A stretch of 37,523 bases of DNA, taken from positions 1 to 37,523 of the forward strand of contig SCQT01000023.1 of assembly GCA_004322015.1 (NCBI GenBank), read 5' to 3'. The stretch is from Chitinophagaceae bacterium (GTDB taxonomy: Bacteria > Bacteroidota > Bacteroidia > Chitinophagales > Chitinophagaceae). A program made the position numbers and the translations under genes. The notes under the pieces were generated by a model. The model was not told the DNA's origin, searched no databases, and was given only the letters and a program-made list of their open reading frames with translations. Below, piece by piece: positions 1-37,523 of this stretch (positions within the stretch are counted from its first letter, which is position 1; each line of letters opens with the position of its first letter).

Positions 1-544
1 TCTTACCGAAGAAAGTTTGAATCACATGGATGCGGCGCACGGAGGAGTTTCTTATTATAAATATAATAATCCGAACAACCCCAATGACCCATTAAACGGA
101 GCAGGTATTGAAACCAATAAAGCAACCGGACCCAATGGTGAAACTGTTTATCACGATGGTATTAAAATGGGCGGCGTATTTCCTGATGGAACACCTAATA
201 CCTATGTTACTTCGCAGTTCTACTATTATTGGGATACCTACAACTGGGGTGGTCCTCAGTACGGCAACTCTGAATATTTTAAATACATAGAAACTAACAC
301 CTATTGGAAAATGAGGGAAATATCTTTATCTTATACATTCCCCGAATTTATTGCCAGAAAATTAAAGGCTAATAAATTGGAATTGTCTGTTTTTGGCCGA
401 AATCTGTTTTACCTGTACAGGACCATTAAAGATATGGATGCCGAACAGCTTACTGCCGGATTGAATTGGGCACAGAACCTGAGTAATGCGGGTAGCCAGC
501 CATCTACACGCACTTTTGGAATATCTATTAGAGCAAGCTTTTAA
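1..544 (+). CDS. SusC/RagA-family TonB-dependent receptor, C-terminal part (5' end outside window)
   Basis: This is the last ~180 residues of an outer-membrane TonB-dependent receptor of the SusC/RagA family, which imports oligosaccharides or other large ligands together with a SusD lipoprotein. The reading frame is open from base 2, so the gene starts upstream of the window. The C-terminus shows the family pattern: a Tyr- and Asn-rich loop region, then YWKMREISLSYTFP, LELSVFGRNLF and the closing strand TRTFGISIRASF ending in Phe, the usual outer-membrane insertion signal. A SusD-like gene follows 27 bases after the stop, as expected for a susCD operon. Ligand specificity cannot be read from this fragment. 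Confidence 0.93.
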   Translation, partial: LTEESLNHMDAAHGGVSYYKYNNPNNPNDPLNGAGIETNKATGPNGETVYHDGIKMGGVFPDGTPNTYVTSQFYYYWDTYNWGGPQYGNSEYFKYIETNTYWKMREISLSYTFPEFIARKLKANKLELSVFGRNLFYLYRTIKDMDAEQLTAGLNWAQNLSNAGSQPSTRTFGISIRASF

Positions 545-571
545 ATCCGTAAAACTTAAAAATAGACAATC

Positions 572-2173
572 ATGAAAAAGATATATATCATAGGAATTGC
601 TTTTCTGCTTGTTGTTTCTGCATGTACCAAACAACAATTTTCCAGCGCATATTCCGACCCTTCCAAGCTTGCCTCCACGACGATTGACCGCCAGTTCGCA
701 GGCTTCCTGTCATCGAATCTCAATTATGTGATGTATCATTATTGGGATTACTTTGTTGTGTATCAAAATACATTAATTCCCTGGAGCCAGACAGCCGTCA
801 CTTTGAATACCAGCGGCAGATACCTGCCCGGTGCCGCAGCAATCAGTGATTTTTGGGGCACTTATTATGGGTTTATGGCCCAGTATAAAGAGCTGCTCAG
901 GCTTAATTCCAAGCTGAGCGATGCAGATCAGAAGGCCAACCGGATTTATATTATTGCGGCAACAATCTACTACTACGATTACACGCAAAAAGCGGTTGAT
1001 CTTTGGGGAGATATTCCGTGGAGCGGGGCAGGTCTTTTGGGAACAAAGGGAGGAAACTTCCAGGCAGCAACTACTTCTGCCAAATATGACGATGCGGCAA
1101 GTATCTACACTAAAATGCTGGATGACCTTAAAGGATTTTCGGACGAACTGAATTCAATTTCAGTTCCCACAAGTGTAGAAACTACTATGCAAACAGAGGA
1201 TTTTATAAATCATGGGGACGTTAACAAGTGGAAAAAATATTGCAATTCTTTGCGTGTCCGCTTGTTGACCAGGATAAGCGGTGTTCCTTCGTTTCAGTCG
1301 AGAGTTAGCAGTGAATTGGCAAGCATTACCGGAAACCCAACTACCTATCCGGTTGTTGCTACAGACGCTGACAATATCATGGTAAAAGTAGTGGACATCA
1401 AAAGCGCTATTAACAATGGTTCCAATACAGGAGCTTCTTCTGATTTCTTAACAGGATTAATCGGATGGGGCGAGGCCGATAGGGCTAATAAGCAAATGAT
1501 TGATTTGATGAACGCCAATTCCGATCCAAGGTTGAGAGCTATGTTTGAACCTGGGACAAATGCGGCAGGAGTTTATAATGGATTAGATCCAACCCTGCCC
1601 AACACTGCTCAATCCACTATTTTGAATGCTGGTACGATTGCCCGTTATAACCGTTCTACGCTTACTCAGAACAATTACATTCCCGGTATTTTGATAGACG
1701 CAGCCGAAACTGAATTGAGCTTAGCCGAATATTATCTGAATGCCGGTAATGCTGCTGCTGCAGAGGCTGCTTATAATGCAGGAATTACGCAATCTATCAA
1801 TTATTATTATTGGCTGCGTACACTTAGTACGGATAATGTTTCCGGTCCTTTAACGCCTTTAGGACCGAATGAAATCGCCAATTATCTTGCCAGCCCTGGC
1901 ATTGCCTGGTCAGGCACTAATGCGCAAAAATTAAATCTTATCGCCACCCAGAAATGGATTAATTACAGCGTATTGCAGCCAATGGAATGTTGGTCAGAAC
2001 TCAGGAGGTTAAAGTTACCCGTACTCACATTTTTACCGGATAACGGCGTGCAGAAGCTTCCTCCAAACAGGTGGTTATATCCTACAAATGAACAGACTTA
2101 TAACACTGCGAACTATGAGGCGGTGGCGTCAAAGGATAATCTTTCCACCAAAATCTTTTGGGATGTAAAATAA
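572..2173 (+). CDS. SusD/RagB-like nutrient-binding outer-membrane lipoprotein (SusD-like_2 type)
   Basis: Predicted surface lipoprotein of 533 residues that caps the SusC-type receptor encoded just upstream and captures its ligand. The N-terminus MKKIYIIGIAFLLVVSAC is a lipoprotein signal with lipid-anchored Cys18. The segment YTQKAVDLWGDIPWS (about residues 135-150) is typical of the SusD/RagB outer-membrane lipoprotein family related to PF12771, which is distinct from the SusD type at 35810. The C-terminal segment with TQKWINYSVLQPMECWSELRRLKLP and RWLYPTNEQTYN also matches this group. Length fits the family (about 480-550). It is the last gene of its operon, closed by a strong terminator 28 bases downstream. 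The ligand is unknown; no adjacent enzyme or regulator hints at it. Confidence 0.93.
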   Translation: MKKIYIIGIAFLLVVSACTKQQFSSAYSDPSKLASTTIDRQFAGFLSSNLNYVMYHYWDYFVVYQNTLIPWSQTAVTLNTSGRYLPGAAAISDFWGTYYGFMAQYKELLRLNSKLSDADQKANRIYIIAATIYYYDYTQKAVDLWGDIPWSGAGLLGTKGGNFQAATTSAKYDDAASIYTKMLDDLKGFSDELNSISVPTSVETTMQTEDFINHGDVNKWKKYCNSLRVRLLTRISGVPSFQSRVSSELASITGNPTTYPVVATDADNIMVKVVDIKSAINNGSNTGASSDFLTGLIGWGEADRANKQMIDLMNANSDPRLRAMFEPGTNAAGVYNGLDPTLPNTAQSTILNAGTIARYNRSTLTQNNYIPGILIDAAETELSLAEYYLNAGNAAAAEAAYNAGITQSINYYYWLRTLSTDNVSGPLTPLGPNEIANYLASPGIAWSGTNAQKLNLIATQKWINYSVLQPMECWSELRRLKLPVLTFLPDNGVQKLPPNRWLYPTNEQTYNTANYEAVASKDNLSTKIFWDVK

Positions 2174-2200
2174 AATCAAATTATTGTTCTCATTCCGAGG

Positions 2201-2236
2201 GGCTGCTCCATATTATTTATACGGAGCAGCCTTTTT
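2201..2236 (+). terminator. Intrinsic terminator of the left susCD operon
   Basis: A perfect 9-bp stem GGCTGCTCC (2201-2209) / GGAGCAGCC (2223-2231) with a 13-base AT-rich loop is followed directly by TTTTT (2232-2236). It lies 28 bases after the SusD stop codon. This is a textbook rho-independent terminator. Confidence 0.9.
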
Positions 2237-2349
2237 ATTTACAATACTTTAACGTGAATTCGAATACCAAATTTGAAGCTATACTGGATGGATGGCAGAT
2301 TGATACCTGAACACCCTGATGAATTAGAATCCGATATAAACATGAATGA

Positions 2350-2541
2350 AGCATTGGCAGGAGTACCCCGATTAGGCGATTATGGGGGCGGAAACTTCGG
2401 ATCGTCAATGAAAAAGCAGATGAGTACGATTACTATTATACCGGCCGCTATATTTCTTATGAATGGGATGGAGCCAATATGCGTATTACTAACTTTGAAG
2501 CAGCCGATCAGTTTGTGAAAAGAGAATATCGTAAAGAGTGA
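2350..2541 (+). pseudogene. Decayed coding fragment, family not recognised
   Basis: This frame is open from a TGA at 2347 to a TGA at 2539 but has no convincing start codon. It encodes a 63-residue, strongly protein-like end: LRIVNEKADEYDYYYTG, then RYISYEWDGANMRITNFEA and ADQFVKREYRKE. A second frame running from 2273 (GRLIPEHPDELESD, then NEALAGVPRLGDYGGG) overlaps it, so a larger gene may have been broken by a frameshift near 2390 and by loss of its 5' part. Composition is like the neighbouring genes. I do not recognise the family, and the coding call rests only on amino-acid composition and pattern. Confidence 0.4.
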
Positions 2542-2638
2542 GGGGAGTTAGAATTGTAATTAATAGATACGATGTCCTGTTAAGCAGTGACAAGGTTTTG
2601 ATAAACAAAATTTTTCATACCTTGCAGCATCATTATAA

Positions 2639-2711
2639 GCGGAAGTAGCTCAGTTGGTAGAGCATCAGCTTCCCAAGCTGAGGGTCGCGGGTTCGAATCC
2701 CGTTTTCCGCT
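2639..2711 (+). tRNA. tRNA-Gly (anticodon CCC)
   Basis: A complete cloverleaf can be drawn. The acceptor stem GCGGAAG (2639-2645) pairs with TTTCCGC (2704-2710) with one G-U pair. The anticodon stem TCAGC/GCTGA encloses the loop TTCCCAA with anticodon CCC. The T stem GCGGG/CCCGT encloses TTCGAAT. The discriminator base is T, as usual for bacterial glycine tRNAs. CCA is not encoded. The anticodon reads GGG codons. Two 109-bp units that duplicate its 3' half follow directly. Confidence 0.96.
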
Positions 2712-2929
2712 CGAAGAGAAGTTATTTTTTAAGAGATAAGTTGAGAGTCGCGGGCCATGACGTTGCGGAGCAAGTCATGGTGCTGACTAAGACGTCAGCA
2801 TTCGAATCCCGTTTTCCGCTCGAAGAGAAGTTATTTTTTAAGAGATAAGTTGAGAGTCGCGGGCCATGACGTTGCGGAGCAAGTCATGGTGCTGACTAAG
2901 ACGTCAGCATTTGAATCCCGTTTTCCGCT
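2712..2929 (+). repeat. Two tandem 109-bp tRNA-tail repeats with inserted double hairpin
   Basis: Units 2712-2820 and 2821-2929 are identical except for one C/T difference (2803 versus 2912). Each begins with a 25-base A-rich spacer. Next comes a copy of the tRNA-Gly from the 3' side of the anticodon loop to the T stem (2737-2754 matches 2674-2691 at 15 of 18 bases), and each unit ends with the tRNA T loop and 3' acceptor strand. Between T stem and T loop, at 2755-2800 and 2864-2909, sits a 46-base insert made of two hairpins. One is CCATGAC/GTCATGG with an inner TTGC/GCAA, the other TGCTGAC/GTCAGCA. No 5' half of a tRNA is present, so these are not tRNA genes. Confidence 0.9.
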
Positions 2930-3050
2930 CGAAACAGGAAATTGAGTAACTTAATCAACGGTAATTCACTCTTTATATGGTGAAGACAAGCCTTGTTTAT
3001 TCCTCCGAAAGATTTTATCTTTAAGTTTTTATCATTTATCTTAAATTACG

Positions 3051-4712
3051 ATGTTCCCGAAAATCAACCCCCTTCAAACAAAAGCCTGGAAACAACTGAA
3101 AGAGCATGCCGACTGGATGACAGGCGCTCGTGTGCGCAAATTATTTGCCCAGGATCCTCAGCGTTTTGACAAATTTCATTTGCAATTAGAAGATATTTTA
3201 TTTGATTATTCGAAAAATATTATCACTGAAGAAACAATTGAATTATTGCTCGATCTTGCGAATGAATGCCAGGTGAAAGAAGCCATGGAAGCCATGTTCA
3301 CCGGCGAACATATTAATCAGACAGAAGATCGTGCAGTATTGCATGTGGCATTACGTAATGTAAGCAATGAACCGGTATTTGATCAGGGAAAGGATGTGAT
3401 GCCTGAGGTAAATGCCGTTTTAAATAAGATGAAAACTTTTTCAGAAAAGGTTCATCACGGTGAATGGACAGGTTACACCGGAAAGAAGATCAGGTATATC
3501 GTGAATATCGGTATCGGCGGCTCTGATCTGGGGCCGGTGATGGTCACAGAAGCATTGAAACATTATTGGAAGCCGGATATTCATCCCTATTTTGTTTCGA
3601 ATGTAGATGGCACACAAATAGTAGAAACATTAAAATTAGTTGATCCGGAGGAAACACTTTTCTTAATTGCTTCCAAAACATTCACCACCCAGGAGACCAT
3701 GACCAATGCCCGTACGGCGCGTGACTGGTTTCTGAAGTCCGCTAAAGATGAGGTATATATTAAAAAACATTTTGTTGCCCTCAGCACCAATGAAAAAGAT
3801 GTGACCGGGTTCGGTATTGATCCCGATAATATGTTTGAATTCTGGGATTGGGTTGGCGGTCGTTATTCGTTGTGGTCCGCCATCGGATTAAGCATTGTGC
3901 TGAGCATCGGTTATGATAATTTCCATCAGATGCTTGCCGGCGCCCATTCGGTAGATCAGCATTTCAGACATACTGAATTTTCCATGAATATTCCCGTGAT
4001 CATGGCGCTCATAGGCTTATGGTATCGCAATTTCTTTGGGACGGAAACTGAAGCTATTCTTCCTTATGATCAGTACATGCATCGCTTTGCAGCTTATTTC
4101 CAGCAGGGAAATATGGAAAGCAACGGTAAGCATGTGGACAGAAACGGTGAACCCGTCCATTGGCAAACCGGTCCTATTGTGTGGGGAGAACCGGGCACGA
4201 ACGGGCAACATGCTTTTTATCAACTGATACATCAGGGAACACCGGCAATTCCCTGTGATTTCATTGCACCGGCCATCAGCCATAATCCTGTCGGAGAACA
4301 TCATCCTATATTACTTTCCAATTTCTTCGCACAAACGGAAGCGTTGATGAACGGTAAGACCGAAGATGAAGTACGATCTGAAATGGAAAAAGCAGGAAAA
4401 TCAGAGGAAGAAATGACCAGGGTATTACCATACAGGGTTTTTACAGGGAACAAACCCACTAATTCTTTCTTGATAAAAGAAATTACCCCTTATACTTTAG
4501 GTAGTTTAATAGCTCTATACGAGCATAAAATATTCGTACAGGGTGTTATCTGGAATATCTTCAGCTTTGATCAATGGGGTGTAGAATTGGGGAAACAACT
4601 GGCTAAAAACATTTTACCTGATTTACAACATGACGATCCGTTAACGACGCATGATTCTTCCACTAACGGGTTAGTGAATGCGTATAAGCAGATGAGGAAA
4701 GGGCAGGCCTAA
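3051..4712 (+). CDS. pgi: Glucose-6-phosphate isomerase
   Basis: Cytoplasmic enzyme interconverting glucose 6-phosphate and fructose 6-phosphate in glycolysis and gluconeogenesis. At 553 residues it has the usual length of the long bacterial/eukaryotic form. Visible motifs are GIGGSDLGP (154-162) for phosphate binding, [16 protein letters not shown] (263-278, first PGI signature), GNMESNGK with catalytic Glu356, QLIHQG with His394, and [15 protein letters not shown] (506-520) with Lys515. The ATG at 3051 gives the expected N-terminus. About 30 bases upstream lies a TTGT...TATCTTTA arrangement (2993-3023) that partly resembles the Bacteroidota -33/-7 promoter, which I hold only loosely. Its stop codon overlaps the convergent PAP2 gene by 4 bases. 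Confidence 0.98.
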
Positions 4713-5389
4713 ACCTCTCGTTTTTGAGCCGCCCATTTTTCTTTACGAAAGGAAAAAGATTTTCCGACCACAGATCCTATCACAAATCCGAAGATAGCTC
4801 CTGCCACAAAATCTGAAAACCAGTGGATGCTCATGGACACGCCGGCACCAATAAATAAGGCATATAACGGCATTAAATATCTTATCCGTTTATTTCCCCG
4901 AAACATAAAAAATAAGGTGAAAGCCATTGCGCAAGCCACCGTAGTGTGCGAAGACGGCCATCCCCAGAATATGCCGCCTCTCCAGAAGCCAAAGCGGAAT
5001 ACCCGGCTGGTGTCAAGTAAAGCATCGTGACCATGAAACCGCGGCCCGGGTCTTCCCGTAAATGCTTTATAGCACGAAGCGACCAGCCATCCGGTAAAAG
5101 CTGCCTGCCCTAATGCCCATCCTATATTTCTGATAAGGAAATTCTTCAGGAGCAGTCCAAGAAGCAACAGGATAACGGGCACTAAAACCGGCACAAAGAA
5201 ACCAATCCAGACTGCAGGAAATAATAAGTGCTGGACAGTTGAATGGTGAAAATATAAGAAATATTTCCAGTCAAAATCTGTGGTAACTATCACAAATGTC
5301 AGTATGATGGCCGATAAATGGAACAGGAGATTTCTGCCTGAAAAGATTTTCAGGAAATTGGGAATGAAACGATAAAACAGTGGAAACAT
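4709..5389 (-). CDS. PAP2-superfamily membrane phosphatase-like protein
   Basis: Integral membrane protein of 226 residues with about six hydrophobic segments, related to type 2 phosphatidic acid phosphatases that act on lipid phosphates such as undecaprenyl pyrophosphate or phosphatidylglycerophosphate. Motif 2 is intact as WPSSHTT (144-150, His148). Motif 3 is present as [11 protein letters not shown] with His189 and Asp193. Motif 1 reads [10 protein letters not shown] (from Lys108), so the usual Arg-Pro at +7/+8 is Gly-Pro, and the Arg normally six residues before the motif 3 His is Gly183. The gene lies 44 bases after the MFS gene on the same strand, probably in one operon. The substrate is unknown, and activity is uncertain because of the altered motifs. 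Confidence 0.88.
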
Positions 5390-5433
5390 GAGATGCTTTT
5401 TAAAATGATGCTCTCAAACGATCTTATTAATAA

Positions 5434-6654
5434 TTATTTTACCCGGCTTATTTTCCTTTTTGCCGATAATAAGAATTTTTCTTTCCTGAATACCGGCAAT
5501 GCAATGATAGCAAGAATTAATTGAAATATGGAAAAAATGATCAATGCGTTAATGAGGCTTAGCCGGAGAGCGAGGCCAAACAAATAACTGCCTGATCCGA
5601 ACCCTGTAAAGAGCATAAAAGCCATTACACTCATTGCTTGTCCGGTTCTTTCTTTACCTGCCTGGGTAATGATCCCTGCGAGTAACGGCTGTGTAAGGTC
5701 AAAACCAATGGATAAAGTTATTACTGCAATTTTAGCTGCGGTTAATGAAATGGGAAGCAAGAGTGCAAAAGATGAAAGTGCGCCTATGGCCAGTCCTGAG
5801 GGCAATAGCCGGCTTCTGCCGAACCTGTCCGCAAGCCTTCCGATAAACGGACCGAATAAAAAGCCGGGTATGCCGTAGCCCAGCAGGGCTATGCCAATTT
5901 CTCTCCCATTTAAAAAAAAAATCCTTTGGAAATACAAGCCTAACCATGTGTACACTCCTGAAATAAATATTCCATTGAGCAATACATAAATGTAGGCGTT
6001 CCTTCCCCTTTTATTGATCAGTAACGCCTTATAGCCATTGAGTACCTCGGCAATTGTCAACCCCTTTCTTCTCACCGGAATTGCCCCCATTTTTTGATAA
6101 GCGAGGTATATCACCACCCAAACGAAAAATGCCAGTAAGCCCACAGAAAAAAACAGCATTTTCCAGCCGATAAATGATTCCAGAAATGCCCCAGCAAATG
6201 AGCCGAATGCACCTCCTCCCGCCACTGCGCCGAATATGAAACCCAATGGCCTTCCTCTTTGTTCGTAGGGATAAGTCTGTCCTATCCAGGCTAATGAAAT
6301 AGGTATTACGCCGCTTGCACCAATTCCGGCCAATGCCCTCCATAAAATTAATTGCGGGATCGAATGTGACAGGGCAGTACCTGCGGTAAGTAACGCAAAG
6401 AGGAAAAAAGATACCAGGATTATCTTTTTTGTGCCGGTTCTGTCAGCAAGTAATCCATAAAAAAGCGTAGCAATGCCGTAAGGTATTAAAAATGCCGGTA
6501 CAATAAGCCCTGTTCTCTGCTCAGATACATGGAAGAAAACAGATAACCCGGGCAGCAATGGCGCCACCATATATATCTGAAAGAAGATGATAAAAGTCGC
6601 AACAGATAAAATACGAAGTAAATATTCCCTCTTCCCGTTCCGCAAATCATTCAT
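5434..6654 (-). CDS. Major facilitator superfamily transporter
   Basis: A 406-residue inner-membrane transporter with roughly 12 hydrophobic helices. The loop between helices 2 and 3 carries the MFS motif A variant LLADRTGTKKIIL (about 71-83), and the equivalent second-half loop reads GRLADRFGRSRLLP. The region RALAGIGASGVIPISLAWIG is the typical helix 4-5 segment of drug/metabolite exporters of the DHA1 type. Substrate cannot be inferred. The ATG at 6654 gives a short cytoplasmic N-terminus (MNDLRNGKREYLLR) before helix 1. It is divergent from miaB across a 189-base gap and probably co-transcribed with the PAP2 gene. Confidence 0.93.
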   Translation of the reverse strand: MNDLRNGKREYLLRILSVATFIIFFQIYMVAPLLPGLSVFFHVSEQRTGLIVPAFLIPYGIATLFYGLLADRTGTKKIILVSFFLFALLTAGTALSHSIPQLILWRALAGIGASGVIPISLAWIGQTYPYEQRGRPLGFIFGAVAGGGAFGSFAGAFLESFIGWKMLFFSVGLLAFFVWVVIYLAYQKMGAIPVRRKGLTIAEVLNGYKALLINKRGRNAYIYVLLNGIFISGVYTWLGLYFQRIFFLNGREIGIALLGYGIPGFLFGPFIGRLADRFGRSRLLPSGLAIGALSSFALLLPISLTAAKIAVITLSIGFDLTQPLLAGIITQAGKERTGQAMSVMAFMLFTGFGSGSYLFGLALRLSLINALIIFSIFQLILAIIALPVFRKEKFLLSAKRKISRVK

Positions 6655-6812
6655 TATGTCTCATGCACTCCTGTCTGTAATTTACTTTATCGGTATAACC
6701 TGCTATATGCAGGCGTCTTGCAGTTGAATCCTGAATTGCGTGCAAAGATACATAGAATTAAATATAGCTCAAAGGCAATATGCCATTCTGTCATTTTTAA
6801 ATGATTTTCATG

Positions 6813-6820
6813 TACCTTTG
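6813..6820 (+). promoter_or_regulatory. Probable -7 box of the miaB promoter
   Basis: TACCTTTG matches the Bacteroidota primary-sigma -7 consensus TAnnTTTG exactly and lies 24 bases before the miaB start. A weak TTCTG at 6786-6790 sits at the distance expected for a -33 element. The call is based on consensus matching only. Confidence 0.5.
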
Positions 6821-6843
6821 TTTGTTAAAATTAAAAATGAAAA

Positions 6844-8277
6844 ATGTTTGAGACGACCTTTAAATATCATGATGAGTCCAGGCAGGGGGAGGCTTATTCG
6901 GCACCCATTTTGGAGAGAAAAGCCTTTGAAAAAAAGTTTTATATTGAAAGTTACGGGTGCCAGATGAATTTTAATGACAGCGAAATCGTGGCTTCTATTT
7001 TGCAAAAAGAGGGGTTTGGCGCCACCGCGAGTTATGAAGATGCTGATATTGTTTTAATTAACACGTGTGCCATTCGTGAAAAGGCAGAGCAAACTGTCCG
7101 GAAACGTTTGAATGCTTTCAATAGTGTCAAAAAACAACGTCCGGAAATGTTGGTGGGCGTGCTGGGTTGCATGGCTGAAAGATTGAAAGCCCAACTGCTG
7201 GAAGAAGAAAAGTTAGTGGATCTCGTAGTGGGCCCGGATGCTTACAGAACTTTACCATCATTAATCGTAGGGGCTGAAAGCGGGCAAAAATCCGTCAATG
7301 TATTATTAAGCCGTGAAGAAACATACGCGGATATCAGCCCTGTTCGTTTGAACAGTAACGGTGTCACTGCTTTTGTTTCCATCATGCGCGGGTGCAATAA
7401 TATGTGCACCTTTTGCGTAGTACCTTTCACACGCGGACGTGAACGCAGCCGCGATCCGCATTCCATTGAGAGAGAATGCATAGAATTATTGGAGAAGGGT
7501 TATAAAGAAGTAACGCTATTGGGACAAAACGTAGATTCCTATGCCGCCTCTCTGACCGGAGGGGGGGATCGGGGGGGACAAGAGGTAGTTACTTTTGCAG
7601 ATCTATTGGAACGCGTGGCAAAAATTGACCCGTCTTTACGGGTGCGTTTCAGTACCTCCCATCCGAAAGATATCACGGAAGATGTACTTCATACGATGGC
7701 CAGGTATGAGAATATCTGCAAGTATATTCATCTTCCCGTTCAAAGCGGCAGCACGGAAGTGCTGCAACGTATGAATCGTACCTATACGCGGGAGTGGTAC
7801 CTGAATAAAGTAAAACGGATCCGGGAGATTATGCCTGAATGCGGTATTTCGACAGATGTCATTACCGGCTTTTGTGGTGAAACGGAACCTGATCATGCAC
7901 AGACACTGAGCCTCATGGAGCAGGTAAAGTATGATATGGCTTATATGTTTATGTATTCGGAAAGGCCTGGTACGTTAGCTGCACGGCGGTATAAAGATGA
8001 CGTTCCGGAAGAAGTGAAAAAAAGAAGGCTGAGTGAAATTGTGGCTTTACAGCAAGATCATCAGGCAGGGAAAATGAAGCAGGATATTGGGAAAACTTAT
8101 ACTATTTTAATTGAAGGAGATTCGAAGAGAAGTACAGATGACTGGTGCGGCAGAAATGACCAGAATAAAATGGTGGTTTTTCCCAAAACAAATGATACTA
8201 TTAAAAAGGGTGACTACGTGCGGGTAAAAATTAATCGCTGTACCGCTGCGACATTAATTGGAGAGATAATGAAATGA
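6844..8277 (+). CDS. miaB: tRNA-2-methylthio-N6-dimethylallyladenosine synthase
   Basis: Radical-SAM methylthiotransferase that adds the 2-methylthio group to i6A37 of tRNAs reading U-starting codons. The 477-residue protein shows the N-terminal MTTase cluster cysteines Cys39 ([11 protein letters not shown]), Cys75 (NTCAIRE) and Cys109 (LGCMAERL). The radical-SAM motif is [19 protein letters not shown] with Cys184, Cys188 and Cys191. A C-terminal TRAM domain for tRNA binding covers about residues 405-476. After GQNVDSY there is a Gly-rich insertion encoded by two G7 runs (7561-7567 and 7571-7577). It heads a same-strand run of genes through yihY, although the 110-base gap to the next gene may hold a separate promoter. 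Confidence 0.98.
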
Positions 8278-8387
8278 AGGAAGGGAAAAGATTGATCCCA
8301 TCCGAATGATAAAAAGAGATTTCCGGTATTTAAAAAAACAATTCTTCATAATTTATTGGATAAAGATTCACAAAGATAATTTGATCC

Positions 8388-9656
8388 ATGACAGACATTC
8401 AATCCATAAAAAACCGCTTTGGAATTATTGGTAATTCACCTGAATTGAACTATGCCATCAATGTGGCTGTGCAGGTTGCCAACACCGATTTAACCGTGCT
8501 GATCATGGGAGAAAGCGGTGTGGGCAAGGAATCTTTCTCACAGATCATTCATTCCTTGAGTGCACGCAAACATAATCCGTTTATCGCCGTGAACTGCGGT
8601 GCTATTCCTGAAGGCACCATTGATTCAGAGTTATTCGGACACGAAAAGGGCTCTTTCACCGGTGCTGTGGACAGCAGAAAAGGATATTTCGAAACCGTAA
8701 ACGGAGGAACTATTTTCCTGGATGAGATAGGAGAAATGCCTACAGGTACACAGGCTCGCCTGCTACGGGTGCTTGAAACAGGGGAGTATATCCGCGTAGG
8801 TTCGTCCAAAGTACAAAAAACTGACGTCAGGATATTGACGGCCAGTAATAAAAATTTGCTGGAACTGACACAGGCAGGTAAGTTTAGGGAAGATCTCTAC
8901 TATAGATTAAATACGGTTCCCATTCGTGTACCGCCTCTGAGAGAAAGAAAGGAAGATATTCCTTTATTATTCAAAAAATTCAGCGTTGATTTTGCGGAAA
9001 GATACAGGACCCAGCCTGTACAGCTATTACCCGAAGCTGAAAACATGCTTATCGATTACCCCTGGCCGGGTAATGTAAGAGAATTAAAGAATATGGCGGA
9101 GCAAATTTCTGTTCTTAGCAAGGATAAGACAATCTCTGCCGATGATCTTAATCGTTTCTTACCTGATATGAATAAAAGATTGCCGGTCCTGGTAAACGGC
9201 GTTTCATCGCAGAATGGAAGTGGATTTTCTTCAGAGAGAGATATTCTCTATAAGCTCTTTTTTGACATGAAAAAGGACGTGACGGAATTAAAAAAAATGT
9301 TTTTCGATATTCTCCGCAACCCCAACCTTGCCCAAGAACTTTCATTGAATCAGCGTTATCAACAGGAACGATTACAGGAGCCGTTGTACAGTGGAGAAAA
9401 CTATCATTATGATCAAAATAAAGAGGAGAATCGTGCCGTTATTTCATCCGGGAATCCCATTATTTTAAAAGATCCCAACAATATTTCCCAGCACGAGGAA
9501 GTGGAAGACAGTCTGTCCATTATGGATAAGGAGAAGGAATTGATCATTAAAGCACTGAAGAAGCATCACGGGAAAAGAAAAGATGCCGCTATGGATCTGG
9601 GAATATCTGAAAGGACTTTATACCGCAAGCTGAAAGAATATGACATCAATGAATAA
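8388..9656 (+). CDS. Sigma-54-dependent transcriptional activator without receiver domain
   Basis: A 422-residue bacterial enhancer-binding protein expected to remodel RpoN-RNA polymerase. The AAA+ sigma-54 interaction domain starts almost at the N-terminus. It has Walker A GESGVGKE (41-48), the sigma-54 contact loop GSFTGA (88-93, a Ser variant of GAFTGA), Walker B GGTIFLDEIGEM (106-117), and PLRERKEDIPLL. A low-similarity linker covers about residues 270-370. The Fis-type HTH (about 381-420) contains GKRKDAAMDLGISERTLYRK. There is no N-terminal receiver, GAF or PAS domain, so the input signal is not encoded here. It lies inside an envelope-biogenesis gene run, which suggests, but does not prove, a role in cell-envelope homeostasis. 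Confidence 0.95.
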   Translation: MTDIQSIKNRFGIIGNSPELNYAINVAVQVANTDLTVLIMGESGVGKESFSQIIHSLSARKHNPFIAVNCGAIPEGTIDSELFGHEKGSFTGAVDSRKGYFETVNGGTIFLDEIGEMPTGTQARLLRVLETGEYIRVGSSKVQKTDVRILTASNKNLLELTQAGKFREDLYYRLNTVPIRVPPLRERKEDIPLLFKKFSVDFAERYRTQPVQLLPEAENMLIDYPWPGNVRELKNMAEQISVLSKDKTISADDLNRFLPDMNKRLPVLVNGVSSQNGSGFSSERDILYKLFFDMKKDVTELKKMFFDILRNPNLAQELSLNQRYQQERLQEPLYSGENYHYDQNKEENRAVISSGNPIILKDPNNISQHEEVEDSLSIMDKEKELIIKALKKHHGKRKDAAMDLGISERTLYRKLKEYDINE

Positions 9657-9761
9657 AGATTGAATAGCTGCATCGTTAAATTGTTTTATTGTTGAGGTGA
9701 ATGTTTCACATTTGCCTTTTTGATCCCTGATATTGACCAGAAATAAAAATTCCATGATTTG

Positions 9762-10274
9762 ATGAAATCCAAGTATGTCATATTGTTCATTCTAACCGGT
9801 TTTTTCAATCTGTTAAACTCCTGTGGCGTATATAGCTTCAGCGGAGCGAGCGTGGATCCGGGAGCCAAAACCGTGAATGTGCACTATATCGAAAACAAAG
9901 CGCCTTATAATAATCCCACTTTAAGCCAGAAATTAACGGACGGATTAAAGCAAAAGATCGCATCCTCCACCGGATTGACGCAAATCAATTCGGACGAAGC
10001 GGATTATGTTATTACCGGCGATATTACCGGTTATTCCGTTTCCACAGTCGCTGCCACCAACGTAGAACAGGCTGCCACAGCCCGTCTTACCATTACGGTG
10101 AATATTAATTTTAAATCGAAAATAAGCCCCAAAAATAATTTCACCCAATCTTTTTCAAGGTCGGCTGATTTCGATGCCAGCAAATCACTGGATGCTGTAC
10201 AGAATACTCTGGTAGATGAAATAGACAAACAACTGATTGACGATATTTTTAACCGTGCCTTTGTCAACTGGTAA
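9762..10274 (+). CDS. lptE: LptE-like lipopolysaccharide assembly lipoprotein
   Basis: A 170-residue outer-membrane lipoprotein expected to plug LptD and help insert lipopolysaccharide. The ATG at 9762 gives MKSKYVILFILTGFFNLLNSC, a signal peptide with lipobox Cys21; a TTG three bases earlier is less likely. The body has the LptE-family pattern CGVYSFSGASVDPGAKTVNV, NNPTLSQKLTDGLKQKI, and a late YVITGDITGYSV strand. Sequence conservation in this family is low, but the neighbourhood (sigma-54 activator before, secG and mltG after) is the usual one for Bacteroidota LptE proteins. It is followed 22 bases later by the TPR gene. Confidence 0.85.
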   Translation: MKSKYVILFILTGFFNLLNSCGVYSFSGASVDPGAKTVNVHYIENKAPYNNPTLSQKLTDGLKQKIASSTGLTQINSDEADYVITGDITGYSVSTVAATNVEQAATARLTITVNINFKSKISPKNNFTQSFSRSADFDASKSLDAVQNTLVDEIDKQLIDDIFNRAFVNW

Positions 10275-10296
10275 TTAACCCTTCATAATATACAGA

Positions 10297-11064
10297 ATGG
10301 TTTTAAGTGCAGACTTATTAAAACATCTTTTCAACTCATCTGCTTTAGATGACGTCAGTGATGACCGCATTCTTTCTTTAATGGAACAATATCCTTATTT
10401 TGTTCATCCCCACTGGTTTTGGGCCATTAAGAAATGGAACAGTGATCATGATCAGAACGATTTAAAAGAAGCCGGTGCATATACCTTTAATCCATTCCGT
10501 CTGCAGCAATATTTTCCTGAAAAATGCATAACTCCAGAAGAAAAAGATCCTGAGATGCATGATTCGCCTGGAGAAATTCCCACGATTATAAATAAAAGTT
10601 CGGAAGGGGAAACAGAGGACAAACCGGACGAAACTCCTGCTATCCCCGGTGAGAACAAGGGCGAAAAAGAACCAGAACAGAAGGAGACGCTTTCCGAACA
10701 AGTCATTCAACCTTTGTTTACCCAGGATTATTTTGCCTACACAGGCACTAACCTTCCCGAGGAGTTGGTAAATGATAAAAAGCCCACCATGGAACAGCTT
10801 CGAAGCTTCACGGGATGGCTGAGGACCATGAAACGAACGGCTTCCTATTCTGTGGATCCGGATCAGGATAAAGGAAAAGTGACACCGGAATCCGGTGAAG
10901 ATAAGTATGAGGAACAGGAGGTATTGACAGAAACGATGGCAGAGTTGCGTGTCTCTAAGGGCCAGTATGATAAAGCCATCGCCATCTATGAAAAATTAAG
11001 TTTGTCCAATCCTGAAAAAAGCGCTTATTTTGCACCAAAGATTGAAGCTCTAAAAAACAAGTGA
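10297..11064 (+). CDS. Uncharacterised protein with acidic linker and C-terminal TPR-like helices
   Basis: A 255-residue protein without signal peptide or membrane segment. The N-terminal ~75 residues (LLKHLFNSSALDDVSDD, YPYFVHPHWFWAIKKW) are followed by a long acidic, Glu/Pro/Lys-rich linker (about 85-135) that looks disordered. The C-terminal ~45 residues (TMAELRVSKGQYDKAIAIYE, KLSLSNPEKSAYFAPKIEAL) form a tetratricopeptide-like helical pair. It ends two bases before secG starts, so translation of the two is probably coupled. Function is unknown; the position suggests an accessory role in secretion or envelope assembly. Confidence 0.85.
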   Translation: MVLSADLLKHLFNSSALDDVSDDRILSLMEQYPYFVHPHWFWAIKKWNSDHDQNDLKEAGAYTFNPFRLQQYFPEKCITPEEKDPEMHDSPGEIPTIINKSSEGETEDKPDETPAIPGENKGEKEPEQKETLSEQVIQPLFTQDYFAYTGTNLPEELVNDKKPTMEQLRSFTGWLRTMKRTASYSVDPDQDKGKVTPESGEDKYEEQEVLTETMAELRVSKGQYDKAIAIYEKLSLSNPEKSAYFAPKIEALKNK

Positions 11065-11065
11065 T

Positions 11066-11458
11066 ATGCTGATTTTCTTTGCAGTGTTGATTTTGATAGC
11101 CAGTGTGATACTGGGTTTCTTCGTATTGGTTCAAAACCCTAAAGGCGGCGGGCTCTCCGGTACTTTTGGGGGATTCAGCAGCCAGACAATGGGCGTACGC
11201 CAGACCACTGATTTTCTGGAAAAAGGTACTTGGGCATTGATTATCATCATTGCAGGATTATGTCTTTTTTCCTCTTTTTTTATCCCTAAATCATCCGCCA
11301 ACGGTTCGCAAAAGAGTGAAATGAACCAGGATGTCAATCTGCCCGCACCGCCTCCGGCTATGCAATATCCGATGAGTAATGGCTCACAGTCTGCACCGCA
11401 ACCGCAGCAGCAAACACCTTCTAACACACCTGCCCAAACTCCCACTAAAGGTAAATAA
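11066..11458 (+). CDS. secG: Preprotein translocase subunit SecG
   Basis: Small inner-membrane subunit of the SecYEG translocon, 130 residues. Two membrane helices lie at about 1-22 and 50-72. Between them is the conserved cytoplasmic loop VLVQNPKGGGLSGTFGG, followed by the diagnostic segment TDFLEKGTWALIIIIAG. The C-terminal tail (about 75-130) is Pro/Gln/Ser-rich and low-complexity, as is common in Bacteroidota SecG proteins. The start ATG lies one base after the TPR gene's stop codon. Confidence 0.97.
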   Translation: MLIFFAVLILIASVILGFFVLVQNPKGGGLSGTFGGFSSQTMGVRQTTDFLEKGTWALIIIIAGLCLFSSFFIPKSSANGSQKSEMNQDVNLPAPPPAMQYPMSNGSQSAPQPQQQTPSNTPAQTPTKGK

Positions 11459-11479
11459 GCTGAGTTGAGGAAAGGCTCC

Positions 11480-12547
11480 ATGGCAAAACGCAGAAAGAAA
11501 CGCCGTAAGTCATCGCTTCCTTCAGGTAATTACAGGAAGTGGATTCTTTTCTGTGCACTAAGCATTATCGTGGCATTTATTATTTACTTCAGCTATCGGA
11601 TTATAGGTCCCAATACGGAGCCATTCAGCGATCATAAATATTTTTATATCCACACAGGCTCTACTTATAATGAAGTATTAACCGCTTTGAAAAAGCAGGG
11701 AATTGTAAAGCATATCGGCAGTTTCGGATGGCTGGCTAAAAAGCTGGATTATCCGCGTCATGTGCATGCGGGCCGGTATGAAATCAGGGCAGGAATGAGC
11801 AACCTGGCTATTATCCGCCTGCTTCATTCAGGAAGACAGTCCCCTGTTAAACTGGTGATCAATAAGCTGAGAACCAAGGCTGATTTTGCCTCATTCGCAG
11901 GTTCTAAATTAGAGCCCGATTCAGTTACCATTATGGATTTGTTAAACGATCCGGTCTATCTTCGCCAATTCGGATTGGACACTAATGACGTCTTATGCGC
12001 AGTCATACCGAATACCTACCTCTTTTTCTGGAATACTTCGGCAGAGGCCGTTTTTAAAAAGCTGGAAGAAGAACGGGAAAAGTTCTGGAACGATAAGCGG
12101 AAATCTGAGGCAGTTTCGCTGGGACTTACCGATAATGAGGTTTATATTTTGGCCTCCATCGTGGAAGAAGAAACCACTAAAAATAAGGATAAGCTTTTGG
12201 TGGCGAGCGTATATCTGAACCGCCTGCGTTCAGGGATGCGGTTGGCTGCCGATCCCACTGCCAAATTTGCGGCAGGCGATTTTGCCATCCGGCGGATCAC
12301 AAGCAGGCAAACAAGCGTTTCATCACCTTACAATACCTATTTGAATAAAGGATTACCGCCCGGGCCGATTTGTACACCTTCCGTTAATACTATTGACGCA
12401 GTACTGCATGCACCTAAAACTCCTTATTATTATTTTTGCGCTAATGCCAATCTCTCCGGTTATAATGTATATGCGGTCACTTATAAGGAACACCTGAAAA
12501 ACGCGAGGGCATACCAGGAAGCATTAGATTCATTGAATATTCATTGA
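11480..12547 (+). CDS. mltG: Endolytic murein transglycosylase MltG (YceG-like)
   Basis: Inner-membrane lytic transglycosylase that cleaves nascent glycan strands and so sets their length. I use the ATG at 11480, preceded by the purine-rich GAGGAAAGG, giving MAKRRKKRRK, a positively charged cytoplasmic tail, then one membrane helix (about 20-40). A TTG at 11465 would add five residues. A LysM-like region covers about 50-120. The catalytic segment is YILASIVEEETTK with predicted catalytic Glu229. It is followed by SVYLNRLRSGMRLAADPT and SPYNTYLNKGLPPGPICTPS, both typical of the YceG family. The gene ends 23 bases before the yihY ATG. Confidence 0.95.
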   Translation: MAKRRKKRRKSSLPSGNYRKWILFCALSIIVAFIIYFSYRIIGPNTEPFSDHKYFYIHTGSTYNEVLTALKKQGIVKHIGSFGWLAKKLDYPRHVHAGRYEIRAGMSNLAIIRLLHSGRQSPVKLVINKLRTKADFASFAGSKLEPDSVTIMDLLNDPVYLRQFGLDTNDVLCAVIPNTYLFFWNTSAEAVFKKLEEEREKFWNDKRKSEAVSLGLTDNEVYILASIVEEETTKNKDKLLVASVYLNRLRSGMRLAADPTAKFAAGDFAIRRITSRQTSVSSPYNTYLNKGLPPGPICTPSVNTIDAVLHAPKTPYYYFCANANLSGYNVYAVTYKEHLKNARAYQEALDSLNIH

Positions 12548-12570
12548 ATTGTTTTATATACTTTTACCCG

Positions 12571-13548
12571 ATGGACAAATTAGGCAAATACTTTTCTGAC
12601 CGGAGATGGGTAAAGCATCTGATCAGTTGGAGCAAAAGAGTCGTTTTGCCGGGTTTTGAAGGATTGCCTTTGTATGATGTAATGGTATTTTTTTTCAAAG
12701 AAGCATTTAAAGGCCAGTTGACCAACCAGGCTGCGGCCATTTCTTTTTTCTTTCTTCTGGCAATGCCGCCTACCTGTATTTTTTTATTCACCCTGCTTCC
12801 CTACATCCCATTAAGTAACCTGGAACATACTATTTATGTTTTGGCAAGAGAAATAACTCCTAATCACAAAACATTCCGGATCGTAAAAAACATTATTCAT
12901 GATTTTTTGCACACCCAACGCACAGGCCTGTTGTCCCTGGCATTTTTACTGGCTATCTTTTATTCCTCCACTGCTGTATTAGGCATTTTACGATCTTTTA
13001 ATAAAAGTCATCCGGTATTTAAACGGCGAAATGTTATTCAGCAAAGGTGGACAGCGATTAAAATCAATTGCCTGCTTATCCTGTTAGTGATCGTTTCCAT
13101 TATATTGATGGTTGCTCAAAGCTCAGTCTTCAGAGCTTTGTTGCATCGTTTTAATCTCACAAATGAAGCGGTACGGCTGTCTATCGGGTTAGCTCGCTGG
13201 GTAATAATCGTCCTGCTGTTTTTTACCATTATTTCACTCATTTACACATACGGGCCGGCGGTTAAAAAACGATGGAGATTTATTACTGCCGGATCCACCT
13301 TGGCAACGATCTTAACTATCTTAAGTACTTTAGGCTTTTCTTATTATGTAAACCATTTTAGCCGCTACAATAAGATTTACGGATCTATTGGATCACTCAT
13401 CGTATTAATGGTTTGGATATATATTAACTCATTTGTATTGCTGATTGGCTTTGAATTAAATGCCAGCATTGAAATGATCCGGCAGGAGGCGGAAGCGAGA
13501 ATTGAAAAGGAGGACATTGAGGAAGGAGACTGGAGCGGGTTGGCGTGA
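12571..13548 (+). CDS. YihY/BrkB-family integral membrane protein
   Basis: A 325-residue inner-membrane protein of the YihY/virulence factor BrkB family (PF03631), a family annotated as ribonuclease BN in old records. About six hydrophobic helices are visible. The family core is FKGQLTNQAAAISFFFLLAMPP near the N-terminus, LAFLLAIFYSSTAVLGILRS in the middle, and the C-terminal IYGSIGSLIVLMVWIYINS, then LLIGFELNASIE. The ATG at 12571 is preferred over the in-frame TTG at 12544, which would overlap the end of mltG and add a hydrophobic stretch of nine residues. It is the last gene of the miaB-to-yihY run. The molecular function of this family is not firmly established. Confidence 0.92.
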   Translation: MDKLGKYFSDRRWVKHLISWSKRVVLPGFEGLPLYDVMVFFFKEAFKGQLTNQAAAISFFFLLAMPPTCIFLFTLLPYIPLSNLEHTIYVLAREITPNHKTFRIVKNIIHDFLHTQRTGLLSLAFLLAIFYSSTAVLGILRSFNKSHPVFKRRNVIQQRWTAIKINCLLILLVIVSIILMVAQSSVFRALLHRFNLTNEAVRLSIGLARWVIIVLLFFTIISLIYTYGPAVKKRWRFITAGSTLATILTILSTLGFSYYVNHFSRYNKIYGSIGSLIVLMVWIYINSFVLLIGFELNASIEMIRQEAEARIEKEDIEEGDWSGLA

Positions 13549-13788
13549 ATGAAAAATGAGAATAAAACATCACAGGCCGGCAGCCTTGAGAGATTATACA
13601 TACATAGTGTCGTGTCAAAAATAATGTGTCGTATTTCCCACTAAGGCTTTTCTCCGTGCATTCCGGGGGACTTTGTGGGATAATTTTCATGCGTCATTTT
13701 AAAATTGACTTAACATTAGTAATGAGCAGCAGTTTTCTTATTTACCATTTTGTGTTTACATTTATCCCCTGAATTTTAACTGCATACA

Positions 13789-14475
13789 ATGAAAAAATTA
13801 ATCTTTTTTTTGGGTACTGTATTATTCTGCGTTGGAGTATCCCTGCATTATTCTTCCGCGCAAGCCGCTCATCCGCCTTTCTGGGATGAGATACAGCATT
13901 TCCGGCATGAGGATAGCCTGCAGCTTCCACCCCGGCATGCGATCCTATTTATCGGCAGCTCTTCTTTCAGAAAGTGGACAGATATGCCACAATATTTTCC
14001 TCATCATACTGTTATCAACAGAGGTTTCGGCGGTTCCACACTCCCCGATGTAATTCGTTATGCCCAATATATTATTTTTCCTTATGCTCCGAAACAAATA
14101 GTTATTTATTGCGGAGACAATGATGCCGCTTCCTCTTCGGAAATTACTGCCGATAGCATATTAAACAGATTTAAGACCTTATATTTTTTGATCAGGAAAC
14201 ATCTGCCGGGAACGGAAGTCACCTACGTGTCCATCAAGCCCAGTCCCAGTCGCGAGCAGTTTTTTCCGGTAATGCAATTGGCTAACTGGAAAATTCACCA
14301 GTTTCTGAAGAAACAACACCATACCTCTTTTGTGGATGTATGGCATCTCATGCTCGACGATCAGGGGCAACCTGTTAAAAGTTTATTCGGACCGGACATG
14401 TTGCATATGAATAAAACGGGATACGAGATTTGGGCTAAAGCGATAAAACCGGATCTCATGAAAGACAAAAGATAA
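13789..14475 (+). CDS. Secreted SGNH/GDSL-family hydrolase
   Basis: A 228-residue predicted esterase or acetylhydrolase with a cleavable signal peptide (MKKLIFFLGTVLFCVGVSLH, then YSSAQA). SGNH blocks are visible: block I ILFIGSSSFRKW with Ser58 as likely nucleophile, block II INRGFGGSTLPD, block III IYCGDNDAA with Asn111, and block V GPDMLHMNKTGYEIW with Asp203 and His206. The family includes platelet-activating-factor acetylhydrolase-like and carbohydrate acetylesterase members; substrate is unknown. The GH3 gene follows 129 bases downstream, so removal of acetyl groups from a glycan is plausible but inferred. The final codons and stop lie inside a heptamer repeat array (14461-14495). Confidence 0.9.
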   Translation: MKKLIFFLGTVLFCVGVSLHYSSAQAAHPPFWDEIQHFRHEDSLQLPPRHAILFIGSSSFRKWTDMPQYFPHHTVINRGFGGSTLPDVIRYAQYIIFPYAPKQIVIYCGDNDAASSSEITADSILNRFKTLYFLIRKHLPGTEVTYVSIKPSPSREQFFPVMQLANWKIHQFLKKQHHTSFVDVWHLMLDDQGQPVKSLFGPDMLHMNKTGYEIWAKAIKPDLMKDKR

Positions 14476-14524
14476 AAGCGGAAAGATAAAAGAAGGGTTC
14501 GATTGTTTGACTGTTTGATTGTTT
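14461..14524 (+). repeat. Degenerate heptamer array followed by octamer array
   Basis: Five consecutive 7-mers with core AAAG (AAAGACA, AAAGATA, AAAGCGG, AAAGATA, AAAGAAG) occupy 14461-14495 and include the stop codon of the SGNH hydrolase. After a 5-base spacer, three 8-mers with core GAYTGTTT occupy 14501-14524. The pattern belongs to the same class as the arrays near 22954, 30652 and 32128. Confidence 0.75.
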
Positions 14525-14544
14525 GAGATTTGGAATTTAAAATA

Positions 14545-14590
14545 TTGATCATTGAGATCTATTTGTTATTTGGAACTTGATCATTGAGAT
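14545..14590 (+). repeat. 14-bp direct repeat upstream of the GH3 gene
   Basis: TTGATCATTGAGAT occurs at 14545-14558 and again at 14577-14590, a period of 32 bases, ending 14 bases before the GH3 start codon. The repeat contains the palindrome TGATCA. It could be a regulator-binding pair or simply part of the repetitive intergenic text; the sequence does not decide this. Confidence 0.7.
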
Positions 14591-14604
14591 TTAAAATAAA
14601 ATAT

Positions 14605-16902
14605 ATGCGAAGAATTAATATTCCGGTTATTGTAGTATTATTAGCATTAACCGCCATGCAAGTGTCAGCGCAAAAGGTAACTAAGGCGTCTTCCACTGTA
14701 AAAATGGATGCATTTATCAACGCACTGATAAAGAAAATGACGTTAGAAGAAAAAATCGGGCAGTTGAACTTACTGACCAGTGATATGGCGGTGACGGGTC
14801 CGGTTATGCGCAAAGGTTATATGGAAGATATCAAAGCAGGCCGTTGCGGCAATATATTCAATGCTTTTACACCTGATTATGTACGCAAGCTGCAACAAGT
14901 TGCGGTGGATTCAACCCGCCTGCATATTCCTTTGATGTTTGGTTTTGATGTAATACACGGACATAAAACCATATTTCCGGTTCCGCTGGCTATGGCATCC
15001 ACATGGGATACGGCAGCTATCGAGTACGCAGCCCGTTTGTCCGCTGATGAAGCTTCGGCTGACGGATTAGATTGGGTATATTCTCCCATGGTGGATATAG
15101 CCCGTGATCCGAGATGGGGCAGGGTAGTGGAAGGTGCAGGTGAAGATCCGTTTTTAGGGAGCGCCATAGCGCGCGCTTACGTGCATGGCTACCAGGGAAC
15201 TAACCTGGACACCGATAGCACTGTAATGGCATGTGTGAAGCATTTTGCACTTTATGGGGCAGTAGAAGCCGGAAGGGAATATAACGCCGTGGATATGGGT
15301 CCCCGCCGCATGTTCCAGTTTTATCTGCCTACCTATAAAGCAGCTATAGATGCGGGTGCAGGTTCGGTAATGACTTCTTTTAATACCATCAACGGGGTTC
15401 CGGCTACTGCCGATAAATGGTTATTAACTGATTTATTAAGAAAAAAATGGGGTTTTAAAGGCTTTGTAGTGACTGATTATGGCTCTATGGCCGAATTAAT
15501 ACCGCATGGCGTTGCTGCGGATAAAGCACAGGCTGCCAACTTGGCTATGCATGCAGGGGTGGATATGGATATGATGGGAATGGCCTATTCCGGTACACTG
15601 AAAGAACTAGTTAAAGAAGGCAAGGTGAGCATAGCAGAAATTGACAATGCCGTTCGCCATGTGCTGGAAGCAAAATACAAATTAGGATTATTTAAGAACC
15701 CCTATTTACGCATGAATGATGACCGGGCCAAAGAAGAGATCATGAGTCCGGATAAATTGGTTTTCGCGAGGAAAATTGCCAGGGAATCTATTGTGTTGTT
15801 GAAAAATGACCATGATTTATTGCCCCTGAAAAAAACAGGAACTATTGCTGTCATTGGTCCTTTGGCAGACGATCAGCGGGATATGATCGGACCCTGGTCA
15901 GGCGCCGGCGACTGGCATAAGGCGGTCAGTATTTTACAGGGAATTAAAAGTGCGGCAGGTAATCAGGCAGTTATTTTATATTCCAAAGGAGCCAATATTA
16001 CAGAAGATACTTCTATGCTTCGCCAGTTGAACAGCAATGGCGGTGATATCGTGCCATCAGATAAAAGTCCTGATGAATTAATTAAAGAAGCAGTCGAAAC
16101 AGCCAACAAAGCGGACGTAGTGGTGATGTGCCTTGGAGAATCACAGGGGATGACGGGGGAGGCTGCCAGCCGTGCAGATATCCGTATCCCTGCATGCCAA
16201 CGCCGGTTGTTACGGGCTGTTTATAAAACTAAAAAGCCAGTCGTACTGGTTTTATCCAACGGCCGTCCGCTGGTCTTAACATGGGAAAATGAACATATCC
16301 ATTCAATCCTTGAAACATGGTTTCTGGGAACGGAAGCCGGTAATGCCATTGCAGACATATTATTCGGCGAGTATGATCCTTCAGGAAAAATCACGATGTC
16401 GTTTCCTTATGCAGTTGGCCAAATCCCGGTTTATTATAATGAGCTGAATACCGGACGTCCGCGTAATCCCATGCAAAAATACACCTCTAAATATTTAGAT
16501 ATCCCGAATGCACCCGTATATCCCTTCGGGTATGGATTAAGCTATACTCATTTTACGTTTAGCAATCTTACACTGGATAAAAATATCATGAGGCCGGAGA
16601 CGCCCTTGCATATTTCTGTAACCTTAACGAATGATGGCAATGATGCCGGCTCCGAAACGGCCCAGCTTTATATTCGCGATATGGTAGCCAGCGTGGCACA
16701 GCCGGTGAAGGAACTCAAGGGATTTCAAAAAGTATTTTTGAAAAAAGGAGAAAGTAAAACACTTCATTTCACTCTCACTGCAAATGATTTGAAATTTTAT
16801 GATCAGCAGGGAAAATGGGTCTATGAACCGGGAGCATTTAAAGTATTTGTCGGCGGCAATTCGAGAGATGTGCTGGAAAGGGATTTCAGGCTGGAGAAGT
16901 AG
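14605..16902 (+). CDS. bglX: Glycoside hydrolase family 3 beta-glucosidase
   Basis: Predicted periplasmic GH3 beta-glucosidase of 765 residues, removing terminal glucose or related units from oligosaccharides. The ATG at 14605 gives the signal peptide MRRINIPVIVVLLALTAMQ with cleavage near VSAQ; a TTG at 14584 is less likely. The N-terminal TIM barrel carries DWVYSPMVDIARDPRWGR, the acid/base-region signature CVKHFALYGA (KHF at 212-214), and the nucleophile motif GFVVTDYGSM with Asp291. The alpha/beta sandwich domain follows from about 385. The C-terminal fibronectin III-like domain starts near 650 (ETAQLYIRDMVASVAQPVKE). It is convergent with the CocE hydrolase, only 2 bases apart. Confidence 0.96.
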   Translation: MRRINIPVIVVLLALTAMQVSAQKVTKASSTVKMDAFINALIKKMTLEEKIGQLNLLTSDMAVTGPVMRKGYMEDIKAGRCGNIFNAFTPDYVRKLQQVAVDSTRLHIPLMFGFDVIHGHKTIFPVPLAMASTWDTAAIEYAARLSADEASADGLDWVYSPMVDIARDPRWGRVVEGAGEDPFLGSAIARAYVHGYQGTNLDTDSTVMACVKHFALYGAVEAGREYNAVDMGPRRMFQFYLPTYKAAIDAGAGSVMTSFNTINGVPATADKWLLTDLLRKKWGFKGFVVTDYGSMAELIPHGVAADKAQAANLAMHAGVDMDMMGMAYSGTLKELVKEGKVSIAEIDNAVRHVLEAKYKLGLFKNPYLRMNDDRAKEEIMSPDKLVFARKIARESIVLLKNDHDLLPLKKTGTIAVIGPLADDQRDMIGPWSGAGDWHKAVSILQGIKSAAGNQAVILYSKGANITEDTSMLRQLNSNGGDIVPSDKSPDELIKEAVETANKADVVVMCLGESQGMTGEAASRADIRIPACQRRLLRAVYKTKKPVVLVLSNGRPLVLTWENEHIHSILETWFLGTEAGNAIADILFGEYDPSGKITMSFPYAVGQIPVYYNELNTGRPRNPMQKYTSKYLDIPNAPVYPFGYGLSYTHFTFSNLTLDKNIMRPETPLHISVTLTNDGNDAGSETAQLYIRDMVASVAQPVKELKGFQKVFLKKGESKTLHFTLTANDLKFYDQQGKWVYEPGAFKVFVGGNSRDVLERDFRLEK

Positions 16903-16904
16903 GA

Positions 16905-18752
16905 TTATTCCTTGATCACAGGCAATTCAATATAAGTATCCTCATTCCCGCTGCAATAGATATTTTGAGTAGCTGTAATAAAATCGCTTGCTTTTGCATC
17001 AAAAATGTTTGGCACATATTTTTGCGGATTACGATCAATGATGGGGAACCAGCTGCTTTGTATCTGCACCATCAAATGATGACCTTTCAGGAACACATGG
17101 TTGATGTCATGTAAATTGATTGTGTATGATTCTGTTTTATTGGAAGGAATAGGCGCCGGATGTGAAAAGCTCTTTCTGAATCTCCCGCGGAACACTTCGG
17201 AAGCAATCATTAATTCATATCCGCTCATGGATAAGTTTGCAGTATCGTAGTCCGGATATGCATCAATTAATTTAACTACCCAATCGGCGTCTGTGCAGGT
17301 AGTGGAAGCGAAAAGATGGGCTATAATGTCACCCGTCACCGTCAAATTATCCGTAAGTACAGGAGACTCCCAGGTAGCGACATCAGGCCTGTGATCCACA
17401 AAACGCTGATCCTCGGTGAGCCAGGTTCGCCAATGGGATCCGTGACTATAAGTCTCTTCGATAGGACGCTGGCGATAAGGCACCGGATCATTGGGATCGC
17501 TGATATACGAAACATAAGAACGAGGGGTGACTACCCTACTTTTTTTGAATGACAGATTTCCATCCGGTTGTAAATACAATTTTTCTTTCACTGCATTCTC
17601 AGGCGGCCAGGAGGAATAGGTCTTCCAAACATTACTTCCCGTCTGGAAGGCAACAGCTTCGGGGAAATGCCCATTTCCTGTTCCTTTCAGCCAATAATCG
17701 AACCATACTTTTTGAATATGATCCTGAAAATAAGCGGCAGTATTGCTCCCCATTTCATAATGACCGATATGATCTGCATCGGCTGATGACCACTGCCCGT
17801 GATACCAGGGCCCCAAACAGATATGATCGTAATTTTTCGTATCAAACTTTTTCATGTGCCCATAAAAGAGCTGTGGCCCGTTAATATCTTCCTGATCCCA
17901 ATATCCACCTACATGGAGTATAGGAATATGCGGGGTATCAATGTAGCTTAAGGGCGAATAATGTTCCCAAAATTGATCATAACTGGAATGCCTGGCAAAA
18001 GAATCCCAAGTGGGAATATGATGATGAAGATATTTTTTATCTACATTAGAAAGAGGCCCTAAATGTAAATACCAATCATACAGATCATATTGCGGAAAAT
18101 GAAAAGAAGTATCCTCTTTGGACGCTTCTTCTTCAAAAGTATATTCAAAAGTATAAGAGAGGCGAAAGGCGCCATTATGGAAAAAATCATCACCCAGGAA
18201 TTCATCGCCCATCTCTGCCTGCGCCGAAACAGCCTTTAATGCCGGATGAGGATAGCCGCCGCTTACCAGGGCCGTCCATCCGGGATATGAAATACCCAAC
18301 TGACCTACCTTACCGTTGTTATCTTTAATATGCTTCAAAAGCCAGTCTATAGTATCGTAAGTATCAGTGCTTTCATCTACCGTATCTTTTATCCTGTTGG
18401 CAATAACAGGTCTCTGCATGATGTAATGTCCTTCGCTTTCTTGCTTGCCCCTGATATTCTGATAAACAAAAATATATCCTTCTTCCGCCATATCCTTTAC
18501 ATAAGGATCCTGCAACGGATCTTTTGTGCCCATGTTCCAGCTACTGTATGGTGAACGCATCATCAATATGGGAAATGTTCCTTTTATATGTTCAGGGATA
18601 TAAATACGCGTAAATAATTTCACCCCATCCCGCATAGGTATCATCACTTCTTCCTTTTTATAAGTAATAGCGGTGTCCTGTTGGGACATAGCGGGGAAAA
18701 AAGCGATCATCATGTTGATCAGCATAGCGAGGAAAAGGGAAATGCGTTTCAT
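16905..18752 (-). CDS. Exported CocE/NonD-family hydrolase (X-Pro dipeptidyl-peptidase-like)
   Basis: A 615-residue alpha/beta hydrolase of the CocE/NonD family, which includes acyl esterases, glutaryl-7-ACA acylases and X-Pro dipeptidyl peptidases. The signal peptide is MKRISLFLAMLINMMIAFFP with likely cleavage after AMSQ. The nucleophile elbow is GQLGISYPGW with Ser155. The other likely triad members are Asp286 (GGYWDQED) and His318 (GPWYHGQW). The C-terminal jelly-roll domain starts near 365 and contains SPVLTDNLTVTGDIIAHLFA. The physiological substrate cannot be inferred; an esterase or peptidase role outside the cytoplasm is most likely. It appears monocistronic. Confidence 0.93.
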   Translation of the reverse strand: MKRISLFLAMLINMMIAFFPAMSQQDTAITYKKEEVMIPMRDGVKLFTRIYIPEHIKGTFPILMMRSPYSSWNMGTKDPLQDPYVKDMAEEGYIFVYQNIRGKQESEGHYIMQRPVIANRIKDTVDESTDTYDTIDWLLKHIKDNNGKVGQLGISYPGWTALVSGGYPHPALKAVSAQAEMGDEFLGDDFFHNGAFRLSYTFEYTFEEEASKEDTSFHFPQYDLYDWYLHLGPLSNVDKKYLHHHIPTWDSFARHSSYDQFWEHYSPLSYIDTPHIPILHVGGYWDQEDINGPQLFYGHMKKFDTKNYDHICLGPWYHGQWSSADADHIGHYEMGSNTAAYFQDHIQKVWFDYWLKGTGNGHFPEAVAFQTGSNVWKTYSSWPPENAVKEKLYLQPDGNLSFKKSRVVTPRSYVSYISDPNDPVPYRQRPIEETYSHGSHWRTWLTEDQRFVDHRPDVATWESPVLTDNLTVTGDIIAHLFASTTCTDADWVVKLIDAYPDYDTANLSMSGYELMIASEVFRGRFRKSFSHPAPIPSNKTESYTINLHDINHVFLKGHHLMVQIQSSWFPIIDRNPQKYVPNIFDAKASDFITATQNIYCSGNEDTYIELPVIKE

Positions 18753-18810
18753 TTTAGATCAGTTTACAGGCTTTATGACCTAAAAATACTTGAATTTAAA
18801 AGAACAATCA

Positions 18811-20109
18811 TCATTCATTTTTTGTGTCATGTTCATTTTCCTGTTCCCGGGCTGTCAATTGCCTGACGGCAGTTTCCACCTGAGAAACCTCTGGCAGAGT
18901 CTTTTTTGTATGGGCGGCCCCAAGGTCATACAGCTTTTTTGCCTGTGGAATAAACCGGCTTTCCATGGAGGCTACTGCATTATTATAATTTTTTACCACA
19001 ATGTCCATACTCCCGCCTATTTTGCTGAAATGCTCAATTAAAGTGGCGGTCCGGTTATATAATTCTATCCCTGCATCCCTTATTTCTTCTATGTGAGCCG
19101 CGACGCTTCTTTGCTGCCAGACAAAAGATACTGTACGCAGCAGGGTAATTAAGGTAGTAGGTGTGGCAAAAATGATATTGTTGTATATCCCCTCTTCAAT
19201 CAAAGAAGGGTCAGCCTGCAAGGCAGCTCCGAAAGAGGACTCAATCTGCAGGTATAAGACTACATAGTCGGGGGATTCCCCGAACTGGCTCCAATAAGCT
19301 TTTGCACTTAATTTCTTCAGATGGTCGCGTACGGCATCCGCATGACGATTCATCAGTATTTTTTTCTGCGTTTCATCCTCCGTTTCAAAAGCTTTCATAT
19401 AGGCATCCAGGGGAATTTTGGAGTCTATGATGATAGTTTTATTTTCCGGTAAATGAATGACCATATCGGGCCGGAGTATTCCTTCTTCTCCCGGCACAGA
19501 AACCTGTTCATTGAAATCGCAATGTTCGGTCATTCCTGATATCTCTACCACTCTTCGCAGTCCCAACTCCCCATATCTCCCGCGCGTACCGCTGTTTTTT
19601 AATGCACTGACCAGGTCTTTAGTTCCTTTATCTAATTCCAAAGCATTTTTTTGCATGTGTTCCAATACAGTATGCATACTTTTGTAAGCCCCTTCGCGCT
19701 TTATTTCCAGGTCGTTGATCTTTTTATCCATTTTATCCAGTCCTTCTGACAATGGTTTTACCAAATGACCGATAGCCTGCTCTTTCTTCTCCAGTTCCTC
19801 TTTAGCCTGCATGACTTTTTGATCTAATTTACTTTCAGCCAAAGTCACAAAAGATTCATTGTTATTCCGAAGGGCTTCTGCTGCCAGGGTCCCAAAGGCG
19901 GCTTTTAAATTATTTTCTGTTTGTTCTTTAAAAAGGCGATTTTCTTCTAATATGGATTTAGTCATGGAATGGGCTTGTTTCTCCAAAGCTATTTCATTGT
20001 TTAGCCTTTGCAGTATGGATGAAAACTTAATTTTACTGATCACCCATCCCGCGATCAATCCTGCAGGGAAAAGGATTATAAAAAGAATAATCAAATAAGA
20101 AACACTCAT
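18811..20109 (-). CDS. rmuC: RmuC-family protein
   Basis: A 432-residue member of the RmuC family, described as a DNA recombination protein that limits inversions between short inverted repeats and has a predicted PD-(D/E)XK nuclease-like fold. An N-terminal membrane helix (about 3-25) is followed by a long coiled coil (about 30-160, rich in E/K/L). The conserved core is GTRGRYGELGLRRVVEISGM, then DMVIHLPENKTIIIDSKIPLDAYM and AYWSQFGESPDYVVLYLQIE. Divergent from acnA across 112 bases. The family's anti-inversion role is worth noting, since this genome region contains inverted repeat arrays, but no direct link is shown. Confidence 0.95.
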   Translation of the reverse strand: MSVSYLIILFIILFPAGLIAGWVISKIKFSSILQRLNNEIALEKQAHSMTKSILEENRLFKEQTENNLKAAFGTLAAEALRNNNESFVTLAESKLDQKVMQAKEELEKKEQAIGHLVKPLSEGLDKMDKKINDLEIKREGAYKSMHTVLEHMQKNALELDKGTKDLVSALKNSGTRGRYGELGLRRVVEISGMTEHCDFNEQVSVPGEEGILRPDMVIHLPENKTIIIDSKIPLDAYMKAFETEDETQKKILMNRHADAVRDHLKKLSAKAYWSQFGESPDYVVLYLQIESSFGAALQADPSLIEEGIYNNIIFATPTTLITLLRTVSFVWQQRSVAAHIEEIRDAGIELYNRTATLIEHFSKIGGSMDIVVKNYNNAVASMESRFIPQAKKLYDLGAAHTKKTLPEVSQVETAVRQLTAREQENEHDTKNE

Positions 20110-20125
20110 GGTTTTTAATTTTCAA

Positions 20126-20133
20126 CAAAAATA
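20126..20133 (-). promoter_or_regulatory. Possible -7 box of the rmuC promoter
   Basis: On the minus strand the sequence reads TATTTTTG, an exact match to TAnnTTTG, 16 bases before the rmuC start. No convincing -33 TTTG is present at the right distance, so the call is tentative. Confidence 0.35.
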
Positions 20134-20221
20134 CGATGACAAAGTGCAACCTATTTGCATTTCTAAAACTCTTCTTTTTTGAGTACCTTGCACCCTGATT
20201 CTTCTAAACAATTTTTACACT

Positions 20222-22951
20222 ATGATAAAGCAAAAGATAGCTTCCTTAAAGAAGCTGCAGGGCGAAGGCAAAGCCATTGATAAGCTACCTTTCTCTATCC
20301 GGATTTTATTGGAAAATGCAATCCGCAATCACGATGGGTTCGGGATTACGGATGAGCATGTAGATACCTTAGTCAACTGGAAACCCGAAGGGATGGATCA
20401 GGAAATCCCGTACAAGCCCGCCCGTGTGTTGATGCAGGATTTCACCGGTGTTCCCGCGGTGGTGGATGTAGCTTCCGTTCGCGCGGAGGTTATCCGCCGG
20501 GGAAAAGACGGGAGTAAGATCAATCCCGCCATTCCTGTGGATCTGGTGATTGACCATTCTGTCCAGGTTGATTTTTTTGGAACAAATTACGCCTATCAGA
20601 AAAATGTAGCTTATGAATACGAACGCAACAGTGAGCGCTATCAATTATTGAAATGGGCACAGCAGGGACTGAATAATTTTACAGTAGTTCCTCCCGGAAT
20701 GGGTATTTGTCACCAGGTGAATCTGGAATATCTCGCAAAAGGTATTATTGAACGGGATGGCTGGGCTTTCCCCGATACGCTGGTGGGAACGGATTCTCAC
20801 ACACCGATGGTGAACGGAATCGGTGTGTTGGGTTGGGGTGTCGGCGGTATTGAAGCGGAAGCTGCTCTGCTGGGACAACCGATTTATTTTGCCTGTCCCC
20901 AGGTGATTGGATTGAAACTGAGCGGAAAATTAGAAGAAGGGATCACTGCTACCGATATGGTGCTTGCCATTACCCGCCTTTTGCGTGATTACGGCGTAGT
21001 GGGGAAATTTGTGGAAGTATTTGGAGAAGGATTAAATCACCTCACCGTTCCGGATCGGGCTACTATTTCTAACATGTCACCTGAATTTGGTTGCACGGTT
21101 ACCTATTTCCCCATTGATCACCAGACGCTGGATTATATGCGCAGAACCAATCGTCCTGCCGGGCAAATTCAATTGGTGGAAGAATATTGCAAGGAAAACA
21201 TGCTGTGGCGTACGGGGAAGGAAAACATTGCTTATTCTGATGTAATAGAACTAAATCTTTCTGAATTACTGCCGACCGTCGCCGGGCCCAAACGCCCGCA
21301 GGATAAAATTTTTGTCAAAGACCTAGAAAAGAAATTCGAAGATATTCTTAAAACTGAATTTAAACGCGATTATGTGGCCAAACCCGATCGTCAGGAAAAA
21401 GCCTGGCTTTCAGAAGGCGGGTCAGGAACAGAATTCACCTACAGGGAAAAAGGAAACGGAACTGAAGTGGTGGTGGAAGACAACAAACTGAAAACAGTCA
21501 GAATTAAACTGAAGAATCAGGAATATTTGTTGAATGACGGCGATATTGTCATTGCAGCCATCACAAGCTGTACCAACACTTCTAATCCAAGCGTGATGGT
21601 GGGAGCAGGACTTGTAGCACGCAAGGCTATTCAGCGCGGATTACGCACCAAATCATGGGTAAAGACAAGTTTAGCCCCGGGATCCAAGGTGGTTACACAA
21701 TATCTCAACCGTTCCGGGTTGATAGAGGATCTGGAAGCGCTCCGTTTTCATACGGTAGGGTATGGTTGTACTTCCTGCATCGGCAACAGCGGCCCCTTGC
21801 CTCCACATATTTCCAAAGCAGTGGACGCGGGTAACATGGTGGTGGCTTCCGTACTTTCGGGGAACCGCAATTTTGAAGCACGCGTGCATCCGCAGGTAAA
21901 AATGAATTTTCTGATGTCGCCGATGCTGGTAGTGGCGTATGCGCTCGCAGGAAGAGTGGACATTGATCTGACTACAGAACCGATTGGCAACGACCCTAAT
22001 GGCGAACCGGTTTACCTGAAAGATATCTGGCCTACCCAGGATGAAATCAACCAGGTGATTTTAACAGCTTTAAAACCGGAAGATTTCAAATCAACGTATG
22101 ATGTGATTTTCCAGGGAGAAGAACAGTGGCAGGAATTACAAGCGCCGACAGGACAAGATTATCATTGGGATAAAAATTCAACTTATATTAAGGAAGCGCC
22201 GTTCTTCCAAAATATTTCAGAAGATGTCAAAAGTCCTGAAGATATAAAGGATGCCAGCGTATTATTAAAATTAGGCGATTCCGTTACCACAGATCATATT
22301 TCACCGGCAGGTTCTTTTTCACCTGAATCTCCGGCGGGAAAATATTTATTGGCTCGCGGTGTGGAACGCCGGATGTTCAACTCCTACGGTTCACGTCGCG
22401 GTAATCATGAAGTGATGATGCGCGGAACCTTTGCCAATGTCCGGATCAAAAATCAGATTGCCAATAAAGAGGGTGGGTACACCACTCATTTTCCGGATAA
22501 TAAGGAAATGACCGTTTTCGATGCTTCCATGCAATATCAGCAGGACAAAGTCCCGTTGATTGTTCTTGCGGGAAAAGAATACGGCAGCGGTTCTTCCCGT
22601 GATTGGGCTGCCAAAGGAACTATATTATTAGGTATAAAGGCGGTCATAGCAGAAAGCTTTGAGCGTATTCACCGGAGTAACTTAGTGCAAATGGGTGTAT
22701 TGCCTCTTGTATTTACCGAGGGACAAAATGCAGGATCTTTACAATTAGACGGTAGAGAAACCTATAGCATCACAGGCATCAGTGAGGGGCTTACACCGGG
22801 AAAACCACTGAAAGTAACCGCTAAAAAGGATTCGGGAGAGGAAATTACTTTTAATGTAAAATGCCGGCTGGATGCAGAAATTGAGATAGAATATTATAAG
22901 AACGAAGGTATCCTGCAATATGTGCTGAGAGAGTTCTTGAAGAAGAGTTAA
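20222..22951 (+). CDS. acnA: Aconitate hydratase A
   Basis: TCA-cycle enzyme isomerising citrate and isocitrate, with a [4Fe-4S] cluster. The 909-residue protein has the AcnA/IRP1-type layout rather than the shorter mitochondrial type. Visible features are the N-terminal LPFSIRILLENAIRN, the substrate/cluster region VGTDSHTPMVNGIGVLGWGV, and cluster ligands Cys450 (ITSCTNTSNP), Cys516 and Cys519 (GYGCTSCIGNSGPLP). The C-terminal swivel domain has KEYGSGSSRDWAAKGT and AESFERIHRSNLVQMGVLPL. The ATG at 20222 begins slightly later than in many homologues, but no better start is visible. It ends three bases before a heptamer inverted-repeat array that probably terminates transcription. Confidence 0.97.
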   Translation: MIKQKIASLKKLQGEGKAIDKLPFSIRILLENAIRNHDGFGITDEHVDTLVNWKPEGMDQEIPYKPARVLMQDFTGVPAVVDVASVRAEVIRRGKDGSKINPAIPVDLVIDHSVQVDFFGTNYAYQKNVAYEYERNSERYQLLKWAQQGLNNFTVVPPGMGICHQVNLEYLAKGIIERDGWAFPDTLVGTDSHTPMVNGIGVLGWGVGGIEAEAALLGQPIYFACPQVIGLKLSGKLEEGITATDMVLAITRLLRDYGVVGKFVEVFGEGLNHLTVPDRATISNMSPEFGCTVTYFPIDHQTLDYMRRTNRPAGQIQLVEEYCKENMLWRTGKENIAYSDVIELNLSELLPTVAGPKRPQDKIFVKDLEKKFEDILKTEFKRDYVAKPDRQEKAWLSEGGSGTEFTYREKGNGTEVVVEDNKLKTVRIKLKNQEYLLNDGDIVIAAITSCTNTSNPSVMVGAGLVARKAIQRGLRTKSWVKTSLAPGSKVVTQYLNRSGLIEDLEALRFHTVGYGCTSCIGNSGPLPPHISKAVDAGNMVVASVLSGNRNFEARVHPQVKMNFLMSPMLVVAYALAGRVDIDLTTEPIGNDPNGEPVYLKDIWPTQDEINQVILTALKPEDFKSTYDVIFQGEEQWQELQAPTGQDYHWDKNSTYIKEAPFFQNISEDVKSPEDIKDASVLLKLGDSVTTDHISPAGSFSPESPAGKYLLARGVERRMFNSYGSRRGNHEVMMRGTFANVRIKNQIANKEGGYTTHFPDNKEMTVFDASMQYQQDKVPLIVLAGKEYGSGSSRDWAAKGTILLGIKAVIAESFERIHRSNLVQMGVLPLVFTEGQNAGSLQLDGRETYSITGISEGLTPGKPLKVTAKKDSGEEITFNVKCRLDAEIEIEYYKNEGILQYVLREFLKKS

Positions 22952-22953
22952 CT

Positions 22954-23044
22954 GTTTGAGGTTTCGGGTTTGAGGTTTGGAGTTTCGAGTTTGGCAATGT
23001 GTGGTTTGAGTTATGCATTAAACTCCAAACTCCAAACCCGAAAC
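22954..23044. terminator. Heptamer inverted-repeat array, probable bidirectional terminator
   Basis: Six tandem 7-mers with core GTTT (GTTTGAG, GTTTCGG, GTTTGAG, GTTTGGA, GTTTCGA, GTTTGGC) cover 22954-22995. After a 24-base spacer the opposite orientation follows (AAACTCC twice, AAACCCG, AAAC) at 23020-23044. The 25-base arms 22961-22985 and 23020-23044 pair at 23 of 25 positions. The structure lies between the convergent acnA and porin-like genes and occupies the whole gap, so a two-way terminator is the natural reading. There is no clean U-tract. Confidence 0.7.
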
Positions 23045-23048
23045 AGAT

Positions 23049-23774
23049 TTATCTCAAATGGATGCTCAACCCCAGGTCAGCTTCCACAGTACTTATATTA
23101 TGAATTTCGTTATAGGTAAACGGCACATAATTATATTTTACCCCCACATTAAATTTTAGAGGGGAGGTCTTTCCGAAAGGAATATGAATGCCTGCCATTG
23201 GGCTTACACTAAAGCTCATCTTATTTTTACTGTCAACAAATTCACCCCAGTATTTCTGATAATTTACGAATGCCGCTCCGATGCCTAAGCCAGCATAAGG
23301 CTGGATACCCGGTTTATCTCCACCCGGGGTATAAAGGATGGTTGGCTGCACAGGAATGAATTGTAAAGTATGCGATTGTACCGCCGAAATATCGGTATAT
23401 CCCTGGTGATATATCTGACGCGGTATTTTCTGATAGTAGCTATAGTACCCGGCCCTTAATCCTGCGGCTATTTTTGGATTGATCTGATACAATAAAGAGG
23501 CATTCCATCCGGCAAAACTCGTGTGGTTGGCGTAGTCCTTTAAAGTTCCCAGGGGTTGTGAAATCCCATAATTCAAATTCAATAAGAAATTGGAATTGGA
23601 ATAACGCGTGTAGGCATACTGATCGTTATTATTTTGTCCACGCTCCATATTCCGTTGCAAACGCTGGTAACCATTATCATACCCGTAAGGATAGGGGCGA
23701 TACCATTGCGCATTCGCCACAAGACAAGCCGTTGTCATAATAACGGTAAAAAATATACTCACTATAGTTTTCAT
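23049..23774 (-). CDS. Outer-membrane beta-barrel protein (porin-like)
   Basis: Predicted outer-membrane beta-barrel protein of the small porin/OmpW-like class found widely in Bacteroidota. I choose the ATG at 23774, giving the signal peptide MKTIVSIFFTVIMTTACLVA with cleavage near NAQ. An earlier ATG at 23801 overlaps the upstream gene's stop (ATGA) and would add nine residues, so translational coupling is possible. The mature part alternates hydrophobic and polar residues with aromatic girdles (FLLNLNYGISQPLGTLKDY, FAGWNASLLYQINPKIAAGL, IQPYAGLGIGAAFVNYQKYW) and ends in a strand VEADLGLSIHLR. It sits 23 bases after the DUF4136 lipoprotein, likely in one operon. Function is unknown. Confidence 0.85.
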   Translation of the reverse strand: MKTIVSIFFTVIMTTACLVANAQWYRPYPYGYDNGYQRLQRNMERGQNNNDQYAYTRYSNSNFLLNLNYGISQPLGTLKDYANHTSFAGWNASLLYQINPKIAAGLRAGYYSYYQKIPRQIYHQGYTDISAVQSHTLQFIPVQPTILYTPGGDKPGIQPYAGLGIGAAFVNYQKYWGEFVDSKNKMSFSVSPMAGIHIPFGKTSPLKFNVGVKYNYVPFTYNEIHNISTVEADLGLSIHLR

Positions 23775-23797
23775 GATAAAAATATTTAATTTCAATA

Positions 23798-24445
23798 TCA
23801 TTTCCCGCTTTGCAAATAAGGGGATTGAGCGAAGATCGCCTGAACTTCCGACGGATAATTACTAGGATTAAGCACTTGTTCGCCCTTTAAGGTAGCATTC
23901 CAGACAGCATCTAATTGCTTGTCCTGGCCTGCATTCTTCAAATCAATTAAATCAATAGTCATATAATTTTCATTAGTCTGATAGAGCCCGAAAACAGGCG
24001 GGAAATAATAGCTGTATCCGCCATAACCCCAGTAATTAGGATCCCAGTAACCGGGAGTATTCCACCAGTCGTAAGGATATTGGACAATATTCGTATAAGT
24101 ATTGGCGATATAAGTTACGTTAATTCCCAGATCAGGATTTTGATTTTTGTTGACCAACACATATCCCCGATGTTCCATCTGAACGGTTATCAGTTGCAGC
24201 AATTGCGCATCGCCCGCGGTCAGTTCCATGCCAGCCTGCTGATTATTCTGTATAACAGCTACAGAATCTACAATGCTGAAAGTCTTGTAAGATAAAAAAT
24301 TGGCCGTACTGTCACGGTTAGTGATATATATTCTGGTTTCTTCATTACTCAGGTTATTCAATGCATTTTTGCCGCAACTGCTGAAAAAAAGAACTGCTGC
24401 AGGCAACAATAATGCGGGTAATGTTAAACGTGATGATATTTTCAT
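23798..24445 (-). CDS. DUF4136-type lipoprotein
   Basis: A 215-residue predicted lipoprotein with signal MKISSRLTLPALLLPAAVLF and a lipobox ending FSSCG (Cys24). The body resembles DUF4136 (PF13590): RDSTANFLSYKTFSIVDSVA near the N-terminus, LLQLITVQMEHRGYVLVN, then NPDLGINVTYIANTYTNI followed by a Tyr/Trp/Gly-rich stretch (about 120-150), and DLKNAGQDKQLDAVWNATLKG towards the C-terminus. The family has no established function. It is the first gene of a two-gene operon with the beta-barrel protein, which suggests an outer-membrane pair. Confidence 0.85.
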   Translation of the reverse strand: MKISSRLTLPALLLPAAVLFFSSCGKNALNNLSNEETRIYITNRDSTANFLSYKTFSIVDSVAVIQNNQQAGMELTAGDAQLLQLITVQMEHRGYVLVNKNQNPDLGINVTYIANTYTNIVQYPYDWWNTPGYWDPNYWGYGGYSYYFPPVFGLYQTNENYMTIDLIDLKNAGQDKQLDAVWNATLKGEQVLNPSNYPSEVQAIFAQSPYLQSGK

Positions 24446-24646
24446 GATTGAATGAATTTATTGATCTGTAGATAATTATCATGTATGTGATAAACGAATA
24501 TTTAACAGCATTATTGGCCACAAGTTCAATGCCGCACGCCGGATTTGCATGTAATAATTTGTTAATTTTAAATGATACGCAGACATGCAAAATAAAGGTA
24601 TTTTCGAAAAAACCGGATTTCATTGCAACCATATCTCAAATATATT

Positions 24647-24676
24647 TTTGATTCCTCCAATCAATTTGTACATTAG
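24647..24676 (+). promoter_or_regulatory. Probable promoter of the sugar isomerase-like gene
   Basis: TTTG at 24647-24650 and TACATTAG at 24669-24676 are separated by 18 bases, matching the Bacteroidota TTTG / TAnnTTTG arrangement with one mismatch in the -7 box. The start codon lies 30 bases further on. Consensus matching only. Confidence 0.45.
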
Positions 24677-24706
24677 AGCGTTCATCTTCAATAAAACAAT
24701 ACAAAA

Positions 24707-25588
24707 ATGAAAAATTTACAAACGAGAATGCAGCGAAATCTTTTATTTCTAATCACAGGTTTCCTAACCTTAACACAGCTTATGGGTATAAACTATAATG
24801 CAAACGCACAAAAGCTACATCCTGATGACTGGAAATTAGGTATTCAGGCCTGGACTTTTCACCTGAATACTTTTGCAGAAGCTTTGGATAAAATAAATGA
24901 ATGCGGAGTAAAATATGTGGAAGCCTTCCCGCCTCAGAAAATCGGCGCAGGAATAGCGGGAACCATGGACTATCACATGGATGCAGCTACCAGAGAAAAA
25001 GTGTTGGCACTGTTGCATAGCAAAGGGATTAAAATGGTTTCCTATGGTGTGGTAAACCCTGAAACGGATAGCGACTGGGTACAACTGTTCAAATTTGCGA
25101 AAGCCATGGGCTTGAAGAATATAGTATCTGAACCGCAGCAGAGTCAGATCCCTTTTATTTCCAAACTGTCTAATGAATATAAAATTAATGTGGCAATCCA
25201 TGACCATGCGAGGCCTACCCGGTATTGGAATCCCGATATCGTGCTCACCGCTATCAAAGGCGCCAGCCCGCGTATCGGCTCTTGTGCAGATATAGGACAT
25301 TGGTTGGAATCGGGACTGGATCCGGTTGAATGCATGAAAAAGCTAAAAGGGCATATCATCGAGTTTCATTTGAAAGATGAAAATATGAAAGGCACCGGCC
25401 CCGGGTTTCATGACGTGCCTCTGGGAGAGGGTGTCATTGATATGGCAGGGATCATGAAAGAAATGAAACGCCAGCATTTTAAAGGCTATTGCTTTATTGA
25501 ATATGAATATCATTTTGAAAATAATGTACCGGATGTAAAAACATGTGTGAAGTATTTCAGGGATGAGAAAGAAAAACTATTGAAGTGA
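24707..25588 (+). CDS. Exported sugar phosphate isomerase/epimerase-like TIM-barrel protein
   Basis: A 293-residue protein of the xylose isomerase-like TIM-barrel superfamily (PF01261), many of whose members isomerise or epimerise sugars or process inositols. A hydrophobic segment (about 11-27) ending near NANAQ indicates export to the periplasm, common for Bacteroidota members. Family motifs are LGIQAWTFHLNTFAEALDKI, YVEAFPPQKIG, INVAIHDHARP (metal-ligand His region), GSCADIGHWLESGLDPVECM, GHIIEFHLKDEN and PLGEGVIDMAGIMKEMK. Metal-binding acidic and His residues appear present. The substrate is unknown. The sulfatase gene follows 291 bases later on the same strand, but co-transcription is uncertain. 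Confidence 0.9.
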   Translation: MKNLQTRMQRNLLFLITGFLTLTQLMGINYNANAQKLHPDDWKLGIQAWTFHLNTFAEALDKINECGVKYVEAFPPQKIGAGIAGTMDYHMDAATREKVLALLHSKGIKMVSYGVVNPETDSDWVQLFKFAKAMGLKNIVSEPQQSQIPFISKLSNEYKINVAIHDHARPTRYWNPDIVLTAIKGASPRIGSCADIGHWLESGLDPVECMKKLKGHIIEFHLKDENMKGTGPGFHDVPLGEGVIDMAGIMKEMKRQHFKGYCFIEYEYHFENNVPDVKTCVKYFRDEKEKLLK

Positions 25589-25866
25589 AATGGTGACTAT
25601 CTCAATGATGGAAGGATCATCTGATCTTAATGGGTATATAGAATCTTGTAGGCAGGAAATTTTAAAATAATGTGAAGGATTTTACGACTTGACCCAAATT
25701 TTATTTTTGCATATTTCAAACGAGCGAACATTTACGCTGCAATCGGAGAACATAGAAGAGCCATGGTAAACATGAATAAAGTTATTGATTTAAAACCTCA
25801 CTTTGATTATGCATATTATTCAAGGGCCATTTTTATTCCACATTCCGGTGTCCCAGTTGAAACCTG

Positions 25867-25906
25867 AAACAATCAAGCAATGAAACCATCAAACAGTCGA
25901 ACCATG
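25867..25906 (+). repeat. Octamer array overlapping the sulfatase start region
   Basis: Four consecutive 8-mers related to AAACARTC (25867-25874, 25875-25882, 25883-25890, 25891-25898) run into GAACCATG (25899-25906). On the minus strand the units read GATTGTTT-like, the same octamer as at 14501-14524. The first ATG of the sulfatase frame (25880) is created by a degenerate base inside the second unit. Confidence 0.65.
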
Positions 25907-27544
25907 GGTGATCATACACAATCTATTTCCCGCAAAGATGCTTTAAAAAGGATGGGCGGTTTGGCATTAGGATTACCGCTGGCATCTTCCATTATTAAAA
26001 ATGCGTCTGCTGTGGCTAACTACAGATCAACTGTCCCCGGCATAAAGGAGAATGCTACTTATCCGAACATTATCCCACAAAGAAAGCCTGATAAGCCTAA
26101 TATCCTGTGGATCACCACGGAAGGAGTGCCATTGAGCGTTTTAAGCTGTTATGGAAGCACGATCATGAAAACACCGAACATTGACCGCATTGCACAGGAA
26201 GGCATGCTGTTTCGCCATTCTTTCTGTAATAATGCGCTTTGTGCTCCCAGCCGGGCTACTTTATTAACAGGTAAATATGATCATCTGAACGGCATGCTTA
26301 CCAATCCGGGCAATACCACTAACGGAGCCACACACAGCTTTTTCGATCCTTCGCAGGAAACATTTGCTCAAATATTAAGAAGTCATGGATATGCCACCGG
26401 CATAGCGGGTAAATGGCATTTGGTGTCGTCACCGGGGAAGCCTGCCAATCCCGGCATAGCAGGATTTGATTATTTTGTTTTTAAAGAAGGCGCAGGCGGT
26501 CCCTACTATAACCCAAACGGATATTTCCAAAACCCGTCATTAGGAAGTAATGAAATACAGGAAAAAAGTTACCCGGGTTATATGACGGATACGTTCACTG
26601 ATCTGGCTATACGGGGAATAAATGCATTGAGAAAATCCAATAAACCTTTCTGCTTCACGCTGCAATATTTCAGCGACCACCGCCCTTTTGAACCGCCGCA
26701 CCAATATGAACATATTTACGATCAGGTGAGGTTCCCCGAGCCGGGCACCTTTTGGGATGACTATAAATTCCGTTCATCTGCCGCCCGCGATGCCCACATG
26801 CGTATTCAGGATATGATGGATTTCAATCCGCCGAAAGAGTACACCCCCCGTCAGCGCAGGCAATGGAGTTATCAAATGTTGATGCGGCGATTCTTAGGAA
26901 CATTAAAAAGACAGGACGACAACATCGGAAGATTATTGGATTATCTGGATAAAGATCATTTATCTGAAAATACTGTTGTGGTTTTCACCGGAGATCACGG
27001 TTTTTTCTTAGGTGAACATGGTTGGTTTGATAAACGGTTTATGTATGAACCTGCCTTGTGTGTGCCCTGGCTTATTCGATTTCCGGGGGTTACCAAAGCG
27101 GGAAGCACGAGCGATGCCTGGGTACAAAGCATTGATAATGCACCTACGATATTAGATATGGTTGGATTGCCGGTACCGGCAGATATGCAGGGGAGAAGCC
27201 TGGTTCCCATTTTTAACGGAAATACCCCGGATAACTGGCGTAATTCGCTGTATTATCATTATTATGAATTTGCACCGCCGCATTGGGTGCTGCCCAACTA
27301 TGGAATCAGGACAAACAGGTTTAAGCTCATCAGCTATTATACGGTCAACCAATGGGAATTATTCGACCTTGAAAGAGACCCCGATGAAATGGACAGCCTG
27401 TTTTCTGAGAGAGGCATGGAGGTAAACCCGCCATATGCAGATCATTTAAAGGATCTTTTAACAGAGTTAAAAGACCTGCGTCAGTACTATAAAGATAATA
27501 CAGGAAAACCTGTTCAATTCTGGGCAAGAGATACTTATAATTAA
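25880..27544 (+). CDS. Exported sulfatase (formylglycine-dependent, alkaline phosphatase superfamily)
   Basis: A 554-residue type I sulfatase predicted to remove sulfate esters from glycans or other substrates in the periplasm. The frame is open from ATG 25880, but ATG 25904 (MGDHTQSISRKD) is equally good because the earlier one lies in a repeat array. A Tat-like signal is visible: SRKDALKRMGGLALGLPLAS. The sulfatase signature is LCAPSRATLLTG with Cys121 as the residue converted to formylglycine, followed by TGIAGKWHL. FTGDHGFFLGEHG supplies metal ligands. The N-terminal metal-binding pair, usually Asp-Asp, reads NILWITTEGVP, so it is Glu-Gly here. No maturase gene is adjacent. Confidence 0.93.
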   Translation: MKPSNSRTMGDHTQSISRKDALKRMGGLALGLPLASSIIKNASAVANYRSTVPGIKENATYPNIIPQRKPDKPNILWITTEGVPLSVLSCYGSTIMKTPNIDRIAQEGMLFRHSFCNNALCAPSRATLLTGKYDHLNGMLTNPGNTTNGATHSFFDPSQETFAQILRSHGYATGIAGKWHLVSSPGKPANPGIAGFDYFVFKEGAGGPYYNPNGYFQNPSLGSNEIQEKSYPGYMTDTFTDLAIRGINALRKSNKPFCFTLQYFSDHRPFEPPHQYEHIYDQVRFPEPGTFWDDYKFRSSAARDAHMRIQDMMDFNPPKEYTPRQRRQWSYQMLMRRFLGTLKRQDDNIGRLLDYLDKDHLSENTVVVFTGDHGFFLGEHGWFDKRFMYEPALCVPWLIRFPGVTKAGSTSDAWVQSIDNAPTILDMVGLPVPADMQGRSLVPIFNGNTPDNWRNSLYYHYYEFAPPHWVLPNYGIRTNRFKLISYYTVNQWELFDLERDPDEMDSLFSERGMEVNPPYADHLKDLLTELKDLRQYYKDNTGKPVQFWARDTYN

Positions 27545-27553
27545 ATCGTAATA

Positions 27554-27760
27554 TCATTTTATCCTTTCTAATTTTACCTGCCTGAAAATGGTCAAAGGGA
27601 TTTCTGCACTCGCATGTTGATAATTTTTGCCAGCATTGACTTTCATTTTCAGATGCAGATGATTGATCATGTTTCCTGAAAGGATTATTCCCGTTTTTCT
27701 GGATACTTTTATCCACAGTGTAAAATCTTCTTTTCCCCATAGAACATTATAATGATCCTT
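27554..27760 (-). pseudogene. Relic of a coding region downstream of the acyl-CoA ligase
   Basis: On the minus strand, in a different frame from the acyl-CoA ligase, codons from about 27760 to the TGA at 27554 read AKDHYNVLWGKEDFTLWIKV, then SRKTGIILSGNMINHLHLKM and IPLTIFRQVKLERIK. The pattern is strongly protein-like, but the frame is open only back to a TGA inside the ligase gene and lacks a usable start before an internal ATG. It looks like the 3' end of a truncated gene. I do not recognise the family with certainty. Confidence 0.4.
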
Positions 27761-27762
27761 GG

Positions 27763-29415
27763 CTATTTCCCCCCTGCCAATTGCATTCTGATCAGTTTTT
27801 TGTCAATTTTTCCTACGCTGGTTTTAGGAATTTCTTTGCAGAAAATAAATTCATCCGGTACAGCCCATTTGCTTAAGTGCCCGCTTTGAATAAATTGTTG
27901 CAAATGATTTTTGATATCCTCTTCATGGATTATTTTGCCTTCATTCGGGACAATCAATGCTACAGGACGTTCTCCCCACTTTTCATCCTTTAATCCTATC
28001 ACCGCACATTCTTTTATCGCCTGATGAGCAGATAAGAGGCTTTCCATGTCAAGAGAGGATATCCATTCTCCTCCCGACTTGATAATATCTTTTTTACGGT
28101 CACAGATGACCACAGTTCCATTGGGCTCGATATATGCCATGTCCCCCGTATGCAGGTACCCTCCCTCCCAAAGATCTTTGCTGCGTTCTTCTTCTTTGAA
28201 ATAACCCTGTGTGAGCCAGGGGGCACGGACAATTAACTCACCCACCGTCTTCCCGTCAAAAGGCAATGACCTGCCGCCATCATCTATAAGCCTTAGCTCC
28301 ACAAAGGGGATGGCCCTGCCGGTTTTTATACGCTCCGCCACTTCTTCATCTACATTCATCTTTTGCTTTAAACGGTGAGGCAAATAGGTGACAGTCAAAA
28401 CAGGGCATGTTTCAGACAGCCCGTATCCTGTAATGATGTCAATGCCTAAGCCAAGTGTTGCTTTGGCTAACCCGGCAGGAAGCGCCGATCCTCCGATAAT
28501 CACACGGAAATGAGATATATCCAGATCTTTAGTTTTAGGATTGGAAACGAGCATGTTCAGGATAGTAGGGACGCAATGTGAAAAAGTAACTTTTTCGGTA
28601 AGAATGAGTTGCATCAGCATTTCCGGCTCATATTTTCCCGGATAGATCTGCTTCATCCCTAAAAAAGTACTTACATACGGTATTCCCCATGCATGTACAT
28701 GAAACATGGGTGTCAGCGGCATATACACATCCGATGAATGGATGCGAACAGGGGAATCTATAGCGCTTAATGCGGTCATTACGCTAATAGTGTGCAGTAC
28801 TAACTGGCGGTGCGAGAAATAAACGCCTTTGGGTTTACCGGTAGTACCGGTGGTATAAAAGAGAGTTGCCAGGCTGTTTTCATCGAAATCAGGAAAATCA
28901 TATTCCACCGGCTTGCCTTTTATCATGGATTCATACTCTGATAAAAAAGGAGTGGGAATCGAAGTATCTTTTCTATCGCTGAGAAGCACGAATATTTCTG
29001 CAGTTTCTAATTTATTTTTAATCCCGTTAAGAAGCGGGATAAAATCTTCGTGGCAAAATACCGCTTTGTCTTCTGCATGATTCACGGTATAAATAATCTG
29101 CTCGGGAGGGAGACGGTAATTAATAGTATGCAACACTGCCCCAATCATCGGAACGGCAAAATATAATTCCAAATAACGATGGCTGTCGTAATCAATCACA
29201 CCCACCACATCCCCTGCCTGGATACCTGCGTCAGTTAACGCATGAGCCATTTGGGCGATCCGCCTGTTTAATGTCCGGTAATTCATTCTGAAAATATCCC
29301 GGTAAAGGATCTCGTTATCCGGCTCATATTTCGTTGATTGCTCTAATATAAATTTAATGAGTAAGGGCGGGTTGTAAGCTGAAGGTGTGGATTGAATAAT
29401 ACGTGTGGTTTGCAT
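27763..29415 (-). CDS. Long- or medium-chain fatty acid-CoA ligase (AMP-dependent synthetase)
   Basis: A 550-residue adenylate-forming enzyme that activates a carboxylic acid to its CoA thioester through an acyl-AMP. I use the ATG at 29415 (MQTTRIIQSTPSAYNPPLLI), which matches the usual N-terminus; an upstream ATG at 29442 would add nine residues. Motifs: ATP-binding loop FYTTGTTGKPKG (about 186-197), the acyl/AMP region ITGYGLSETCPVL, GGYLHTGDMAYIEP, and hinge plus A8 motif DRKKDIIKSGGEWIS. The catalytic Lys lies in KTSVGKIDKK. The whole resembles FadD-type fatty acyl ligases of beta-oxidation, though an aromatic or medium-chain acid cannot be excluded. It seems monocistronic. Confidence 0.93.
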   Translation of the reverse strand: MQTTRIIQSTPSAYNPPLLIKFILEQSTKYEPDNEILYRDIFRMNYRTLNRRIAQMAHALTDAGIQAGDVVGVIDYDSHRYLELYFAVPMIGAVLHTINYRLPPEQIIYTVNHAEDKAVFCHEDFIPLLNGIKNKLETAEIFVLLSDRKDTSIPTPFLSEYESMIKGKPVEYDFPDFDENSLATLFYTTGTTGKPKGVYFSHRQLVLHTISVMTALSAIDSPVRIHSSDVYMPLTPMFHVHAWGIPYVSTFLGMKQIYPGKYEPEMLMQLILTEKVTFSHCVPTILNMLVSNPKTKDLDISHFRVIIGGSALPAGLAKATLGLGIDIITGYGLSETCPVLTVTYLPHRLKQKMNVDEEVAERIKTGRAIPFVELRLIDDGGRSLPFDGKTVGELIVRAPWLTQGYFKEEERSKDLWEGGYLHTGDMAYIEPNGTVVICDRKKDIIKSGGEWISSLDMESLLSAHQAIKECAVIGLKDEKWGERPVALIVPNEGKIIHEEDIKNHLQQFIQSGHLSKWAVPDEFIFCKEIPKTSVGKIDKKLIRMQLAGGK

Positions 29416-29657
29416 AATAAAATGTTTTAGTGAGGAAAACACTTCTAAAGTTAAGAAGGAAATGTAACTATAAATAGAAAAGATTAGTGCAGTATAGATT
29501 TTTACTGAGTCATTGCCGGGAGCGATTGTGTTATAATTATTACTGACAGGGAGTTTGATATACCTTCCCGCAAAGACTTTATTCAGCTTTAGATGCGGAT
29601 ATTACATATTGAAGAAGACGGTAAATCAGGAGTCAGTAAAATACAAGGCCGGCTTCA

Positions 29658-30005
29658 TCATTCATTATCTAAAAAGCCTCTGATCACCACCGCCTGGTTA
29701 TGCGCTTCGTCTCTGGCAGAATAAACTAAAGTTACCGGTCCCTTTTTTGCATGCTCTTTTATTTCATTCATGGAGGCGCTGTTCTTTTTTAATTCAGCTG
29801 TGTACCGTTTTTTAAATTCAGCCCATTTTGCAGGATCATGATTAAACCATTTCCTCAATTCAGTGGAAGGTCCGGCATCTTTCAGCCAGAGATCTGCCGC
29901 AGCCTTTTCTTTAGTCATGCCGCGCGGCCATACGCGATCCACCAAAATACGGTATCCATCTGATTTTTCAGGGTCATCATACACCCGTTTTATCTTGATT
30001 TCCAT
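29658..30005 (-). CDS. DUF488 family protein (YeaO-like)
   Basis: A 115-residue cytoplasmic protein of the DUF488 family (PF04343). Diagnostic segments are IKIKRVYDDPEKSDGYRILV, then DRVWPRGMTKEKAAADLWLK, and later WAEFKKRYTAEL and GPVTLVYSARDEAHNQAVV. The length is typical of the YeaO-like branch. No biochemical function is established for this branch. It is divergent from the ECF sigma gene, 86 bases away, and appears to stand alone. Confidence 0.92.
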   Translation of the reverse strand: MEIKIKRVYDDPEKSDGYRILVDRVWPRGMTKEKAAADLWLKDAGPSTELRKWFNHDPAKWAEFKKRYTAELKKNSASMNEIKEHAKKGPVTLVYSARDEAHNQAVVIRGFLDNE

Positions 30006-30091
30006 TGTACTGATTTATTATTTCTACAAAGATAAACTTTAAATGTTGCAAAACATTTCGTAACTTGCTTGGTTGAATCACATCAAGACAC

Positions 30092-30652
30092 ATGGCTTCC
30101 GGCGATCTTGAAATATGGCTCTGGAATGAGATCCGTTACGGTAACGAGAGAGCGTTATACCAGCTTTATATCTCGGGATATGATACTTTACTTCGTTATG
30201 GACTCCATGCTTCAGGCGACAGAGTGAAAGCGATGGATTGTATCAATGAGGTGTTTACGGAAATATGGACAAAAAGAGACCGACTGCCTGATGTAAAAGA
30301 GGTGCGGAGTTATGTATTCACTATTTACAAAAGAAAATTATTTCATCTCATCCATCATAAACGCCTTGTGTATTCTTTTCCCGATGAGAACGTTTTTCCC
30401 TCATCAGAAAATGAAAGCTCTTATGAGGATATGCTGATCGCTTTACAATCAGAAGAAGAAAAGAAAAAACGTATCAGACTTGCATTAGTAAAACTTACCT
30501 CCCGGCAAAAAGAATTGATACGCATGCGTTATTTTGACGAAATGTCCCTGGACGAAATTGCCGGCAAATTAAATCTTTCGCTGCGTACCATATACAATAC
30601 TATTCATTCTGCCATAGCTACCCTGAGGAAGGAAATGGAGGGGAAGAGGTAG
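30092..30652 (+). CDS. ECF RNA polymerase sigma factor (Bacteroidota FecI-like type)
   Basis: A 186-residue sigma-70 family factor of the extracytoplasmic-function class. Region 2 covers about residues 10-80 with LYQLYISGYDTLLRYGLHAS, DCINEVFTEIWTKRD and SYVFTIYKRKLFHLIHHKR. Region 4 covers about 125-182 with LTSRQKELIRMRYFDEMSLD, EIAGKLNLSLRTIYN and TIHSAIATLRKEM. It is followed 333 bases later by a FecR anti-sigma factor and then by an STN-type SusC receptor, the standard order for ligand-induced surface signalling. It probably drives susCD transcription. Its stop codon abuts a GGCAGT-type repeat array. Confidence 0.95.
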   Translation: MASGDLEIWLWNEIRYGNERALYQLYISGYDTLLRYGLHASGDRVKAMDCINEVFTEIWTKRDRLPDVKEVRSYVFTIYKRKLFHLIHHKRLVYSFPDENVFPSSENESSYEDMLIALQSEEEKKKRIRLALVKLTSRQKELIRMRYFDEMSLDEIAGKLNLSLRTIYNTIHSAIATLRKEMEGKR

Positions 30653-30720
30653 GCAGTCGCAGTCCCGAAACTTCGGAGGCAGTGGCAGTAGGCAGGGCAG
30701 TCAGTAGTAAATGGTAAATC
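30652..30720 (+). repeat. Degenerate GGCAGT-type array after the ECF sigma gene
   Basis: Six- to seven-base units related to GGCAGTN repeat from the last base of the sigma stop codon (GGCAGTC, GCAGTC, then GGCAGT, GGCAGTA, GGCAGG, GCAGTC). They are interrupted at 30665-30676 by the inverted repeat CCGAA-AC-TTCGG. This is the first part of the 333-base gap between sigma and FecR. Confidence 0.6.
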
Positions 30721-30731
30721 AAAGTCATTTA

Positions 30732-30897
30732 AATAACGAATTTTTTGTTCTAATGTAATTTTCTGTCCGTTAAGTACTTTTGAAATCTCCGAAGCAGTCC
30801 TTTGGACAAAATCGCAACTTCTTTAATTGAACGATGAAAGAAGAATTGCCTTCACTTCGAAATTCGTTATTCCTTGTTCGTTATGTAAGATTCAAGA
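30732..30897. repeat. 12-bp inverted repeat and NNNTTCG heptamer array in the sigma-FecR gap
   Basis: AATAACGAATTT (30732-30743) is repeated in perfect inverted form as AAATTCGTTATT (30860-30871). The right arm is part of a heptamer series with TTCG at 7-base spacing (CACTTCG, AAATTCG, TTATTCC, TTGTTCG from 30853 to 30880) that fades towards 30897. The bases between the arms show no start codon or conserved gene. The rest of the gap to 30985 holds nothing I recognise apart from presumed fecR promoter sequence. Confidence 0.55.
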
Positions 30898-30985
30898 AAT
30901 ATCCTGACTTCTCTAAAAATACCCTTTTTCTTTTGGTAAATATTATCGGCTACCCCCCACTTTAATATTATAAACAGTCAGCAGC

Positions 30986-32143
30986 ATGGACCTGGAGTAC
31001 TATGTACCCGAAGATTTTGTTTCAGATGAGTCATTCGTCAATTATTGCTTTCAAAGTGATCCGCAGGATGTATCTTTTTGGGAACAGTGGCTGGCAGATC
31101 ACCCGGCAAGGAAAGAAATAGCCGGGAAGGCACGCGAATGGGTCTTTTACACAAGTATCAAATCTACTCCCGAAGAAAAGCAACGGCAATGGGAAAAGTT
31201 GGAAGGCTCATTAAAAGGTACATCTTTAGCTGCCGGTGATCCGCATCGCAGGGAGTTACGCACTATTTCGAGAACAGGAGTATGGGCTGCAATATTATTG
31301 GTAATGGTGGCAGGGGTGATGGCATTTTACTGGACTTTGGGCAAAAAAGTAAGTAACGGCATCGCTTCCTCTTCTGATTTCACCCAATATATCACTTCTG
31401 CCGGACAAAGGCATACCATGGTGTTGAGTGATGGTACGCAGGTATGGCTGAATGCAGACAGCAAGCTGGTTTGCAGCGACAGCTTTCAAACAGGGAAAGA
31501 ACGGGAAGTGACCCTGAGCGGAGAAGCTTATTTTAAAGTGACCCCCAATCCTGCAAGTCCATTCGTTATCCATACCCAAAAATTAGATGTCAGGGTCCTG
31601 GGAACAGAACTAAACATAGAGGCTTACCCGGGAGAAAATAAAGAAGTGGCGGCGCTGATCAAAGGCAGTATTCAGGTAAGTCTTCATGCAGACCCCGATA
31701 GAAGAATTATTTTAAAACCTCATGAGAAGGCCGTTGTGGTGAATAACTTATTACTCATGCCTCGGGGCATAGTACCTGATAACCCTGATAAAAAAGAGAA
31801 AAGGTTAGAGACACCTAATAATTTGATTATAGCCCCGTTGACCACTGATCCTCTGTTGGATAGCGGCACGGTAGAAACGGCATGGATGGAAGGAAAACTG
31901 GTATTTAGAAATGAATCTTTCAGCCAACTGGCACATCAAATGGAACGTTGGTATGACGTGGACATTCATTTCTCTGACAGCAGTATGGAAAAATACCGGT
32001 TTACGGGTATTTTTTCCACGGAAACTATTGATCAGGCATTACAGGCACTGCAGTTGACCTCACCTTCCGATCCGTTCAGTTATAAGATTAATGGGAAAGA
32101 TGTTTTAATAGATCGGAATAAAAATGAAAAAGCGAAAAGCTGA
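30986..32143 (+). CDS. FecR-family anti-sigma factor
   Basis: A 385-residue inner-membrane anti-sigma factor. The N-terminal cytoplasmic part (1-95), with FWEQWLADHPARKEIAGKAR, should bind the sigma factor. One membrane helix spans about 98-117. The periplasmic FecR domain (about 130-235) carries TSAGQRHTMVLSDGTQVWLN, REVTLSGEAYFKVTPNPASP and DVRVLGTELNIEAYPGE. The C-terminal DUF4974 domain (about 308-378) contains LAHQMERWYDVDIHFSDSSM and FSTETIDQALQALQLTS and is expected to contact the STN domain of SusC. It forms the second element of the sigma-FecR-SusC cascade. The final codons (KAKS and stop) lie within a heptamer repeat array. Confidence 0.96.
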   Translation: MDLEYYVPEDFVSDESFVNYCFQSDPQDVSFWEQWLADHPARKEIAGKAREWVFYTSIKSTPEEKQRQWEKLEGSLKGTSLAAGDPHRRELRTISRTGVWAAILLVMVAGVMAFYWTLGKKVSNGIASSSDFTQYITSAGQRHTMVLSDGTQVWLNADSKLVCSDSFQTGKEREVTLSGEAYFKVTPNPASPFVIHTQKLDVRVLGTELNIEAYPGENKEVAALIKGSIQVSLHADPDRRIILKPHEKAVVVNNLLLMPRGIVPDNPDKKEKRLETPNNLIIAPLTTDPLLDSGTVETAWMEGKLVFRNESFSQLAHQMERWYDVDIHFSDSSMEKYRFTGIFSTETIDQALQALQLTSPSDPFSYKINGKDVLIDRNKNEKAKS

Positions 32144-32250
32144 ATGCTAAAAGCAAAAGGCCAAAAGCTGAAAGCCGAAGATAGAGCCGGAAGAAAATAT
32201 TAGAAACGGATCTAAGCTTTACGCTTTGTGCTTTATGCTTTACGCTTTAT
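32128..32250. terminator. Paired heptamer arrays in inverted orientation, probable fecR terminator
   Basis: Seven tandem 7-mers related to AAAAGCN (AAAAGCG, AAAAGCT, GAATGCT, AAAAGCA, AAAGGCC, AAAAGCT, GAAAGCC) fill 32128-32176 and include the fecR stop codon. After 39 bases, five 7-mers of the opposite orientation (GCTTTAC, GCTTTGT, GCTTTAT, GCTTTAC, GCTTTAT) fill 32216-32250. The arms can pair imperfectly over about 30 bases. Position suggests transcription termination or attenuation between fecR and susC; that role is inferred. Confidence 0.65.
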
Positions 32251-32319
32251 ACAATATCAATCATCAAACCATAAAATCCGAAACCATGAAAACATAACAT
32301 TCAACACCTTAAAAAAAGA

Positions 32320-32348
32320 AACGGGAAATGTTTGCGACACATTCCCCG
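32320..32348 (+). promoter_or_regulatory. Hairpin in the susC 5' leader
   Basis: ACGGGAAATGT (32320-32330) and ACATTCCCCGT (32338-32348) form an 11-bp stem with one G-U or mismatched pair and a 7-base loop, 78 bases before the susC start. No T-tract follows, so it is not a simple terminator. It may be an operator or an mRNA-level control element for susC; this is inference. Confidence 0.55.
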
Positions 32349-32426
32349 TGAGTTCAACTGAAACAGCCGGGATGCTTTGACCAGCAATCGAATGGCTTCT
32401 ATTTTTTCAATCAAACACGTAAAGAT

Positions 32427-35400
32427 ATGGAAAAAACTATATCAACTATCCGCAGCGGCGGGTGGGAAAAAACTTTCAAAGCCTTGCTTTTTATGAAATT
32501 AACTGTACTCTTTTTATTTCTTGGACTTGTTCAGGGATTCGGGAAGGCTTATTCACAAAATACCGAAGTGACCCTAAGCCTTCATAATGTCCGTTTGAGC
32601 AAGGCATTATCCGTTATTGAGCGGGAGAGCCATTTCCGCTTTTTATATAACAATAACGAAGTAAAAGGCACACAAAAAGTAAGCGTGCGAGCCACTAAAG
32701 AGCCCGTTCCGCAACTGCTGGACCGTTTACTGGCTCACACGGATTTAACCTATAAAATCCTTGCCAATAACCTCATCGTTATTGCACCGCATCCGGCTTC
32801 CATAGCTTTACAAAAACTAACAGGCAGCGTAACGGACAGCACGGGACAACCCCTCGTGGGCGTCACTATTAAAGTAAAAGGTACTTCACTCGGAACGGTT
32901 ACGGATGCCCAGGGAAATTTTTCGTTGGAAGTGCCCGACAATGCCATATTGGTGGTTTCCTACATTGGATACAATACCAAAGAAGTGCCCGTGAATGGGG
33001 AGACCACATTGCACATTACATTATCCGCGTCTTCCACTCTATTGAATCAAATTGTAGTGGTGGGATATGGCACACAACGGAAATTAGATGTGACCGGATC
33101 GGTAGCCGTGGTGAATGGTGATGATATTTCCAGACAATCCTCTCAAAATGCCATCAGCTCTTTACAAGGTAAAGTAGCCGGCGTACAGATCACTAACGCC
33201 GGTGCCCCCGGATCTTCTCCTTCAATCAGGATAAGGGGATTAGGCACTATTTATGGAGATCCTAATCCATTGTATGTCGTGGATGGTGTGTGGTTCAGCG
33301 ATATCAGCTTTTTAAACCCTGCCGATATTAAAAGCATCAGTATTTTGAAAGATGCCTCTGCAGAATCTATTTATGGCATACGGGCAGCAAATGGAGTAGT
33401 GTTGATAACGACCAATAAAGGCACTGCAGGAGAGACGACAACCGTAAATTATAATGGTTATGCCGGCTGGCAACATGTAACCAACCTGGTAAAAATGGCC
33501 AATGGTAATGAATATGCTAACTTAATAAATGAGAAAAGTATTTATAGTGGCGGTAATACAATCCTTCCCAATCCCAACCAATACGGGGAAGGCACAGACT
33601 GGTATCGCCAGATATTGCGTGATGCTTTTGTGACGAATCATCAGATATCGGTTAGCGGAGGAAGTGATAAATCCACCTATAACTTCTCATTGGGGTATTT
33701 GGATCAGGATGGCATCGTGAAGACAAATAATTATAAAAGGATCACGGCTGATCTGGAAAATGATATTCAGATATTTAAAAGCCTGAAAGTGGGATATAAT
33801 GTGGTCGCATCGGGAAGCAATTCTAGGGATATCCCCGGAGGTATTTTTCATCAGTTGTTCGGAGCACCTCCCATTGTGCCGGTAAGATATAAGGATGGTT
33901 CCTATGGAGATCCCGGAGATTTTGCCTTGGGGCAAGCCGTTTCTAATCCCGAAGTAACTCTTGACTTTTTCAACCAAAAGTCAAAGAATTACCGGGTCAG
34001 CGGAAATGTACATGGTGATTTGACCTTTTTGAAACATTTTACTTTTCACACGAGTGTGGGAGGTGAGTATGGGGAAGGTGAGGTAAGGAGCTATGTACCG
34101 GAATATCAGGCTACCTCCACTCAGAATAACATAACCAGTGTACTTACTATTTCACGGGCTGAAACACGTAACTGGATTGTGGAAAATACCCTGACTTACA
34201 AAAATAGTTTTGGGGATCACGATCTTACAGTCTTAGTCGGGCAGGGGGCGCAACAATATAAATCATATTCACTTACAGGGACAGCTTTTAACGTTCCGGG
34301 GAATACAAGCGATCAAATGTATTTGAAATTGGCCAGTGTAACAAATCAGGAGGGAGACACGACAATCCGTAACGGGCAACCATATAATGTGACAGATAAC
34401 GGCGATCTTTCTACCATTGCCTCCTATTTTGGAAGAGTGAACTATTCATTTAAACAAACCTATCTTTTAACCGCCTCTCTGCGCGCGGATGGATCTTCTA
34501 AGTTTACAGGGAATCAACGTTGGGGATATTTTCCTGCTATCGGTCTGGGTTGGATAATCAGCAATGAAGCTTTTATGCAAAATCAGCATTTATTCAATAC
34601 TTTAAAATTAAGAGGAAGCTGGGGCAAGATAGGAAATGCTTCCGTTCCTTCCAATTTGTCTATTCTTACGGTAGATCAGAGCCCGGGACTAACAGCCATA
34701 TTTGGACAGCCGGGCGTACCCTATACAGGTGCAAGTATTACCAGCATTGTGCCTCCGACCACCTATTGGGAAAGAGGAGTGGGTACAGATGTAGGATTAG
34801 AGGCTGCCTTATTCAACAACAGGCTGAACTTGGTTGCAGATTTTTATAATAAAAAAACAGAAAAAGCCATATTTGCCATTCCCATACTGGGATCCCTGGG
34901 TACCAGCGGGTCCACGATCATAGGTAATCAGGCTGACTTACAAAACAGGGGATTTGAATTGACGCTATCATGGGATCAGACCGTCAATAAAGATCTTAGT
35001 TTTCACATTAGCGCCAACGGCTCCCTGAATAATAACGAAGTATTATCTGTGTCCACCGGTAAGAATCCTATTTATGGCGGCGGGGCAGGAGCTACGGGAG
35101 GACAATTAACTACCCGTACTGTAGTGGGTCAGCCCATTGGTGAATTTTATGGTTATGAAGTAACAGGCATTTTCCAGAACCAGGATCAGATCACCAAATC
35201 TGCTCAGGTTAATACAGGAGCTCATCCAGGTGATTTTATTTATAAGGATGTCAACGGTGATGGAGTGATAAGCGGAAAAGACCGTGTACCTCTTGGAAAT
35301 CCCAATCCGAAATATTTATATGGCATCAATACAAGCATTACTTACAAACAATTCGATCTGATGCTTGACTTCCAGGGAGTGGCGGATGTATCTATCTATA

Positions 35401-35789
35401 ACGCCAATAAAGGTTTACGCTACGGGAATGAAAATTACACCCTGGATTTCTATGATCACCGCTGGCATGGAGATGGGACTTCCAACACCTATCCTTCGGC
35501 TAATATCGGGGGTGATCAAAACTATATCCCTAATTCATGGTACGTAGAAAGCGGGAGCTATTTCAGGATCAGGAATATGCAATTGGGATATAATGTTCCT
35601 TCTTCTTTAACCAACCGGTGGCATATCAAGCACCTGAGGATTTATGCCAATGCTCAGAATGCATTTAATTTCTTTAAATACACTGGATTTACACCGGAGG
35701 TTGGGGGAACTCCAACTAATGCGGGTATTGATACCAACACTTATCCCCTGTATGCTACCTATAATTTTGGTGTGAATCTTAGTTTTTAA
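32427..35789 (+). CDS. SusC/RagA TonB-dependent receptor with STN signalling domain
   Basis: A 1120-residue outer-membrane transducer-type receptor for glycan or other nutrient import. An extended signal peptide ends near residue 43 (AYSQ). The STN domain (about 47-120: VRLSKALSVIERESHFRFLY, LTYKILANNLIVIA) signals to FecR. A carboxypeptidase-D-regulatory-like domain follows (about 130-200: VTDSTGQPLVGVTIKVKGTS, DAQGNFSLEVPD). The SusC-specific plug begins at LNQIVVVGYGTQRKLDVTGS (207-226) and contains GVQITNAGAPGSSPSIRIRG. The barrel ends in TYPLYATYNFGVNLSF with a terminal Phe. It sits directly before susD, with sigma and anti-sigma genes upstream. Ligand unknown. Confidence 0.97.
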   Translation: MEKTISTIRSGGWEKTFKALLFMKLTVLFLFLGLVQGFGKAYSQNTEVTLSLHNVRLSKALSVIERESHFRFLYNNNEVKGTQKVSVRATKEPVPQLLDRLLAHTDLTYKILANNLIVIAPHPASIALQKLTGSVTDSTGQPLVGVTIKVKGTSLGTVTDAQGNFSLEVPDNAILVVSYIGYNTKEVPVNGETTLHITLSASSTLLNQIVVVGYGTQRKLDVTGSVAVVNGDDISRQSSQNAISSLQGKVAGVQITNAGAPGSSPSIRIRGLGTIYGDPNPLYVVDGVWFSDISFLNPADIKSISILKDASAESIYGIRAANGVVLITTNKGTAGETTTVNYNGYAGWQHVTNLVKMANGNEYANLINEKSIYSGGNTILPNPNQYGEGTDWYRQILRDAFVTNHQISVSGGSDKSTYNFSLGYLDQDGIVKTNNYKRITADLENDIQIFKSLKVGYNVVASGSNSRDIPGGIFHQLFGAPPIVPVRYKDGSYGDPGDFALGQAVSNPEVTLDFFNQKSKNYRVSGNVHGDLTFLKHFTFHTSVGGEYGEGEVRSYVPEYQATSTQNNITSVLTISRAETRNWIVENTLTYKNSFGDHDLTVLVGQGAQQYKSYSLTGTAFNVPGNTSDQMYLKLASVTNQEGDTTIRNGQPYNVTDNGDLSTIASYFGRVNYSFKQTYLLTASLRADGSSKFTGNQRWGYFPAIGLGWIISNEAFMQNQHLFNTLKLRGSWGKIGNASVPSNLSILTVDQSPGLTAIFGQPGVPYTGASITSIVPPTTYWERGVGTDVGLEAALFNNRLNLVADFYNKKTEKAIFAIPILGSLGTSGSTIIGNQADLQNRGFELTLSWDQTVNKDLSFHISANGSLNNNEVLSVSTGKNPIYGGGAGATGGQLTTRTVVGQPIGEFYGYEVTGIFQNQDQITKSAQVNTGAHPGDFIYKDVNGDGVISGKDRVPLGNPNPKYLYGINTSITYKQFDLMLDFQGVADVSIYNANKGLRYGNENYTLDFYDHRWHGDGTSNTYPSANIGGDQNYIPNSWYVESGSYFRIRNMQLGYNVPSSLTNRWHIKHLRIYANAQNAFNFFKYTGFTPEVGGTPTNAGIDTNTYPLYATYNFGVNLSF

Positions 35790-35809
35790 ATTCTTCAAAT
35801 AGAACCAAT

Positions 35810-37309
35810 ATGAAAACGAATCATAAAAAATATATGCCGCAGATGATACTTGTATTGTTAGTATCACTCATTTTTCTCTGGGGATGCGGCAATAAATTTT
35901 TAGAGGTTGCCCCACAGGGACAAAAAGAAAGTAAAAATTTCTGGCAATCCCAGGATGATGCATCGGAAGCCGTAAATGCCATGTATGCCTTTTTACACAG
36001 TTGGACAATGGTGGGATTTGCTCCCATGGCGGTGATGAGCATGCCTTCGGGAGATGTAGATAAAGGCAGCACGCCGGGAGACGCCACTTTCATGAATGAT
36101 TATATTCACTTCAGTGTCACATCCACACAAGGTCAGTTAAATGACTTTTGGACAGGTGAATATCAGGAAATCAATTTATGCAATCAGGTACTTGACCACG
36201 TGGACACCATGCATTTCAATGATAATCTCAGAAACCGTTTCATGGCTGAAGCTAAGTTTATTCGCGCCTTTTGTTACTTTCGTTTAGTAAGGGCTTTTGG
36301 CGGAGTTCCCTTACGCCTTCACCTTCCTCAAGGGACTAATGAATATAATATTCCAAGAACTTCCAAAGACAGCGTGTATGCCGCTATTGAAAAGGATCTG
36401 ACAGATGCGGCAGCAGTGTTGCCCGTAACTTATGATGCCGTTAATATAGGACATGCAACTAAAGGCGCTGCTCTCACCTTACTTGCCAAAGTAAGTATGT
36501 ACGAGAAAAAATGGCAACAGGTGTATGACTTAACCAATCAGGTAATTGCTGCAGGTGCATATCATCTTTTTCCTGATTTCGAACAAATGTTCCGTATAAA
36601 AAATGAGAATTGCTCCGAATCAATCTTTGAAATCCAATGTCAGAATATACCCGGGAACCCACAGGCATCCAATAGCCAGTATTCACAAATACAGGGCGAC
36701 AGAGATGTAAGCCCTTCAGTAGGGTGGGGATTTAATGTGCCCAACCAGTCTTTAGTCAATGCATTTGGCCCCGGTGACACACGATTAACAGGGACTGTTT
36801 TGTTTGCCGGTGAAACCACGCCAGAAGGAGATGTAGTTCCTCCGGCATCGCCTAACACTCCAACTATGTACAACATGAAATCCTATGTTCCGTTTGCACT
36901 TGCTGCAGCCAATAACTCATCTTATCCAGGCTGCGATCAAAATGTCAGGATATTACGTTATGCGGGCGTGTTGCTGATGAATGCAGAAGCGGCTAATGAG
37001 TTAGGGAATACAAGTCAGGCTCTCAATTCGTTGAACCAGGTCAGGGCACGGGCCAGGGGTAACAACCCCAATGCGGTACCGGATATTACTGAAACGAATA
37101 AGGACGCCCTGCGGCTTATCATCTGGCATGAGCGGCATCTGGAATTTGCCATGGAGTGGGACCGTTTCTTTGACCTCGTTCGCCAGGGAAGGGCAGCGCA
37201 AGTGCTGGGGCCTCAGGGATTCAAACAAGGTAAAAATGAACTGATGCCTATTCCTCAGAATGAAATTGATTTAAGTGCAGGCTTATTGACACAAAATCCA
37301 GGCTATTGA
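35810..37309 (+). CDS. SusD/RagB family nutrient-binding lipoprotein
   Basis: A 499-residue surface lipoprotein forming a lid on the SusC receptor encoded 20 bases upstream. The signal peptide ends in the lipobox SLIFLWGC (Cys26). The N-terminal SusD_3-like region includes FWQSQDDASEAVNAMYAFL, and the TPR-type scaffold contains RFMAEAKFIRAFCYFRLVRA, then FGGVPLRLHLPQ. The C-terminal RagB/SusD domain shows LLMNAEAANELGNTSQALNS, LNQVRARARG, LIIWHERHLEFAMEWDRFFD and LMPIPQNEIDLS. This is the common SusD class, unlike the one at 572. The bound glycan cannot be deduced. Confidence 0.97.
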   Translation: MKTNHKKYMPQMILVLLVSLIFLWGCGNKFLEVAPQGQKESKNFWQSQDDASEAVNAMYAFLHSWTMVGFAPMAVMSMPSGDVDKGSTPGDATFMNDYIHFSVTSTQGQLNDFWTGEYQEINLCNQVLDHVDTMHFNDNLRNRFMAEAKFIRAFCYFRLVRAFGGVPLRLHLPQGTNEYNIPRTSKDSVYAAIEKDLTDAAAVLPVTYDAVNIGHATKGAALTLLAKVSMYEKKWQQVYDLTNQVIAAGAYHLFPDFEQMFRIKNENCSESIFEIQCQNIPGNPQASNSQYSQIQGDRDVSPSVGWGFNVPNQSLVNAFGPGDTRLTGTVLFAGETTPEGDVVPPASPNTPTMYNMKSYVPFALAAANNSSYPGCDQNVRILRYAGVLLMNAEAANELGNTSQALNSLNQVRARARGNNPNAVPDITETNKDALRLIIWHERHLEFAMEWDRFFDLVRQGRAAQVLGPQGFKQGKNELMPIPQNEIDLSAGLLTQNPGY

Positions 37310-37347
37310 TGCAGGATCATTAATTATAAAAACTAAAAAATTGAATC

Positions 37348-37523
37348 ATGAAACTCAATCCATATAAAGTACTGTTTCTGATAGGTACGGTGGCCGTTAC
37401 CTTTTCTCTGACTTCCTGCCTTAAAAAATTTAATGCGGATTCTTATATGCCGGAGAAATCCTATGGAGGATTTACTAATTCAAATCAGATAGAACCCACT
37501 CACCTGGTCGCTTATTGGTCATT
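37348..37523 (+). CDS. Surface lipoprotein, probably LamG-like, N-terminal part (runs off window)
   Basis: A new gene begins 38 bases after susD and is cut by the window end after 58 complete codons. MKLNPYKVLFLIGTVAVTFS followed by LTSC gives a lipoprotein signal with Cys24. The following text ends ...QIEPTHLVAYWSF, which resembles the first strand of laminin G/concanavalin-like domains that Bacteroidota often encode directly after susCD. That would make it a surface glycan-binding protein or enzyme of the same locus. The lipoprotein call is firm; the domain call rests on about ten residues. Confidence 0.75.
   Translation, partial: MKLNPYKVLFLIGTVAVTFSLTSCLKKFNADSYMPEKSYGGFTNSNQIEPTHLVAYWS

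Follow-up and report, generated by a model that had tools for sequence, protein, structure and literature searches.

In the genome of a Chitinophagaceae bacterium, of which a 37,523-nucleotide stretch (the window) was the starting point, and in some related genomes, many gaps between genes carry arrays of degenerate 7- or 8-base units. These arrays often face an inverted partner in the same gap, can keep their period while the core changes between species at fixed sites, and can form paired units that are present in some species and absent from others. The replacement of the letters under a constant layout is the surprising part. We tentatively favour a replication process at the DNA level, in which slippage in steps of 7–8 bases is combined with template switching from arm to arm, and some of the arms are used as terminator stems.

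The fecR–susC gap and the other arrays of the window

The gap between fecR and a susC-like gene holds the focal pair. Reading out the units confirmed what the initial annotation had described, namely seven AAAAGCN-type units across the fecR stop, a 39-base gap, and five inverted GCTTTNN units, all of them exactly 7 bases long in both arms. The features of the gap are as follows:

30986–32143, + strand: fecR (FecR and FecR_C domains, Pfam), its 3' end within the left array
32128–32176, + strand: left array of seven AAAAGCN-type heptamers, which gives fecR its last codons and stop (units read out; lag-7 matches at least 20/28)
32177–32215, no strand: spacer of 39 bases between the arms (from the sequence)
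32216–32250, + strand: right array of five GCTTTNN heptamers, inverted to the left array (units read out; inverted score 18, direct score 6)
32427–35789, + strand: susC-like TonB-dependent receptor (STN, CarboxypepD_reg, and Plug domains, Pfam)

The left units are AAAAGCG, AAAAGCT, GAATGCT, AAAAGCA, AAAGGCC, AAAAGCT, and GAAAGCC, and the right ones GCTTTAC, GCTTTGT, GCTTTAT, GCTTTAC, and GCTTTAT; local alignment of the two arms gave the inverted and direct scores listed above. The fecR ORF terminates within the left array (...NEKAKS*), with its stop codon at 32141–32143. The right arm is followed by ACAATATCAA, which bears on a terminator U-run in the sense orientation, and the cores AAAGC/GCTTT contain zero GGG tracts. 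Upstream of fecR lies a sigma-factor-like gene (30092–30652) with a clear region 4 and a region 2 under the Pfam cut-off, and a SusD-like gene (Pfam) comes after the receptor gene; such SusC/SusD genes point to Bacteroidota as the phylum.

An array was called at a threshold of at least 19/28 matches at a given lag. The 19 gaps of the window contained five lag-7 and three lag-8 arrays, where 200 dinucleotide-shuffled versions gave 0.02 and 0.07 on average. The arrays beyond the focal pair, and their partners, are:

14461–14495, + strand: AAAAGNN heptamers across the end of the 13789–14475 ORF (lag-7 19/28)
14494–14534, + strand: TGTTTGAN octamers (lag-8 21/28)
22954–22993, + strand: GTTTSRR heptamers immediately 3' of the stop of an aconitase gene (lag-7 22/28; TRF; Pfam)
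23016–23045, + strand: CTCCAAA-type partner array, inverted to the 22954 array, before the end of the convergent gene (inverted score 21, direct score 9)
24439–24464, no strand: weak inverted partner for the 24688–24713 octamers (score 14, the lowest counted)
24688–24713, + strand: weak octamer array in a divergent gap (lag-8 at least 19/28)
25867–25902, + strand: AAACNATC octamers overlapping the called start of a sulfatase ORF (lag-8 20/28; Pfam)

Six companion arrays had been proposed. Four of them hold, at 14461 and 22954 with period 7 and at 14501 (within the 14494–14534 array) and 25867 with period 8, while those at 30652 (16/28) and 30853 (17/28) are too weak and do not stand out; when the threshold was lowered to 17/28, the gaps sampled from the window's genome contained 31 lag-7 arrays, compared to 3.7 in shuffles. 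The partner at 23016–23045 was absent from the initial annotation. Together with the 22954 array it occupies nearly the whole convergent gap, and the two fold at −40 kcal/mol (z −4.87). No inverted partner at a score of at least 14 was found for the octamers at 14494–14534. The true start of the sulfatase is probably further downstream, because the octamers at 25867–25902 cross the called one.

Elsewhere in the window (2639–2933), a tandem repeat with a 109-base unit (2.2 copies, 99%) comes directly after a tRNA gene. The repeat unit starts within the 3' end of the tRNA, so pieces of the tRNA end recur downstream, and the region looks like the relic of an attachment site.

Comparison with a genome of the same genus (G001), whose flanking genes match those of the window at 67–73%, disclosed a different filling of the same gap. 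In G001, AGCAGTA-type heptamers start about 14 bases past the stop codon of fecR, whereas in the window that codon is itself covered by AAAAGCN units. An octamer array on AACAATTN comes after the G001 heptamers; the maxima are 21/28 at lag 7 and 22/28 at lag 8. The two G001 arrays do not look mutually inverted, unlike the window pair. The idea that the period can be kept while the sequence is replaced is thus upheld at the focal gap in G001, as it is in the orthologous gaps of genus g75 (below); loss of the period in sister species, which would have spoken against it, was not seen at the focal gap, since the G001 gap retains heptamers. A palindrome upstream of susC (CGGGAAATGTTTGCGACACATTCCCCG, 32322–32348) is kept in G001 while the adjacent arrays are replaced.

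Abundance, inverted pairing, and placement

In an untargeted 358,517-bp sample of the window's genome (G000), the gaps contained 20 lag-7 and 9 lag-8 arrays, compared to a mean of 0.0 in five shuffles. The remaining lags from 4 to 13 gave 0–2 arrays each, and across lags 4–24 none exceeded three besides 7, 8, and the unit multiples (14, 16, 21, and 24); coding DNA of the same sample held one lag-7 and no lag-8 array. Gaps were denser in arrays in another genome of the family, G027 (76 lag-7, 21 lag-8, and 9 lag-9), and two species of genus g75 had 21, 5, and 2, respectively, with shuffles giving 0.0–0.7 in both sets. Throughout, genes were taken as the longest ORFs, so gap types and edges are approximate. 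Arrays far beyond shuffles in the window and in three genome sets agree with the initial view of a recurring intergenic system, and composition-matched shuffles do not yield arrays as often.

Across the phylum the distribution is uneven. Nineteen further genomes, a non-random draw with several picked for GCTTT matches, were sampled with a single 20-kb stretch each and together gave 29 lag-7 and 10 lag-8 arrays; G010 alone had 11 and 4, and 10 of the 19 were without lag-7 arrays. A four-core GCTTT pattern is present in 16/296 genomes of the phylum, and a 50-kb stretch of E. coli K-12 contained zero arrays.

The cores are many (AAAGC, GTTTSRR, CATTSAC, AACTTAN, TTTTGAC, ATCAGNN, and others); a single genome has different cores at different loci, and each locus changes its core separately. 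Near-exact tandem copies, the hallmark of long simple sequence repeats, are rare, with only 4/249 arrays at least 0.9 identical over 28 columns. Mismatches cluster at few positions of the unit, and in each of six sets 0/300 permutations reached the observed value. Selection on helical spacing had been suggested on the grounds that three 7-mers equal two turns. This suggestion was rejected because periods 7, 8, and 9 coexist in the G027 gaps, and one orthologous g75 gap has period 8 in some species and 7 in others.

To count pairing, every pair of arrays in a gap was aligned locally in direct and inverted orientation, with a score of at least 14 counted as a match; the set comprised the untargeted G000 sample, G027, and the two g75 genomes, and pairs from the same gap are non-independent. 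Arrays sharing one gap matched inverted in 36/73 pairs and direct in 8/73, which bears out the inverted pairing. Arrays on either side of one gene matched inverted in 5/78 pairs, the rate of random pairs (5.4–6.9%), and a gene-centred, cassette-like pairing was rejected on this count. Inverted pairing belongs to the gap itself (within-gap versus across-gene, Fisher p = 1e-9). In 11 G000 stretches picked for GCTTT matches and kept outside the 73 pairs, 0/5 pairs were inverted and 3/5 direct (score at least 12).

The arms often lie near the gap edges (median distances of 5 and 19.5 bases), with a loop of 19–406 bases between them. Identity within an arm exceeded that between arms in 31/35 pairs. 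An arm in G027 scored 17.5 with its own partner and 13.7 with substitutes of the same family, 28% of which scored equally high. Overlap with stop codons exceeded random placement in G000 (13 versus 7.1), G027 (52 versus 19.9), and g75 (15 versus 7.7). The proposed enrichment within 20 bases of stop codons was clear in G027 (69 versus 40.9) and weaker in G000 (18 versus 14.4) and g75 (20 versus 15.3). In G027, the purine-rich strand points outward from both ORF edges (45:5 at 5' and 39:11 at 3' edges), while in G000 it does so at 3' edges only (9:2) and is reversed at 5' edges (1:8).

The loops were also inspected. A promoter enclosed by the arms, with the arms as a general insulator, was seen by eye at one locus (TATAATCTTTG) and rejected as a general rule, promoter-like TAnnTTTG being present in just 1/30 loops elsewhere. 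Two G027 gaps (L078, about 15786–15806; L079, about 15000–15025) have a short REP-like palindrome with GAGCGGAGTCGAAG in their loops.

Core replacement in orthologous gaps of genus g75

Four orthologous gaps (c26, c155, c156, and a fourth) were read in up to 30 g75 species (loci L275–L334). All four have arrays in G313, which was the reason for choosing three of them; 3/30 loci at c155 and 2/30 at the fourth gap were left out for poorly aligned flanks or gaps beyond the length limits. A species was counted as having the layout only if an inverted arm fell within an array of period 7 or 8. Array-built inverted arms were found in 10/30 species at c26, 14/27 at c155, 22/30 at c156, and 16/28 at the fourth gap, and the core changes between species at three of the four.

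The four gaps differ in how they vary. At c26, 11/30 species have the paired unit, with cores AAAGC, AAGTC/T, or AAAGG, and the other 19 have a 13–18-base site without it. At c156, the arms beat all 20 shuffles in 27/30 species and the cores are AAAGG, AAAGC, AAGTC/T, AAGGA, and CGAAT; at the fourth gap, they did so in 21/27, with several cores by reading. At c155, the arms beat all shuffles in 18/26 species, one core (GTTCATRG type) is common to most of them, and several of the inverted repeats are other hairpins and not heptads. A species' own arms scored above the mean of species-swapped arms in 29/30 cases at c156, 23/26 at c155, 24/27 at the fourth gap, and 6/11 at c26. These shuffle and swap tests omit gaps of 60 bases or less (19/30 at c26, 1/27 at c155, and 1/28 at the fourth gap).

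Core labels, which are motif counts, were placed on trees of the flanking genes. The c156 label required 13 changes on the 30-species tree (minimum 4; shuffled mean 14.2), and all c26 labels together required 8 (minimum 3; shuffled 10.2). Cores also differ between loci within one species: G401 has AAGTC/T at c26 and AAAGC at c156, and G313 has AAAGC and AAAGG. In 69 gaps shared by two g75 species, arrays were present in 14 and 9 gaps, and in both species in 3 (1.8 expected); the rank correlation over the same gaps was 0.48, to which gap length may contribute.

Several loci stood out individually. At c155, L312 and L315 have pure long arrays, (GGTGAGT)n and an 8-base GGGTCATT, which replace the left arm only and have no matching partner arm; these are likely fresh slippage expansions. 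In L322, the same gap is occupied by several almost identical copies of a unit that includes the left arm and measures very roughly 80 bases. The c26 hairpin site is followed by about 200 bases (L256, 11290–11504) with strong conservation between G313 and G267; the remaining orthologous loci have a stretch of comparable length at c26, and the L256 stretch gave zero matches to Rfam families.

Explanations and related systems

One possible, though doubtful, explanation is that the arms are selected as RNA hairpins, as terminator stems or as mRNA-end or insulator stems, with the pairing under selection and the letters free. Inverted pairs were found in 8/53 convergent gaps compared to 18/278 co-directional ones, a difference in the direction that such stems predict, as is the excess of stop-codon overlap. 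Divergent gaps, however, were not poorer in pairs than co-directional ones (8/104). Array folds are stronger than those of shuffles (mean z of −2.9, −3.94, and −5.23), and the c156 arms persist under core change. Terminator-like hairpins at c156 were found in the sense orientation in 18/30 species and in antisense in 3/30 (shuffled sense, 8.0), and since this hairpin is kept in most species, selection is suggested there. The sense bias is small at c155 (6/23 versus 4; shuffled sense, 0.7) and absent at c26 (2 versus 5 antisense of 11), where the unit is moreover missing in 19/30 species. Folding of five convergent G027 gaps showed inner hairpins between the arms, and since several of these have the T-run of an ordinary terminator, several of the loops already contain terminator-like hairpins; the scarcity of TAnnTTTG in the loops likewise speaks against this explanation.

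Selection for pairing at the transcript level should make arm mismatches favour G-U over A-C on the sense strand. Their total G-U:A-C ratio was 149:146, a figure that omits convergent (11:10) and divergent (20:6) gaps, where the sense strand is undefined, and double-counts some G313 gaps. The same genomes also have terminator-like hairpins that lie outside arrays, and these gave 49:20 (p = 0.002). The total is made up of 30:41 from co-directional gaps of the three genome sets and 14:10, 36:39, 44:32, and 25:24 from the four g75 loci, with c156 alone (44:32) not clearly different from terminators. We take this as a mixed picture of a mostly DNA-level phenomenon with terminator use in places.

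Rather unlikely, in our view, is a class of element whose definition lies in its grammar instead of its words, in which the 7–8-base period, the facing complementary arms, and the gene-edge placement are kept for function or by dedicated rewriting, and sister species differ in the letters at one locus after another.

Small mobile elements of REP/RAYT, MITE, or foldback type with heptamer arrays as their ends could produce the clean presence or absence of the paired unit at one site, and same-family arrays are indeed dispersed in G027, with six Y1 transposase matches in G000. Such an origin is nevertheless very unlikely. Cores differ at one site, and no shared inner sequence was seen among the loops, which were compared unsystematically. 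Y1 counts do not track the arrays either: G030 has four matches and zero arrays in 20 kb, and the array-dense G027 has only weak ones (best 36.9 bits). REP/RAYT in particular was rejected, as neither a shared palindrome consensus nor a tracking Y1 transposase was found. G000 and G027 are without an RVT_1 match, which counts against mobile elements and led us to discard a reverse transcriptase as the writer.

Equally improbable are plain slippage microsatellites that decay by point mutation, with incidental inverted pairing. According to PMC4679880, the survey by Mrazek (2007) found that, in most genomes, no class of long simple repeat is commoner than heptanucleotides. Adjacent units were more alike than units at a distance of three in G027 (0.59 versus 0.516) and g75 (0.572 versus 0.531), an excess to which an edge bias may contribute, and the resemblance between neighbouring heptamers in G000 was non-significant. 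The excess of inverted over direct pairing within gaps already disfavours plain slippage, and the joint change of the cores of both arms and the confinement of mismatches to few unit positions also oppose it. The least probable explanation is that the arrays are binding sites for a protein, such as a cold-shock protein, that recognises a specific DNA or RNA sequence and covers 7 bases (binding of CspB to heptamer repeats is discussed in PMC4679880). It would account for the fixed period, the core conserved within an array, and the gene-edge placement, but the many cores per genome, their replacement locus by locus between sister species, and the period 8 in the same genomes speak against it.

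A process that rewrites the units, which the initial annotation had raised as an option, fits best. In the DNA-level process that we tentatively favour, gene gaps would be filled by inverted arrays of fast turnover, and a short inverted repeat between two genes would grow by 7 (less often 8) bases into facing tandem arrays, which would extend to the gene edges. The period kept under replaced letters, the pairing specific to the gap, and the arm mismatches without a G-U excess speak for it. Slippage with this step would create the tandem units and make those of one arm alike. Hairpin copying, in which replication switches template from one arm to the other, would transfer a new core and explain its presence in both; rough complementarity of the arms would thereby outlast the replacement of the core between species. 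The letters would need no protein reader, and a hairpin behind a stop codon could act as a terminator stem. From these patterns we infer that slippage and template switching make the arrays and that no protein reads their specific sequence.

Some observations do not fit the DNA-level process neatly, among them the length of the loops, the scarcity of pure arrays, and the fact that c156 persists. Many of the loops are longer than usual for template switching. The modest result of the arm swap at c26, the shared core at c155, the partnerless arrays of L312 and L315, and the moderate partner advantage in G027 count against it as well. In the parts of PMC8794818 and PMC8604942 available, template switching can create hairpins and homogenise the arms of inverted repeats; the arms there are changed together by copying, as here, and tandem 7-base arrays are not described in those parts. 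For the step of the repeat, a polymerase contact length was proposed by Mrazek, according to the accessible text of PMC4679880.

Three further candidates were rejected. Loss of the hairpin nuclease SbcD as a permissive factor showed no link, the SbcD counts being 4/16 for array-positive and 93/280 for array-negative genomes (296 genomes, one core pattern as a noisy proxy for arrays). Local copying along the array was set aside, since adjacent units exceeded permuted order but adjacency had been used in detection, and a less biased version was weaker. Avoidance of identical neighbours in GCTTTNN arrays gave no general rule (1 versus 4.0 expected in G027; 19 versus 11.7 in G000).

The closest described system consists of the degenerate intergenic heptamers of Xanthomonas and Nostoc, which in the accessible text of Rehm et al. 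(2015, PMC4692102) are of one G-rich type (GGGANTN / GGGGA(C/T)T), form 70 and 75 convergent repeat sites, and have no known function. Like the arrays studied here, they are degenerate, intergenic, near ORF edges, and arranged in convergent inverted sites, and they lie between the same genes in related species with varying length and sequence; the intergenic period of 7 and the convergent inverted pairs are shared. They differ in having one G-quadruplex-forming motif type per genome, where our genomes have many cores, and our data add that one core can give way to another at a single site between species. Their purine-rich strand runs outward from both ORF edges, a trait for which G027 and G000 gave the differing counts stated above. 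At least four GGG or CCC tracts, the capacity for a G-quadruplex, were found in only 4/300 arrays (3/53, 1/194, and 0/53). As arrays lacking GGG share much of this layout, G-quadruplex formation is unlikely as its general reason. The remark in the initial annotation that similar repeats have no described function agrees with this literature, although degenerate inverted intergenic heptamers as such had already been described there.

Other heptamers are more distant. TAACTGA direct repeats occur in Beggiatoaceae, Cyanobacteria, and five Bacteroidetes (MacGregor 2015, PMC4679880); in the portion available they are intergenic too, with some sets split by related 7-mers and some near stop codons, but have one fixed sequence, mostly forward before start codons, with one inverted repeat in the main genome. 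TAACTGA doublets were absent from the window and from the G000, G027, and g75 stretches, and the focal array lies over a stop codon instead. Geobacter metallireducens has four-fold heptanucleotide elements and tandem 7–8-mer predicted regulator sites; in the accessible part of PMC2700814 they share the short tandem heptamers or octamers, some classes being drawn as facing strands, and differ in a fixed consensus per class. Heptamer-derived satellites are mentioned in bacteria in the available text of PMC6749651 (Subirana and Messeguer). Among the literature matches listed, no title dealt with inverted heptamers of many cores in Bacteroidota, or with cores being replaced at fixed sites; subscription journals were thinly covered in these matches, which makes them weak evidence of absence. 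Core replacement at fixed sites seems to be new, and degenerate inverted heptamers themselves are known.

Conservation searches that align letters are blind to an element whose layout is kept and whose letters are replaced. If the cause is mutational, the gaps would preserve a natural record of how slippage and template switching act, and the patchy occurrence across species should point to a permissive replication or repair gene. If the cause is selective, a sequence-free class of bacterial intergenic structure would have been overlooked.
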